Under the pieces are notes generated by a model that saw only the letters and a list, made by a program, of their open reading frames with translations, was not told the DNA's origin and searched no databases. A program made the translations under genes and the position numbers. A stretch of 64,000 nt of DNA from Methanofollis aquaemaris (GTDB lineage Archaea > Halobacteriota > Methanomicrobia > Methanomicrobiales > Methanofollaceae), in the NCBI RefSeq assembly GCF_017357525.1, contig NZ_CP036172.1:310001-374000 (forward strand), written 5' to 3'. Shown here one piece after another: positions 1-64,000 of the stretch (its first letter is position 1; every line of letters begins with the position of its first letter).

Positions 1-1663
1 GTGAAGTCCTGGTGGTCTGTGCCTGGACGGTGGTGATGAGTTCTTCGATCTGGCCGGTGGCCTTCTTTGACTCGCCGGCAAGATTTCTCACCTCGCCCGC
101 GACGACGGCAAAACCGCGCCCATGCTCGCCGGCCCTGGCCGCCTCGATGGCGGCGTTGAGCGCGAGCAGGTTGGTCTGGTTGGAGATGTCGGTGATCAGT
201 TTGACGATCTTGTTGATCTCATGCATCTGCGAGTTGAGTCTGGCGATCTCCGCCATACTCTCCTTTGACGCGGCCTCCACCTCTTTCATCTTTGCTGCGG
301 CGGTCTGGCCGAGTCTGCTCGCGTCTTCACCGATCTCGGCACTCTTCTCTGCGACCTGAAGCACTTCCTGGCAGGTGCCGGCCACCTCCTCGACTGCCGC
401 CGAGAGTCCGGCCATCGCACCGGCCGATTCTTCGATCTCGTCGAGTTCGCCCTTCGAGTTGTCGGCGCCCTTCTGGCTTCGAGCCGCGATCTCTTCGACG
501 GCCTGTGCGATCCCTTCGACGCTTCTGCTCGCCTCTCCGGTGCCGGCCTTGATCTCCCTGATGGCCCCGGCAAGGTCGAGGGTTGCGCCCCTGAGTTCTT
601 CTCTGGTCCTCTGATAGTCCTCCTTGAGGGCCCTGAGGGGATCGTCCTCACGGATCTCAAGGGCGAAGGTGAGGTCCTGCCCTGCCATGGCGTCCATGGC
701 AGTCTTGAGTTCTCGTGCACTCTCTTCGAGTCTTACGGCGTGCTCTTCGGCCTCTTTCTGCTGTTGCACATGCGCGGTGATGTCCTCGATCACCTCGATG
801 TAGCCGATCCGGTCGCCGCGGCCGTCGGTGAGGTGAGCGGTGCCGACCTGGAGTGTCCTGCCTTCGTGCTCGAAGGTGGCGGCCATCCGCTCTTTCCCGC
901 TCTTACGGAGTTGTTTTATCATACAGTTCTCGTTGTGGCAGAGCGGGCCGTTTGCGGCACTGCAGTGCCGCCCGATCGCTGCCGTGCGGTCGATGTTGAA
1001 GGTTCCGGCAAAAGCCCGGTTCATCCCGGTCCAGTTCATCGAGCGATCGGTGACCGAGATGGGGTACGGGATACTGTCGAGCACGGTTGCAAACCATTTA
1101 TTTCTCTGTTCCCCTTCCTCGGTCATTTTTCTGAGTTCGTCTTCCTGTTCCCGCTCTCTGGTGATGTCGTCAAGGGTCACCAGGAGATTTTCGGTCCCTG
1201 CGTCCCGGTCGATGATCGGGACCGCCCGATACCTGAGATGTTTCTCTCCGTCTGGCAGATTGGCAATGCATTCGCCGGAGACCTGCGTGTTCCTGGCGAG
1301 GGCCCCGGTGATCTTCTGGCCGTTTACCGGAGTGTAGGAGAGTGTGCGCAGGTTCGTCCCGGTCAGGTGTTTCTGACTGATCCCGCTCATCGCGGTGAAG
1401 GCGCGGTTCCCGTTGACGACCGAAAGGTCTCTGTCCAGGAGGAGTATGGGCGTCGGGTTCTCCATGACCGCGGCCTGGTAGAGGGTGAGTTCTGTGTTGA
1501 GGTCGTTGGCTTTTCTCTGCATCTCCCATCTTCGGGAGGTGGTGCGGTTGACGGCGGCGGCGATGGGTCTGAGGTCGGTGGTGCACGTCGTCTCGTCAAG
1601 GTGGATCGGAGACCCATTTCCTGGTGTGGCGTCAAGGGCTCCGATGATCTCTTGTACTTCCAT
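1..1663 (-). CDS. Methyl-accepting chemotaxis protein with PAS domains, soluble (3' end beyond window)
   Basis: About 554 residues are visible and the frame is open at base 1, so the C-terminus lies outside. It starts at ATG 1663 behind a GAGG site 7 nt away. Two PAS-like segments occupy roughly residues 55-170 and 190-300 ([18 protein letters not shown] and [13 protein letters not shown]). A long coiled coil follows, then the conserved chemoreceptor hairpin tip ([19 protein letters not shown]) near the left edge. I see no transmembrane segment, so it is probably a cytoplasmic receptor that senses a small molecule or redox state and controls CheA. The hub is closely similar to that of the chemoreceptor at 47.7-50.3 kb. 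The ligand cannot be told from the sequence. Confidence 0.93.
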
Positions 1664-2121
1664 GTTTTAGCCTCGAAAGAGTTCCCGCCCCCTTTGCTCT
1701 GTAGAGGGACGGCAAATAAAAGGGGTTTCATGCGGTCATTTTGAGGATCAGGGCCGCAAAAGATCTTGTAGTCGACGTCATCTACAGAGGGGGATATTCT
1801 CAGGTTATTATTGGCAAAGCTTATAATTTTCTATCAACCATATGGATCTAATTAATATAGTTAACGTATTTTTTGAAGTACATGAAGGTCAAGAAATTAT
1901 CTTTTCAGGAGATTTGCGCGCCGTTGCGGGGCGCATGTTGGCATTTCTGGGTGTTGTAAAAATCATCATGATGGATTTCTCTGCGGAGGGGTGATCGGCC
2001 CCCCGGTTCCCCAAGCGCGGGACGGCGGGTGAGATCCCTTCCGGCGGGTCGGTGCACAGGAGGGTCTGATTCATATCCTCAGGGGACAAGGATATCTCTG
2101 ATTGACAGGAGCGTGATCTCA
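1664..2121. other. Intergenic stretch upstream of the stress-protein gene
   Basis: This 458-base gap separates the divergent chemoreceptor and universal stress protein genes. Its middle (about 1790-1900) is AT-rich with TATA-like runs (TTATAATT at 1821-1828), while the right part is GC-rich. A 50-codon plus-strand ORF at 1842-1994 is the only coding possibility I see and is listed separately. The rest probably holds the promoters of the two flanking genes. Confidence 0.5.
1842..1994 (+). CDS. Possible 50-residue small protein
   Basis: An ATG at 1842 opens 50 codons ending in TGA at 1992-1994. A TATA-like run lies only 14-21 nt upstream, too close for a normal archaeal promoter, and no ribosome site is evident. 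The peptide has a hydrophobic C-terminal half (RMLAFLGVVKIIMMDF). Codon use is AT-rich compared with neighbours. It may be chance; nothing identifies a function. Confidence 0.15.
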   Translation: MDLINIVNVFFEVHEGQEIIFSGDLRAVAGRMLAFLGVVKIIMMDFSAEG

Positions 2122-2607
2122 GTGTTCAGAAAAGTTTTGTATCCCACTGATTTTTCGGAATGTTCATACAAGGCCCTCGATTACGTCAAGACCCTCAAGG
2201 CCGCCGGCACCGAGGAGGTGGTCGTCGTCCATGTCCTGGACGAGCGGGAGATCGACCTGGTCTCGACCGGGATCGGGTGGCTGGCCGGCGACCGGATGGT
2301 CGAGTACGACGCCAAACTCGAACGGCGGATGCGGGAGAACGCCCAGGAAAAATTGAACGGCATCCTCTCGGCCATCAGGGGCGCCGGGATGAAGGCGAAG
2401 GCCGAGGTGCGCAAGGGCTTCCCCTCTGTCGAAGTCCTGGCCACGGCAAAGAGGGAGCGGGTCTCCCTGGTCGTGATGGGCAGTCATGGCAAGAGCAACC
2501 TTGCCGGGGCGGTGGTCGGGTCAGTCTCCGAGGAGGTGCTCAGGAAGTCGACGGTGCCGGTGTTGATCGTGACCAGGGAGACGCAGAACACCTGCATCGG
2601 CAGGTGA
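2122..2607 (+). CDS. Universal stress protein (UspA family)
   Basis: 161 residues, the usual length of a single-domain Usp. It begins FRKVLYPTDFSE, the typical beta-1 strand with its nucleotide-contacting Asp. It carries the ATP-binding signature G-x2-G-x9-G-S near the C-terminus (GSHGKSNLAGAVVGS), so it should be an ATP-binding type. The GTG at 2122 is chosen because the domain starts there and an AGGAG lies 10 nt upstream; an in-frame GTG at 2113 and an ATG at 2029 would only add unrelated N-terminal residues. It is a single gene closed by a hairpin terminator. The family helps survival under stress; the specific trigger is unknown. Confidence 0.93.
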   Translation: MFRKVLYPTDFSECSYKALDYVKTLKAAGTEEVVVVHVLDEREIDLVSTGIGWLAGDRMVEYDAKLERRMRENAQEKLNGILSAIRGAGMKAKAEVRKGFPSVEVLATAKRERVSLVVMGSHGKSNLAGAVVGSVSEEVLRKSTVPVLIVTRETQNTCIGR

Positions 2608-2616
2608 ATTTTTTTT
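2589..2616 (+). terminator. Hairpin plus T-tract terminator of the stress-protein gene
   Basis: A perfect 7-bp stem (CACCTGC 2589-2595 with GCAGGTG 2600-2606, four-base loop) is followed at once by eight T residues (2609-2616). The stem includes the stop codon of the stress-protein gene. This is the bacterial intrinsic layout; archaeal RNA polymerase mainly needs the T-tract. Confidence 0.6.
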
Positions 2617-2699
2617 CAGTTTCTTGGGGAACCGGGCATGAGTCGGGGGTATGCCTGAGACCTGCTCCCGGCTCATGCCTGATCCAACAGTTCCGCCTC

Positions 2700-5435
2700 T
2701 CACTCCTTCTCCCCGCACAACTCCGAAGGAAGAGGTTCGGCCTCCTCCCGGTGCATCCCTTTCCCGGTCCGCCGCCTGATCAGATATTTGTAGAACTCGT
2801 GAGATCCAAAGAGGAGGATCGGGAAGGGTATGAGCAGGAGGAGGTAGGCGGGCGGGACGCTCGCGGTGTTGAAGATCGCCTGCACTGACGGTGCGGTGAG
2901 GAGGAGGTAGATCCAGATCGCCTCCAGGACCACGGCGACGATGAGCAGTTTGTTGGTGAAGAGGCCGCGTTCAAAGGCCGAGAACTCCCAGGAACGGAGC
3001 GTCCAGACATTGGCGAGCTGGCAGGTCACCGCCCCGAGGAGAGTCATGGTCATCGCCTGCCGGTGGAGTTCGGTGCCGGCGATGGAGAGGTCGCCGTACT
3101 GCCAGCCCATCAGGAAGAGGAACCCGAGGAAGGCGGTCATCGCCGCGGTCGCCTCGATGATCCCCAGGAAGAAGTAGCCTCGCTTGAAGACTTCGCGGTC
3201 GAGGATCCGCTCGGTCTTTCCCACCGGCGGGATCTCCATGATATCTTTCTCGTGCCGCTCGGAACCGAGGGCGAGGCCGGGGAGCATGTCAGAGCCGAGG
3301 TCGATGGAGAGGATCTGGATCACGGTGAGGGGGAGCGGGATCCTGAGGAAGAACTGAAGGATGTACGGGACGATCTCGGGGACGTTGGAGGCGAGGATGT
3401 AGGTGACGAACTTTTTGATGTTGAAGTAGACGGTCCGCCCCTCTTCGACGGCGGCGACGATGGAGCAGAAGTTGTCGTCGATGAGAACCATGTCGGCCGC
3501 CTCCTTCGCGACCTCGGTCCCCTTCACGCCCATGGCGATCCCGATGTCGGCCTTCTTGAGTGCCGGGGCGTCGTTCACCCCGTCGCCGGTCATCGCCACC
3601 ACCTCGCCGTTCTTCTGGAGGGCGGTGGCGATCTGGAGTTTCTGGTCAGAACGCATCCTGGCAAAGAGGACGTCCTCGTCTTTGAGGATCGCTTCCAGGC
3701 GCTCCTCGGAAATCCCGGCCAGTTCGTCGCCGGTGATCACCCTGTCCACCGAGAGCCCGACCGCCCCGGCCACCGCCCCTGCGGTGATCGGGTTGTCGCC
3801 GGTGAGGACCATCACCCTGATCCCGGCCCGCCGGCAGGTCGCGACCGCGCCCGGCACCTCTGCCCTCGGCGGGTCCATCAAACCGACGAGTCCGAGATAG
3901 ACGAGGTCGTCCTCTTCCTCGGTCTCGCCGTAGGCGACCGCGAGGAGACGGTAGGCCTGCCTCTCCAGGTCTTCGGCGTGTGCGGCGATCCGAGCCCGTT
4001 CTCCATCGTCGAGGGGGACGGCCGCCCCGGTGCGGTCCCGGAAGGCCCGGCACTTCGGGAGGACCACCTCAGGGGCGCCCTTCGTGAAGATGAGACGGTT
4101 GCCGTCCTTTGCATGGACCGTGGACATCATCTTACGCTCGCTGGTGAAGGGGATCTCGGCTATCTTCTCATAACCCGCAGGCCCCACGCAGGCCTTCCTG
4201 GCCGCGGCGACGAGGGCGAGTTCGGTGGGGTCGCCGTGGAGGTGGTCGCCCTCGATCGCCGCCCGGCAGTTGAGGAGCGCGGCCATGAGGAAAAACTCCA
4301 GGCGTTCGTCAGACCCCGCGGTCCGCCCCTCGATGACCGCCTCGCCGTCGCCCAGGTAGCCCTCGCCGCTGACCGCAACCTCTTCGCCGCTTGAGAGGAC
4401 GATCACCCTCGCCGTCATCTCGTTCCGGGTCAGGGTTCCGGTCTTGTCGGTGCAGATGACCGTGGTGCTCCCCAGGGTCTGGACCGAGTCGAGGTTCTTG
4501 ATGAGGGCGTTTCGCTGCGCCATGTGCTGGCTTGCAAGCGAGAGCGAGAGGGTGATGGTCGGGAGCATCCCCTCGGGGACGTTGGCGACGATGAGGGAGA
4601 GGGCGAAGATCGCCGCGACGAGCAACCCGAACCCGGCAAAATAACTGAGGACAAAAAAGACCCCGCCGACCAGGACGGCGGCGAGGGTGAGGATCCTGGT
4701 GATCCTGACGATCTCTTTCTGCATCGGGGTCTGGCGCTTCTCCACCTCCCTCGCAAGGGTAGCGATCTTCCCGAACTCAGTCGTCTGCCCGGTGGCATAG
4801 ACCACCGCCGTCCCGTTGCCCGAGGTGACGGTGGTCCCGGCGAAGACGACGTTCTCGGCCGCAAGGGCCGAGGCCGCCGACGAGGGTGCGGCGGTCCGGT
4901 GGCGCGGCCTCGACTCGCCGGTGAGCGTGGAGAGGTCGACGTACAGCGAGTTCACGCCGGTCAGCACGGCGTCGGCGGCGATACGGTCGCCCTCTTCGAG
5001 GAGGAGGACATCGCCGGGCACGACCTCGCGGGCGTCCACGGTCTCGGCGACGCCATCCCGGCGCACCGTCACCATCGAGGGCATGAGCCGCAGCAGCGCC
5101 TCGACCGTCCGGTCGGCCTTGTACTCCTGCCAGAAGGCGAAGGTGGCGTTGATGACCACCGCCCCGACGATCGCATAACCCAGGAGATCGTAACCCTCGC
5201 CCGGTGCCGAGGCGTCGGCGACAAGGGAGAGGACGGCGGCGACTTCGAGGAGGACGGCAAAAAATTGGGTATACTGGCGGAGGTATACCCTGAAATAATT
5301 CTTTTTTTCCCGTTTCTGAATGACGTTTTTGCCGTGGACGCGGAGGCGCTCGTCGGCCTCCGCTCTGCTCAGCCCCTCCTCCCGTGACCCGGTCTGCGCA
5401 TAGAGTTCGTCGCGGTCCCCGGCATAAATCGCCAT
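2700..5435 (-). CDS. Cation-transporting P-type ATPase (P2, Na,K/Ca-type)
   Basis: 911 residues, normal for P2-type pumps. In order: an N-terminal cation-ATPase domain, the actuator TGES loop, the M4 motif PEGMLPTITLSLSLA, the phosphorylation motif DKTGTLT near residue 331, the KGAPE nucleotide-binding segment, TGDGVNDAPAL near residue 615, and a C-terminal block of about six membrane helices. The M4-to-P stretch (ANVPEGMLPTITL, then IKNLDSVQTLGST) resembles Na,K-ATPase-like P2C pumps more than heavy-metal P1B pumps; no CPC metal site is seen. The true ion (Ca2+, Na+ or K+) is unsettled. Start ATG 5435 has GGTGA 6 nt upstream and a TATA box at 5474-5482. It ends about 90 bases from the convergent stress-protein gene. 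Confidence 0.92.
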   Translation of the reverse strand: MAIYAGDRDELYAQTGSREEGLSRAEADERLRVHGKNVIQKREKKNYFRVYLRQYTQFFAVLLEVAAVLSLVADASAPGEGYDLLGYAIVGAVVINATFAFWQEYKADRTVEALLRLMPSMVTVRRDGVAETVDAREVVPGDVLLLEEGDRIAADAVLTGVNSLYVDLSTLTGESRPRHRTAAPSSAASALAAENVVFAGTTVTSGNGTAVVYATGQTTEFGKIATLAREVEKRQTPMQKEIVRITRILTLAAVLVGGVFFVLSYFAGFGLLVAAIFALSLIVANVPEGMLPTITLSLSLASQHMAQRNALIKNLDSVQTLGSTTVICTDKTGTLTRNEMTARVIVLSSGEEVAVSGEGYLGDGEAVIEGRTAGSDERLEFFLMAALLNCRAAIEGDHLHGDPTELALVAAARKACVGPAGYEKIAEIPFTSERKMMSTVHAKDGNRLIFTKGAPEVVLPKCRAFRDRTGAAVPLDDGERARIAAHAEDLERQAYRLLAVAYGETEEEDDLVYLGLVGLMDPPRAEVPGAVATCRRAGIRVMVLTGDNPITAGAVAGAVGLSVDRVITGDELAGISEERLEAILKDEDVLFARMRSDQKLQIATALQKNGEVVAMTGDGVNDAPALKKADIGIAMGVKGTEVAKEAADMVLIDDNFCSIVAAVEEGRTVYFNIKKFVTYILASNVPEIVPYILQFFLRIPLPLTVIQILSIDLGSDMLPGLALGSERHEKDIMEIPPVGKTERILDREVFKRGYFFLGIIEATAAMTAFLGFLFLMGWQYGDLSIAGTELHRQAMTMTLLGAVTCQLANVWTLRSWEFSAFERGLFTNKLLIVAVVLEAIWIYLLLTAPSVQAIFNTASVPPAYLLLLIPFPILLFGSHEFYKYLIRRRTGKGMHREEAEPLPSELCGEKE

Positions 5436-5473
5436 CGGCCTTCACCGGCAGGGCCGGGATCTCCGCGTTCCTG

Positions 5474-5482
5474 CTATATATG
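5474..5482 (-). promoter_or_regulatory. TATA box for the P-type ATPase gene
   Basis: CATATATAG on the minus strand is centred about 42 nt upstream of ATG 5435. This predicts a start of transcription near 5450 and a short leader holding the GGTGA site. It lies between the end of the aminotransferase gene and the ATPase start, so the ATPase can be transcribed independently. Confidence 0.5.
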
Positions 5483-5485
5483 TTG

Positions 5486-6616
5486 TCAGGCAGTCCTACC
5501 GTCGAGATAGGCCTCGAAGGCCTGGAGGGCCGCGGGCAGATCGGTCCGTGCAAATCCGACCCTGAAGTGGCTGTCGCCGTACTCGTAGGCCGTCGAGGGG
5601 AGGAGGAGCACCCCGCTCTCCTGCACTGTCCTGACGGCAAAGGCCTCCACGCTCTCTCCGGTGAGCAGGCGCGGGAAACCGATGGCCCCGGCCGTCGGGC
5701 GGACCCAGGCGAAGCGGTCGGCATGGCGCTCGAAGAAGGCGTCCAGGAGGGCGAGGTTGGACCTGATGATCCCGAGGTTGCGGTCGACGATCTCGTCGGC
5801 ATGCCTGAGGGCGAGGGCGGTCAGGAACTCCGAAGGGGCGCTGCAGCAGATGGTGGTGTAGTCCTTGAGGGCGGCGACCCGCCGGCGCAGTTCGGCGTCC
5901 CGCGTCGCCGTCCACCCGATCCGCAGGCCGGCAAGTCCGAAGGCCTTGGACATCACGCCGACCGAGACCCCTTTCTCATAGATGTCGGCCATCGGCGGGA
6001 GGCGGGAGGCGGGGTCGTATTCGAGGAGGCGGTAGACCTCGTCTGAGAAGACCCAGGCCCCGGCGTCCTCGGCGATGTCCCGCACCGCCTGAAACTCCTC
6101 GCGGGTCATGTGGCACCCGGTCGGGTTGTGCGGGGTGTTGATGACCACGGCCTCGGTCTCCCTGGTGACGTGATCCTTGAGAGCCTCGATGTCAGGCCGC
6201 CACCCGTCCTCGTCGCAGAGTGTCCAGTGCGAGACCCGGCACCCGATGGACCTTGCCACCTCGTGGAGGGACTGGTAGGCCGGGGACTGGACGACGACGT
6301 GGTCGCCGGGGCCGAGCATGGCATGCATGCAGAGAAAGATCGACTCCTCCGCCCCGGCGGTGACAATGACTTCATCGGGGCCGACCGCCGAGTACATCCC
6401 GGCGACCTCCCGGCGCACCTCCGGGCCGCCGGCCGACTCGGTGTACCCGAGCCAGAGATCTTTGAACCGTCCTTCGGCCCCCTCCTCCATCGCCAGGAGG
6501 TCGGCGAGGTGTACCGACTCGCAGTCTGAGGTGCAGAGGAGGTGGGGTGCCGAGAACTCGTATTGTGCGAGAAACCGTTCGAGTTTGAAGTCCTGAAGAT
6601 GCATAAGAGATGACAT
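5486..6616 (-). CDS. PLP-dependent aminotransferase, class I/II
   Basis: 376 residues from ATG 6616 (an in-frame ATG at 6604 is nearly as likely; neither has a clear ribosome site, and the longer frame to 6763 runs through low-complexity intergenic sequence). Fold-type I aminotransferase: NTPHNPTG substrate/PLP segment, SDEVYR, and the PLP-binding lysine in SKAFGLAGLRIGW near residue 223, with the phosphate-binding arginine a few residues later. It is closest in style to small-subfamily class I aminotransferases of uncertain substrate (including capreomycidine-synthase-like members). It sits upstream of, and in the same direction as, the ATPase gene but shows no functional link with it. Confidence 0.88.
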   Translation of the reverse strand: MSSLMHLQDFKLERFLAQYEFSAPHLLCTSDCESVHLADLLAMEEGAEGRFKDLWLGYTESAGGPEVRREVAGMYSAVGPDEVIVTAGAEESIFLCMHAMLGPGDHVVVQSPAYQSLHEVARSIGCRVSHWTLCDEDGWRPDIEALKDHVTRETEAVVINTPHNPTGCHMTREEFQAVRDIAEDAGAWVFSDEVYRLLEYDPASRLPPMADIYEKGVSVGVMSKAFGLAGLRIGWTATRDAELRRRVAALKDYTTICCSAPSEFLTALALRHADEIVDRNLGIIRSNLALLDAFFERHADRFAWVRPTAGAIGFPRLLTGESVEAFAVRTVQESGVLLLPSTAYEYGDSHFRVGFARTDLPAALQAFEAYLDGRTA

Positions 6617-6659
6617 TGGTTTTTCGGGGGGATAAAGGATGTCGGCGAGGGAGAGCGTT

Positions 6660-7275
6660 CTCTTCTGAATAATTGGCCCTCTGCCTTTCCGGCCCGATCT
6701 GTGTTCCGGGGGTCTCGGCTGGTGGCCGGCCCCCGGCGTGAAGATCAGGCGTGCCGCCCTCAATTGAAGAATTTTCCCCGCCGTCTCGCGCCGGGGGGCG
6801 AGTGCCCCCCGGATCCTCCACGGGCCGAGGATGGGCGGAGGCGGCAGTGGTTGGTGTTCCTGTTCGCTGTTTTGATGTCAGTGATCAAGGATCTCCGGCG
6901 TGGCCTTCCTGGGGTGGGTAGAGCCACGGTGCGTATGGTGCGGGAAGGCACGTTGATCAGAAATCTCTGGAACAATTTTCATCGCGTATGCCTGAAGCAT
7001 GCTCTCGACTCATGCATGATTACCATGAAAATGATCCAGACGTTTAATTCTGGAGTTCGGGATGCGAATACGAACACACAGATTTCCCTCATAACCAATA
7101 TGCAGAGAACAAAATTGCCCCCAGAACAATCAGGCTCTATGCCTTCCCGGTCCTATCTTCATCCCGCACGATCCCCATTGATTCTCCTCTCTTGAAAAAG
7201 AGCGATCAAGCGACGGGAAATTTTCATCCTGTATGCTTGAGCCAGAGGTTCATGCATGATTCTACAGATCCAGTT
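6660..7275. repeat. Composite dispersed intergenic repeat, copy 1
   Basis: Between the aminotransferase and the toxin/immunity operon. It holds a GC-rich part (6705-6840, with the hairpin core GCGCCGGGGGGC ... GCCCCCCGGA) and AT-rich parts (about 6975-7040 and 7180-7275, with TTTTCATC ... TATGC ... TTCATGCATGATT). The same order of pieces recurs at 27.8-28.3 kb, including CTCCTCTCTTGAAAAAG at 7181-7197. No transposase is encoded. It looks like a non-autonomous or REP-like element rather than coding DNA. Confidence 0.7.
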
Positions 7276-7293
7276 CTTCTCCGAGGATACAGT

Positions 7294-8496
7294 TTACTCA
7301 ATACTCCGCAGATCAACTCTGCCGTCGACGCGGACGTAGTCCCCTTTCTTCAGGTTAAGATGAAAATATTTTTTGTCGATCTCGATCAGGATCTTTCCAA
7401 CACCAAAATCGACAACGGCATAATGCCACCGTTCGGCGTCTTTGGGATCGTCGGGGATGATGATCTCATCGATGCGTCCGTCGATTTCAAGGGCCGGCAT
7501 CGAGGGATCCACGTATGCATGCTGATCTTCGGTTTCGTTCTTTTCCAGAGACGTCACAAGCATGCTCAGCACGACGCTTCCGTTTTTCTCAACCATCTCA
7601 GGATTGCAGAGCATCTCGTCATCGAACACAGATGCCCGAGTACCGTCTGCAAATTCAACGCGTACGACCTGAGTGTATACCACGTCTTGGTATTCGGCAT
7701 CCTGCCTCGCGCCCACGATGTGGACAGGAACCTTGAGACTCTCTTTCAGCGCCCCATCTACAATATGGCCGGTTTCAGGATGTGCCGTTACAAGATACCC
7801 ATTTTCGGCAATATAGAGGCGCAACGTCCTCCCATGAACTGGTTCACGATACTGGAAGACGGTCTGCTCGATCTCGACACCCTCCCGCGCACCGTTTAGG
7901 ATCAGATCCCTGACCTTATCCTGTTTCACATAGTCCAAGCCAAAGGCGGAATAAAATTGGTTGCCTGACGGGGTGTTAACATGGTTATACACGATGTGAA
8001 TCCAGCCGCTTCCTCCTTGATTGTCCTGATCCCACACACCGATTAAGTCGTTCCGGCAGCCTTTGACTCTTACATAGTCACCGATCTTATAAGTTGCTAT
8101 AGCATCTCTTTCATCCCAACAAAGGTCTACCCCGATAGTGCCGACACCGATGTCGATAGAAAGAGAGTGATGTTTCTTATCGATATCAACGATCTCACCA
8201 AAAAAAAGAATGGGTTCTTTTTCTATGCTGACTACATCGTCAGGTGAGCGGTATTTTGATTCAACGCCCTTTGCAGGTGAAGAGTGTTTTCCGACATGGG
8301 CAGCAAATGCTAGAATACCCACTGTCTTGACTGTGCCTATCATCTCGTCTCTACTGCTCCCATCAGAGTCGAAAAGGTAAATTATCGTCCCGTCCTGCAG
8401 TTTGATAAAGACAAGTTGTTCATACACCTGTCCATTCTCGCCCAGCATGACCGGAATATTTTTCAAGATTTTTCCTTTCACACGCGCTCGAAACAT
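7294..8496 (-). CDS. Toxin domain flanked by two copies of a putative immunity domain
   Basis: 400 residues. ATG 8496 is chosen over GTG 8505 because AGGTGA lies 5 nt before it; it begins 12 nt after the stop of the secreted toxin gene, so it is probably translationally coupled. Residues 158-248 are homologous to the C-terminal toxin of that upstream protein (shared GGSGWIHI, then NGYLVTAHP; compare NGYLRTAHP). Residues 1-152 and 255-400 are two divergent copies of one beta-rich domain, each with a V-x-Q-L/V-V-x-V-x-L/F-x-DGT start and an ending of the type GDYVRVxGxxDL. The N-terminal domain of the protein at 32.7 kb is related. No signal peptide, so presumably cytoplasmic. I infer an immunity or regulatory role; the toxin copy may be active or a decoy. 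Confidence 0.72.
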   Translation of the reverse strand: MFRARVKGKILKNIPVMLGENGQVYEQLVFIKLQDGTIIYLFDSDGSSRDEMIGTVKTVGILAFAAHVGKHSSPAKGVESKYRSPDDVVSIEKEPILFFGEIVDIDKKHHSLSIDIGVGTIGVDLCWDERDAIATYKIGDYVRVKGCRNDLIGVWDQDNQGGSGWIHIVYNHVNTPSGNQFYSAFGLDYVKQDKVRDLILNGAREGVEIEQTVFQYREPVHGRTLRLYIAENGYLVTAHPETGHIVDGALKESLKVPVHIVGARQDAEYQDVVYTQVVRVEFADGTRASVFDDEMLCNPEMVEKNGSVVLSMLVTSLEKNETEDQHAYVDPSMPALEIDGRIDEIIIPDDPKDAERWHYAVVDFGVGKILIEIDKKYFHLNLKKGDYVRVDGRVDLRSIE

Positions 8497-8508
8497 CGAC
8501 TTCACCTA

Positions 8509-16895: not shown

Positions 16896-18206
16896 ATGGA
16901 ACCGCTCATCACGACCATGCCTCCTGGACCGCGTGCCCGCACCATCCTGGAGCGGGACCGGCGGGTCGTCTCCCAGTCGATGGCGCGGGAGTATCCCCTG
17001 GTCATCGAACGGGCCGCGGGCACCAACCTCTGGGACGTGGACGGGAACCGGTACCTCGACTTCACGGCCGGGATCGCCGTGATGAACGTGGGGTGGAACC
17101 ACCCGGCGGTCGTCGAGGCGGTGCGAGAGCAGGCGGGCCGCCTCTCGCACGGGGCGTTCCTCGACTTCTGCTCTGAGGTGCCGGTCCGCTACGCCGAAAC
17201 ACTGGTGAAGATGCTCCCGGCCGGGCTCGATCAGGTCTACTTCTCCAACTCGGGTGCGGAGAGCGTGGAGGCCGCCCTCAAACTTGCCCGCCGCCACACG
17301 AAGCGGAAGTATTTCATCTCCTTCTACGGCGGTTTCCACGGCCGGACCTACGGGGCGCTCAGTCTCACGGCGACGAAGGTGATCCAGAGGAAGCACTTCG
17401 GCCCCTTCCTGCCGGTGGTCCATGCCCCATATCCCGACCCGTACCGCCCCTTCGGTCTCGAATCGGTGAGTTGCGCCGTCGACGTGATCCGGTATCTCAG
17501 GGAGGAGGTCTTCAGGACCGAGGTCTCGCCAGAGGAGGTGGCGGCCATCGTCGTCGAACCCATCCAGGGCGAGGGTGGGTATGTCGTCCCGCCGGCCGGG
17601 TTTTTGCGGGGCCTGCGGGAACTCTGCGACGAGTACGGGATCCTCCTGGTCGCCGACGAGGTGCAAACTGGGTGCTATCGAACCGGGCGGTTCCTTGCCT
17701 CCGAGCACGAAGGGTTCGTCCCCGACATTGTCTGCCTGGCCAAGGCCCTCGGCGGCGGGATGCCGCTTGGCGCCACGATCGCCTCGGAGGAGGTGATGAA
17801 CTGGCCGCCCGGTTCGCATGCCAGCACCTTCGGCGGGAACAATGTGGCCTGCGCCGCGGGACTGGCGGTGCTTGAGATCATGCAGGAGCCGGGGTTCGGG
17901 GAGCATGTCAGGGAGGCCGGGGCGGTGCTCCTCGACGGACTTCGTCGGTTGTATGAACACCACGAGATTATCGGGGACGTGCGGGGGGTCGGGATGATGG
18001 CCGGGATCGAACTGGTCGAGGACCGGGTGAGCAGGGTGCCGGCGCGGGAGACCAGGAACCGCGCCCTGGTGCGGGCGTTCGAGCGGGGGCTCACCCTGCT
18101 TCCCGCAGGCGAGTCGGTGATCCGTTTCTCCCCGCCGCTCGTCATGGACGAAGAGGAGATCAGGGCCGGGCTCGCAGTCCTGGACGAGGCGATGGAAGGC
18201 CTCTGA
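16896..18206 (+). CDS. Class III aminotransferase (ornithine / 4-aminobutyrate type)
   Basis: 436 residues. ATG 16896 is chosen because the domain starts soon after and a TATA box lies about 24 nt upstream; the frame is open to 16818 but runs through the promoter. Class III fold-type I signs: FSNSGAESVEAALKLAR, FHGRTYGALSLT, EPIQGEGGY, DEVQTGCYRTG, and the PLP-lysine segment CLAKALGGGMPLGA. It is followed after 7 bases by P5C dehydrogenase and then by proline dehydrogenase. An ornithine aminotransferase making glutamate semialdehyde would feed that pathway directly; 4-aminobutyrate or acetylornithine as substrate is possible. Assignment to ornithine is from context. Confidence 0.88.
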   Translation: MEPLITTMPPGPRARTILERDRRVVSQSMAREYPLVIERAAGTNLWDVDGNRYLDFTAGIAVMNVGWNHPAVVEAVREQAGRLSHGAFLDFCSEVPVRYAETLVKMLPAGLDQVYFSNSGAESVEAALKLARRHTKRKYFISFYGGFHGRTYGALSLTATKVIQRKHFGPFLPVVHAPYPDPYRPFGLESVSCAVDVIRYLREEVFRTEVSPEEVAAIVVEPIQGEGGYVVPPAGFLRGLRELCDEYGILLVADEVQTGCYRTGRFLASEHEGFVPDIVCLAKALGGGMPLGATIASEEVMNWPPGSHASTFGGNNVACAAGLAVLEIMQEPGFGEHVREAGAVLLDGLRRLYEHHEIIGDVRGVGMMAGIELVEDRVSRVPARETRNRALVRAFERGLTLLPAGESVIRFSPPLVMDEEEIRAGLAVLDEAMEGL

Positions 18207-18213
18207 GGAGTTG

Positions 18214-19788
18214 ATGAAGATGAGAAAAGTTACCTATGTCAGCCTGGAATCGGACGAGGGGATGCATGCTTCCTATGAGGCGGCCCTCTCAGACCTGGAG
18301 AGCCGGCTCGGCCACCGCCACCCGCTCTTCATCGGCGGGAAACAGTTTACGACGACGCGGGAGTTTGCGGTCAGGTCGCCGGTCGACCAGGAGGTGATCA
18401 CCGGCCACTTCCAGCAGGCCGGCGAGGAGGAGGCGAAGGCGGCGGTCGAGGTGGCGAAAGACGCATACCCGGCATGGAGCAGGACCGACCCGGCCGAGCG
18501 GGTGGCGGCGATGCGGGCGACGGCAAAGGTCCTCGACCGCGAGGTCTACTCCCTCGCCGCCCTCATCACCATGGAGGCCGGCAAGACGCGCTCCGAGGCC
18601 GTCGCCGAGGTCGGCGAGGCCGTCGACATGATCCGGTACCACTGCGACCTCTATGAGCGGGCCGACGGGTTCGTCGTCCCGATGCGGCCCGAGACGCCCG
18701 GCGCGACGAACCGGAGCGTGATGCGTCCGCACGGCGTCTGGGCGGTCATCTCGCCCTTCAACTTCCCGCTCGACCTCGCGGCCGGGATGGCCTCGGCGGC
18801 CCTCCTCACCGGCAACACCGTCGTGCTCAAACCCGCGAGCAAGACCCCGCTCTCCGGCATCAGGCTCTATGAAGCCTTTGTCGAGGGCGGGGTGCCGGAC
18901 GGCGCCGTCAACCTGCTCACCGGTCCCGGCCACCCCTTCGGCGAGGTGGTCACCGCCCATCCGGCGGTCGACGGGATCGCCTTCACGGGCTCGCGGGAGG
19001 TGGGGATGTGGCTGATGCGCACCTTCCTGGCGCGGCAGGCGTACCCCAAACCGGTGGTGGCCGAGATGGGGAGCAAGAACCCCTGTATCGTCACCGGCAC
19101 GGCCGACCTGGAGAAGGCGGTCGAGGGGGTGACCCGCGCCGCCTTCGGGTACGGGGGGCAGAAGTGCAGCGCCACCTCGCGGGTCTATGTCCAGCGCGAG
19201 GTTGCCGAAGAGTTTGCCGGGATGTTGATCCGGCGGGCCGGGGAGTGCGCCGTCGGTGACCCGCGAGAACGCGGGGCATTCATGGGGCCGCTCATCTCGG
19301 CCAGGGCAAAACAGACCTTCGAGGAGGCGGTCGCCAGGTGCCGGCAGGACGGCGGGCGGGTGCTGGCCGGTGGGATGACGCTGGAGGAGGGGGCCCTGGC
19401 CCGGGGGTTCTATGTGCAGCCCACCGTCGTCGCCGGCCTCCCCGAGAGCCACCCCCTCATGAAGCACGAACTCTTCGTCCCCTTCCTTTGCGTGCAACCT
19501 GTCGCATCTCTGGATGAGGCGATTCACCTTTCCAACGAGACCGGGTACGGCCTGACCGCCGGGATCTTTGCCGAAGACCCGGGGGAGGTGCGTTCCTTCT
19601 TTGACGGGATCAGGTTCGGAGTCTGTTATGCCAACCGGCGGGGCGGGGCGACGACCGGGGCGTGGCCGGGCGTGCAACCCTTCGGCGGGTGGAAGGCAAG
19701 CGGGTCGATGGGGAAGGGCGTCGGCGGGCCGTATTATCTCCTCTCTTTCCTCCGCGAGCAGGCGCAGAGCAGCCGGAACGGCCTCTGA
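18214..19788 (+). CDS. 1-pyrroline-5-carboxylate (glutamate semialdehyde) dehydrogenase
   Basis: About 524 residues, the length of the RocA/PutA-type P5C dehydrogenase group of aldehyde dehydrogenases. It oxidises glutamate semialdehyde to glutamate with NAD(P)+. Seen: VISPFNFPLDLAAGMASAAL (cofactor loop), LKPASKTPLSG, FTGSREVG, the general base in VVAEMGSKNP, the catalytic cysteine in GYGGQKCSATSR, and ELFVPFLCVQPV. ATG 18214 follows GAGGAG; ATG 18220 (9 nt from GGAG) is an equal alternative. It lies between an aminotransferase able to make P5C from ornithine and a proline dehydrogenase able to make it from proline. Confidence 0.9.
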   Translation: MKMRKVTYVSLESDEGMHASYEAALSDLESRLGHRHPLFIGGKQFTTTREFAVRSPVDQEVITGHFQQAGEEEAKAAVEVAKDAYPAWSRTDPAERVAAMRATAKVLDREVYSLAALITMEAGKTRSEAVAEVGEAVDMIRYHCDLYERADGFVVPMRPETPGATNRSVMRPHGVWAVISPFNFPLDLAAGMASAALLTGNTVVLKPASKTPLSGIRLYEAFVEGGVPDGAVNLLTGPGHPFGEVVTAHPAVDGIAFTGSREVGMWLMRTFLARQAYPKPVVAEMGSKNPCIVTGTADLEKAVEGVTRAAFGYGGQKCSATSRVYVQREVAEEFAGMLIRRAGECAVGDPRERGAFMGPLISARAKQTFEEAVARCRQDGGRVLAGGMTLEEGALARGFYVQPTVVAGLPESHPLMKHELFVPFLCVQPVASLDEAIHLSNETGYGLTAGIFAEDPGEVRSFFDGIRFGVCYANRRGGATTGAWPGVQPFGGWKASGSMGKGVGGPYYLLSFLREQAQSSRNGL

Positions 19789-19825
19789 CCGCCACCTTTT
19801 TCTCGCCCCCCCGCTATTCAACGGC

Positions 19826-20635
19826 ATGCGATTGGCCATGGAGCGCTGGCATCTTCCCGGCCTGAAGCAGGCGGTGGAGCGATGCCGGGAGAGGAACGGG
19901 CAGGGGATCACCTGCACGCTGACCCCGATCAGTGAATTTGCAAAAGACAAAATCGAGGCGAAGAAGTGGGCGTCAGAATTCGTCTCGGCCGTCCGTGCCG
20001 CCGAGAAGCGCAAACTCGACGCCGCGGTGGGGGTGAAGTTGACCGCGCTGGGAGGAGTCTTCGACCCCGAGGGGGCGCTGGAGCACCTGGACACGATCGT
20101 CGGCGATGGCGAACGGCGCGGGGTCGCCATCGAACTCGATATGGAAGGGCGGGGGCTGGTGGACCTTGCCATGGAGGCGGCGTACCGACATGCGACCGCC
20201 GAGCCTCCGCTCACCCTTGCCGTGCAGGCCTACCTCGACCGAACGGTCGACGACCTCTCCCGTCTTGCGGTGACCGGGACCAGACCGCGTCTGGTGAAGG
20301 GGGCGTACCTCGGGGACGCCGACGACTTCTTCGATGTCCAGGCCAGGTTCAGGAGTGTCGCCGCCAGGCTCATCACCTCGGGCCGTCCCTTCTCGATCGG
20401 CACCCACGACCCCGACCTGGTGGCCTGGCTCCTCGATGCCGGCGGGGCCTCGAAGGAGCAGGTGGAGTTCGCGTTCCTGACCGGGCTGGCCGACCGGACA
20501 AAAGAGCAGATGGCCGGGCAGGGGTGGAGAGTCAGGGAGTACATCCCCTTCGGCGAGGCGGCGGGGGCCTATGTGGAGCGGCGGCGGCGCTACCTTGCAA
20601 ACCTACGGGCACTCGGGAGGATGCCGCTCCCCTGA
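19826..20635 (+). CDS. Proline dehydrogenase
   Basis: 269 residues from ATG 19826 (ATG 19838 is possible; the longer frame to 19568 overlaps the previous gene and is a shadow). TIM-barrel FAD enzyme oxidising proline to P5C. Family marks: GVKLTALG, DMEGRG, TLAVQAYLDRT, RLVKGAYLGD, FSIGTHDPDL, and the C-terminal VREYIPFGEAAGAY-x3-RRR, which binds substrate. Monofunctional size, as in other archaea and Gram-positive bacteria. Its product is the substrate of the dehydrogenase gene 37 bases upstream. The 3' end overlaps the convergent CutA gene by 33 bases. Confidence 0.9.
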   Translation: MRLAMERWHLPGLKQAVERCRERNGQGITCTLTPISEFAKDKIEAKKWASEFVSAVRAAEKRKLDAAVGVKLTALGGVFDPEGALEHLDTIVGDGERRGVAIELDMEGRGLVDLAMEAAYRHATAEPPLTLAVQAYLDRTVDDLSRLAVTGTRPRLVKGAYLGDADDFFDVQARFRSVAARLITSGRPFSIGTHDPDLVAWLLDAGGASKEQVEFAFLTGLADRTKEQMAGQGWRVREYIPFGEAAGAYVERRRRYLANLRALGRMPLP

Positions 20636-20959
20636 AGTCTCCCCTTTTCGCGTCTCGCCGGCAATCCAGGCCAGGTAGTCGGCATCGCCGCCGATGACCG
20701 GGAGAGCGATGATCTCGGGGACATCATAGGGATGCGCTCCTTTCAGGGCGTCGGTGAGATCGGAGAGGAGATCTCTCCTCGTCTTGATGACCAGGAGTTC
20801 TTCACGCTCGCTGGTGACCGTCCCCTCCCACCAGAAGACCGACCCCACGCCAAAGAGACTTACGCACGCGGCCAGTCGTTTCTCGACGACCAGTCCGGCG
20901 ATCCGTTCGGCGTCCCCCGACGGGGCGGTGCAGAGGACGACGACGATTTCGGCGTCCAT
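20603..20959 (-). CDS. cutA: CutA-family protein
   Basis: 118 residues of a small trimeric ferredoxin-like protein. Family marks: VVVLCTAPSGDAERIAGLVV, LAACVSLF with the conserved cysteine, FWWEG, ELLVIKTRRDL and HPYDVPEIIALPV. The family was named for tolerance to divalent cations in E. coli, but its role in archaea is unclear. Its ATG touches the stop of the glutamate dehydrogenase gene (TGAATG), so the two are coupled. The C-terminal tail after DYLAWI is slightly extended and overlaps the end of the convergent proline dehydrogenase gene. Confidence 0.92.
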   Translation of the reverse strand: MDAEIVVVLCTAPSGDAERIAGLVVEKRLAACVSLFGVGSVFWWEGTVTSEREELLVIKTRRDLLSDLTDALKGAHPYDVPEIIALPVIGGDADYLAWIAGETRKGETSGERHPPECP

Positions 20960-22207
20960 TCAGACCCACCCCCGCGTCCGCATGGCGTCGAGGGTGTTGC
21001 TCACCGCGATGGAGTAGGCCGCCCGCCGAAGCGAGGTGCCGGAGATGAGGGCCTTCTCGTGGACGCTATGGTAGGTGTCCTTCATCTGTTTGCGCAGTCG
21101 CCGGTCGACCTCGGCCTCGTCCCAGTGGTCGAGGGTGGCGTTCTGCACCATCTCGAAGTACGAGACGACCACCCCGCCGCCGTTGCAGAGGATGTCGGGG
21201 AGGAGGAGCACCCCGTTCTCTTCAAGGGCGCTCTCGGCCGCCTCGGCCACCGGGCCGTTCGCAAACTCGGCGACGATCCCGGCCCGCACTTCCCCGGCAT
21301 TCTCTTCGGTGATCGCGTTCTCGAGGGCCGCGGGGATGAGGAGGTCGACGTCGAGGGTGAGAAGGTCGCTGCTGCTCATCTCCCTGCCCCCCGGAAACCC
21401 GGCGACCTCCCCGGTGGCGTGCTTGTGCTCGATGAGGCGGTTGATGTCGAGACCCTCCCGATTCATCACCCCGCCCTGACTGTCGCTCACCGCCACCACC
21501 TTCGCCCCGGTGAGGACGGAGGCGAGGCGGGCGGCATGACTGCCCACGTTCCCGAAGCCCTGGACCGCGACCGTCGCTCTGGCAAGATCGATCCCGGCGT
21601 CCTTTGCCGCCTCTTCGACGACGTACCACCCGCCCCTGGCCGTGGCGTCGACCCGGCCTTCCGAACCCCAGACCGCGAGGGGTTTGCCGGTGATCGCCCC
21701 GAAGGCGTTTCTGCCGGCGATCCTGGAGTACTCGTCCATCATCCAGGCCATCACCCTCGCGTTCGTGTAGACGTCGGGTGCGGGGATGTCCTCGTCAGGT
21801 CCGATGAACCTGGAGACCGCCCGGATATACGCACGGCTCAGCCGTTCGAGTTCGGCCTCCGAGAGTTCTTTGGGATTGCAGATCACCCCGCCCTTCGCCC
21901 CGCCGAGGGGGAGGCCGAGGAGGGCGCACTTCCAGGTCATGATCGCCGCAAGCCCCCTGATCGATTCCAGGCTCTCGTCGGGGTGGAAGCGGATCCCGCC
22001 CTTCGTCGGCCCGCGTGCGTCGTTGAACTGGACCCTGAACCCCTCGAAGACCCTGGTCTTCCCTGAGTCCATCCTGACCGGGATGGAGACATGGAGCTCG
22101 CGCATCGGCATCGTGAGGGCGGCCTCGGTCTCGGCGTCCAGGCCGAGGTCGGCGGCGCAGGTGCAGACATGCCTGATGATGGTTTCGAGGAGTCCGGTCG
22201 CGCTCAT
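20960..22207 (-). CDS. gdhA: Glutamate dehydrogenase
   Basis: 415 residues, the usual length of the hexameric archaeal enzyme, which interconverts glutamate with 2-oxoglutarate and ammonia. Seen: RVQFNDARGPTKGGIRFHP, the catalytic lysine region LLGLPLGGAKGGV, DIPAPDVYTNARVMAWM, the Rossmann motif VAVQGFGNVGSHAA, and EFANGPV. Acidic and small residues after the Rossmann strand do not allow me to settle NAD against NADP. It faces the proline/ornithine operon, whose product is glutamate, so the block forms a route from proline or ornithine to 2-oxoglutarate and ammonia. Confidence 0.93.
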   Translation of the reverse strand: MSATGLLETIIRHVCTCAADLGLDAETEAALTMPMRELHVSIPVRMDSGKTRVFEGFRVQFNDARGPTKGGIRFHPDESLESIRGLAAIMTWKCALLGLPLGGAKGGVICNPKELSEAELERLSRAYIRAVSRFIGPDEDIPAPDVYTNARVMAWMMDEYSRIAGRNAFGAITGKPLAVWGSEGRVDATARGGWYVVEEAAKDAGIDLARATVAVQGFGNVGSHAARLASVLTGAKVVAVSDSQGGVMNREGLDINRLIEHKHATGEVAGFPGGREMSSSDLLTLDVDLLIPAALENAITEENAGEVRAGIVAEFANGPVAEAAESALEENGVLLLPDILCNGGGVVVSYFEMVQNATLDHWDEAEVDRRLRKQMKDTYHSVHEKALISGTSLRRAAYSIAVSNTLDAMRTRGWV

Positions 22208-22395
22208 AGTGAGGGCAGCATTCTCGCGCGCTGAGATAAATATGGTGTCTGGGGATGGGGAGTACCTTACAGATGAAGATTGATGGCCAGATAATTATAT
22301 ATTTCATGTGTTGCTATGTGGTTGTAGTGAGTAAATCCTTCCCGAAAAGGATGAGGCCGCCTTGAGGCGGGTGGGACGAAGTAGGGAAGGGGTCA

Positions 22396-23052
22396 CTATT
22401 TTCTGCGTCCGTTAAAGTAATCCAGTGCAATGGTGATGCGATTTTCAAACACAGAGTAGTAGTCATTATAGGGCAGAGGTTCTCTGTAATGTCGGTGCAC
22501 TGCTCCTGCAATAAAATCAACAGCCTGTATGCAATGATTCTTTTTTGAATCAGCGTGGAGAATTTCCAGATCATGCTCCCCCGTGTGGTTCGAATGCTCC
22601 TCCATCGAACGATAAAGAAGATATTTATCAAACTCATCTCTGACCACACCATCCAGAGATTTGTCTATTATCACATTGACATCATGTGAACATCCGTACT
22701 CTGATAATATTGTCGAAACAAGAGAACCTGTGATATAATTGTACAAAACCTGGCGTTTATCTCTGAGATTAATGTAGACCTGTTCTTTTCTCAGGACTGC
22801 GTATGCGATATCAACATCCGTCCTTGAGATACATTCCAGCACACGCCTTCTGTATGTGTCATCAGTATTGTGGTATTTTAACTCAGAGATGTTTTTGTAT
22901 TTCTTTGGAAATTTTTTCTTGACCCTCTTCATACAGGTCTTACACTGCTGAACTTTTTCTGGCCCTTCTGCGATAATTGCTCCTACGATAAAGTATGAAG
23001 AACTATTCCCGCTAAAACCGAGATCGCCTGATTCATCAATGTAAATATTCAC
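22396..23052 (-). CDS. DUF3800 domain protein
   Basis: About 218 residues from GTG 23052, where the domain begins (VNIYIDESGDLGFSG); the frame stays open to 23151 (TTG) but only adds non-family sequence. DUF3800 proteins have an RNase H-like fold with the N-terminal DESGD acidic motif and a C-terminal QAVDFIAGAV helix carrying the last acidic residue; both are present, with CSHDVNVIIDKS between them. The family is often found in mobile or defence contexts and its activity is not established. Lower GC than its neighbours and repeat sequence on its 5' side suggest acquisition. The start codon is uncertain. Confidence 0.78.
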   Translation of the reverse strand: MNIYIDESGDLGFSGNSSSYFIVGAIIAEGPEKVQQCKTCMKRVKKKFPKKYKNISELKYHNTDDTYRRRVLECISRTDVDIAYAVLRKEQVYINLRDKRQVLYNYITGSLVSTILSEYGCSHDVNVIIDKSLDGVVRDEFDKYLLYRSMEEHSNHTGEHDLEILHADSKKNHCIQAVDFIAGAVHRHYREPLPYNDYYSVFENRITIALDYFNGRRK

Positions 23053-23159
23053 GCCATGAGGGGATGGCAGGATGTCGGAAATACAATCACCCCTGATCTG
23101 ATCAATAGAATTGATGAATAATATATTGCATGGCCCATTCAATGTGGGCAATTTTATAG

Positions 23160-23400
23160 GTGGGTCTACAAAATGGTTCTAAAGTATCTGAAACTTGGAC
23201 CTTATAGAATCGCTCATGAATAGAAAGCACACCTCAAGCATACCGAATGGAAATCTTTTATAGCAGATCTTCAGGGTGATTCATAGTAACCCATTCCCTA
23301 TTCCAGGCGCATGTGTGAACCAACCGCCTTCCCACATCTTCGCGCCGGGGGCACTGCCCCCGGATTCCCTGGACGAAGATTGGGCCGGGAAGGCATAATC
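23160..23400. repeat. Composite dispersed intergenic repeat, copy 2
   Basis: Fills the gap between the DUF3800 and radical SAM genes. An AT-rich part (about 23200-23265: TAGAATCGCTCATGAATAG ... CACCTCAAGCATACCG) is in the orientation seen at 51.1 kb. A GC-rich hairpin part (23340-23395, GCGCCGGGGGCACTGCCCCCGGA) follows. No coding potential beyond shadows. Confidence 0.65.
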
Positions 23401-23478
23401 GATGAATATGAAGAGGGTTTTGTCGTCCCCACCCCTATCCTGACACGGGGGATCGGGGACAACCAACCCGCCGGCCCA

Positions 23479-24402
23479 TCAAAACCCCCGCCGCAACCCC
23501 GCCCGCCGCGCCTCGGCCACCGCCTCCTCGTACTCCTCCCTCCTGAGCGCCCGGCCCAGACTCTCCTGGCACGGCGCAGTCCCTGCGGCGGCATGCCACA
23601 TCGGGCGGTACTGGTCCATGACATTCACATACGCATCCCGCGAGACCTCTTCGGCGATAAAGCGAAAGACCTCGCGGCTCCCGGCAAGCCCGTCGGGGAG
23701 GACGAGGTGGCGGATGATCAGACCCCGCACCGCGACTCCCCGCTCGTCGACGACGAGATCGCCGACCTGCCGTTGCATCTCGACGAGTGCGGCCTTCATG
23801 TACCGGGTGTAGTGCGGGGCATGGGAGAGACGGCGTGCGGTCTCGTCGTCGCCGTACTTGGCGTCCGGCATATAGATGTCGAAGACCCCGTCGAGGAGTT
23901 CGAGGGTCGGGACGCAGTCGTAGCCGCCGGTGTTGTAGACGAGCGGGACGGAGAGTCCTGACCCCGCGGCGATCACCAGCGCCCCGAGGATCTGAGGGAC
24001 ATAGTGGGTCGGCGTGACAAAGTTGATGTTGTGACAGCCCCGCCGCTGGAGGGCGAGCATCATCATGGCCAGGTCGTCGCAGGAGACCTCCTGCCCGGCG
24101 CCCTCCTGGCTGATGGGATAGTTCTGGCAGAACTCGCAACGCATCGTGCAGTTAGAAAAAAAGATCGTCCCCGACCCATACCGGCCGACCAGTTCGGGCT
24201 CTTCCCCATAGTGCGGCCCGAAACTCGAAACCTTCGGTTCTGCTCCGCTCCGGCAATATCCCCGCTCCCCATGGAGACGGTCGACCCCGCACTGCCGCGG
24301 GCAGAGCGTGCAGGCAGAGAGAAGCGCCCGGGCCTCCCCGGCCCGGCGTGCAAGTTCCCCGCTCCTGAGGAGGGAGAGGTATGAAGTCTCCCTCTCTCCC
24401 AT
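23479..24402 (-). CDS. Radical SAM protein, pyruvate-formate-lyase-activase-like
   Basis: 307 residues. The radical SAM cluster motif C-x3-C-x2-C is in SNCTMRCEFCQNYPIS near residue 85. An upstream cysteine set (CTLCPRQCGVDR, GYCRSG) is typical of the group annotated as putative pyruvate formate-lyase activating enzymes (YgcF/AmrS-like). The TIM-barrel part contains NINFVTPTHYVPQ and YNTGGYD. The target is unknown. It starts 19 bases after the cupredoxin lipoprotein gene, in the same direction, and is likely co-transcribed with it. Confidence 0.87.
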   Translation of the reverse strand: MGERETSYLSLLRSGELARRAGEARALLSACTLCPRQCGVDRLHGERGYCRSGAEPKVSSFGPHYGEEPELVGRYGSGTIFFSNCTMRCEFCQNYPISQEGAGQEVSCDDLAMMMLALQRRGCHNINFVTPTHYVPQILGALVIAAGSGLSVPLVYNTGGYDCVPTLELLDGVFDIYMPDAKYGDDETARRLSHAPHYTRYMKAALVEMQRQVGDLVVDERGVAVRGLIIRHLVLPDGLAGSREVFRFIAEEVSRDAYVNVMDQYRPMWHAAAGTAPCQESLGRALRREEYEEAVAEARRAGLRRGF

Positions 24403-24421
24403 CGGTCTGGACCCGGTGCTC

Positions 24422-24985
24422 TTACGTCACGACGAAACTACCGGTCATCTGGTTCGGGTGGACGTCGCAGCGGAAGAAATAGATCCCCGGCTCCTCGGGT
24501 GCGGTGAAGGTGTAGGAGATCTGGGCCGGGCCGGTGATGACATCGCCGCGGAAGATCGTCTCGACGGCGGCGGGCGTCTTGTACACCGCAAAGTTGTGGT
24601 CGACCCCCTCGTCCTGGTTGTCGAAGTTGATGATGACCGGCGCCCCGGCCGGGACGCTGATCTCGTCGGTGTTGAACGCATTGTCCAGAGCGCTCAGGTC
24701 AAAGGTCACGCTCTCCCCTGAGGGCACAATTTCCTCGGTCTCGGTCTCGTTCGTCGTCTCATTCGTCGTTTCGTTCACGACCTCGACGGTGGTCTCGGCC
24801 ATGGTTTCCGTTTCAGTCTCGGTCATTGTCTCAGTTCCGACTGCAGGTTCGGTCACCGTTTCGGTCACGGTCGTCTCTATCGGTGTCGGCGTGGGCGTCG
24901 TTGTCCCTGGTTCCCCCGTACACCCTGCCGCCATGACTACGGCGACCAGGGCGGCGAGTGCCAGCAAGCGTACCATCGCGTGCAT
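24422..24985 (-). CDS. Cupredoxin-domain lipoprotein
   Basis: 187 residues. The signal peptide ends in a lipobox (VVMAAGCTG), so it is anchored outside the cell. Residues about 25-90 form a Thr/Glu-rich linker with repeated ET/TE units, easy to glycosylate. The last 95 residues form a plastocyanin-like domain with all type-1 copper ligands in place: His in VDHNFAVY, then Cys, His and Met in FFRCDVHPNQM. A TATA box (GGTATATGA, about 25010-25018) lies about 27 nt before ATG 24985, implying a leaderless message. It probably moves electrons or binds copper at the cell surface; partners are unknown. Confidence 0.88.
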   Translation of the reverse strand: MHAMVRLLALAALVAVVMAAGCTGEPGTTTPTPTPIETTVTETVTEPAVGTETMTETETETMAETTVEVVNETTNETTNETETEEIVPSGESVTFDLSALDNAFNTDEISVPAGAPVIINFDNQDEGVDHNFAVYKTPAAVETIFRGDVITGPAQISYTFTAPEEPGIYFFRCDVHPNQMTGSFVVT

Positions 24986-25060
24986 GGTGCCGCAGAGGGT
25001 GATGGCGGTTCATATACCTTTCGGGCTTCTCTATATGCCGGCCCATCGAACCATAGAGTG

Positions 25061-25435
25061 ATGCGCGAACTCGCTGCCGTGAAGACCGAGGTGAAAAAAT
25101 CGCGCTTCTACGCCCACCTCTATGTCCTTGACGACCCCGACGAGATCACAGAGGTGCTCGACCTCCACAGAAAAGCATACCGCAGGGCCGCCCACCACTG
25201 CTCTGCCGTGCGGTTTCTGCCGGGAAAAAACCCGGTCGAGGCCACCAGGAACGACGGCGAGGTCGGCCACCCCGGCAAGGCCCTCCTCGCTGTCCTGGAA
25301 AAACATGCCCTCGACCACCACGCTCTTGTCGTCTCCCGGATCTTTGGCGGGATCAAACTCGGCCCCGGTGGGGTGACCCGGGCTTTCAGGGACGCCGGCG
25401 AGTATGTGGCTGATTATTATCGAAATGAGGGATGA
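25061..25435 (+). CDS. YigZ / IMPACT family protein (UPF0029)
   Basis: 124 residues covering only the IMPACT N-terminal domain, without the C-terminal domain of bacterial YigZ. Family marks: KKSRFYAHLY, AHHCSAVRFLPG, NDGEVGHPGKALLAVLE (usually DGEPxGTAG-PML) and VVSRIFGGIKLGPGGVTRAF. ATG 25061 is selected because a TATA box (CTATATG, 25031-25037) lies about 27 nt upstream, implying a leaderless transcript divergent from the cupredoxin gene; the frame before it has no domain. Eukaryotic IMPACT regulates translation; the archaeal role is unknown. Confidence 0.88.
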   Translation: MRELAAVKTEVKKSRFYAHLYVLDDPDEITEVLDLHRKAYRRAAHHCSAVRFLPGKNPVEATRNDGEVGHPGKALLAVLEKHALDHHALVVSRIFGGIKLGPGGVTRAFRDAGEYVADYYRNEG

Positions 25436-25457
25436 GGAGTTGTGTAAAACCCCTTGA

Positions 25458-25650
25458 TCACTCCATATTTATCTCACCAAAGAAGGACAACTCCGCATCC
25501 ATTCCGGGCCTGAAGACCGGGGGCTTCCCGAGCCCTCCGCGGGGTGGCGGCACCATGCTCTGCACGATCTCTTTCTGACAATCGTTATGACCGCACATCC
25601 CGGGGCGAGAAGGGGAGATGGCGCGGAACCACAGGATTACGAAAAAAGTA
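25458..25650 (-). other. Possible remnant of an IS200/IS605-type right end
   Basis: The minus strand reads through a short open frame (66 codons, 25458-25658). Its peptide has a CGHND segment and PPPRGGLGKPPVFRPGMD, typical of what is read when translation runs into the guide-RNA-like right end of IS605/TnpB elements. The DNA shows a GC-rich foldback (GGGCCTGAAGACCGGGGGCT, 25507-25526). No TnpB or TnpA is present. The identification is by resemblance only. Confidence 0.3.
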
Positions 25651-25698
25651 TCGGACATTTGAGGGATGACCGGGCACTAAGTCTCCCTTCGTCTCCCT

Positions 25699-26442
25699 TC
25701 ACTTCCGCATCACAAAGAAGACATACCCGTACTCCGCTGCGTGCGCCCGGTACACCGCGATCTCTTTTTTCGTCATCTCGACAAGTTCCATCGCCCCGGC
25801 GTCGCCGGCGTGCTCAGCCGCAAACTCCTCAAGCCTTGTCTCAAGGGGACGGTAGTAGTCATCCCACCAGGCCGCTTCAGGGAGCCTGAACGAACCGACG
25901 AGGTCAAGGCCGCAGTCGGCGATGACCGCCGTATATTCTGCTTCGGTCCTGATCGCGGGGTAGATCTCCGCCCAGAAGGCCTTCGCCTCGGCCGAGGGGG
26001 CGGCGGTGAACCAGGCCGACTCGGAGACAGCCATATATCCGCCGTCTTTGAGGAACTGCTTCCAGTACGAGAGGCCCTTCTCAAAGCCGATGATAAAGAT
26101 CGATCCTTCGGCCCAGATGAGATCGAAGGAATGGTTCTCGAAGGGGAGGTCGTCCATCGAGGCGCATATCGTTTTGATCCGGTCGGCGACCCCGGCCGCC
26201 GCGGCCCGCTCCTCCAGGGCGTCGAGGACGGGACGGTGAACGTCGACCGCCGTGATCCTCGCGTCCGGGCAGAGTTGTGCCAGGGCGAGAGTCTGCATTC
26301 CCGACCCGCACCCGACATCGAGGATCTCAGGGTTCTCTGGGAGTTCGGGGATCAGGGCAAAGGCGCGGGCCGTGCTCTCGTCGTTGCCCGGCCCCTGCCT
26401 GGGAAGGGTCTCGAAGAGGCGACAGATAAGTGAAATGTCCAT
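25699..26442 (-). CDS. Class I SAM-dependent methyltransferase
   Basis: 247 residues from ATG 26442; the frame reaches 26544 but the earlier part overlaps the upstream gene and lacks domain sequence. The SAM-binding motif ILDVGCGSGMQTLALA is near residue 40, followed by ITAVDVHRP with the ribose-binding Asp and ASMDDLPF with the adenine-contacting Asp. The C-terminal half is aromatic-rich (AAWWDDYYRPLETRLEEF). Substrate unknown. It lies 37 bases after the pilin-like membrane gene in the same direction, so it may be its operon partner. Confidence 0.88.
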   Translation of the reverse strand: MDISLICRLFETLPRQGPGNDESTARAFALIPELPENPEILDVGCGSGMQTLALAQLCPDARITAVDVHRPVLDALEERAAAAGVADRIKTICASMDDLPFENHSFDLIWAEGSIFIIGFEKGLSYWKQFLKDGGYMAVSESAWFTAAPSAEAKAFWAEIYPAIRTEAEYTAVIADCGLDLVGSFRLPEAAWWDDYYRPLETRLEEFAAEHAGDAGAMELVEMTKKEIAVYRAHAAEYGYVFFVMRK

Positions 26443-26479
26443 AGAGGGGGTGACACCCCCTCTTTCAAACTGTTTGTGG

Positions 26480-27418
26480 TCAGACCTGGCGGTCAAAGAC
26501 GAACTGCTTCGAGCCGTCGGCCCCTTGGGCGGCGACGGCGACATTCACCGGCGTGCCGTTGTTGTGGACCGCCGTCCCCTGCCAGGTGGCCCGCGACCCC
26601 TCGAAGGCCAGAAGCCCGTCGACGGGTTCGACGGTCACGGCAAGACCATTCGCGGCAGCGACGGTAGCATTCGAGGCCTCGACGCCGTCGAGATAGACCG
26701 AGAAGTGAGGGTCGGTGAGGACGGAGGTGGCGGGCACTTCCTGAGCGGTGAGGACGATGGTGTCGGGCGCGGTGCGTTCGACCGAGATGACGCTCCTGCC
26801 GATCGCCGCGACGGTCGGCTCCGTGCCGGGCATCGCATGGGCGACGAGCGGCGGGAGGAACATAAAGACAAGGATGATGAGGACGGTCGAACCGAGGACC
26901 AACCGCGATGCCCGGGCATTCTCTTCGGGGGTGGTTGCCTTTTCCAGAGAGGAGAAGAAGATGAGGGCCCCGAGGACGGCAAGGACCACCATGGTCAGGG
27001 TCAGGAACATGAGGGAGAGAGCATGACTGAGAATTAAGGAGGCATGAAAGATGAGATCCCCGACCAGGTCGACGCTCCCGTGACTGAGGAGATCTGAGAC
27101 CAGAGTCAGGATCACGAAGACGAAGCAGGCCATACACCCCGAAACACCGCCCGCAAAGGCAGCCTGCGCCCGGTTCTTCCCGGGGTACAGCGCGACCGCG
27201 ACCATCCCGGCAAGGAAGAGGGTCAGGAAGCAGAGCACGAGGGTATGGGCGCAGCCGATGGTGAAAAAAATGCCATGTTCGAAACTGAGGAGATCATACC
27301 AGCACCAGTCATAGACATATGATCTCAGGAATACAATCATCCCGCCGCCGAGAATTCCGGCAAGGAGCGAGGCGGGGAGGAGACGCACAAGGTCTTGAAG
27401 AGTCTGTTCTGTGTTCAT
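26480..27418 (-). CDS. Membrane protein with pilin-like C-terminal domain, paralogue 2
   Basis: 312 residues. Same plan as the genes at 13.7, 38.0 and 39.3 kb: an N-terminal LLPASLLAGILGGGMIVFL helix, about five membrane segments, the conserved cytoplasmic loop SLEKATTPEENARASRLVLGS, and a C-terminal domain beginning APDTIVLTAQEVPA with HFSVYLDG and ATWQGTAVHNNGTPVNVAV. This is the copy farthest from any toxin gene; the methyltransferase follows it. Its 3' part is more GC-rich and its C-terminal domain somewhat diverged (DRQV end). Function unknown. Confidence 0.72.
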   Translation of the reverse strand: MNTEQTLQDLVRLLPASLLAGILGGGMIVFLRSYVYDWCWYDLLSFEHGIFFTIGCAHTLVLCFLTLFLAGMVAVALYPGKNRAQAAFAGGVSGCMACFVFVILTLVSDLLSHGSVDLVGDLIFHASLILSHALSLMFLTLTMVVLAVLGALIFFSSLEKATTPEENARASRLVLGSTVLIILVFMFLPPLVAHAMPGTEPTVAAIGRSVISVERTAPDTIVLTAQEVPATSVLTDPHFSVYLDGVEASNATVAAANGLAVTVEPVDGLLAFEGSRATWQGTAVHNNGTPVNVAVAAQGADGSKQFVFDRQV

Positions 27419-27829
27419 GATACCACTGGTTGAAAATCAAAAGGTCGGGGAGAGGATTCATCGGCACGGCCATGCTCTCGCTGCATCGCCCGGGTCCGGA
27501 GAGGCATGTCCGGCCTCAATGTGTCGCGGGATGAGAGGGAGAGTTCACGGCATGGACGAATGAGAATCAGAATCCTCTGATAGTTTGAAATTGAATTTAT
27601 TCTCAGATATATTTTCTGATCGAATCGTATGGGTTCAATATGTCCTGTGGAGTCTGTGGTGTGGCGGGTGAACCTCGTGGATGTCGGTCATGGCAGTCAG
27701 GTCCGGTCAGGTCACCGAAAACACCCCATGAACCGGGCAATGTCCTTCACAAAGGCGATACATTGCCCTCCCCCCCGGGGATCCGGGAGCAGCGCCCGCG
27801 GCGCGATTGAGAGAGAGACGTCCCCACCC
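27419..27829. other. Intergenic region upstream of pilin-like gene 2
   Basis: About 410 bases without a gene. AT-rich sequence at 27570-27620 (TTGAATTTATTCTCAGATAT) probably holds a promoter. CATGGCAGTCAGGTCCGG (27688-27705) recalls ATGGCAGTCGAGTCCAG (16484-16500), and TTCACAAAGGCGATACATTG (27750-27769) recalls 13470-13489. These are shared spacer fragments of unknown origin. Confidence 0.4.
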
Positions 27830-28290
27830 TGAAACGCTGCTCAGCAATTTTCATCCCATATGCTTGAGCCTGGGGTTCATGCAAAATTACCATGAAAATG
27901 ATCCTGAATATCGGCCCTTGAGATTTTGATGGAGATTGAAAACACCTGCATCAGGCGAGACCCATACACAAAGAACAGAAACGTCTTCTGAACAATTGTC
28001 TCTCTGCCTTCCCCGCCCAATCGCAATCCCGGGGGTCCGGGGGCAGCGCCCCCGGCATGAGAAGGCATGATGATCAGACGTGCCGCCCTCATCGTCGAAT
28101 CTTCACCGTCGTCTCGCGCCGGGGGGTTTCACCCCCCGGACCCCCCACGGACCGAAGATAGGTGGGGGCGGCCATGGAACACGATCCCCTCCGATTCTCC
28201 TCTCTTGAAAAAGCGCGATCAAGCGACGAAAAATTTTCATCCCATATGCTTGAGGCGTGTTCTCGCCTCATGCAAAATTCTACAGAGCCA
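27830..28290. repeat. Composite dispersed intergenic repeat, copy 3 (double)
   Basis: Two AT-rich units, 27842-27905 and 28220-28280 (AATTTTCATCCCATATGCTTGAG ... TTCATGCAAAATT), bracket a GC-rich section. The GC section has hairpins at 28030-28062 (CCGGGGGTCCGGGGGCAGCG ... CCCCCGG) and 28115-28145 (GCGCCGGGGGGTTTCACCCCCCGGA). The second AT unit contains GAGGCG ... CGCCTC, a perfect 6-bp foldback. Order and sequence match copy 1 at 6.66-7.27 kb. Confidence 0.7.
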
Positions 28291-28367
28291 GAGAACAAAA
28301 AAATCGGGTGTGGAGAATCCGATCCGGTTGCATCGGACGTCTGCGATCCGTTCCGGACATCCTCCGA

Positions 28368-30113
28368 TTATATCGACCAGTCCATACTCTGGCGCTGGAG
28401 ACCGACCATATGCTTATACAGTCCTCCCTGCTCGATCAACTCATCAGAACTGCCCTGCTGTGCCACATACCCGCCGTCCAGCACGACGATCTTGTCGGCA
28501 TTCGCAACCGTCCGCATCCGGTGGGCGATGACCAGCACGGTCTTATCTTTGATCAACTGCGAGATGGCGGTCTGGATCTTCGTCTCGTTCTCGACATCCA
28601 GAGACGCCGTCGCCTCATCCAGCAGGACGACCGGTGCGTCCTTGAGCAACGCCCGTGCGATGGAGATCCGCTGGCGTTCACCGCCCGACAACGTCGAACC
28701 GTTCTCGCCGATGACCGTCCGGTACCCCTGCGGCAGGCGGGAGACGAAATCGTCGCACATCGCCGACTTCGCGGCCGCCATCACTTCTTCGTCGGTTGCG
28801 TCCCTTCTCCCGAGCCTGATATTTTCCATCACCGTATCCTGGAAGAGCACGACGTCCTGGAAGACGATGGCATAGTTTCTCAGCAGCGCTTCGGGATCGA
28901 CCATGGAAACATCCACGCCCCCGAGCGTGATCGTGCCATGATCGATATCCCAGAAGCGGGCCGCGAGTTTTGTCGCCGTACTCTTCCCGCCGCCCGAGGG
29001 CCCGACCAGCGCCGTCACCTCGCCCTGCTTCGCGGTGAACGAGACATCTTTCAGGACCGTCTCGCCCTCGTTATAGGAGAACCCCACATGATCGAAGACG
29101 ATATCGTAGCCCTTCGTCGAATACTCCTCGACGCCCTCCTGCACCGGGTGCTGCATGATCTCGTTCATCCGATCGATACGCACATCGACATGGATGATCT
29201 CGGCGATATTGGCAATGACCCCGGAGAGAGGATCATAGATCCTGGACGCCGCAATCAAAAAGATCAGGAAGGTCAGCAGATCGGTCTGGCCGTTGATCAA
29301 CAGACTGCTCCCGACCAGGATCACGGTCGCCAGTCCCAACTTCAACACCATCTCCGCACTCTTGACGAACACCCCTGCGGTGAACTCTGAAGAGATCTGT
29401 GCCTTCTCGGACGCGTCCAGTTTCCGGTCCAGACCGTCCAGATAGGCCTCTTCCCGGTTGTAGGCCTTGATGTCCTGCACCGTCTCCAGGCACTCCTGGA
29501 TCCCGTCCGCACAGGCACGCTTCGCGTGGTAATGCTTCTCGACCCCACTCTTGTGTACTCTCTTCGAACCGAGGATGATCACCAGGGCGACCGGTATCAC
29601 CCACAGCAGGGCCACTCCCATCTTCCAGTCAAAGATCAACAGCCCGATCCCGACCAGGACCGTCGAGATGCTCGCACCGACCAACTGCGGGATCGCATGC
29701 GAGAACGCATGTTCCAGGTCGGCACAGTCGCCCATGACAGTGTTGGTCAGGTCGGAGAGGTCTTTCTTCCCGAAGTACGATAAGGGCAGGTGCCGCAGTT
29801 TCTCTGCCAGCGAGATCCGGCGCGTCGCACTCTCAGCGTAGGTGGAAACAAATACACTGGTATACTGGACCCAGTGACAGACGTACATAAATCCCAGGAT
29901 GAGCACGCCCAGCACCGTGTAGAGCACAATGTCGGGCGGCTGACTCGCCGGCGCCCCGAAGATCGGTTTCAGAAGGGCGTCCAGCAGGAGCACCAGAAGA
30001 CCCAGGGGCACCATCAGACTGATGTCGGCAAGGGCACAGTACAGACTCCCTTTGATGAGATCCTTTGCGCCCTGTTCGCTGAGCGCGAACCGGTTCTGTA
30101 GATATTTACGCAT
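28368..30113 (-). CDS. ABC exporter half-transporter, second subunit
   Basis: 581 residues: a six-helix exporter membrane domain (about 20-310), then a nucleotide-binding domain with Walker A GPSGGGKST, signature LSGGERQRISIARAL, Walker B VVLLDEATASLD and the H-loop in VIAHRMRTV. All catalytic residues are intact. Its start overlaps the end of the upstream half-transporter by 8 bases, so the pair forms a heterodimer. Family members export lipids, peptides or drugs, or import siderophores in the IrtAB subgroup. No substrate clue in the neighbourhood. Confidence 0.92.
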   Translation of the reverse strand: MRKYLQNRFALSEQGAKDLIKGSLYCALADISLMVPLGLLVLLLDALLKPIFGAPASQPPDIVLYTVLGVLILGFMYVCHWVQYTSVFVSTYAESATRRISLAEKLRHLPLSYFGKKDLSDLTNTVMGDCADLEHAFSHAIPQLVGASISTVLVGIGLLIFDWKMGVALLWVIPVALVIILGSKRVHKSGVEKHYHAKRACADGIQECLETVQDIKAYNREEAYLDGLDRKLDASEKAQISSEFTAGVFVKSAEMVLKLGLATVILVGSSLLINGQTDLLTFLIFLIAASRIYDPLSGVIANIAEIIHVDVRIDRMNEIMQHPVQEGVEEYSTKGYDIVFDHVGFSYNEGETVLKDVSFTAKQGEVTALVGPSGGGKSTATKLAARFWDIDHGTITLGGVDVSMVDPEALLRNYAIVFQDVVLFQDTVMENIRLGRRDATDEEVMAAAKSAMCDDFVSRLPQGYRTVIGENGSTLSGGERQRISIARALLKDAPVVLLDEATASLDVENETKIQTAISQLIKDKTVLVIAHRMRTVANADKIVVLDGGYVAQQGSSDELIEQGGLYKHMVGLQRQSMDWSI

Positions 30114-31893
30114 GACTTTCCTCCTTTCCCACTCTCCATTCTACGGAGTGCTGGTATTCCTGCCACATCTCTGCATACAACCCGTCTTGTGCAAGGAGTT
30201 CATCGTGAGTTCCCTGTTCTTTCACCTCGCCGTCCTTGACGACCATGATGCAGTCGACGTTGCGCACCGACGAGAGCCGGTGGGCGATCATCAGCACGGT
30301 CTTGTTTTCGGTCAGTTTTTCAAAGGCACGCTGGATCTGGTATTCGTTCTCGGGATCCGCAAATGCCGTCGCCTCGTCCAGGACGACGATGGGGGCGTCC
30401 TTGAGGATCGCACGGGCCAGGGCGATACGCTGCTGTTCGCCGCCGGAGAGGTACACCCCGTCTGTCCCGACGACCGTGTCCAGGCCCTCAGGGAATTTGT
30501 CGAGGATGTCGGTACACCGGGCCAGTTCTGCCGCCCGGAGCACTTCCTCGCGGCTGGCACCAGGTCTGGCAAACCGGATATTTTCCAGGATGCTTGCCTT
30601 GAACAGATGAGCGTTCTGGAACACAAACGCAATCTGGTCCATCAGAGAGTTCGACGCCATGTGCCGTACGTCCACGCCGCCCACTTCGACCGCACCCTCC
30701 TGAACGTCCCAGAACCGTGGGATGAGACTTGCAATGGTGGTTTTCCCTCCGCCGGACGGGCCGACCAGCGCATAGGTCTTCCCTTCGGGGATCACAAAAC
30801 TGACATCGCTGACCGCCTTCCCCTCGCTCCCCGGATAGGTGAACGAGACGTTCTTAAAGGCAACAGAATGTTCTTTCGGCTGCTGCGGACGGGCGGGTTC
30901 GGGGAGAGGTTCGTCGTCCAGGAGTCCGGTGACACGGTTCACCGCTTCCATCGCGACAAAATACCCTTCTGCCAGACGCATGATCTTGTTCATCATCACC
31001 GCACAGACCGGAGTGAAGAGGATGTAGAAGATCAGGTTCAGGAGGAAGGCCTGGTAGTCGGGGGCGTGCGCGATGAGCAGCAACCCGACCGGGACCAGCA
31101 GGACAAAGGTTCCGTTGAGGGCGACGGTGTACTTCGTCATCGGCGAACGGCACCGGATCGAATAATCCAGCACCCACTCTTTGTAGTTCCGAATGGATTG
31201 ATGGAAATTTTTGAACGAGTACACCGTCTGCTGGAAGACTTTGACCACCGGGACGCCGCGCACATATTCGACGGCCTCGGTGTTCATCTCTTCCAGGGCG
31301 TCCATATATTTCTGGATCGAACCCCGATCTCCTCCCATCATCTGCTTGAGATAGTAGACGCTCACGACAAGCGGGATGAGACTCACGAGCCCCAGTCTCC
31401 AGTCAAAGACAAAGAGCAGGGCCAGGATGGCGAACGGCATGACCACCGCACCGGCAAGGTCGGGCAGGAGGTGTGCCATGAAGGTGTGCGTGGTCCCGGC
31501 GTTGTCGTCGATGATCTTTCTCATGCGACCGCTGGTGTTCTGGTCGAAGAAGCCCAGAGGCAATGTAACGATTTTGTGCATCGCCTCTTTTCTCATGTTC
31601 TTCTCGACACGGAACGCCGCCAGGTGGGAGCACATCAGCGCGGCAAAGTAGAGCACAACACTGAGAACGGCAAACCCGACCGCCAGCCATCCGTACCAGG
31701 TGACGCCGGCGGCGGCGGAGAGGTCGGGCCATGCAGCAAAGACGTCCCTGACCACATACCAGATACAGATATAGGGAGCAAGGGAGAGCACGGCACTGAT
31801 CGCAGACAGAATGCATGCCGTCACAATCAGGATGCGATGATTGCCTGCAAGTTCAAAGAGCCATGAAATCCCTCTTTTTTTATTTTCTTTCAC
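30106..31893 (-). CDS. ABC exporter half-transporter, first subunit
   Basis: 595 residues from GTG 31893, which has GAGGAG about 7 nt upstream. The membrane domain (about 20-320) is followed by an intact nucleotide-binding domain: GPSGGGKTT, YLSGGEQQRIALARA, IVVLDEATAFADPE and MIAHRLSSV. The Walker B region has AFADPENEY instead of the more usual ASVDPETE, a feature of IrtB/YbtQ-like and Clostridium-type pairs. Partner of the next gene. The style of both subunits is bacterial, suggesting old transfer; this is inference only. Confidence 0.91.
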   Translation of the reverse strand: MKENKKRGISWLFELAGNHRILIVTACILSAISAVLSLAPYICIWYVVRDVFAAWPDLSAAAGVTWYGWLAVGFAVLSVVLYFAALMCSHLAAFRVEKNMRKEAMHKIVTLPLGFFDQNTSGRMRKIIDDNAGTTHTFMAHLLPDLAGAVVMPFAILALLFVFDWRLGLVSLIPLVVSVYYLKQMMGGDRGSIQKYMDALEEMNTEAVEYVRGVPVVKVFQQTVYSFKNFHQSIRNYKEWVLDYSIRCRSPMTKYTVALNGTFVLLVPVGLLLIAHAPDYQAFLLNLIFYILFTPVCAVMMNKIMRLAEGYFVAMEAVNRVTGLLDDEPLPEPARPQQPKEHSVAFKNVSFTYPGSEGKAVSDVSFVIPEGKTYALVGPSGGGKTTIASLIPRFWDVQEGAVEVGGVDVRHMASNSLMDQIAFVFQNAHLFKASILENIRFARPGASREEVLRAAELARCTDILDKFPEGLDTVVGTDGVYLSGGEQQRIALARAILKDAPIVVLDEATAFADPENEYQIQRAFEKLTENKTVLMIAHRLSSVRNVDCIMVVKDGEVKEQGTHDELLAQDGLYAEMWQEYQHSVEWRVGKEESHA

Positions 31894-32339
31894 GAAAATC
31901 TCCTCTTACATATTTTGATCGTCTATTCTTGATCGGTCCTGCTGCCCGGACAGTTCTGTCCGTGCTGCGAGGCCTCGTCCTGACAGGACAGAGGGGACCG
32001 GAACCGGCCGGGGTGTGCCGGGATGACGTGCCCTCCGGCAGGTTCGCATTCATTTGGAGATAAATCAGTCGGACGCATATCTTATCAGAAAATATGCGAT
32101 TCGGCCGCAATTAACCAGAGCCGAACTCTCTTCGGAAATGGAGATTTTTCCTGAAAGTTTTGGGTAAAAATGCAAGCCGAAAGATGGGAGGGCCATGCCC
32201 TCATGGCAACACGAAAAAACGCGAGGAAGGAAAAATGAGAGGACGTTTCACCTCACGTCGTGAACAGATGAGCATGTACGATGAAGTCATCAATCCTGGA
32301 CTTTGTAGGCGGCACGGTTGATCGATCACCGTCCCGATC
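31894..32339. other. Intergenic region upstream of the ABC exporter
   Basis: About 450 bases without a gene. It contains CGGACAGTTCTGTCCG (31957-31972), a perfect foldback, and GTCCTGACAGGACAG (31977-31991). An AT-rich run with TTTTGATCG lies just upstream of the exporter start. The foldback may be an operator for the ABC genes; no regulator gene is next to it. Confidence 0.35.
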
Positions 32340-32625
32340 CCTCGCGTCGATCCATCGCACGCCTTCCCTCATGATTCGCGCGGGGGGTTGCGACCCCCGG
32401 ACCCCCCACCCCGGGATTGGGTCGGGAAGGCAACGCCGGAGATCCTGACCGCTCCCCGTCTGGCAAAACCGCGGACATGAACACCACTCACTCTCTCTCC
32501 GTGGGGGTTCGGAGGTGCAACCCCCCGGCGCGAGACGGCGGGGAAGATTCTGCAATTGGGGGCGGCACATCCGATCATCATGCCTTCCCTCCATTGAACG
32601 TCTGGATCATATTTCCATGAAAACC
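32340..32625. repeat. Composite dispersed intergenic repeat, copy 4 (inverted pair)
   Basis: Two GC-rich hairpin sections, 32368-32412 (CGCGGGGGGTTGCGACCCCCGGA) and 32500-32575. The second is the reverse complement of the copy-1 type: its minus strand reads GTGCCGCCCCCAATTGCAGA then CCGCCGTCTCGCGCCGGGGG, matching 6751-6800. The two are in opposite orientation, so the region could fold as a large stem. No gene. Confidence 0.65.
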
Positions 32626-32725
32626 CCATTGAAATCCGGAAAAGAATTCAATGTGTCTGTTCTCATCGGTTCAACATGAGGCGCAAGCCTCATGCCGTTT
32701 CATGGTAACACCCCTGACAATTGCA

Positions 32726-34375
32726 TCATGAATGCTCTCCACCACGCCCTTCCAGATATCTCCGATATTTTTCCCGGCACTCCTCAAGATGGGGTATGAG
32801 AGGATAGTTCATGGAAGAACTCTCAATCCAGAGCGGGGATGTACCGACCAGAGCGATGTACGTCTCGACCATCGCAAATAGTTCTTCAATCCAATCTTCG
32901 AGCCTGAACCGGATGTCCCGTGCATCGGTACCCGGCAGATACCAGTTATCGAGTGAGAACAGGATCGTACCATCTTCACCGGGGGTGAGGGTTATGGTTC
33001 GCTGACCAGGGGTGGTCAGATCGATTGGAAACGCCTTCCATTCAAGGCATTCTGCTACTGCAAAGAGGGGACCCTCTACAAATATTGTCGCCCAGAAGAG
33101 TTCTTCATAGAAAATGTCATCGAATAACACCTCCCCGTCAACCGAGAGGGAAAACCTGGACAGAGCATTTTCCGGAGTTTTACCTTCGGTGAGGGTGACA
33201 CCGAACGAGAGATGTGACACCTCGCCGTCCGGTGTCGGGGGGAGTACCGGCCGGTATGCACGCCAGGCGCGATCTACGAGAGCATCGTAGTCCAGGATCT
33301 GCCCGTCGCCAGGCAGGATCCCCTGACCGGAACAGCGCACCATCACTTCGTTCCGACGATCGGCCAGTACCCGGGGGTATGGAGTCCTGCTCACATGCGG
33401 GTGGATCTCAAGCACCTGCCAGAGATACCGGTCCACAGCATCGACGACGACCTCCACATAGTCCCTCACCGGCATCGCCGTCTCCTGCATGACAACGGCG
33501 TCTGATTCCTGTACCGAGATCTGCACCAGACCGCGGCCACAGGGTTTCAAGACCAGATGGGGGCAGGACAGAGAACCGGACCAGATGGTGACAGTCTTTC
33601 CATCGAGCAGTTCGAGGCCGGATTGAACGAACCTCCCCAGCAGAGAGAATAGGGAGGTTTCGATGAAATGATCCCCGGAGGTATCGGTTTCTCCCCCAAA
33701 TACAGGGACATCATCTATTTTCAGGGAAAAAGAACCTCGTTGCCTTAACCATGCGTCCCAGGGTATGCTCTCAATATCTGACGTATCAACCAGGTAATTT
33801 TTCGGAGAGAGGTTTTCTTCATCGATGAAAAATTCGAGAGCGAAAGGCGCTCCGTTTCCTTTTTCTAATAGATCTCCGATATCAACATCCGACTGGATGG
33901 CGTCCGATCGCGGATCTGTCAATTCATGGATACTCACCAGATCTCCACGACCGATTTGAAGATGGAGATGGTCGCCTTCATGGAAATGATCCTGATCTTT
34001 CTCAGGCAGGTCAATCATGATCGCGTCGGGGCCAGAATTCACGATACCATGACTTCCCTCATAAATGCCATTCTGCATGGTCCCGATGTGAACAAGTGTA
34101 CCCCATACTTCGAACGAAGACGAGCCCCGGGTATCGGTCAGGATTCGTGGAACAACTTCCGGGATCTTCTCGATACCCATATCAATACTGCTTTCTATCT
34201 CGACCGCCACCCATTTCCAGAGCATCGAGAGAGGGCACTTCACAAACCAGGAAATGAGTTCAAGCCTGGTACCGTCCAGCATCTCAACCGTAACCAATTC
34301 GTCATAGGACTCCCCCTCATAGAGACTGTTGGGCTCGATCTCCAGAACCCTCACCCTGAGCAGGGTCGAGATCAT
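32726..34375 (-). CDS. Polyimmunity-like multi-domain protein
   Basis: 549 residues, no signal peptide. Residues 1-155 form a beta-rich domain of the same type as the two flanking domains of the protein at 7.3-8.5 kb (YDELVTVEMLDGTRLEL, then IVNSGPDAIMIDL and GDHLHLQIGRGDLVSI). The rest holds two divergent copies of another domain, about 175-330 (GSFSLKIDDVPVF ... DAVDRYLWQVLEIHP) and 390-525 (SRFSLSVDGEVLF ... LEDWIEELFAMVETY). A protein made only of such modules fits the polyimmunity proteins described for polymorphic-toxin loci. The start overlaps the 104-residue gene by ATGA. Last gene of the locus C run. Function inferred. Confidence 0.62.
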   Translation of the reverse strand: MISTLLRVRVLEIEPNSLYEGESYDELVTVEMLDGTRLELISWFVKCPLSMLWKWVAVEIESSIDMGIEKIPEVVPRILTDTRGSSSFEVWGTLVHIGTMQNGIYEGSHGIVNSGPDAIMIDLPEKDQDHFHEGDHLHLQIGRGDLVSIHELTDPRSDAIQSDVDIGDLLEKGNGAPFALEFFIDEENLSPKNYLVDTSDIESIPWDAWLRQRGSFSLKIDDVPVFGGETDTSGDHFIETSLFSLLGRFVQSGLELLDGKTVTIWSGSLSCPHLVLKPCGRGLVQISVQESDAVVMQETAMPVRDYVEVVVDAVDRYLWQVLEIHPHVSRTPYPRVLADRRNEVMVRCSGQGILPGDGQILDYDALVDRAWRAYRPVLPPTPDGEVSHLSFGVTLTEGKTPENALSRFSLSVDGEVLFDDIFYEELFWATIFVEGPLFAVAECLEWKAFPIDLTTPGQRTITLTPGEDGTILFSLDNWYLPGTDARDIRFRLEDWIEELFAMVETYIALVGTSPLWIESSSMNYPLIPHLEECREKYRRYLEGRGGEHS

Positions 34376-34686
34376 TGGTCCGCACCTCCCTCAGCGATCA
34401 CGGGGAGACGAGCGTCCTGCATCCTGAGGACGCCTCCGGGCACATATTGGGTGATATCGATGTCACGGTAGTCGCCGTTCTCATAATGGTGTGTGCTGTG
34501 AGAGAATGATATATACGAATAGAGCGCAGTGACGTCCTGACTTTCCCACATGCAGTTTTCAGGCATTTCTGTCTCTTTCACAGCCCACACAAGTGCCCGG
34601 CGGACCTCGTCACCGGACCGCACGACACAATCCCGGTGGTTTCCATGGCTTCCGGGTTTTTTATTGACATTTTTTTTCGAACTCAT
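34372..34686 (-). CDS. Small protein of locus C, unknown
   Basis: 104 residues from ATG 34686, with AGGAGG about 10 nt upstream. Not recognised. Its C-terminus (DIDITQYVPGGVLRMQDARL) is nearly repeated in the chimeric remnant at 39.0 kb (DITLYVPGGVLWMQDARL), so it belongs to a local family. The N-terminal 30 residues are basic and polar. It is translationally coupled (4-base overlap) with the polyimmunity-like gene. It may be an immunity protein or a truncated one. Confidence 0.55.
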   Translation of the reverse strand: MSSKKNVNKKPGSHGNHRDCVVRSGDEVRRALVWAVKETEMPENCMWESQDVTALYSYISFSHSTHHYENGDYRDIDITQYVPGGVLRMQDARLPVIAEGGADQ

Positions 34687-34850
34687 CGGTACATTTCCTC
34701 CTGAAGGTGTTGTTCATACAGAAGGACGGGGTAACCCCATCCCGGATCTGCTCCTTTTCATGCTCAACTCGGTTGTCTCACGTGGTGAAGACGCGGGACG
34801 TGTCTCGCTTTCAAGAGAAGGCACCAGATTCCCTTATCAACCTTCCAGGA

Positions 34851-36500
34851 TCATTTCTCCAGGTGACGCCACCAGAACTGTTCGGGATAATAGTCGGCGG
34901 CGGTGTCGGCATAGATGCCGACACTGAAGTCACGATGCCTGTCATCAGCGTCAGAATACACGTCACGGTGCAGTTCATCGAAAGCGTCTACCTGAATCTT
35001 CATCTCTGTAAGGTCGTGGTCCTTCGCCATCTCCATCATCAGGATCTCAAGGGCATCGCGCTCGTTGAGGGTCTGTTCAATCTCTGTCCGGTAGGGTTCA
35101 AGGACGGTCACCAACGCCACCACAAGCCAGTAGTTCTCTACGAAAAACTGCAACTCGGTAAAGGCCTGCTCCCTGAACGGTGCGCCGCCACGCGCTTCAA
35201 GGTCGGCAAACCGCCGGTTCAACTGCTCATACTCGACCCTGGCAGAAGAGAGATCGGTTCCTTTTGTCTCATAATAATCCAGAAGAAAACCCAGGAAATA
35301 TTTGCAGCAGTACGGTGCCCTGGCGGTGTAGCGCCCCTTTACCTCAAGGGTGTCCGTGTGGGTTTCGGTCTCGCCGATCACCACGGCATAGCGATCCAGC
35401 GCCTGCCGCACCAGACCAGAGAGGGTATCGGTGGTATGCTCGCTCATTCTCATCAGTGGGATGAGACAGGCATCAATGAAGGACATATCCGACTTCTCCC
35501 TCATCATTTCACTCACTTCCTCCAGCGAGATGAGACCGTCCCGCTCGTCGACATAGGGCAGGTAGACACCTGAGACCCCGGTTGCTTCGGGCCGGAAGTA
35601 CGACTGGATCTCTCCTTTCTCGTTCCCGGCCGCAAGGGTGTTGCTCGCACGGTCGTAGACTATCAGGTTATGAAGGTCGGCCTGATAGTAGACCTCCACT
35701 CCATCACGCAGGGACGCAAGGTGGCAGGCCTGCTCGAAATACTCCTGCATCATCCACTTGTTTCCCACCGTGATCAGATCGAGGGGAGCGAGATTGCGGG
35801 CCTGCCTGCAGTATTCATGCACCCCTTCCCGGTCGCTGAACTCCCCGGAAAAACCGAAGTCAGGCCCATGACGGGCAAAGTGGAGAGACGAGATGTCGGG
35901 GGGGATACGCTGTGCGAGGATAAGGGAAGGGTGCGCCCACCAGAACGGATCTGGGGGTAGATAAAAATACCATGAATCAAGACGGCGGATCTCCTCTTCG
36001 GCAAGGTTCCCGATACCCAACTGATATTTGAAGCGCAGAACGCGGTCGAGGGCAGCGATCCTGATATCGATCTCATGGAGGTCGTGGTCACGCCTGAGTT
36101 CGGCCCGAAGGATTTCTATCGAGTTCCGGCGATCAAGACTGTCATCAACTCTGTCCGGGAAGACAGGATGTAAAAAGGAACGGACATCCCGCCAATAATT
36201 GTCGATCCGATATTGGAACTCCTCCATGAGTTTTTTACGGAGTGGTTTGCCAAGATGCTTCTCGGTCGCCTCCCACTTCGTATTCAGAAGTGTGTACTGA
36301 TCTTTGTACTCCGACACATCGACGCCTGCTCCCTCAAGATAGGAGAGGAGGTACCGGGCCTCGCTTCTTCGCCGATAGGGATAAGATGCACGAAACTTCC
36401 CGTCGACTTCAATTTTGTCAAAAAAAGCATTGGTGCTCTCAATACTTCCGTGAAAATATTCTAAATGCCACTCCAACCTCTGAATTAATTCCTCTGACAT
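34851..36500 (-). CDS. RNase-type toxin domain between duplicated helical domains, paralogue 1
   Basis: 549 residues, no signal peptide. Residues 1-195 and 363-549 are two divergent copies of a helical domain. Each has a block of the type ERDALEILxxExxxDHDLxE, followed by an aromatic ending (DPFWWAHPSLI and PEQFWWRH). Between them, residues 204-320 look like a BECR-type RNase toxin module known from the C-termini of polymorphic toxins: SSLHFARHGPDFG, an EYxxxA helix, then VVYDR/VYDRASNTLAAGNEKGE and IQSYFRPEATG. Compared with its neighbour it has about 30 extra residues inside the toxin part, an apparent duplication of the helix before VEVYYQ. It repeats the toxin-in-the-middle plan of 7.3 kb with unrelated flanks. 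Role unknown. Confidence 0.7.
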   Translation of the reverse strand: MSEELIQRLEWHLEYFHGSIESTNAFFDKIEVDGKFRASYPYRRRSEARYLLSYLEGAGVDVSEYKDQYTLLNTKWEATEKHLGKPLRKKLMEEFQYRIDNYWRDVRSFLHPVFPDRVDDSLDRRNSIEILRAELRRDHDLHEIDIRIAALDRVLRFKYQLGIGNLAEEEIRRLDSWYFYLPPDPFWWAHPSLILAQRIPPDISSLHFARHGPDFGFSGEFSDREGVHEYCRQARNLAPLDLITVGNKWMMQEYFEQACHLASLRDGVEVYYQADLHNLIVYDRASNTLAAGNEKGEIQSYFRPEATGVSGVYLPYVDERDGLISLEEVSEMMREKSDMSFIDACLIPLMRMSEHTTDTLSGLVRQALDRYAVVIGETETHTDTLEVKGRYTARAPYCCKYFLGFLLDYYETKGTDLSSARVEYEQLNRRFADLEARGGAPFREQAFTELQFFVENYWLVVALVTVLEPYRTEIEQTLNERDALEILMMEMAKDHDLTEMKIQVDAFDELHRDVYSDADDRHRDFSVGIYADTAADYYPEQFWWRHLEK

Positions 36501-36514
36501 TTTCTATCTCCCGA

Positions 36515-38029
36515 TCATTTCCTGGGGTGACGCCACCAGAACTGTTCGGGATAGTAGTCTGCGGCGGTGGCGGCATAGATGCCAGCATCTCTGAATTCGT
36601 ATTCAAAATAATATATGTCCCGGTGCAATTCTTCGAGAGCGTCCACCTGGATCTTCAACTCTGTGAGGTCGTGGTCCTTCGCCATCTCTATCATCAGGAT
36701 CTCAAGGGCGTCGCGCTCGTTGAGGTCGTGCTCGGCTTCGGTCAGGTAGGGTTCGAGACTGGCCACCGACGCCGCCACCCGCCAGTAGTTCTCCACGAAG
36801 AACTGCAACTCGGCATAGACCTGCTCCCTGAACAGTGTGCCGCCGCGTGCTTCGAAGGCGGCAAGCCGCCGGTTCAACTGCTCATACTCAGTTCTGGCAG
36901 AAGAGAGATCGGTTTCTTTTGTCTCATAATGATCCAGGAGATAACCCAGGAGATATTTGGAGCAGTACGGCGCCCTGGCGGTGTAGCACCCCTTCACTTC
37001 AAGGGCGTTCATGTGGGTCTCGGTCTCGCCGATCACCGTGGCATAGCGATCCAGGGCCTGCCGAACAAGTTCTACGGGGGTCTCGGAGGTGGCGGCCCGT
37101 TCAGCCTTCCCCTTCAACGGGATAAGCAGGCCGCGTGCATCCCGTTCGTCGACGTACGGGCGGTAGACGCCTGAGACCCCGGTCGCTTCAGGCCTGAAGT
37201 ACGACTGGATCTCTCCCTTCTCGTTCCCGGCCGCGAGGGTGTTGCTCTCGCGGTCATAGACCACCAGGTTATCGACATCGGCCTGATAGTAGACCTCCAC
37301 TCCCTCACGTAAGGACGCAAGGCGACAGGCCTGCTCGAAATACTTCTGTACGCCCTCATGGTCGCTTAATCGCCCAGAAAGGCCGAAGTCGGGGCCGTGA
37401 CGGGCGAAGTGGAGAGATGAAGTGTCAATGGGACCGCGCTGCGCAAGGATGAGAGACGGGTGTGCCCACCAGAATGGATTTGGGGGAAGATAGAGGTCAC
37501 GGGATTCGAGACGGTGGATCTCCTCATCAGTAAGATTCTTGATATCTCGTTCATATTTGAAGCGCAGAACCTGGTCGAGAGCGGCGACCTTGAGGTCGAT
37601 CTCATGAAGGTCGTGATCGCGGCGGAGTTCGGTCCGAAGGGTCTCTATTGCAGTACGATGATCGAGATCATTGTCAACTTCGTCTAGAAAGTCGGGATCT
37701 AAAAAGTGACTGGCAATTCGCCCGTACTTTTCGACCTCGAACTGTAAGTCCACCATGAGTTTATCACGGAGTGATTTGCCAAGAAGATCTTCTGTTTCTT
37801 TCAACTTTCTACAGAGGAACGAATACTTCTTCCTGTATTCGGAAACCTCAATTCCATTGGATTCAAGATAGGATAAGAGATATTTTAATTCATATTTTGA
37901 ATTATAAGGGGAATGAGCGGAATATCTTCCAAGAACCTCCAGTCGATCAAAAAAAGTTTGAGTTTCCTCTATATACTTCTCGAAATATTTCATATTTCTT
38001 TCGAGCCGATTTACGTATCTATCCAGCAT
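36515..38029 (-). CDS. RNase-type toxin domain between duplicated helical domains, paralogue 2
   Basis: 504 residues and clearly related along its full length to the gene 14 bases downstream. Helical domain 1 spans about residues 1-200, the toxin module about 205-305 (SSLHFARHGPDFGLSG ... VVYDRESNTLAAGNEKGE), and helical domain 2 about 330-504 ending in PEQFWWRHPRK. It lacks the 30-residue internal duplication seen in paralogue 1 and so gives the basic form. It follows a pilin-like membrane gene by 19 bases. Candidate catalytic residues (His of HFARHG, Arg of YFRPEAT) are kept, so the toxin module may be active unless held by the flanking domains. Confidence 0.7.
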   Translation of the reverse strand: MLDRYVNRLERNMKYFEKYIEETQTFFDRLEVLGRYSAHSPYNSKYELKYLLSYLESNGIEVSEYRKKYSFLCRKLKETEDLLGKSLRDKLMVDLQFEVEKYGRIASHFLDPDFLDEVDNDLDHRTAIETLRTELRRDHDLHEIDLKVAALDQVLRFKYERDIKNLTDEEIHRLESRDLYLPPNPFWWAHPSLILAQRGPIDTSSLHFARHGPDFGLSGRLSDHEGVQKYFEQACRLASLREGVEVYYQADVDNLVVYDRESNTLAAGNEKGEIQSYFRPEATGVSGVYRPYVDERDARGLLIPLKGKAERAATSETPVELVRQALDRYATVIGETETHMNALEVKGCYTARAPYCSKYLLGYLLDHYETKETDLSSARTEYEQLNRRLAAFEARGGTLFREQVYAELQFFVENYWRVAASVASLEPYLTEAEHDLNERDALEILMIEMAKDHDLTELKIQVDALEELHRDIYYFEYEFRDAGIYAATAADYYPEQFWWRHPRK

Positions 38030-38048
38030 TTGTTCATCCCGATCAAAT

Positions 38049-39008
38049 TCAATTCAACGAAACCCGGACCTTGAGGTACTCGATCTGTAAATCAGACGCA
38101 GAACCATCGGCCCTATGGACAACGACTCTCACCGGCGTACTGTTGTCCTCGAACACGGCTCCCTTCCAGGTGGCCTGCGATCCCTCGAAAGGCTGCAGTC
38201 CGTCGGCAGGCTCAACGGTCACGGCAAGGCCGCTCGCAGCAGCGGCGGAGGCATTCGAGACGTCGATGCCGTCGATATAGACCGAGTAGGGAGGGGTCGC
38301 AAGAGCGCAGGCGGGGAGTACTTCATGGGCGGCGAGGACGATGGTGTCCGGAGCGGTGCGTTCGAGTGAGATGAAGGTCCACACCGGATACGCCTCGATC
38401 ATGCCGGCACTGAACATCAAGTGGGTAACGAGCGGCGGGAGGAACAGAAGGACGAGAATGATGAGGATGGTCGAGCCGATGACCAGCCGCAATGCCCGGG
38501 CATTCTCTTCGGGGGTGGCCGCCTTCTCCCGCGAGGAGAAGAGGAGGAGGGCCCCGAGGGTGGCAAAGGCCGCCACTATCAGGGCCGGGAAGAGGGTAGA
38601 GGCGAAATTGACGAGGATGTAGGAGATGCTGTCGATGAGGAACCCAACATGGTCGGTGACCCAGTCCCTGAGGAGATCTGAGACCAGAGTATGAACCATA
38701 ATGACAAAGAAGGCCATACATCCGGAAACACCGCCCGCAAAGACAGCCTGCGCCTGGCCCCCCACCTCACCCTGTTGCAGCGCGACCGCGAGCATCCCGG
38801 TAAGGAAGAGGGTCAGGAAGCAGAGCACGAGGGTATGGGCGTAGCCGATGGTGAAAAAAATACCGTGGCAGAGACCTAAGAGATCATACCAGCACCAATA
38901 ATAGGCATAAGATTTCAGGAATACGATCAGTCCGCCGCCGAGAAGCCCGGCAAGGAGCGAGGCGGGGAGGAGTCTTTTGAGGTCTTGGAGTGTCTGTCCT
39001 TTTTTCAT
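38049..39008 (-). CDS. Membrane protein with pilin-like C-terminal domain, paralogue 3
   Basis: 319 residues from ATG 39008, which overlaps the stop of the chimeric remnant (ATGA); the frame before it is not related to the family. Starts MKKGQTLQDLKRLLPASL, has about five membrane helices, the loop SREKAATPEENARALRLV, and a C-terminal domain starting APDTIVLAAHEVLPA with YSVYIDGIDVSNASAAAASG and ATWKGAVFEDNSTPVRVVV. It directly precedes a toxin-domain gene, and its 3' end and spacer (TTGAATTGAATTTGATCGG) are the same as those of paralogue 4, showing that the pair was duplicated as a unit. Confidence 0.73.
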   Translation of the reverse strand: MKKGQTLQDLKRLLPASLLAGLLGGGLIVFLKSYAYYWCWYDLLGLCHGIFFTIGYAHTLVLCFLTLFLTGMLAVALQQGEVGGQAQAVFAGGVSGCMAFFVIMVHTLVSDLLRDWVTDHVGFLIDSISYILVNFASTLFPALIVAAFATLGALLLFSSREKAATPEENARALRLVIGSTILIILVLLFLPPLVTHLMFSAGMIEAYPVWTFISLERTAPDTIVLAAHEVLPACALATPPYSVYIDGIDVSNASAAAASGLAVTVEPADGLQPFEGSQATWKGAVFEDNSTPVRVVVHRADGSASDLQIEYLKVRVSLN

Positions 39009-39259
39009 GATAAAACCAGGTGAAAATTCAGGTTCCGGCTCTCTCCGCCGCCGCCCACCCCACGGAGACGAGCGTCCTGCATCCAGAGGACGCCTCCGGG
39101 CACATACAGGGTGATGTCGATGGGGCCACGCCGGGCGAGGATGAGAGATGGGTGCCACCACCAGAACGGATCGGGTGGGAGATGGATGTCACGGTATTCA
39201 AGATAGAGGATCTCCTCATCGGAGAGGGTATCGAGTCCTCGCTCATATTTGAAGTGCAT
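39005..39259 (-). pseudogene. Chimeric remnant of a helical-domain/toxin gene
   Basis: 84 residues from ATG 39259. The first 50 match positions about 155-200 of the helical-domain proteins (MHFKYERGLDTLSDEEI ... LPPDPFWWWHPSLILARRGPID). They then join without a break to DITLYVPGGVLWMQDARL, the C-terminal sequence of the 104-residue gene at 34.4 kb. So it looks like the product of a deletion that fused two genes, removing the N-terminal domain, the toxin and the second helical domain. It is still open and coupled by ATGA to the next gene, so it may be translated. It stands just where a full paralogue would be in the duplicated unit. Confidence 0.68.
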
Positions 39260-39277
39260 GACACGGTCCGATCAAAT

Positions 39278-40273
39278 TCAATTCAACGAAGCCAGGACGC
39301 TACGGTTCAGAACCATTAACTCAATCTCAGAACCATCGGTCCCGTGGGCGATGACGGTGACGCTCGTCGGCGTACTGTTGTCCTCAAACACAGGCCCTTT
39401 CCAGGTGGCCTGCGACCCCTCGAAGGCCTGCAGTCCGTCGGCTGGCTCGACGGCCACGGCAAGACCGCTCGCGGCAGCGGCGGAGGCATTCGAGACATCG
39501 ATGCCGTCGAGGCCGTCGATATAGACCGAGAAGTGGGTGTCGGCGAGAGTGAAGGCGGGAGGCACCTTGTGGGCGGTGAGGACGATGGTGTCCGGGGCGG
39601 TGTGTTCGAGTGAGATGAAGGTCCCCATCAACGCCGCTGAGGAATGAACCCTGATCATGCCGGCACCAATCATCAGGCGGGCGACGAGCGGCGGGATGAT
39701 CATACAGACGAGGATGATGAGAACGGTCGAGCCGAGGACCAGCCGTGATGCCCGGGCATTCTCTTCAGGGGTGGCCGCCTTTTCCAGGGAGGAAAAGAGG
39801 ATGAGGGCGCCGAGGACGGCAAGGGCCGCCATTATCAGGGCCGCGAAGAGGGTAGAGGCGAAATTGACGAGGATGTAGGAGATGCTGTCGATGAGGTACC
39901 CGACCGGATCGGTGCCCCCGTTGCCCACGTACCAGAGGAGATTTGAGACCCGAGTATAAACCCTAATGACAAAGAAGGCCATAAATCCGGAAACACCGCC
40001 CGCAAAGGCAGCCTGCGCCTGGCTCCCTACCTCACCCCGTTGCAGCGCGACCGCGAGCATCCCGGTAAAGAAGAGGGCCAGGATGCAAAGCACGAAGACC
40101 TGGAGGGTGCTGCTGATGTCGAAAATGCTGTGGTTGAGACAGATGATGCCATGCCAGCACCACATATCGGCATACGATCCCAGGAATACAAACAATCCGC
40201 CGCCGAGAAGCCCGGCAAGGAGGGCGGCGGGGAGGAGGCGTTTGAGGTTCTGGAGTGTCTGTTCTTTTTTCAT
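39278..40273 (-). CDS. Membrane protein with pilin-like C-terminal domain, paralogue 4
   Basis: 332 residues from ATG 40273 with GGTGAT upstream; the longer frame to 40393 is upstream coding sequence in another phase. Starts MKKEQTLQNLKRLLPAAL, with about five membrane segments, the loop SLEKAATPEENARASRLVLGS, and a C-terminal domain APDTIVLTAHKVPPAF with HFSVYIDGLDGIDVSNA and ATWKGPVFEDNSTPTSVTV. It is very close to paralogues 1 and 3 at DNA level, so gene conversion or recent duplication is likely. It follows the 414-residue membrane protein by 19 bases. Confidence 0.73.
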   Translation of the reverse strand: MKKEQTLQNLKRLLPAALLAGLLGGGLFVFLGSYADMWCWHGIICLNHSIFDISSTLQVFVLCILALFFTGMLAVALQRGEVGSQAQAAFAGGVSGFMAFFVIRVYTRVSNLLWYVGNGGTDPVGYLIDSISYILVNFASTLFAALIMAALAVLGALILFSSLEKAATPEENARASRLVLGSTVLIILVCMIIPPLVARLMIGAGMIRVHSSAALMGTFISLEHTAPDTIVLTAHKVPPAFTLADTHFSVYIDGLDGIDVSNASAAAASGLAVAVEPADGLQAFEGSQATWKGPVFEDNSTPTSVTVIAHGTDGSEIELMVLNRSVLASLN

Positions 40274-40292
40274 GATATCACCAGTTGAAGAT

Positions 40293-41537
40293 TCAGGTCC
40301 TGATCCGCTCCACCGCCGCCCATGCCACGAAGAGCACCGCCGCTCCCGCCGCGGCGATGACGACACCCCGGAGAGTCGAGACGAGGAGGGCAAGCGGAGG
40401 GGGAAGAGAGAGGTCGAGCGGATCAGTCCAGAGGACGAGCACCACGAGGTACGGGAAGAGGAGGGTGCCCGAGACTGCGACGGCGGGGATGGGCCGTCTC
40501 AACGGGAGGCGACGTGTGAGGAGGAGGAACGGCACGACCGCCGCCAGGCAGAGGAGGCTGAGGCCGGACAGAAATGTCATGAGGCTCAGCAGGGCGTCGA
40601 GGAGGGGAGGGGCGTCGAAGTACGACCATCCGGGAAGAAAATTGGGCAGGTCCATACGCCTCGACGCCCCCATCAGGGAGGCGGGGACGAGATAGAGGAG
40701 GGCGAGGCCGGCGGCGAGGATCAAAAGACGCCGCGGCCCGACCTGCACCTCAGTCCTCACGCCCTCGTAGAGGAGGGCGGCGGCGCACCCGAAGAGGAGC
40801 GGGGTGAGGAGGAGGACGCCGGCGTACCGGACCATAGCGAGGGCACCTATGTCCGGCATCCGGAACGTCGGTTCGGGATCCTCCCCCGGCGGCCTGACCG
40901 CTGACGGCGAGAAGCGTTCTGCGATCAGCGCCTTCAGCGAACCCTCCGGGTCGGGGCCGACGACGTCCCCGCAGGTTCCGTAGTAGACGATGAAGAAATC
41001 GTCTCCATTGTCGAACGGCCTCACGTAGGTGAGGACGTACCCCGTCGCCGTCTCGTTCGTGAAGCGCAATGCCGGGCACACCTGCTCTGCCGCAGCGGCA
41101 GGGAGATGGTCGCCGAGGTCGAGCATCACAGGAGATATCTCGCCACGGTCGGCCAGCAAACCGAGGAACATCTTCTTCTCGTCCCTGAAGGCCTCTTCGT
41201 CGGTGTACCACCACTGGCCGATGACGTACTCTTCGCCGGTCTGCTCCCGCGTGTACACCGCATGAAGGGGAGTCGCCGATTGAGAGGAGAAAGAAAGAAG
41301 GGGGCCGTATCCGAAATCACTCAGGTTCGTATGAAAGTCGCCCTCAATGGTGTGGACAGTGGAGGGCGGGTATCCCGGCGTGCCCGAACCGTCGGGAATG
41401 AACCAGGCCTGCTTCATAAAGGGATCTGGCTGGTCGGAGCCGCAGAGAAAGAGGCCGGGTTCGAGAAAGCCCGGAACAAACCAGATGAAAACGACACAGA
41501 TGAGATACAGTCCTATGAGCGCCGCTGGCCGCGGCAT
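40293..41537 (-). CDS. Membrane protein with large extracytoplasmic domain, first gene of locus C
   Basis: 414 residues from ATG 41537, preferred because GAGGAG lies just upstream; ATG 41618 would add 27 polar residues and has no ribosome site. One N-terminal helix (LIGLYLICVVFIWFVPGFL) leads to about 210 residues outside the membrane, with two or three cysteines and an FFIVYYGTCGD strand. About five helices follow in the last 180 residues. No family recognised. A TATA box at 41679-41690 precedes it, and gaps of 20 bases or less join it to the next four genes, so it opens the locus C transcript. Possibly a surface receptor or a resistance factor; unproven. Confidence 0.6.
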   Translation of the reverse strand: MPRPAALIGLYLICVVFIWFVPGFLEPGLFLCGSDQPDPFMKQAWFIPDGSGTPGYPPSTVHTIEGDFHTNLSDFGYGPLLSFSSQSATPLHAVYTREQTGEEYVIGQWWYTDEEAFRDEKKMFLGLLADRGEISPVMLDLGDHLPAAAAEQVCPALRFTNETATGYVLTYVRPFDNGDDFFIVYYGTCGDVVGPDPEGSLKALIAERFSPSAVRPPGEDPEPTFRMPDIGALAMVRYAGVLLLTPLLFGCAAALLYEGVRTEVQVGPRRLLILAAGLALLYLVPASLMGASRRMDLPNFLPGWSYFDAPPLLDALLSLMTFLSGLSLLCLAAVVPFLLLTRRLPLRRPIPAVAVSGTLLFPYLVVLVLWTDPLDLSLPPPLALLVSTLRGVVIAAAGAAVLFVAWAAVERIRT

Positions 41538-41678
41538 CTGCTCCTCGGATGAAGCCTCTGTATGTCGAGTGATTTTTTTCAATGATATACCCCGTTCGGG
41601 CGCCCGGTATCGATCCATGGGATGATACCGCGTGGATGGGGGAGGGCACCCCTTACAGGTACCAATAGTGGAAAATTG

Positions 41679-41690
41679 ATTATATAAACA
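41679..41690 (-). promoter_or_regulatory. TATA box at the head of the locus C operon
   Basis: TGTTTATATAAT on the minus strand is the best TATA match upstream of the eight-gene run. It predicts transcription from about 41657, some 120 nt before ATG 41537. No second comparable box is seen inside the run except possibly in the 164-base gap at 34.7-34.85 kb. Confidence 0.45.
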
Positions 41691-41810
41691 AATCGATATT
41701 GATTTTGTAATTATTCGGGCCCTTGAAAGATATGATCCGATTTTTCTCCTCCGATGCCCGGCATCGAGCGTACGCTCCCGATGATCCACAGGCAAAAAAG
41801 ATGAACGCCC

Positions 41811-42368
41811 TCACAACCCCAGCACCTCGAGGAGGTACAGCACCGCGAGCATCAGGACGACGAAGACCGCGACCACCACCCACTCGTTGACCCTGAGCAC
41901 TTCCGGGATCGTCCTGATATCGAACTCGCCGCGGGCCAGAATCCCGCCGACGAGCCGCGGGTACAGCCTGGCAAAAACCCCGGCGCCGATGACCATCCCG
42001 ACGACCCCGCCGACCAGGGCGTCGAGCCACCCCTGCCCGACCGCCCCGGCGACGGTGCCCGGACAGTAGCCGAGGATTGCAAACCCGGCGCCGAAGATGA
42101 GCCCACCGATCACCACCGAGCCCAGGGTCACGTTCTTGCAGTGGATCATAGCCATCTCCTTTCCCTTGAGGAAGTAAAAGCCGATCATCCCGACGATCAC
42201 CGCCGAGAGCATCAGTTTCACCACCGTGAAGTCCTGGAGAAGAAGTTGGCCGACGATGACGTCGTAGGTGGTCACCCCTCCCTTCTGGATGAAGAAGCCA
42301 AACCCGATCCCGAGCAGGAGCCCGATGAGCAGTTGGGCCCGTGCATTCTTGTGAAGTGCCGTCAGCAT
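41811..42368 (-). CDS. YeeE/YedE family transporter, subunit 2
   Basis: 185 residues from ATG 42368, chosen over 42398 because GGGGTGA lies 5 nt upstream. Several membrane helices with the family marks MIHCKNVTLGSVVIGGLIFG and GFAILGYCPGTVAGAVGQG, whose cysteines pass sulfur species in the thiosulfate transporter TsuA. Half-size protein that pairs with the next upstream gene. Likely imports thiosulfate or another sulfur/selenium compound; substrate inferred from family. Confidence 0.85.
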   Translation of the reverse strand: MLTALHKNARAQLLIGLLLGIGFGFFIQKGGVTTYDVIVGQLLLQDFTVVKLMLSAVIVGMIGFYFLKGKEMAMIHCKNVTLGSVVIGGLIFGAGFAILGYCPGTVAGAVGQGWLDALVGGVVGMVIGAGVFARLYPRLVGGILARGEFDIRTIPEVLRVNEWVVVAVFVVLMLAVLYLLEVLGL

Positions 42369-42381
42369 TCTCTTCACCCCC

Positions 42382-42906
42382 TCAGAACGGAAACCCATAG
42401 ATCGCCATCGCCGTCACGATCCCGCCGATGAAGAAGAAGGCCGCCGCGATGATGCTGTTGACCGAAAGTTGGAGCGTCCCGCTGATCCCATGCCCGCTCG
42501 TGCACCCCCCGGCCCAACGTGCGCCGAAACCCAGGAGAAATCCGCCGGCCAGGGCGACCAGGACGCGGACGACCGGGTCGTAGCCGAAGGTTTCGCCCCA
42601 GAGCGACGGCACCCAGGCAAGGGCGAAGACGCCCGAGAGCATGGCCGAGATAAACGCCCCGATGACGATCCCGACGACGATCATCCACGAGCCGTCGACC
42701 TTCGGGACATATTTCCGGTAGTAAGGATGTTCTTTCACTCCCTTTCCCCGCACCGCGACCTCGACCATCCCGCTTGTCTTGACAAACGCCGTCGAGCACC
42801 CGAGCGGCCGGTCGGCAAGAAGAAACGAGAGCACCGCCATCACGCCGACCCCGACCCCCGCGAGATACGGGGACCAGAGCGGCGCCGTAAGATATGCAAA
42901 GACCAT
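42382..42906 (-). CDS. YeeE/YedE family transporter, subunit 1
   Basis: 174 residues from ATG 42906, chosen over 42951 because GGGGGGAG lies 6 nt upstream. Membrane protein with RPLGCSTAFVK near the N-terminus and GFGARWAGGCTSGHGISG toward the C-terminus; the latter is the classic YeeE/YedE cysteine signature. Together with the gene 13 bases downstream it makes the two halves of a full transporter. No sulfur-using enzyme is adjacent. Confidence 0.86.
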   Translation of the reverse strand: MVFAYLTAPLWSPYLAGVGVGVMAVLSFLLADRPLGCSTAFVKTSGMVEVAVRGKGVKEHPYYRKYVPKVDGSWMIVVGIVIGAFISAMLSGVFALAWVPSLWGETFGYDPVVRVLVALAGGFLLGFGARWAGGCTSGHGISGTLQLSVNSIIAAAFFFIGGIVTAMAIYGFPF

Positions 42907-43004
42907 ATCAGACTCCCCCCGTGTGCATGGCACACGCACCCCCGTCGGCACCGCGCTATAAGAATGTGCGCCGCGGCCGCCGACTATTTGTGCCCTCCCT
43001 CACA

Positions 43005-46000
43005 ATGATCTATCCGATGCCCCCAAGCAACCTCAGCCCCTCCCTTGTCGCCCGATATTTTCATCACCAGTGCCCCAGGTTTCTCAGGTATGCCGCCACG
43101 CCGCCGCAGGCCCGCGCCGGACTCGGCATCCCTGAACCAATGGAAGAGCAGAGCGTGGTCACCGACCTGCTCAGGAAGAAGGGGTTTGCGTGGGAGGAGG
43201 AGGCCGTCGGCGGGCAGATCCCGGGGAAGGTGCTGGTCGCGCCCGGGGCCGGCCCTCTCCATGAACGGCGGTTCGGGGTGCAGGAGAGCCTCCGCCTCCT
43301 CGCCGACGCTCCTGCGGGCACCGGCATCTACCAGTCCACTCTCGTCGCCCCGCCGGGATTTTACCGGCGGTTCAGCCTCGACCCGACGGTCTGTTCCTTT
43401 CACGAGAGTCACCCCGACCTCATCTGGTCCATCGGCGACGAACGCCTCAGGGTGATCGACCTCAAGGCGACCGACCAGGTCAAGACCAGTCACCGCGTCC
43501 AGGTCGCCCTGTACGCCCTCATCATCGATGCGATCCTTGAGGAGCAGGGCATCGAGCGGAGCGTCGACCGCACCTGCGCCGGAGTCTGGCTCCAGGACGC
43601 CGAGGCTCCGGAGACGGTGGAGATCACCCCTGACCTGCGGGTGCTGGAGACGTTCCTCTCCCATGACCTCGGGGCGATCATGGGCGCCCCTCCCCATGAC
43701 CTCCCCTGGCACCTCAGGCCGAACTGCGAGGCGTGCCCCTTCTTCGCCTCGTGTCAGCGAGAGGCAGACGAGAAAAACTCGGTCTCCCTCATGCCAGGAC
43801 TCACCCCCGGCGCCAGGCGCTACCTCCACGACCTCGGGGTCGACGGCCTCGAAGACCTCGAGAAATTCCTCACAGAACCGGACGCGGACGACACCCTGGA
43901 GCGGTGCGGATCGCTGCGGGGGAAGGGCGAGCGGCTCAAACGGCAGGTCAGCGCCCTCACGAGCGGGACGGTCGTCCCGCTCGGCGGGGCCTCGCCCTCC
44001 CTGCCAATCAACGAGAGCATCGGAGTCATCGTCACCCTCCAGAAAGAACCGGTCGGGGGCCGCCTCTATGCCGCCGGGTTCAGGCGGTTCAAGGGCAAGG
44101 ACGTCTACCCATCGCCCTCACAGGTCTGGGTGCAGGTCGCCAGGACCCCTGAGGAGTGCGGGGAGGTCGGCAAAGAATTTGTCAGGGCGCTCCACCATGA
44201 ACTCAAGACCCTCGCGGAATACAACGAAGGCCGTTCGTTCAGGGAACAGCGCTCGCTCCAGACCTACGTCCTCGACGAAGGCGAGCGTCTTCTCCTCCTC
44301 GACCTGCTCAGGGAATGCGCCGAAGACCCGGAGACCGCAACCGAAGCCCTCCCCCTTCTTCAGTATTACGCCGGCGTGAACGGCGACCGGACCAGGTACC
44401 CGGTGGTGGTCCTCTCGCGGCTCCTCAACGAGTCGGTCGCCCTGCCGGTGCCGGTCGCGGCTCGCCTCCCAGACGTCCTCGCCGCCCTCCTCGGCGCCGA
44501 CCACCCGGCCTCGTTCAGCCCCTCAGACCTCTTCTGGCCGGCACTCAGTAACCGCATGAAGAGCGACGCCGTCGCGATGGCATGGTACGGCGGCCGCGCC
44601 GAGGCGCTGGAGTGGACAAGAGACGAGGTCGCCCGCCGTCTCCGCACCTCCGGCGACCTCCTCTGCGCCATCAGAGATCGTTCCCACCCCCACCGGTGGG
44701 CCGAGAAGTTTGCCTTCCCGCCGGTTCACCGGTACGCCCACCCTGAACTCGCCGCCCTTGCCGGGACTGTCAGGGAAGAGGCGGCGACAGCGGCGGCAGA
44801 GGTGCGACAGGCGAGGTGTCTCCCAGAGGCCGAGGCAGAATGGAACGGAACCCAGATCAGGCTGCGGTGTATCGACAGCGAGAACTGGGAGGTGCTCTCC
44901 CGTCTCGACAGGGCCACGCTCCCCACCATCGGCGGCCTCCCCGGTTACCTCCTCGTCCCCGACACCGCCGAGGGGATGCGGGCTGCCCGGGCCTTCGACG
45001 ACGCCCCCTATGTCGCCACCACCAGACCGCCGCAGGGCGAGGTCAGGTTTGCCGGAGTGAAAGAGGTCGAGGAAAACCGCAGCGGCCAGGTCTCGCGCCT
45101 CACCCTCGCGATCAGGTACGCCGCCGACCAGGACCAGTTCGGGGACGGCGACCACGCCCTCCTCTTTCCGCGGGCAACCGACTTCACCTCAACCAAGATC
45201 CTCGACCAGATCGAGGAGTCAGATGCCCTGAGAGAGAGCGACCTCCTCACCCTCCTCACCGACCCGCGAGCCTTCGCCATGCCGATGCCCTTCCTCTGCC
45301 ACCCCGACCCGGAGGCGCTCGCCGGATTCACCGAAAGTCAGAGGCGGGCCCTCTCCCGGATCCTCGAAAACCGGTTGACCCTTGTCTGGGGCCCGCCGGG
45401 CACCGGAAAGACTCACTTCCTTGCCCATACGATCCGGACGATCGCAAAGGCCGGGCAGGGCCGGATCAGGATCGCGGTGAGCGCCCTCACCCACGCCGCC
45501 ATCGAAAACCTCCTCTTTGAACTCCAGAACCTGACGAGCGGGGACTTCGGCCTCGACCTCTCGGTCTGCAAACTCGAACGGGCAACCAGCCCGAAGGGGC
45601 ACGCGCTCACCGTCCTCGGCCACGACGTCATCAAGGCCATGACCCGCGTGCCTGACCGTTTTGTCCTCGGCGGGACGGCCCAGGCCTTTCACAAGTACCG
45701 GACCCACCTCCCGACCTTTGACCTCCTCATCATCGATGAGGCCTCGCAGATGCAGTTCGGCGAACTTGCCCTCCTCCTCCCCCTCCTGGACACGGGGGGC
45801 AGACTGGTCCTGGCAGGCGACGACCTCCAGCTCCCGCCGGTCGTGATGAGCGGCACCGACGAGGACGAGGAGGAGAACGAGCTGCAGGACTCGGTCTTCG
45901 CCTGGATGAGACGCCGGGACACCGGGTGCGACACGTCCTGCACGGTCCAGCTCCTGGAAAACTGGCGGATGAACGCGACGCTCTCCCGCTTTTCTGCAGA

Positions 46001-46703
46001 GAGTTTGTATGGCAGCGGCTACCGCCCGGCAAACGAGGACGTCGCCTGCCAGCAGATCAGGCTCCTGGAAGGGGACCACCGCGACCCCTTCGTCGAGTAC
46101 GTCCTCGACCCCGCCTGCCCGCTCACCGTCGTCGTCCTGGAGGGGGTGCGGGCCGCCGTCGAGAACCGGGAGGAGGCCGGGCTGGTGGCCGACCTCGCCT
46201 GCGCCCTGAGGGAGAGACTCTGTCAGCCCGAACAGGAGACACCCTACCCGGCCTCGATGAGCGGCGACAGCGCCTTCTGGCGCGAGGGGCTTTTCATCGT
46301 CAGCCCGCACCACGCCCAGATCGCGGCGATCAAACATGCCCTCTCCGAGCGCAGGCCCTGGAAATCAGACCCCTTCGTCGATACCGTCGACAAGATGCAG
46401 GGCCAACAGTGCGAGGCGGTCATCGTCTCCTATGGCGTCAGCGATTCTGAAACCGCCCTGAGAGAGGCAGAGTTCATCTACAGTCTCAATCGGCTCAACG
46501 TCTCGGTGACGCGGGCACGGGCCAAGTGCATCGTCTTCCTGCCCCGCCCGCTCCTCGAACCTTCCTTCGAACTGCTCAGGCATGAGAAGGCAGCGAGAGG
46601 GCTCGAATATATGCTTACTCTCCTCTCCTTCTGTGAAAATGGAGAAAAGCAAAAATTCTCTCTTGAAGGAGTCGGAGATGTGACCGTCTTCAGGACTACG
46701 TAA
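43005..46703 (+). CDS. RecB-like nuclease fused to SF1 (Dna2-like) helicase
   Basis: 1232 residues from ATG 43005 (ATG 43017 is also possible; the open frame back to 42894 overlaps the promoter of the divergent transporter). Residues about 10-260: a PD-(D/E)xK nuclease of the TM0106 type with HPDLIWSIGDERLRVIDLKAT and a cysteine cluster (CEACPFFASC) that can hold an iron-sulfur cluster. Residues about 780-1220: SF1 helicase with GPPGTGKTHFLA, LLIIDEASQM, DKMQGQQCEAVIVSY and NRLNVSVTRARAKCIVF. All catalytic motifs look intact. The middle links the two and has no clear family. Expected role is DNA processing in repair or defence against foreign DNA. Confidence 0.86.
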   Translation: MIYPMPPSNLSPSLVARYFHHQCPRFLRYAATPPQARAGLGIPEPMEEQSVVTDLLRKKGFAWEEEAVGGQIPGKVLVAPGAGPLHERRFGVQESLRLLADAPAGTGIYQSTLVAPPGFYRRFSLDPTVCSFHESHPDLIWSIGDERLRVIDLKATDQVKTSHRVQVALYALIIDAILEEQGIERSVDRTCAGVWLQDAEAPETVEITPDLRVLETFLSHDLGAIMGAPPHDLPWHLRPNCEACPFFASCQREADEKNSVSLMPGLTPGARRYLHDLGVDGLEDLEKFLTEPDADDTLERCGSLRGKGERLKRQVSALTSGTVVPLGGASPSLPINESIGVIVTLQKEPVGGRLYAAGFRRFKGKDVYPSPSQVWVQVARTPEECGEVGKEFVRALHHELKTLAEYNEGRSFREQRSLQTYVLDEGERLLLLDLLRECAEDPETATEALPLLQYYAGVNGDRTRYPVVVLSRLLNESVALPVPVAARLPDVLAALLGADHPASFSPSDLFWPALSNRMKSDAVAMAWYGGRAEALEWTRDEVARRLRTSGDLLCAIRDRSHPHRWAEKFAFPPVHRYAHPELAALAGTVREEAATAAAEVRQARCLPEAEAEWNGTQIRLRCIDSENWEVLSRLDRATLPTIGGLPGYLLVPDTAEGMRAARAFDDAPYVATTRPPQGEVRFAGVKEVEENRSGQVSRLTLAIRYAADQDQFGDGDHALLFPRATDFTSTKILDQIEESDALRESDLLTLLTDPRAFAMPMPFLCHPDPEALAGFTESQRRALSRILENRLTLVWGPPGTGKTHFLAHTIRTIAKAGQGRIRIAVSALTHAAIENLLFELQNLTSGDFGLDLSVCKLERATSPKGHALTVLGHDVIKAMTRVPDRFVLGGTAQAFHKYRTHLPTFDLLIIDEASQMQFGELALLLPLLDTGGRLVLAGDDLQLPPVVMSGTDEDEEENELQDSVFAWMRRRDTGCDTSCTVQLLENWRMNATLSRFSAESLYGSGYRPANEDVACQQIRLLEGDHRDPFVEYVLDPACPLTVVVLEGVRAAVENREEAGLVADLACALRERLCQPEQETPYPASMSGDSAFWREGLFIVSPHHAQIAAIKHALSERRPWKSDPFVDTVDKMQGQQCEAVIVSYGVSDSETALREAEFIYSLNRLNVSVTRARAKCIVFLPRPLLEPSFELLRHEKAARGLEYMLTLLSFCENGEKQKFSLEGVGDVTVFRTT

Positions 46704-46833
46704 TAATTTAGAACTTTTGAAGAAAATAAAGACAGAAAAACCGATCGAAATAAAAGAATATCGAATATTAAAAATGTACAGAATATAAATCTTTATAATG
46801 AATCATGTGAAATTCTCATAGCAGGGTGAGATC

Positions 46834-47661
46834 ATTCGGTGCATCGCATTTGCCCACCATAAAGGAGGGACCGGCAAGACGACCTCGTGCCTCAATATCG
46901 CGGGGTTTCTCCAGAAGGCAGGGAAGAGAGTCCTGGTCGTGGACAGCGACCCCCAGGCAAATGCAACCTCAGGTCTCGGCATCAGTCCGGGATCCTATCA
47001 AAAGAGCATCTACGACCTTTTCATGAGCAGAGTCGAAGGTTACCCCGAGGTAAAACTGCAGGAGACAGTGGTCAAGACCGATTCCGGGATCGACCTCCTC
47101 CCTTCCTCCCTCGATCTTGTAGGGGCCGAACCCTACCTCTACTCGGTCGAAGACCGCGCGACCATCCTCAGAGACGCCCTCGCCGGAGGGGCCGCGGACT
47201 ATGATCTGGTTCTCATCGACACCCCGCCGAGCATGGGCCAGCTCGTCATCAACGGCATGGTCGCGGCAGACCATGTCATCGTCAACCTGGACTCCGGGTT
47301 CTTCGCCCTCGGCGGCGTCGCGACGATGAAGGCAATCTTTGGGGACATCGAGGAACATGTGGGCGTGAGCATCAGGCCCGAGATGGCCCTCATCATGTCG
47401 AGGGGAGGCTCGCAGGAGAGGCCCGGAGGATTCTTCTCCCGGATGAGACGCCGGTTCACACAGAACCATGAAAACGAGGATAGAAAAGATCCGGTCGAGG
47501 CCGAGGCGTCCAGAACATTTCTCAGAGTGGAGAAGATCCCCTTCTCCCCTGAAATCCCTGAGGCCCAGGAGCACGGGCTCCCGATCTCCCATTATGCGCC
47601 GGACTGTCCTGCCGGTGCGGCGTACCGGGAGATTGCGGTCTTTGTAGGTGAGTGGAACTGA
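46834..47661 (+). CDS. ParA/MinD-family ATPase with apparent ATT start
   Basis: 275 residues. The deviant Walker A motif HHKGGTGKTTS starts at residue 9; also VLVVDSDPQANATSG and YDLVLIDTPPSMG. All ParA motifs are intact. No ATG, GTG or TTG exists between the in-frame TAG at 46819 and the Walker A region. The GGTGA at 46825-46829 sets the start at ATT 46834 (ATC 46831 is too close). A TATA-like GAATATAAAT (46781-46790) suits a 20-nt leader. A basic insert (FSRMRRRF) lies near residue 195. It is followed by a soluble chemoreceptor and cheR, so it may place chemoreceptor arrays or the archaellum motor, as ParC and MinD4 do elsewhere; that is inference. Confidence 0.82.
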   Translation: MRCIAFAHHKGGTGKTTSCLNIAGFLQKAGKRVLVVDSDPQANATSGLGISPGSYQKSIYDLFMSRVEGYPEVKLQETVVKTDSGIDLLPSSLDLVGAEPYLYSVEDRATILRDALAGGAADYDLVLIDTPPSMGQLVINGMVAADHVIVNLDSGFFALGGVATMKAIFGDIEEHVGVSIRPEMALIMSRGGSQERPGGFFSRMRRRFTQNHENEDRKDPVEAEASRTFLRVEKIPFSPEIPEAQEHGLPISHYAPDCPAGAAYREIAVFVGEWN

Positions 47662-47678
47662 TCAGATAAGAGGTGGAG

Positions 47679-50270
47679 ATGATGATTTCTGAAAAACCTG
47701 GGAGACAGGCACTTTTTGCCGCGCCGGCGGCATTGAACGGGAGCGGAGAGGAAAAAGAGGCCCTGATGGAGAGGGTCAGCGAACTTGCAACGGCACTGTG
47801 TCGGGCACTGGAAGGAGATTTCTCGGTGCAGGTCGATGCAGAGGAGACCCCCGAAGATCTCAGGAGTCTTACAGATGCAGTCGCAGGCGTCATCTCCAGG
47901 ATGCAGGAGGTACCCGAGCATGGGGTCACCGATCTCACCGACACCCTCCGGCAGGCCCTGGCCGGCGAGTCCCCCGCACCGGTCGGGACAGAGATGCTCC
48001 CGGACAATCTGAAAGAACTTGCCGATATGGTCAACTGCACCCTCACCAGGATGCAGGAGGACCGGGAGGCCATCGCAGGGCTGAATAAAGAAACAGCCCG
48101 GATGCAGGAGGGACAGGCGACCGTTGCAGAGTTGAGAGAAGAGATCGCCAGGATGCAGGAAGAACAGGCAACGGTTGCGGATTTGAATGAGGAAATTGTC
48201 AGAACACAGGAGGAACAGGCAGCGGTTGCTGAACTGAAAGAGGAAGCAGCCAGGTCGAACGCATCGGTCCGGAAACTGGCCGACGCACTCAGGCACACCC
48301 TCAGCGGGGACGCGTCCCTCCGTCTGGACAGTTCCTCCTACCCGGGCGAATTCAGGGCTCTTGCCGACGCGATCCAGGAGATTTTCTCTCAAATGCAGGA
48401 GAAGCAGAAGGCCGACCTCTGGCTGAAGACGGTCTTCCTGGAGAACCCGATGCCGATGGCACTCATCAACCGCGACCTGCGGGTGCTCGCCCTCAACGAC
48501 GCTTACTGTGAGTTGATGGAGGAGTCCAGGGAACGCCTCACCTCAGGCTCGAAGAGCCGCGTCGGGATCAAGCATCTTGCCGGGGACAGAAACAACCATG
48601 TCTTCTCACGGGGCAAAAAGACCAGGTCGACACTTGAACTCGCCTTCGGGAGGAGAAGAAAGGTCGTCGAGCAGTACGGGATCCCCCTCACCGATAAAGC
48701 GGACCGGACCGACCAGGCCCTCTTCATCTTCTATGACATCACTGCTGTCAGGGAAAAGGAGGCGCAACTCAAGGAGGAGATGACCGAGATCAAAGACCTC
48801 CAGGTCCGTACCCAGACGATCGTCGACCAGAACCCGATGCCAATCCTCCTCCTCTCCCCCGACCTCACCATCGTCTCTGCCAACGAGGCCTATGCCTCGA
48901 TGTCGGGGATCCCATTCGAAAACCTGAAGGGGACGAGCGTACGCTCCTTCAAGATTCTTGAACAGAAAGGCGAAGGACTCAAGCAGGCCCTCCAGTACAG
49001 ACGTCGCTGCCGCGGCGAGGTCACGGTGGAACTCCCGAGCGGCACCCACGTCCTCGAACAGTACGGCATCCCCCTCATCTCGACCGGAGGAGAGATCACA
49101 AACATCATCATCGTCTACAATGACGTCACCGAGCAGCGCGAGAAAGAGAGCGAGATAAGATCTCTCATGGCCGAGGCCGACGAGCGAGCACGGAGGTTCG
49201 AGATGAGTGCCGCCACACTTGGCAGAGTCATGGAAGCCGCCGCCGGTGGTGACCTCTCCACCGGTGTCGCCATCGACGAGGACGACCTCCTGGCAGCGGT
49301 GAAGGAGGACTACAACCGTTCGCTTGGGAACTTCAGAGCGATCATCGAGGACGTGAACCGGGCCGCGCATGTCCTGGAGGAGACGGCCGGAGAGACCAGC
49401 AGGGGTGCGGCCGATATCAGCAAGGCCACCGAACAGGTGGCGCTCGCGACCCAGAAGTCCTCTGAGTCATCCCGCGACCTCCTCGAAAACATTGAGAACG
49501 TGAACCGGAGCATCTCCGACTTCTCGGCATCCATCGAAGAGATCGCAAGCACCACCCAGGAAATCATGAAGAAGGCCCAGGCTTCGGCCGAGGAAGGACG
49601 GGCCGGTGCGGAGATCGGAAAAGTTGCATACCAGAAGATGGAGGCCGTCGGGACGGTCTCAGAGGCGACGGTCCGGGACATCGGGCACCTCAATTCTCAG
49701 ATGCACGAGATCACGAAGATCATAAAGTTGATCAACGAGATTTCCAGCCAGACCAACCTGCTCGCGCTCAATGCCGCCATCGAGGCGGCGCGGGCGGGCG
49801 AGCACGGCAGAGGCTTTGCGGTCGTCGCCGGGGAGATCAGAAACCTGGCCGGCGATTCGAGAGAGGCGAGCCAGCAGATCGAGGAACTGATCGCCTCCAT
49901 CCAGAAAGAGAGCGAGCAGACTGCCGAATCGATGCGTGCATCCCATGAGGAGATCCAGGAGGGGATCGACAGCGTCAACCGCGCCATCACCGTCCTCACC
50001 AGGATCAGTGTCGATATCGATGACGCCGCGAGTGCAATCACCGAGATCACGCAGGCGACCGAGAATCAGGCCGGGGAGACCGGCAAGATCATGGAGATGA
50101 TGGAGCAGGCCGCAAGCAAGACCAAAGAGAACCTCAAACAGGTGGAAGACATGGCCGCACTCGCCGAGGAGGTCAGCGCCTCGACGCAGGAAGTCGGAAG
50201 TGCCGCCCAGGAACTCACCGAACTTTCAACAGAACTGAAAGGGAAGATGGACACGTTCAAGACCAGTTAG
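47679..50270 (+). CDS. Methyl-accepting chemotaxis protein, soluble, with HAMP-like repeats and PAS domains
   Basis: About 863 residues from ATG 47679 (ATG 47682 equally good; GAGGTGG just upstream). No membrane helix. Three HAMP-like units appear: residues about 30-75 ([10 protein letters not shown]), 85-130 and 190-240 ([10 protein letters not shown]). A 4 x 17-residue coiled-coil repeat sits between the second and third. Then come two PAS domains ([19 protein letters not shown], then [19 protein letters not shown]) and the signalling hub [18 protein letters not shown] near residue 695. A cytoplasmic sensor for CheA. It stands 17 bases after the ParA-like gene and 17 before cheR. The hub is nearly the same as in the left-edge receptor. 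Confidence 0.93.
48048..48251 (+). repeat. Four tandem 51-bp repeats inside the chemoreceptor gene
   Basis: Four in-frame units of 51 bases encode 17-residue repeats of the type [17 protein letters not shown]. Units 2-4 are alike at DNA level, unit 1 is diverged. They extend the coiled coil between HAMP-like units. Because the period is in frame, copy-number change by slippage would keep the gene open. Confidence 0.8.
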
Positions 50271-50287
50271 CATTCAGGGAACACACC

Positions 50288-51076
50288 ATGGACGACTTTA
50301 TAGCACTCAACCGGACGATCGAGCGTGTTGTGGGGATCAAGACCTCCAACTACAAGGAAGACTACATCCGCCGCCGCCTCCTCTCCAGGATGCGGATCTC
50401 AGGGAAAGAATCGTTTGCCGACTACCACAAGTATCTTCTTTCTGAGGAAGGCGAGAAAGATCTCCTCAGGAACGCGCTCACCATCAATGTAACCGAATTC
50501 CTGCGCGATCCCGAGGTATTTTCGCTTGTGCACCAGCAAGTGCTCCCCGAGATCCTCAAAAAGAAGAAGCGGATCCGGATCTGGTGTGCAGGGTGCGCCA
50601 CCGGGGAGGAGGCGTACACCTACGCCATGCTTGCCAGGGATCTCTCGTTCACCCAGGAGATCGACTGCACCATCTATGCGACCGATATCGACAAAAAAGT
50701 CCTTGAGAAAGCGCGTGAAGGGGTGTATGATCCCAGGGCCCTCAAGAACCTCAATGAGAGGCAGATCCAGAGGCACTTTATCCACACCGATGAGGGGAAG
50801 TATGAGGCAAAACCGGAACTGAAAAAACTGATCCACTTCTCCCATCACGATCTGATGACCAATGTCCCGGCAGCCCGTTTTCTGGACCTTGTCTCATGCA
50901 GGAACGTGACCATCTATTTCAACGAGAAACAGAAGACCGACCTTGTGCGGATGATACACGAGTCTCTCGGGATGGGAGGCTACTATGTGATGGGCAAGAC
51001 CGAGTACCTCGGACGGGATGTCGAGGATCTCTTCGCCCCCTTCGATCCGATTCAGAAGATATTTGTCAAGAAATAG
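50288..51076 (+). CDS. cheR: Chemotaxis protein methyltransferase CheR
   Basis: 262 residues. It transfers methyl groups from SAM to glutamates of chemoreceptors. The N-terminal helical domain (about 1-75) includes YKEDYIRRRLLSRM. The SAM domain has IWCAGCATGEEAYTYAM, the acidic contact in IYATDIDKKVL, and the CheR mark LVSCRNVTIYF. There is no C-terminal receptor-binding pentapeptide system to compare. Same transcript as the ParA-like protein and the soluble chemoreceptor. Confidence 0.95.
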   Translation: MDDFIALNRTIERVVGIKTSNYKEDYIRRRLLSRMRISGKESFADYHKYLLSEEGEKDLLRNALTINVTEFLRDPEVFSLVHQQVLPEILKKKKRIRIWCAGCATGEEAYTYAMLARDLSFTQEIDCTIYATDIDKKVLEKAREGVYDPRALKNLNERQIQRHFIHTDEGKYEAKPELKKLIHFSHHDLMTNVPAARFLDLVSCRNVTIYFNEKQKTDLVRMIHESLGMGGYYVMGKTEYLGRDVEDLFAPFDPIQKIFVKK

Positions 51077-51084
51077 ATTGAAAA

Positions 51085-51375
51085 CTCGGCTCTGTTGAAT
51101 TGCTCATGAGGCGAGGGGCACGCCTCAAGCATACGGGATGAAAATTTCTCGTTGCAGTTCTCCTGAGTGCGGAGGAATATTTGATTCCTCTCCTCACAAC
51201 AGGGCACCTGAAGGATACTGTTCAATTGCCCGCCTCGGCTTCGGCTATCTTCGTCGTGGGGGGTCCGGGGGGTCTCCCCCCGGCGAAAGAAAGCAGGAAA
51301 ACATTTTTTAGTCTATATGTGGGGCGGCACATCGATCGGTCTGCCTTCCTCGAACAATCCAGAAAAGGGGATTAC
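51085..51375. repeat. Composite dispersed intergenic repeat, copy 5
   Basis: Downstream of cheR. The AT-rich part 51087-51155 (CTCTGTTGAATTGCTCATGA ... CACGCCTCAAGCATACGGGA) has the foldback TGAGGCG ... CGCCTCA and is inverted relative to copy 3. The GC-rich part 51250-51292 (GTGGGGGGTCCGGGGGGTCT ... CCCCCGGCG) follows. The remaining spacer to 51706 has no gene that I can support. Confidence 0.65.
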
Positions 51376-51706
51376 CGTCCTCCCCTCTCTCTTCTGCGGG
51401 AGGACCACGGGGCAGCCAGCCACCCGGCAGAAGATCTGCGCTCAGAATTTCTGGAATGAAAAGTTTTGATCCAGACAAAGATTCATGTCCGGGATACTTT
51501 TGGGATATGCTCCATGAAAACCTCATTGAAGATTGAGAGGAGATGGCGTGGGATCAGAGAGGTACAAAAAAAGCATGAGGGTTTCAGCAGAACCACTCTT
51601 TCAAACCGTTTTTCGGAACATGCATTCACACTCGCACCCCCGAGCCTGTTCCCCGGGGCAGGGCCGAAATAGCTTCGACTCTACGAGTGGTAACAGTCCA
51701 GGTCGA
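51376..51706. other. Intergenic spacer
   Basis: About 330 bases between the repeat and the small membrane protein gene. Short open frames of 68-72 codons occur in several phases, without start signals or domains. I see no feature here. Confidence 0.4.
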
Positions 51707-51952
51707 TCAATCCGCGTCCTCAGTCTCGGCCTCGATCTCAATCGCTGAAAGCCGTTTCATCATGTCCCGCTGTGCCGAACTCCGTTTGAGTTCGGCCAGG
51801 ACAACGAGGAAGTTCGCCCCTACAACGACGAAGACGAGCAGCATGCTCATCCAGAGCATGAACCCCCGCGCAGAGAGGAATGCCGCCCAGAGGAGTGCCA
51901 CCGAGGAGATGAGGTACAGGAAGACCCATGTCCTGAATTCCGGGAGCTCCAT
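51707..51952 (-). CDS. Small membrane protein
   Basis: 81 residues from ATG 51952; the codon before it is TTG and less likely. Two membrane helices (VFLYLISSVALLWAAFLSA and MLWMSMLLVFVVVGANFLVVL), a short basic segment and an acidic tail. A TATA box at about 51976-51984 is about 27 nt before the ATG, which implies a leaderless transcript. Family not recognised; the two-helix plan with a charged tail is common in small archaeal membrane proteins. Confidence 0.68.
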   Translation of the reverse strand: MELPEFRTWVFLYLISSVALLWAAFLSARGFMLWMSMLLVFVVVGANFLVVLAELKRSSAQRDMMKRLSAIEIEAETEDAD

Positions 51953-52074
51953 CAAAATATAAATTGGAGTGATATGATATATAGGTTTTTAATTTTTGAA
52001 AAAGAGAAATTGACAAATTATTGCAATATATACTTTTAATATTCGTTAAATATTAAAAAAGTATTTTACACAAG

Positions 52075-52689
52075 ATGTCACATAGAGAGATCATGTCTTC
52101 AGGAGACCTCCTGAGCGTTGCGGCGGGTGTCGTGATCGTTGTCCTCGTCGCCTCTGCCGTGCAGTGGTGGGGAGACGACCGCCTTCCCATAGACAACAGT
52201 ACAGAGAATGTGCAACCGCTCCTTTTGCACCAGACCGATCCGACCCAGTCTCCGACTCCGGTACCTCTGCCCACCATCTCAAAGATTGGATATGTCGAAA
52301 AACCGGTTCTCAAATATAAGACCTATCTCCTGCCAGACAACATCAGTCTCTTCGGGGCCTCGGATCCATCCTGGAAAACAAAAGATAGCGTCGCCTTCGC
52401 CTCTCTCGAAGAAGAGCACGGAGGAGTCACCGGCACCTTCACCGTCCCCTACCCGATGTGGCGGATGAACTGCACCGTCACCCCCGACGATAGCCCGGAA
52501 TATACGCTTTTCAGGGCAATCCTCATCGACGTCAAGACAAATGCCATCATCGAAGGCATCGAACTCAGGGCTCCGGGCCATGTCATCAAGAATATCATGG
52601 TCTCTGATGGCGAATATTATCTCGTCGTTGAATGCCGACACGCCCACTTCACGATAGATATGGAGACAAAAAAAGAATTCATCCGATAG
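52075..52689 (+). CDS. Membrane-anchored extracytoplasmic protein, unknown
   Basis: 204 residues from ATG 52075 (ATG 52093 is an alternative). One N-terminal helix (LLSVAAGVVIVVLVASAVQWW), a Pro/Thr-rich linker (TDPTQSPTPVPLPT), then a domain of about 135 residues rich in beta strands (VTGTFTVPYPMWRMNCTV, YTLFRAILIDVK, YYLVVECRHAHFTIDME). This is the style of small secreted methanogen proteins that bind ligands at the cell face. An AT-rich promoter region is just upstream. No family recognised. Confidence 0.68.
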   Translation: MSHREIMSSGDLLSVAAGVVIVVLVASAVQWWGDDRLPIDNSTENVQPLLLHQTDPTQSPTPVPLPTISKIGYVEKPVLKYKTYLLPDNISLFGASDPSWKTKDSVAFASLEEEHGGVTGTFTVPYPMWRMNCTVTPDDSPEYTLFRAILIDVKTNAIIEGIELRAPGHVIKNIMVSDGEYYLVVECRHAHFTIDMETKKEFIR

Positions 52690-52753
52690 TTTTACTGCGT
52701 ATAATATTCAAAGTCCATTCATAAACTCACTTCCATTTTTTCCGCAGGATCAA

Positions 52754-53971
52754 TTGCCAAAATATAATATCTCATCCCTTGTAGTAGACTATGATATGCG
52801 CGGTGAGACACTCTCCGAAGCAGTCCAGTATGAGAGAATCGAGATGCTGAAACTGGACTTCTTCGAATATATACAGAAAAATCACCATAAAATCGATGAA
52901 AAACTGCCGGTCTTCTACGGGTATGTCATTTCGGCCCTCGACTCCTCATTTCCTCACCTGGACTCCAGAGACCTTGACACCTTTCTGGACGCCATCAGTT
53001 TCAAGATCCTGGAGACATCCCCAAGAGCTGCCGATGCTGGCTTTGTCGAGAGCGTCATCGAAAACGCCGCGAGGTTCAAAAAAGGAAAAAAACCGAAGGC
53101 CGGTCTCGAGATCGCCGCCGGGTTCAGGATGGTGAAGGCCGGCGAGTTTGCGCACGCGATCCCCTACCTCCGAAAATACCGCTCCCATGATATCATGGCC
53201 CATATGACGCTGGCCTACTGTTACTATGTCCTCTCACTCCATGAAGTCGCACGACTCGGCGACACAAAGACCCCGGGCGAGATGGAACTGAGGGCCAGAG
53301 AACAGATGCTGGAGATCGCACGGACCCACCGGAGCATAAAGACCGCTCTCCCCTATGGCACCGATCCCGCGCTCCTCAGGATCTTCTGGCTGATGATCAC
53401 CTGCGCCACCGAATGGTTCCCGAGCAACCCGGCCTTCATCAAAATCGGCCTTGAGAAGGCAAAGGCCGATCACAACCATGAGATGAGAAACGAGATGCTG
53501 AAGATCGCCAGGAACCGCTTCTTCGACGACATGGGATTCCTGCGCGAGGCATTTCATTTCGCCATCGAAGAGGGAAACGGATCCGAAGCGGCGGGCGTTG
53601 TAAAACAGATGCGCCAGCAGGCACCGGACAGCAGCGAACCAGTCTACTATGGGATGCTCCTGGCCCTGAGAACGACAAAACGCTCGGGCTATCACACCTT
53701 CAGAAAACAGGCCGAAGAAAAAAGAATGCCTCCCGATGTCCTCGGCCTCCTTGACCTCTCGTTCTCGCTCTTCTCAGGACTTGAAAAGGATGTCTACACC
53801 CGCATACGGATCATGAGAGATACCTATCCGTCGCTTGACCATTATCTCACGCTCATCAACTATCTCTCGCATGACATCCTCTCCGAAGAGGAGACACGAG
53901 GAAAAAAAGCAAAAAAAGCCTATCTCGACTCGATGGAAGCCTACTGCAGACGCAGACTGCTCCCGGGATAA
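52754..53971 (+). CDS. Helical-repeat protein, unknown
   Basis: 405 residues from TTG 52754; an in-frame ATG at 52796 is the other choice, and neither has a strong ribosome site. Mostly alpha-helical, with TPR-like helix pairs in the middle (GEFAHAIPYLRKYRSHDIMAH and MTLAYCYYVLSLHEVARLG). No membrane helix or catalytic motif. It converges with the beta-propeller gene, with a 4-base gap, at the end of the chemotaxis operon. Nothing shows a link to chemotaxis beyond position. Confidence 0.65.
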   Translation: MPKYNISSLVVDYDMRGETLSEAVQYERIEMLKLDFFEYIQKNHHKIDEKLPVFYGYVISALDSSFPHLDSRDLDTFLDAISFKILETSPRAADAGFVESVIENAARFKKGKKPKAGLEIAAGFRMVKAGEFAHAIPYLRKYRSHDIMAHMTLAYCYYVLSLHEVARLGDTKTPGEMELRAREQMLEIARTHRSIKTALPYGTDPALLRIFWLMITCATEWFPSNPAFIKIGLEKAKADHNHEMRNEMLKIARNRFFDDMGFLREAFHFAIEEGNGSEAAGVVKQMRQQAPDSSEPVYYGMLLALRTTKRSGYHTFRKQAEEKRMPPDVLGLLDLSFSLFSGLEKDVYTRIRIMRDTYPSLDHYLTLINYLSHDILSEEETRGKKAKKAYLDSMEAYCRRRLLPG

Positions 53972-53975
53972 GACC

Positions 53976-54995
53976 TCACGTACCCCTCGCCGGCCTTTCA
54001 AAGGTGATGGGTATCAGGGTCGTATTCTCGGGAGAATAATATCCGACTGCAGTCGACGTCGAGTACCAGCAGCGCCCCCCGCAGTCCACAAAGACCTTCT
54101 TGACGACCGGAGACCAGATGCCGTCCGCCCGATCGATCTCTCCGGCAACACCGCCGTCCGCCCAGCAGAAGATCCCGCGATCAGTCGCAAGCCAGAGCGC
54201 CCCGTCAGGCGCGGGGCTGAGATCTCTGATAGACCTGACACCGGTTCCCAGGTCAGAAGAGAGAAGCACCCGTGTTAGTCTCCCTGCAGGACCGAGGTGG
54301 ACCACCTCCGTGCTGTTGAAGAGATAGACCCCGCCGAAGGGATCGGTCCTGACCCCATCGTAACCTGAAAGCGGCATGCCGTTCAACGTAACCGGATGGA
54401 ATCCGGCACTGACATTCTCTCCTATCGCCCAGAGACCGTCATGGGAGAGACAGTAGAGGAGACGGTCCATGGGATCGAGTGCCATGTCTTCCAGGTCGTA
54501 ACTTGCCGGCGACCCTGGTCTGAAAGGCTTGTACCAGGTCCAGTTCTCACCTTCCACGCGGTGAACACCGCTGTTTCGCGTCTCGATCCACATCGCATCG
54601 TCCCAGCGCTGCAGCCCGATGACCGCCGGGTTCTTGAGCCGGTGCTGGTCGGCAATGTTCCGGAAAGTATGACCGTCCAGAGTCTGGAGGCCGAGAGTCG
54701 TCCCGATCCAGAGCGCACCCTCGGGCCCATATTCTATCGAGAGCACGGTATCCGAAGAGAGCCACTCGGGCATATATCCCTTTGGCGCGTGATAGGTCGT
54801 CCAGTTTGCTCCGTCATAAAAAGAGAGGCCGTCTGAGGTCGCAAAGACCACTTCGCCCTCGGGCCCGTTCACGCAGTCATGGACCTGAGTGGACGACAGA
54901 CCTCCATAGGAAGGGAGGAAGATCGTCAGATCTGCAGATGCCGGGAGAGAGAGGGTAATGCAGATGAAGACGGCGAGGATCAGAGCTCGGCGCAT
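53976..54995 (-). CDS. Secreted beta-propeller protein
   Basis: 339 residues with a signal peptide (ALILAVFICITLSLPASA). It has repeats of the two-component-regulator propeller kind: GLSFYDGANWTTYHAP, GALWIGTTLGLQTLDGHTF, GALWLATDRGIFCWADGG and GRCWYSTSTAVGYY. About six or seven blades, so a single propeller. No membrane anchor or kinase part follows. ATG 54995 lies inside the end of cheD (16-base overlap), which makes it the last gene of the chemotaxis operon. It may be an extracellular sensing partner of a receptor; unproven. Confidence 0.78.
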   Translation of the reverse strand: MRRALILAVFICITLSLPASADLTIFLPSYGGLSSTQVHDCVNGPEGEVVFATSDGLSFYDGANWTTYHAPKGYMPEWLSSDTVLSIEYGPEGALWIGTTLGLQTLDGHTFRNIADQHRLKNPAVIGLQRWDDAMWIETRNSGVHRVEGENWTWYKPFRPGSPASYDLEDMALDPMDRLLYCLSHDGLWAIGENVSAGFHPVTLNGMPLSGYDGVRTDPFGGVYLFNSTEVVHLGPAGRLTRVLLSSDLGTGVRSIRDLSPAPDGALWLATDRGIFCWADGGVAGEIDRADGIWSPVVKKVFVDCGGRCWYSTSTAVGYYSPENTTLIPITFERPARGT

Positions 54996-55471
54996 ACCCC
55001 ATCCGCTCTCCTGACCACAATCTCTCCGCCCGCCTTCGGGTTGTATATCACCGACCTCCCGACCTTCCCGCCGACATCCTCTGCATCAAGGAAGATGCGC
55101 TTCTCTTTCAGAGCGTTGTGCACCGCCTCGATGTTCCGTTCGCCGATATTGAGATTGTTGTCATTGAACCCGAACATGTTGGCGCCGCCCACCATCTTCG
55201 CGCGGATCGAACCGTTCCTCGACCCAAAGGCTCCAAGCCCCTCAAGCAGCGTCACCAGAGCAGTGTCTGCATACTTTCCAGGCCGATCGGTCTGGCCCTT
55301 GCTCTCGGGGAGCATGACATGAGCCATGGCTCCGACCCCATGCCGCTCGTCATGGAGGATCAGGGCAATGCAGGAACCGAGCCCTATGGTGGTCATGGCA
55401 TCCCCGCCCACATAGTACTCGCCGATCCCTATAAATCGGGCGTTGACATCGATGGGTCGAAACTCGGCCAT
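54980..55471 (-). CDS. cheD: Chemoreceptor glutamine deamidase CheD
   Basis: 163 residues from ATG 55471, chosen over GTG 55486 because GGGAG lies 6 nt upstream and the earlier codon sits in the end of cheC. Deamidates receptor glutamines and binds CheC. Catalytic Cys34 in TIGLGSCIALILHD and His51 in GAMAHVMLP, with the following Thr region, are in place; GGANMFGF and IGERNIEAV are family marks. It sits 11 bases after cheC, its usual partner. Confidence 0.95.
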   Translation of the reverse strand: MAEFRPIDVNARFIGIGEYYVGGDAMTTIGLGSCIALILHDERHGVGAMAHVMLPESKGQTDRPGKYADTALVTLLEGLGAFGSRNGSIRAKMVGGANMFGFNDNNLNIGERNIEAVHNALKEKRIFLDAEDVGGKVGRSVIYNPKAGGEIVVRRADGVCAEL

Positions 55472-55482
55472 TGAGTTCTCCC

Positions 55483-56097
55483 TCACATCCCCTGTGATGT
55501 AAGCGCCTCAAGGAGACTGAGCAAGTTGCCAAGCATCTCGGGCGTGAGGAACATCAGGATCGTCCCGTCGATCGCGTGCTCGCCTGAGGTCAGGTTTGTC
55601 CTGAAAATGACCACGTCGTTGGTCTCCATGGCGACCTCCGCGATGAGCGCCTCCATACCCGCATGGGCCATATCGATGCAGAGGGCCGGCGGGGAGGGGA
55701 GCATGACGATACCAAGGAGGCCGGCCGTGGCGTCGAGAAATGCCGAGACCATGATGTTGCCGATCTCGATGATGGCACTCTGGTCCATCTCGTTGATCTC
55801 CCGGTCCATATCGTCCATGCCGAGCATGGTGTTGGTCATCCTGATCGCCGAGGCAAGCGGCATCGTCACCACGACAAAACCCTCGCCTTCGACCTCGCCT
55901 TTAATCCTGAAGACCACGAGTGCGACTTTTTCGTCTCCCACACACTTATAAAATTGAGCGATGTCGATGATGTCGACTGCCGGTACGTCCATCTCGATGT
56001 TGCTCATCAGCATCTGGGAGAGGGTCGTCGCTGCATGGGCCGCCCCGATGTTCCCGAGTTCCCCGAGTGCATCTGCCTGTATCTCTGTTAATTTCAT
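55483..56097 (-). CDS. cheC: CheY-P phosphatase CheC
   Basis: 204 residues. Two phosphatase active-site helices of the E-x3-N type are present: ALGELGNIGAAHAATTLS at residue 10 and AIIEIGNIMVSAFLDA near 110. The second is the one usually more active. Dephosphorylates CheY, stimulated by CheD, which follows. It starts 8 bases after cheA. Confidence 0.95.
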   Translation of the reverse strand: MKLTEIQADALGELGNIGAAHAATTLSQMLMSNIEMDVPAVDIIDIAQFYKCVGDEKVALVVFRIKGEVEGEGFVVVTMPLASAIRMTNTMLGMDDMDREINEMDQSAIIEIGNIMVSAFLDATAGLLGIVMLPSPPALCIDMAHAGMEALIAEVAMETNDVVIFRTNLTSGEHAIDGTILMFLTPEMLGNLLSLLEALTSQGM

Positions 56098-56105
56098 GAT
56101 ATTCC

Positions 56106-58034
56106 TCAGATCATTGTATTCACGTCAAGGACCGGGACGACTTCGCCGTCACCAGGAATAGTGACGCCACCCACGCCCGGACAGCTCCCGATGAGCGTGC
56201 TGAGCGGTTTGACGACGACTTCCTGCTGCCCTTCGACGACATCGGCCACGATACCGCATTTCTTGGAACCATACTGGAGGACCACAAGAACCTCTCCATG
56301 ATTGGATCCACCAAACATGTCGCCGAGCAGATGGATCGGGAGCACCTCGTCGCGGAGGAGGATCACCTGGCTGCTTCCGACCCGGTGGACGGCGTCTTTC
56401 TTGAGAATTGCAACTTCGACGACGTTACTGATCGGGATCGCACACCGCCGGCCATTGATCCTGACCATCATCACCTCGACAATGGCCATCGTCGGCGGCA
56501 GGACCAGTTCAAAACAGGTTCCCTCTCCCCGGGTGGACCTGACATTGATCGAACCCTTCATCGATTCGATGGCGGCCTTCACGACGTCCAGGCCGACCCC
56601 GCGACCGCTGATATCGGTGATCGTCTCGGCGGTCGAGAAGCCCGGACTGAAGAGGAGATCGTTGACCTGATCTTCTGAGAGAGCGGCGGCCTCTTCCTGA
56701 GTCATCAGCCCCTTTGAGACTGCCTTTGACCTGACCCTCTCGACATCGATCCCCGCGCCGTCGTCCTCGATCCTGATGACGACATTGTCGCGGTCTCGCA
56801 TCGCCGTGAGGTGGAGACAACCTTTCTCTGGTTTTCCGGCAGCCCTGCGCTCCTCGGGAAGTTCGATCCCGTGGTCGACGGCATTCCGGATCAGGTGCAG
56901 GAGGGGATCGTTGAGCCCGTCCATGACGCTCCGGTCCAGTTCGGTCTCCCCACCATCGATGATGAAGTCCACTTCCTTGCCTTCATGCTGGGCCACGTCA
57001 CGGACGACCCTCGGGAGACGATTGAAGATATGGCTCAGCGGGATCATCCTGATGTGCATCATCAGGTTCTGGAGATCGGCCACCGAACGGCCGACCATGC
57101 TGAGGGCCTCGTCGAACTCCTTGATCTGGTTCTTCTGAGCGATCTGTTTAAGGCGGCCCCGGTTGATGACCAGGTCCTCGACCAGGTTCATCATCTGGTC
57201 GAGGAGGTGGATGTCCACCCTGATGTTCTTGATCTCCTTGGTCTTCCCGTGGTGTTCGGATTTCTGCTGTTTGGCTTCTTTCTTCTTCTCGGGTGCGGGG
57301 GGCGCGTCCGCCGACTCCACGGTGACGCTGACGATATCGGTCCCGGAGATGGCCGCCTGGATCGCCTCGGCTCCGGCCTCGCTCTCGAATATGACCTCAA
57401 AGTGGTCCTCGAAGTTGCCGTCCTCGATCGCCTCCACTCCTGGTTTGGCAGAGATGATACTGCCGATCTCACCCAGGTTCGAGAGGGCGATCATGGCGCG
57501 GACATCTTTCATCGAACACTCGGGGACAAGGGTAACCGTCACGCGGTAACGCTCTCCGCTTCCCCGGGCATTCCCGTCCACAGGTGCCTCGGACTCTGCA
57601 GGATCCCGCTGCGCCTCTCCGTCCTCGGTGGAGGATGCATCCGCCCGGTTCCCGTTCTCCTTCCAGGTATCGAGGGCCGTGACCAGATCCTCGATATTCT
57701 CACCCTGATCGTCGCCGCCACCCTCGATCGAATCGAGCAGGGCTTCGATCTCATCGGTACACCCGAGGAAAACATCGATGAGCGGTGCGGACGCCACGAC
57801 TTTGCCGTTCCTGATGAGGTCGAAGACGTCCTCCATCGTGTGGCAGAGTTTTTCCAGGTTCATGTAGCCCATCGACGCCGAGGCGCCCTTGATGGTATGG
57901 GCCGACCTGAAGATCTCGTCGATGGTCTCCCGGTCGTTGCACTCTTCCAGTGTCAGGAGCGCCTGAGCGATGGTCTCGTTGCTCTCCCTGGACTCCACCA
58001 CAAAGAGTTCTTTATAATCCTCCATATCAGCCAT
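56106..58034 (-). CDS. cheA: Chemotaxis histidine kinase CheA
   Basis: 642 residues from ATG 58034 (GGAGG 6 nt upstream). Domains: P1 phosphotransfer with the phosphorylated His in FRSAHTIKGASASMGY near residue 48; P2 about 160-245; a basic linker; P3 dimer helices from about 270; P4 kinase with LIRNAVDHGIELPEER and IEDDGAGID and the G boxes GRGVGLDVVK; P5 CheW-like C-terminus. All five domains are present. Receives signals from the receptors and phosphorylates CheY and CheB, whose genes are directly upstream. No separate cheW is in the window. Confidence 0.96.
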   Translation of the reverse strand: MADMEDYKELFVVESRESNETIAQALLTLEECNDRETIDEIFRSAHTIKGASASMGYMNLEKLCHTMEDVFDLIRNGKVVASAPLIDVFLGCTDEIEALLDSIEGGGDDQGENIEDLVTALDTWKENGNRADASSTEDGEAQRDPAESEAPVDGNARGSGERYRVTVTLVPECSMKDVRAMIALSNLGEIGSIISAKPGVEAIEDGNFEDHFEVIFESEAGAEAIQAAISGTDIVSVTVESADAPPAPEKKKEAKQQKSEHHGKTKEIKNIRVDIHLLDQMMNLVEDLVINRGRLKQIAQKNQIKEFDEALSMVGRSVADLQNLMMHIRMIPLSHIFNRLPRVVRDVAQHEGKEVDFIIDGGETELDRSVMDGLNDPLLHLIRNAVDHGIELPEERRAAGKPEKGCLHLTAMRDRDNVVIRIEDDGAGIDVERVRSKAVSKGLMTQEEAAALSEDQVNDLLFSPGFSTAETITDISGRGVGLDVVKAAIESMKGSINVRSTRGEGTCFELVLPPTMAIVEVMMVRINGRRCAIPISNVVEVAILKKDAVHRVGSSQVILLRDEVLPIHLLGDMFGGSNHGEVLVVLQYGSKKCGIVADVVEGQQEVVVKPLSTLIGSCPGVGGVTIPGDGEVVPVLDVNTMI

Positions 58035-59061
58035 CTTCTGCCTCCATTCTTCTGACCGCCTTCACGACCTCCTCAGGGATGTGCCTCAAAGAGACCGTCT
58101 GATCGACGCTGCTCTTTTTGAGTGCCGAACGAGCCATCCCGTATACCAGGCAATCGTGCTCCTTACAGACATAGACCGTCCCCCCGGCGGCTTTGATGTC
58201 GGCGGCACCGTCGCCGCAGTCACTCCCCATGCCGCTCATGACAACGGCGAGTGTCCGTTCTCCAAATACCTTTGCCGCCGACGAGAAGGTCTTGTCAATC
58301 GCCGGCCTCACCGCATGGACCGGTGGTGCCGAGGAATGGATGATCTTGCCGCCGCGGGTTCCCTCCCCGGTAAGGATCGCCGAGATCACGGTGTGGAATC
58401 CAGCCTTCGAGATGACGACCTCGCCTTCCTTCAGGACAGATCCGTTCTCCGACTCCCGTACCGGAAGAGGACAGATCCGGTTGAACCGTTCGGCAAGAGC
58501 GGCGGTGAATCCTGCAGGCATATGCTGGGTAACGACAACCGCCGCATCCAGTTCAGAAGAGAGCCTGGAGAGGACGAGGTCGAGTTGCTGAAGACCGCCG
58601 GCCGACGACCCGAAGAGGACCACCTTTCCGGCGACTCTGTCCCGGCGCCCTCTGACCTTGACAGCCGTCTTGATCTCGATGAGGTGTTTGATCCTGGTGA
58701 CCAGTTCCTCCTCGATCCCCCGGACCTTGAAGATCTCGGTGGGTTTGAGCATGAAGTCGTCGGCACCGAGAGCCAGGGCTTTTCTCGTGTGCTCAGCGTC
58801 CTTTGCGGTGAGGGAACTGAGCATCATCACCTTCGGTCGGTGCTGGCATTCTTTCATCCTTTCGAGTACTTCAAGCCCGTTCAGCTTTGGCATCTCGATA
58901 TCGAGCGTCATCGCATCAGGCCTGAGAGTATCGATCAGTTCGAGTGCTTCGGCACCGTCGGACGCCGTCCCCACAACCTCGATCTCCGGCGATTTGCCGA
59001 AAATATCCTTTAGTATTGTGCGGATAAAGACCGAATCATCGACAATTAGAACCCTGATCAT
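58027..59061 (-). CDS. cheB: Chemotaxis methylesterase CheB
   Basis: 344 residues. Receiver domain (1-125) with VLIVDDSVF and the phosphorylated Asp in MTLDIEMPKLNG. Esterase domain (about 155-340) with the catalytic Ser in FGSSAGGLQQL, His in VTQHMPAGFT and Asp in the segment MSGMGSDCGDGAADI. That last segment has a cysteine where MGRDG-type sequences are usual, but the acidic residue is kept. Removes receptor methyl groups. Overlaps cheA by 8 bases. Confidence 0.96.
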   Translation of the reverse strand: MIRVLIVDDSVFIRTILKDIFGKSPEIEVVGTASDGAEALELIDTLRPDAMTLDIEMPKLNGLEVLERMKECQHRPKVMMLSSLTAKDAEHTRKALALGADDFMLKPTEIFKVRGIEEELVTRIKHLIEIKTAVKVRGRRDRVAGKVVLFGSSAGGLQQLDLVLSRLSSELDAAVVVTQHMPAGFTAALAERFNRICPLPVRESENGSVLKEGEVVISKAGFHTVISAILTGEGTRGGKIIHSSAPPVHAVRPAIDKTFSSAAKVFGERTLAVVMSGMGSDCGDGAADIKAAGGTVYVCKEHDCLVYGMARSALKKSSVDQTVSLRHIPEEVVKAVRRMEAEDG

Positions 59062-59063
59062 GA

Positions 59064-59426
59064 TCAGGCCCCAAGGACGTTTTTCACCTCCTCAAGTACC
59101 TTCGGTGCCTGGAACGGCTTGACGATATAGCCCTTTGCGCCGCTTTTTACCGCCAACTTCACCATCTGTTCCTGGCCCACCGCAGTACACATGACCACCT
59201 TTGCATTGGGGTCGATCTCCCTGATCCCCTGGAGTGCTTCGATGCCGTTCTTCTTTGGCATGACGACGTCCATCGTAACAAGGTCAGGTTTCAGTTCCTG
59301 GTACTTCGCGATCGCGTCTTCGCCGTTCTCGGCTTCACCGACGATCGTATGCCCTCCGGAAAAGAGGATATTCTTCAGGAGAGTCCGCATAAAGAGCGTA
59401 TCATCGACAATCAGGATCTTACCCAT
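59064..59426 (-). CDS. cheY: Response regulator CheY
   Basis: 120 residues from ATG 59426, with GGGAG 4 nt upstream; the longer frame to 59456 starts at a non-standard codon. Single receiver domain: ILIVDDTLFMR, phosphorylated Asp in LVTMDVVMPKKNG, Thr in VMCTAVGQ, Lys in SGAKGYIVKPF. Carries the signal to the archaellum through CheF, whose gene is 78 bases upstream. The gap between cheF and cheY is AT-rich with TATA-like runs, so cheY may open its own transcript. Confidence 0.96.
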   Translation of the reverse strand: MGKILIVDDTLFMRTLLKNILFSGGHTIVGEAENGEDAIAKYQELKPDLVTMDVVMPKKNGIEALQGIREIDPNAKVVMCTAVGQEQMVKLAVKSGAKGYIVKPFQAPKVLEEVKNVLGA

Positions 59427-59504
59427 GGTGCTCCCAGGTATTTTATTTGAGAACACCCATTAATAAAGATATCTATTTTTGTATGTGGTTAAAAATAAAA
59501 GAAT

Positions 59505-60299
59505 TTATACTTTTGTTGCATCTGAGATGTACCTTACTCCTTTTGTCGTGAGTTTGACCTCTCTTCGAGTCACGACGACCTCGGCAAGCCCCTGTTTGAT
59601 CAGGACATCATAGATATGATCGACATCCCGCTGCGACACATTGAGCATATTCTCGATCGATGCCGTGTCCATCCCGCTGTAGACAAGCATCGCGACCTGC
59701 GCCGACTGGGGATCGAGTTCGTTGCCCGCCATATCCATCCCCTTTGTGGACTCCTTGAGAAAATTGTAGAGCACCTGGAGGGTCGTGATCGGACAGAGGA
59801 CCAGACTGGTGACCACATCACTCTCCTCAATGTGGTCGATCTTGATGACATCGATATTCTTGCCCTGGACCTCCCGCTTGGTCATCTCGATCGAGGCGAC
59901 ATCATCCATGGGCACGCAGATCTGGTGATCCTTCGAGAAGAACCAGATGCCCGACACCAGGACGGCGATACCCCCTTTCTCCCAGTTTGCATCCTTGACA
60001 AAGACGCCTCCCCTCACTGCCGGGGACATGAAGAAGGTGCTGAGGCGGTACGCACTGCATGAGGCGAGGATCTGTCTCTTCACAATACTGAGCACCTTTG
60101 CGACCGATGCGATCCTGATGGGATCCTTCTGTCCCTTTATCACAATGCTGAGAACACTACCCTTTGCCTCAAGGTCGACAATCGATTTGTACTGGACAGC
60201 AAGGGTGTTGTCCGAGGACTTCATACCCTCAGCGTCCAGAGCGAGTTTTGCAGCGATCCATTTTCCCTGCACTTCGATCTTCACCGGCAGACTACTCAT
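59505..60299 (-). CDS. cheF: CheF, archaeal adaptor between CheY and the archaellum
   Basis: 264 residues of the archaea-specific CheF family (DUF439). N-terminal part with VQGKWIAAKLALDAEGM, central part with VFVKDANWEKGGIAVLVSGIWFF, and a C-terminal helix-turn-helix-like segment (IENMLNVSQRDVDHIYDVLIKQGL). Known to bind CheY-P, CheC/CheD and the archaellum switch proteins ArlC/D/E. Overlaps the upstream acidic membrane protein gene by ATGA, tying it to the archaellum operon. Confidence 0.9.
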   Translation of the reverse strand: MSSLPVKIEVQGKWIAAKLALDAEGMKSSDNTLAVQYKSIVDLEAKGSVLSIVIKGQKDPIRIASVAKVLSIVKRQILASCSAYRLSTFFMSPAVRGGVFVKDANWEKGGIAVLVSGIWFFSKDHQICVPMDDVASIEMTKREVQGKNIDVIKIDHIEESDVVTSLVLCPITTLQVLYNFLKESTKGMDMAGNELDPQSAQVAMLVYSGMDTASIENMLNVSQRDVDHIYDVLIKQGLAEVVVTRREVKLTTKGVRYISDATKV

Positions 60300-61435
60300 T
60301 TCGCATTCACCTTCGTCTTCTTTGCCTTCTTGGGCTTCAACATCCCCATAGTCTCCTCAAGCTCTCCGAGCAGATCCTTGGCCTCGAATTTCTTTCCTTT
60401 GAGATCGCGCAGCAGGCTGTCATGATCTTCGGTCTTCTTCTTCTTGACATCTTCTTTGAGAAGACTCATCAGGTCATTCGGGTCTCCGCTGCCGGTCGCG
60501 AAGGCGACCATGTCAACACCACTACCGTCTTCTTCTTCCCCGGCGGATGCTGCCGCCGCACCGCCGGCATCCTGCGGCGGGGCGATGTCAGCCTGCAATG
60601 TCTCGGTCAGGGACGGGGCATTCTCTTCTTCAGGTTCAGGCTGAAGGTCATCGATCTCGGCATCAGAGAGATCGAGCGAGTCGAGGTCGACCTCGTCGAA
60701 GCCGTCGAGGTCTTCGGAAAGATCGCTGTCCAGATCCTCGATCTCCCCGAGTTCTGCAAACTCTTCGAGTTCTTCGGCATGTGCCTCCAGGATCGCGGAG
60801 ACCGCCGAAAGGTCGGCCGACACTCCGGGCACCTCGGCGTCGAGGGGGATTTCCAGGGCAGACCCGGAGTCCAGTTCCTCGTCCCCAAGGTCAAGCCCTT
60901 CAAGGTCATCGTCGAACTCATCGTCACCGAGAGCAAGAGCGCCCACTCCTCCTGCTCCGGCCGACGCCTCGGACGCAGAGACCGCTCCGCCGGAAGCCAT
61001 TGCAACTTCAAGAGCCGAATCGATCTCCTTCAATTTTTCGTCTTTATGGAAGAGCGTTGCCTTCAGCCTTTCAGCACCGCCTCTGAATACCCCGGAGAGT
61101 TGTGCGCATGCCAGACGGAGAGAGACTAATGTATCCTGATCCTGCTTCTTCGTGAGTATCGCATTCTCTCTGCCCGCACTGTCCTGCCCTTCAGTCTTCT
61201 CTCTCCTGACCCTGAATTCCTGGATAGCCTTCTTGATCTGACTTGGCTTGAGGTCCGAGAGTCTGGCGGCCCCGAAGATAAAGAGGGTGAGAGAGCCTGC
61301 GACGACGGTCCCGATAAGCAGCAGTTCAGTCGGAACATCATAGAGAATGAAGACTGAGCCGATGGTCACTGTCGAGAGAAAGATGAGCAACCGCCTGACG
61401 GTCGGATCGATTGTGGGGAAACTGATCTTTTTCAT
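60296..61435 (-). CDS. Acidic membrane protein between ArlJ and CheF
   Basis: 379 residues from ATG 61435, one base after the arlJ stop, GGAG 9 nt upstream. Two membrane helices lie near the N-terminus (LLIFLSTVTIGSVFILYDV and LLLIGTVVAGSLTLFIFGA), then a basic and coiled segment. About 150 residues of very acidic low-complexity sequence follow (DLEGLDLGDEELDSG type). A basic helical C-terminus ends it (FEAKDLLGELEETMGMLKPK). No family recognised. Its place between the motor platform and the Che adaptor, and its coupling to cheF, suggest a role in linking CheF to the motor. ArlC/D/E-type genes are not seen in this window. Confidence 0.7.
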   Translation of the reverse strand: MKKISFPTIDPTVRRLLIFLSTVTIGSVFILYDVPTELLLIGTVVAGSLTLFIFGAARLSDLKPSQIKKAIQEFRVRREKTEGQDSAGRENAILTKKQDQDTLVSLRLACAQLSGVFRGGAERLKATLFHKDEKLKEIDSALEVAMASGGAVSASEASAGAGGVGALALGDDEFDDDLEGLDLGDEELDSGSALEIPLDAEVPGVSADLSAVSAILEAHAEELEEFAELGEIEDLDSDLSEDLDGFDEVDLDSLDLSDAEIDDLQPEPEEENAPSLTETLQADIAPPQDAGGAAAASAGEEEDGSGVDMVAFATGSGDPNDLMSLLKEDVKKKKTEDHDSLLRDLKGKKFEAKDLLGELEETMGMLKPKKAKKTKVNAK

Positions 61436-61436
61436 G

Positions 61437-63038
61437 TTAAACCGCTCCAAACTGGGGAATCTGGAAGAAGAATTCGATAATCGGCGGTACGATGAGGATA
61501 AGCATCCCGGTGATGGCGAAGAGGAGCGCCGAGAGGAAATAAACCATGTACCGGTCCCCCCCTACGACAACCTTGCCTGCGATGATGTTGGACATGGTGA
61601 TCATCAGGAGGATGATCATCACGAAAGGAACCATCTTGTCCTCAGGGAAGTTGACAAACATGGTCATCGAGCCCATCATCGATCCGGCGATCGAATCCGA
61701 CGAGGTGAGAGCCGCCTGGTTCTCGCCCAGCGATGCCATCACGTTGGTGACGGCCTTCGACATCGTGTGGAGGATCTCATAGAGGGTCAGGAAGATCCCG
61801 ACCATGGCGATGTGCATGGGGACCAGGAGGACAATAAACCCGGTCGCCACCATATCGCGCTTCCGGCGCAGGAGCACCTGCGAGAGCATGGACGATCCCA
61901 CGATCTTACCGATGACTCCCGGCGCTCCGCCGAGTGCGACCGAGTCCCGGAAGATGTTCATATACTTTGCAATGAGGTTTGTCCCGCAGTCGCCGATGAA
62001 CCGCTCCCAGGTCAGCGCCTCTTCAAGCCCCAGGTTCAACTTGGTATAGGCCGAGTTGATGAGAGGTTCGAGGGCGACGAGAGACTTGCGGTCGACCTCC
62101 CGGATCGCCTCGACCATGGTGGTGCCCTTCCCTTCCATGATCGATCCCACACCCCGGATAAATGCCGGGAAATCCTCGTCCCTGAGCACCACATTGTGGT
62201 TGTCGATGTACCCGATGATCCCGAGGGGGGCAAGCAGGAGACCGATCATCAGGTAGACCATTCCGGTGTTCACTCCTGCCAGAAGAAGGAGGAGAACACC
62301 GACCGCGGTGATCCCGAGGATCGGTTTCTGCAGCCTGTCGATCATCGCTTGTTCACGCGAACACCAGTGGTTCATCGAACGGTCGATGGTCTTCTCGTCG
62401 ACCGGGACGGCGCGATACATCAGGGTGACGCCGAACCCGGAGGTGAGCAGGACCATGGCATAGGCCATGTTGAGTGCGGAATCGATCCCGCTCGGTGCAT
62501 AGATCGCGACCGAGATCATGAGGATGATCGCAATGAGCATCGAGGAGAAGAGGAGGGCGATATAGGCGTCGCCCCACTTTTTCAGCATCTCAAAGCCCTG
62601 TTCGAAGGTGTTGCGGTAGACATTGCGGGCGGTGCCCAATTCCATCTCCAGGAAGTCGCCGTCAGGCACCCCTGACTCGATGGAGTTGGCGTACCGGTTG
62701 AACATGCTCCTGAGCATGTCGTTGTGGACCCGGTCGGCCACCATCCTGAGCCCCTCGGCATACCCGTAGTTCCAGCGTTTGACAAAGAAGACAACCTTCT
62801 GGATGTACTTTGTCGAGATGTACTCGTACCGGTTTGCGGTGTACTCGAAGAGTTCGGGCCTGGAGACGTCTGCCGTCATCGCCGAAGCCATGTATGTCGT
62901 CATGAAGACCAGGTCCCCTTCCATCTTCTTGTTCTCGGAGATCTCGGCGACCTTTGTCTTCACCGCCTTGAACTCTCCTTCGAAGGGGACTGTCCCGCCG
63001 TTCTTCTCGGCGAGTTTGCTCTTCACCGACTCAAACAT
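61437..63038 (-). CDS. arlJ: Archaellum assembly platform protein ArlJ (FlaJ)
   Basis: 533 residues, a normal length. Polytopic membrane protein of the T2SSF/FlaJ family: a cytoplasmic N-terminal segment (FMTTYMASAMTADVSRPELF), three membrane helices around residues 160-290, a long cytoplasmic domain (DFPAFIRGVGSIMEGKGTTM, SAYTKLNLGLEEAL, LGGAPGVIGKIVG) and a C-terminal set of helices. It forms the membrane platform on which ArlI works. It starts 3 bases after arlI, as in most archaellum operons. Confidence 0.95.
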   Translation of the reverse strand: MFESVKSKLAEKNGGTVPFEGEFKAVKTKVAEISENKKMEGDLVFMTTYMASAMTADVSRPELFEYTANRYEYISTKYIQKVVFFVKRWNYGYAEGLRMVADRVHNDMLRSMFNRYANSIESGVPDGDFLEMELGTARNVYRNTFEQGFEMLKKWGDAYIALLFSSMLIAIILMISVAIYAPSGIDSALNMAYAMVLLTSGFGVTLMYRAVPVDEKTIDRSMNHWCSREQAMIDRLQKPILGITAVGVLLLLLAGVNTGMVYLMIGLLLAPLGIIGYIDNHNVVLRDEDFPAFIRGVGSIMEGKGTTMVEAIREVDRKSLVALEPLINSAYTKLNLGLEEALTWERFIGDCGTNLIAKYMNIFRDSVALGGAPGVIGKIVGSSMLSQVLLRRKRDMVATGFIVLLVPMHIAMVGIFLTLYEILHTMSKAVTNVMASLGENQAALTSSDSIAGSMMGSMTMFVNFPEDKMVPFVMIILLMITMSNIIAGKVVVGGDRYMVYFLSALLFAITGMLILIVPPIIEFFFQIPQFGAV

Positions 63039-63041
63039 CTC

Positions 63042-64000
63042 TCAGACCTCGATATCAAGGAGACCCTGTTTCTTGATCTTCGAGATCATGTGGAAGAGAT
63101 CCCAGAACCTGATATACCCGGCATCGTTGAGCCTCTGCAGGATCTTCGCCCGTTTCTCGACCTCAAAGTAGATCTCGTTTCTCTTGCTTTCCGGGATGCC
63201 GAGCAGGGTCGCGATCTTGTTCTCAAGCAGATAACTGCTCCCCCGCCCGGAAAAGACATGCTCGTCGGTGACCGGGTCCCAGTGGAACATCTCGACAAAG
63301 GAGAAGCCCTGGGACTGGGGATCATAGCCGACAAGTTCGTTGATGCTGAGGATCCTTCGTACGGTCCCGCCGCCCGGTCTGCGGACCGCACTCTGGATGA
63401 GGACGATGTTGAGGTTGTCCACATGGGTTTTCGGGATATTGATCGGGTCACCGCAGAGACGCTGGATCAATTTTTCCACCGACGCGGCGTGGAAGGTGCT
63501 CATGACCGGGTGGCCGGTCTGCATGGCCGAGAAGGCGACGCTCCCTTCGATACCACGGATTTCACCCACCAGGATCTGGTTGGGACGCTGACGGAGGGCG
63601 GCTTTCAGCAGGTCGAACATCGTCACGTCCGAGCCCTCGCCCTCGCCCTTACCCTTCCCCTTCGCGACCTCGCGCGTCCAGTTCCGGTGCGGCACGGTCA
63701 GTTCGGGGGTATCCTCGATGGTCACGATCTTGTTCTCAGGCGGGAGAAAGGTGGTGATGGCGTTGAGGGTGGTCGTCTTCCCACTCGCCGTCTCCCCGCT
63801 CACGAAGAGGGACATCCCGAACTCAAGGCAGATCCAGAGGTACGCCGCGATCGTGAAGTCGCAGGTCTTGGAACTGATGAGGTGGAGGATGGAGAGCGGT
63901 TCTTCATTCACTCTCCTGATCGTGAAGTTGCTCCCGTGCCGACTGATGTCGCTGCCGTACACGATGTTGATACGCGACCCGTCAGGGAGGGTGGCGTCCA
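63042..64000 (-). CDS. arlI: Archaellum motor ATPase ArlI (FlaI), 5' end beyond window
   Basis: About 319 C-terminal residues; the frame is open at the right edge, so the ATG at 63962 is internal. GspE/PilT/FlaI secretion ATPase: GSDISRHGSNFTIRR, Walker A in SGETASGKTTTL, Asp box EDTPEL, Walker B in QILVGEIRG, and the His box AFSAMQTGHPVMSTFHA. It powers archaellum assembly and rotation. An insert of Lys/Gly/Glu repeats (AKGKGKGEGEGSD) lies between the Asp box and Walker B. Confidence 0.95.
   Translation of the reverse strand, partial: DATLPDGSRINIVYGSDISRHGSNFTIRRVNEEPLSILHLISSKTCDFTIAAYLWICLEFGMSLFVSGETASGKTTTLNAITTFLPPENKIVTIEDTPELTVPHRNWTREVAKGKGKGEGEGSDVTMFDLLKAALRQRPNQILVGEIRGIEGSVAFSAMQTGHPVMSTFHAASVEKLIQRLCGDPINIPKTHVDNLNIVLIQSAVRRPGGGTVRRILSINELVGYDPQSQGFSFVEMFHWDPVTDEHVFSGRGSSYLLENKIATLLGIPESKRNEIYFEVEKRAKILQRLNDAGYIRFWDLFHMISKIKKQGLLDIEV

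Follow-up and report, generated by a model that had tools for sequence, protein, structure and literature searches.

P0003, the 549-aa product of a gene in the window (the whole 64,000-nucleotide stretch of DNA analysed here, part of a 2.75-Mb genome), is likely a heterogeneous polyimmunity protein of domain order F + Z + Z that provides orphan or non-self immunity against toxins of a family we term T. By definition, a polyimmunity protein unites a combination of immunity domains in a single chain (Zhang et al. 2012, PMC3482391). At least two immunity domains were recovered in P0003, with F and one Z being significant and a further Z moderately supported. In other genomes, genes for stand-alone F and for stand-alone Z are both found immediately 3' of T, which upheld the original prediction of a polyimmunity-type protein.

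Domain architecture of P0003

The ORF at 32726-34375 on the minus strand was present as described, with the following features in and around it.

33911 to 34375, minus strand: F immunity domain (aa 1-155), assigned by profile tests; modelled as all-beta with two small OB-like barrels
33251 to 33880, minus strand: first Z/V-type immunity domain (aa 166-375), assigned by profiles, 6000 shuffles, alignment and a model with pLDDT 80
32729 to 33250, minus strand: second Z/V-type immunity domain (aa 376-549), more divergent, scoring above all 6000 shuffles, hhalign 28-44%, moderate confidence
34383 to 34392, minus strand: Shine-Dalgarno-like GAGGGAGGTG ahead of the start codon, rated strong
34372 to 34686, minus strand: 104-aa ORF, an internally deleted copy of a family of 260-aa proteins

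The start of P0003 overlaps the stop of the 104-aa ORF by 4 nt (ATGA), and we propose that P0003 would be produced in the cytoplasm via translational coupling to this upstream ORF. Searches of Pfam, NCBIfam and PDB with P0003 yielded no significant match, and the whole protein had no homologue in 232 genomes of the order, while scans of the genome and viral contig collections returned none either.

The N-terminal 155 residues had been claimed to share the domain type of the flanks of a sandwich protein at 7.3 kb (P0001, described below). A profile (A1) of 15 relatives of these flanks, from P0001 and from other genomes and with P0003 left out, aligned to residues 4-150 of P0003 with an hhalign probability of 95.9 (E 6.4e-9). 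The corresponding HMM scored 35-41 bits on P0003 in hmmsearch, compared to a best score of 4.7 bits among 2000 shuffles. The claim was thus confirmed, as the profile comparison suggested along with it returned significant similarity. Exactly three F copies were found in the whole genome, namely the two flanks of P0001 and the one in P0003, the latter sharing 17-25% identity with all other F of the order. The P0003 model reached a pLDDT of about 80-95 across most of aa 1-150. Structure matches of the OB-fold type were weak ones only, and they hint that F might adopt an OB fold.

The lead to the remainder of the protein came from the 104-aa ORF, whose nearest relative is a 260-aa gene in genome G062. 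There it is placed after T and a 158-aa gene, Z, which resembles the C-terminus of P0003. Relatives of Z were present in G085 (two copies), G090, G108, G133, G522 (two), G510 and G459. Z profiles of one and six members were not significant against P0003, and significance was reached only once four more distant members had joined. This 10-member profile scored 13.2 and 10.2 bits on the two halves (maximum among 6000 shuffles 7.1), with hhalign E-values of 5e-6 for the first and 3e-4 for the second. Members of a related family, V, were found via the same 10-member profile, and the Z/V link was therefore tested in three ways, with shuffles, with a set of 3465 ORFs and through structure prediction. 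With the combined Z/V profile, the first half scored 29.7 bits (hhalign 95.9%, E 5e-9) and the second half 7.6 bits, compared to a shuffle maximum of 4.9 (hhalign 28%, E 6e-4). Among the 3465 ORFs this profile detected P0003 in two stretches with E 1.6e-8, the next non-member having an E-value of 0.36. AlphaFold2 modelled residues 166-375 with pLDDT 80 and pTM 0.80 when Z/V rows were supplied, and mostly below pLDDT 60 when they were not. Z is an alpha+beta domain for which no PDB fold match was found at E≤0.001.

On these profiles and models, the first C-terminal part was assigned to Z/V at significance and the second was judged a Z/V copy with moderate confidence, so that the predicted architecture is F + Z + Z with its third domain at moderate confidence. 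The description of the C-terminal part as a tandem duplicate was borne out in that both halves match one external family, the second only moderately, but residues 166-375 and 376-549 compared directly gave a Smith-Waterman score no better than shuffles. An immunity-toxin-immunity arrangement of this part, like that of neighbouring proteins, was ruled out, since both parts fit the immunity family and profiles of T and of a second toxin, X, do not match. The 104-aa ORF was likewise ruled out as a hidden T or X toxin, as it belongs to the 260-aa family.

The F domain of P0003 is placed on a long branch (3.09) in the F tree, and from this together with the internal deletion in the upstream gene, decay or a changed role of P0003 is possible. 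P0003 might then be what is left of a former array end, decaying or under neutral drift and no longer functional, a view to which a relict at 39.06-39.27 kb, the lack of a detected orthologue, and the low GC3 and weak codon-usage score shared with other array genes would also fit. However, all 549 codons are intact behind a strong Shine-Dalgarno sequence, the F domain retains conserved positions (DGT and GD among them), and the models for the F and first Z domains are confident. Codon usage scores equally low in P0001, even though that protein is conserved intact in several genomes. We consider a functionless remnant unlikely and favour a polyimmunity protein.

The toxin T and its neighbours F and Z

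T showed homology to the CdiA-CT BWH57 toxin of Serratia (PDB 7m5f_C, E 2e-5), which is a BECR-fold RNase toxin (PMC8616854), and a weak match to Pfam PBECR3 (E 0.0013). It is thus related by sequence to a solved BECR RNase, and the HxxxxH region is kept.

Within the order, F occurs as a stand-alone ORF of ~160 aa that immediately follows a T-terminated protein, either large or orphan (G056, G088, G051, G052, G077, G112 and G085), or on both sides of T in a single F-T-F protein (in the genome studied here and in G061/G063, G072, G089 and G094, as well as in G103 with broken frames). The T-F pair was also found in genomes inferred to be Methanosarcina-like or haloarchaeal (G348, G522, G503 and G517). 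The gap from T to F ranged from -4 to +29 nt, with 88 nt in one broken-frame case. Z is located directly 3' of T in seven of ten Z genes, with gaps of -26 to +16 nt and a weak T match in G510, and on one contig of G522 the order T-Z-T-F is consecutive. The trees of T and F pair by subtype without exception among the cassettes of the order, T type 1 going with n-type F and T type 2 with c-type F.

The slot behind T, the subtype pairing and the relationship of T to a BECR RNase indicate that F is most likely the antidote of T. From the shared position we infer that one toxin family is countered by two antidote families, F and Z, that are unrelated to each other. An antidote role does not account for every F, since two haloarchaea carry it in fusion with HEAT-like repeats and with no toxin detected nearby (L079, 5389-6162; L081, 3207-5357), which suggests another use of F.

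Chaperone genes, too, adjoin effectors. F and Z could accordingly be chaperones or adaptors for the export or loading of T-type effectors, or else regulators, and P0003 a multi-domain adaptor; the HEAT-like fusions are compatible with this, and the weak OB-fold-type matches suggest possible nucleic-acid binding. Yet F and Z follow the C-terminal toxin domain even in orphan toxin cassettes that have no export region, the subtype of F tracks that of the toxin, and two unrelated families fill the same slot, as is the case with antidotes. Moreover, V is fused in these arrays to SUKH, an established immunity superfamily. We assign an adaptor role little probability. Regarding F and Z as antidotes, each domain of P0003 would derive from a stand-alone protein that is inferred to bind and block a T-type BECR-fold RNase with specificity.

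Locus C, locus A and the array

The window has two toxin-bearing loci, and the first of them (locus C, 7.3-12.8 kb) contains the following features.

8509 to 12783, minus strand: P0002, large surface-type protein with signal-like N-terminus, NosD/beta-helix, TSP3 repeats and C-terminal T
8548 to 8817, minus strand: BECR-type toxin domain T at the C-terminal end of P0002
7294 to 8505, minus strand: P0001, F-T-F sandwich
8035 to 8505, minus strand: first F of P0001, the subtype-matched immunity of the upstream P0002 T, 3 nt downstream of it

The genome contains two T domains, both in locus C and none at P0003. The T embedded in P0001 (window 7768-8037) and its relatives (L041, L042, L047 and L049) keep the conserved His and Thr residues across genera, and to judge from sequence the embedded toxin may still be active.

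A check suggested with the original prediction further implied that P0003 protects specifically against the toxin at 8.5-12.8 kb, P0002, in which case it would be an antidote displaced by 24 kb. P0003 does share its F domain with proteins adjoining this toxin, and T domains occur nowhere else in the genome. This specific pairing was nevertheless not supported: the slot 3 nt behind the toxin is already taken by a subtype-matched F, T and F subtypes pair strictly, and F domains of the cognate type share ~58% identity on average, whereas that of P0003 is not subtype-matched and only ~20% identical to them. A displaced antidote of P0002 is hence very unlikely. As no T toxin accompanies P0003 in this genome, it is probably an orphan or non-self immunity protein, and given the matched F next to the P0002 toxin and the distance of its own F, it most likely covers other, non-self variants of T.

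Locus A (34.8-38.0 kb) lies next to P0003 and its 104-aa ORF, and a relict is found at higher coordinates.

34851 to 36500, minus strand: Q1, Y-X-Y sandwich (immunity Y, toxin X, immunity Y)
36515 to 38029, minus strand: Q2, second Y-X-Y sandwich, a duplicate of Q1 with DNA identity of about 73-88% by segment
39064 to 39274, minus strand: relict in which a Y-domain end runs into the tail of the 104-aa ORF, a deletion trace in the array

Within the relict, 59 nt are 93% identical to 34404-34462. In line with such deletions at the array end (this relict and the internally deleted 104-aa ORF), it is plausible that the original toxin beside P0003 has been lost.

Other proteins that end in X and are immediately followed by a stand-alone Y (~200 aa) are found in G085, G089, G063, G072, G094, G047 and G112. 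In five of these genomes (G085, G089, G063, G072 and G112) T/F and X/Y cassettes share one array, at most ~6 kb apart, for example in the orders T, F-T-F, X, Y (G089), X, Y, T, F-T-F (G063) and X, Y, T, F, V (G112). In the window, loci A and C are separated by about 22 kb. The original prediction had tied them together, through a shared domain, as one system with exchange of modules. The joint arrays in five related genomes are a firmer basis for this linkage than a shared domain alone, and gene order identifies loci A and C as modules of a single type of array. Recent exchange between the two loci did not find support (about 21% identity), as the F domain of P0003 is 17-25% identical to all other F of the order and blastn of locus A against locus C produced no meaningful match.

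Sandwich proteins have evolved from two different toxin/antidote pairs, as F-T-F and as Y-X-Y. A lone Y immunity gene is located elsewhere in the genome (G000:C1:1973260-1973844, L102). Four paralogous membrane proteins with the motif LLPASLLAGxLGGG (window 13696-14679, 26480-27418, 38049-39161 and 39278-40393) border the toxin loci or lie between them and could be recombination points. A DUF3800-X RNA (Rfam RF02984) was detected at window 22325-22398 on the plus strand, adjoining an ORF on the opposite strand (22396-23151, minus).

Comparison with known immunity systems

Like bacterial polyimmunity proteins (PMC3482391), P0003 carries several immunity domains per polypeptide, with tandem copies of one family plus another. 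It differs from them in being archaeal, in its component families F and Z/V, neither of which was matched by a Pfam or NCBIfam model, and in that both of its families would serve one toxin family. Polymorphic toxin systems were described as rare in archaea, and extended polyimmunity loci as confined to certain bacteria (Zhang et al. 2012, PMC3482391). In contrast to such loci, P0003 is part of a toxin array and not of a toxin-free locus, and in locus A, Q1 and Q2 each contain an X toxin domain. With orphan immunity genes and CdiI/Rhs immunity of CDI loci it has in common an antidote without toxin at the 3' end of a cassette array, but it consists of three fused domains instead of one, and no CdiB/Rhs components were identified. 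T is related in sequence to the toxin of the CdiA-CT BWH57/CdiI BWH57 pair of Serratia marcescens (PDB 7M5F). The immunity protein of this pair, a 98-aa alpha/beta protein (PMC8616854), showed no relation to F (all-beta) or Z (alpha+beta).

Similar fusions, V+V and V+SUKH, were found in G108 and G090. Like P0003, they are fused immunity domains in Methanomicrobiales arrays, with one domain type related to Z. Their partner domains differ from those of P0003, and they are linked to a toxin-like family, W, and not to T. These V fusions (V+V of 391 and 384 aa, V+SUKH of 356 and 348 aa; L151 5553-6728, 9025-10179 and 7216-8286, and L150 12052-13098) add to the polyimmunity proteins of methanogen arrays, and a V+V among them is located directly behind a toxin-like ORF (W). 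A full-text search of open-licence papers turned up nothing on polymorphic toxins in Methanomicrobiales apart from a survey centred on Thermococcales. The kind of protein to which P0003 belongs is known, while its domain families F and Z/V were previously unlisted.

In our proposed scenario, P0003 is the 3'-terminal member of a polymorphic-toxin array of Methanomicrobiales and would neutralise T-variant toxins delivered by neighbouring non-kin cells. A more far-reaching and rather tentative reading is that of a multi-domain shield, in which two unrelated inhibitor folds (F and two Z) act against one toxin superfamily. If true, this would mean broad resistance to non-kin BECR RNase variants instead of one-to-one cognate immunity.

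Methanogens and haloarchaea appear to share toxin/antidote cassettes with F and Z/V immunity families for one BECR toxin family, and methanogens would also fuse these antidotes into polyimmunity proteins. This provides concrete, testable toxin-antidote pairs for conflict among archaeal cells, and a probable case of one toxin fold being served by two unrelated antidotes, F and Z.
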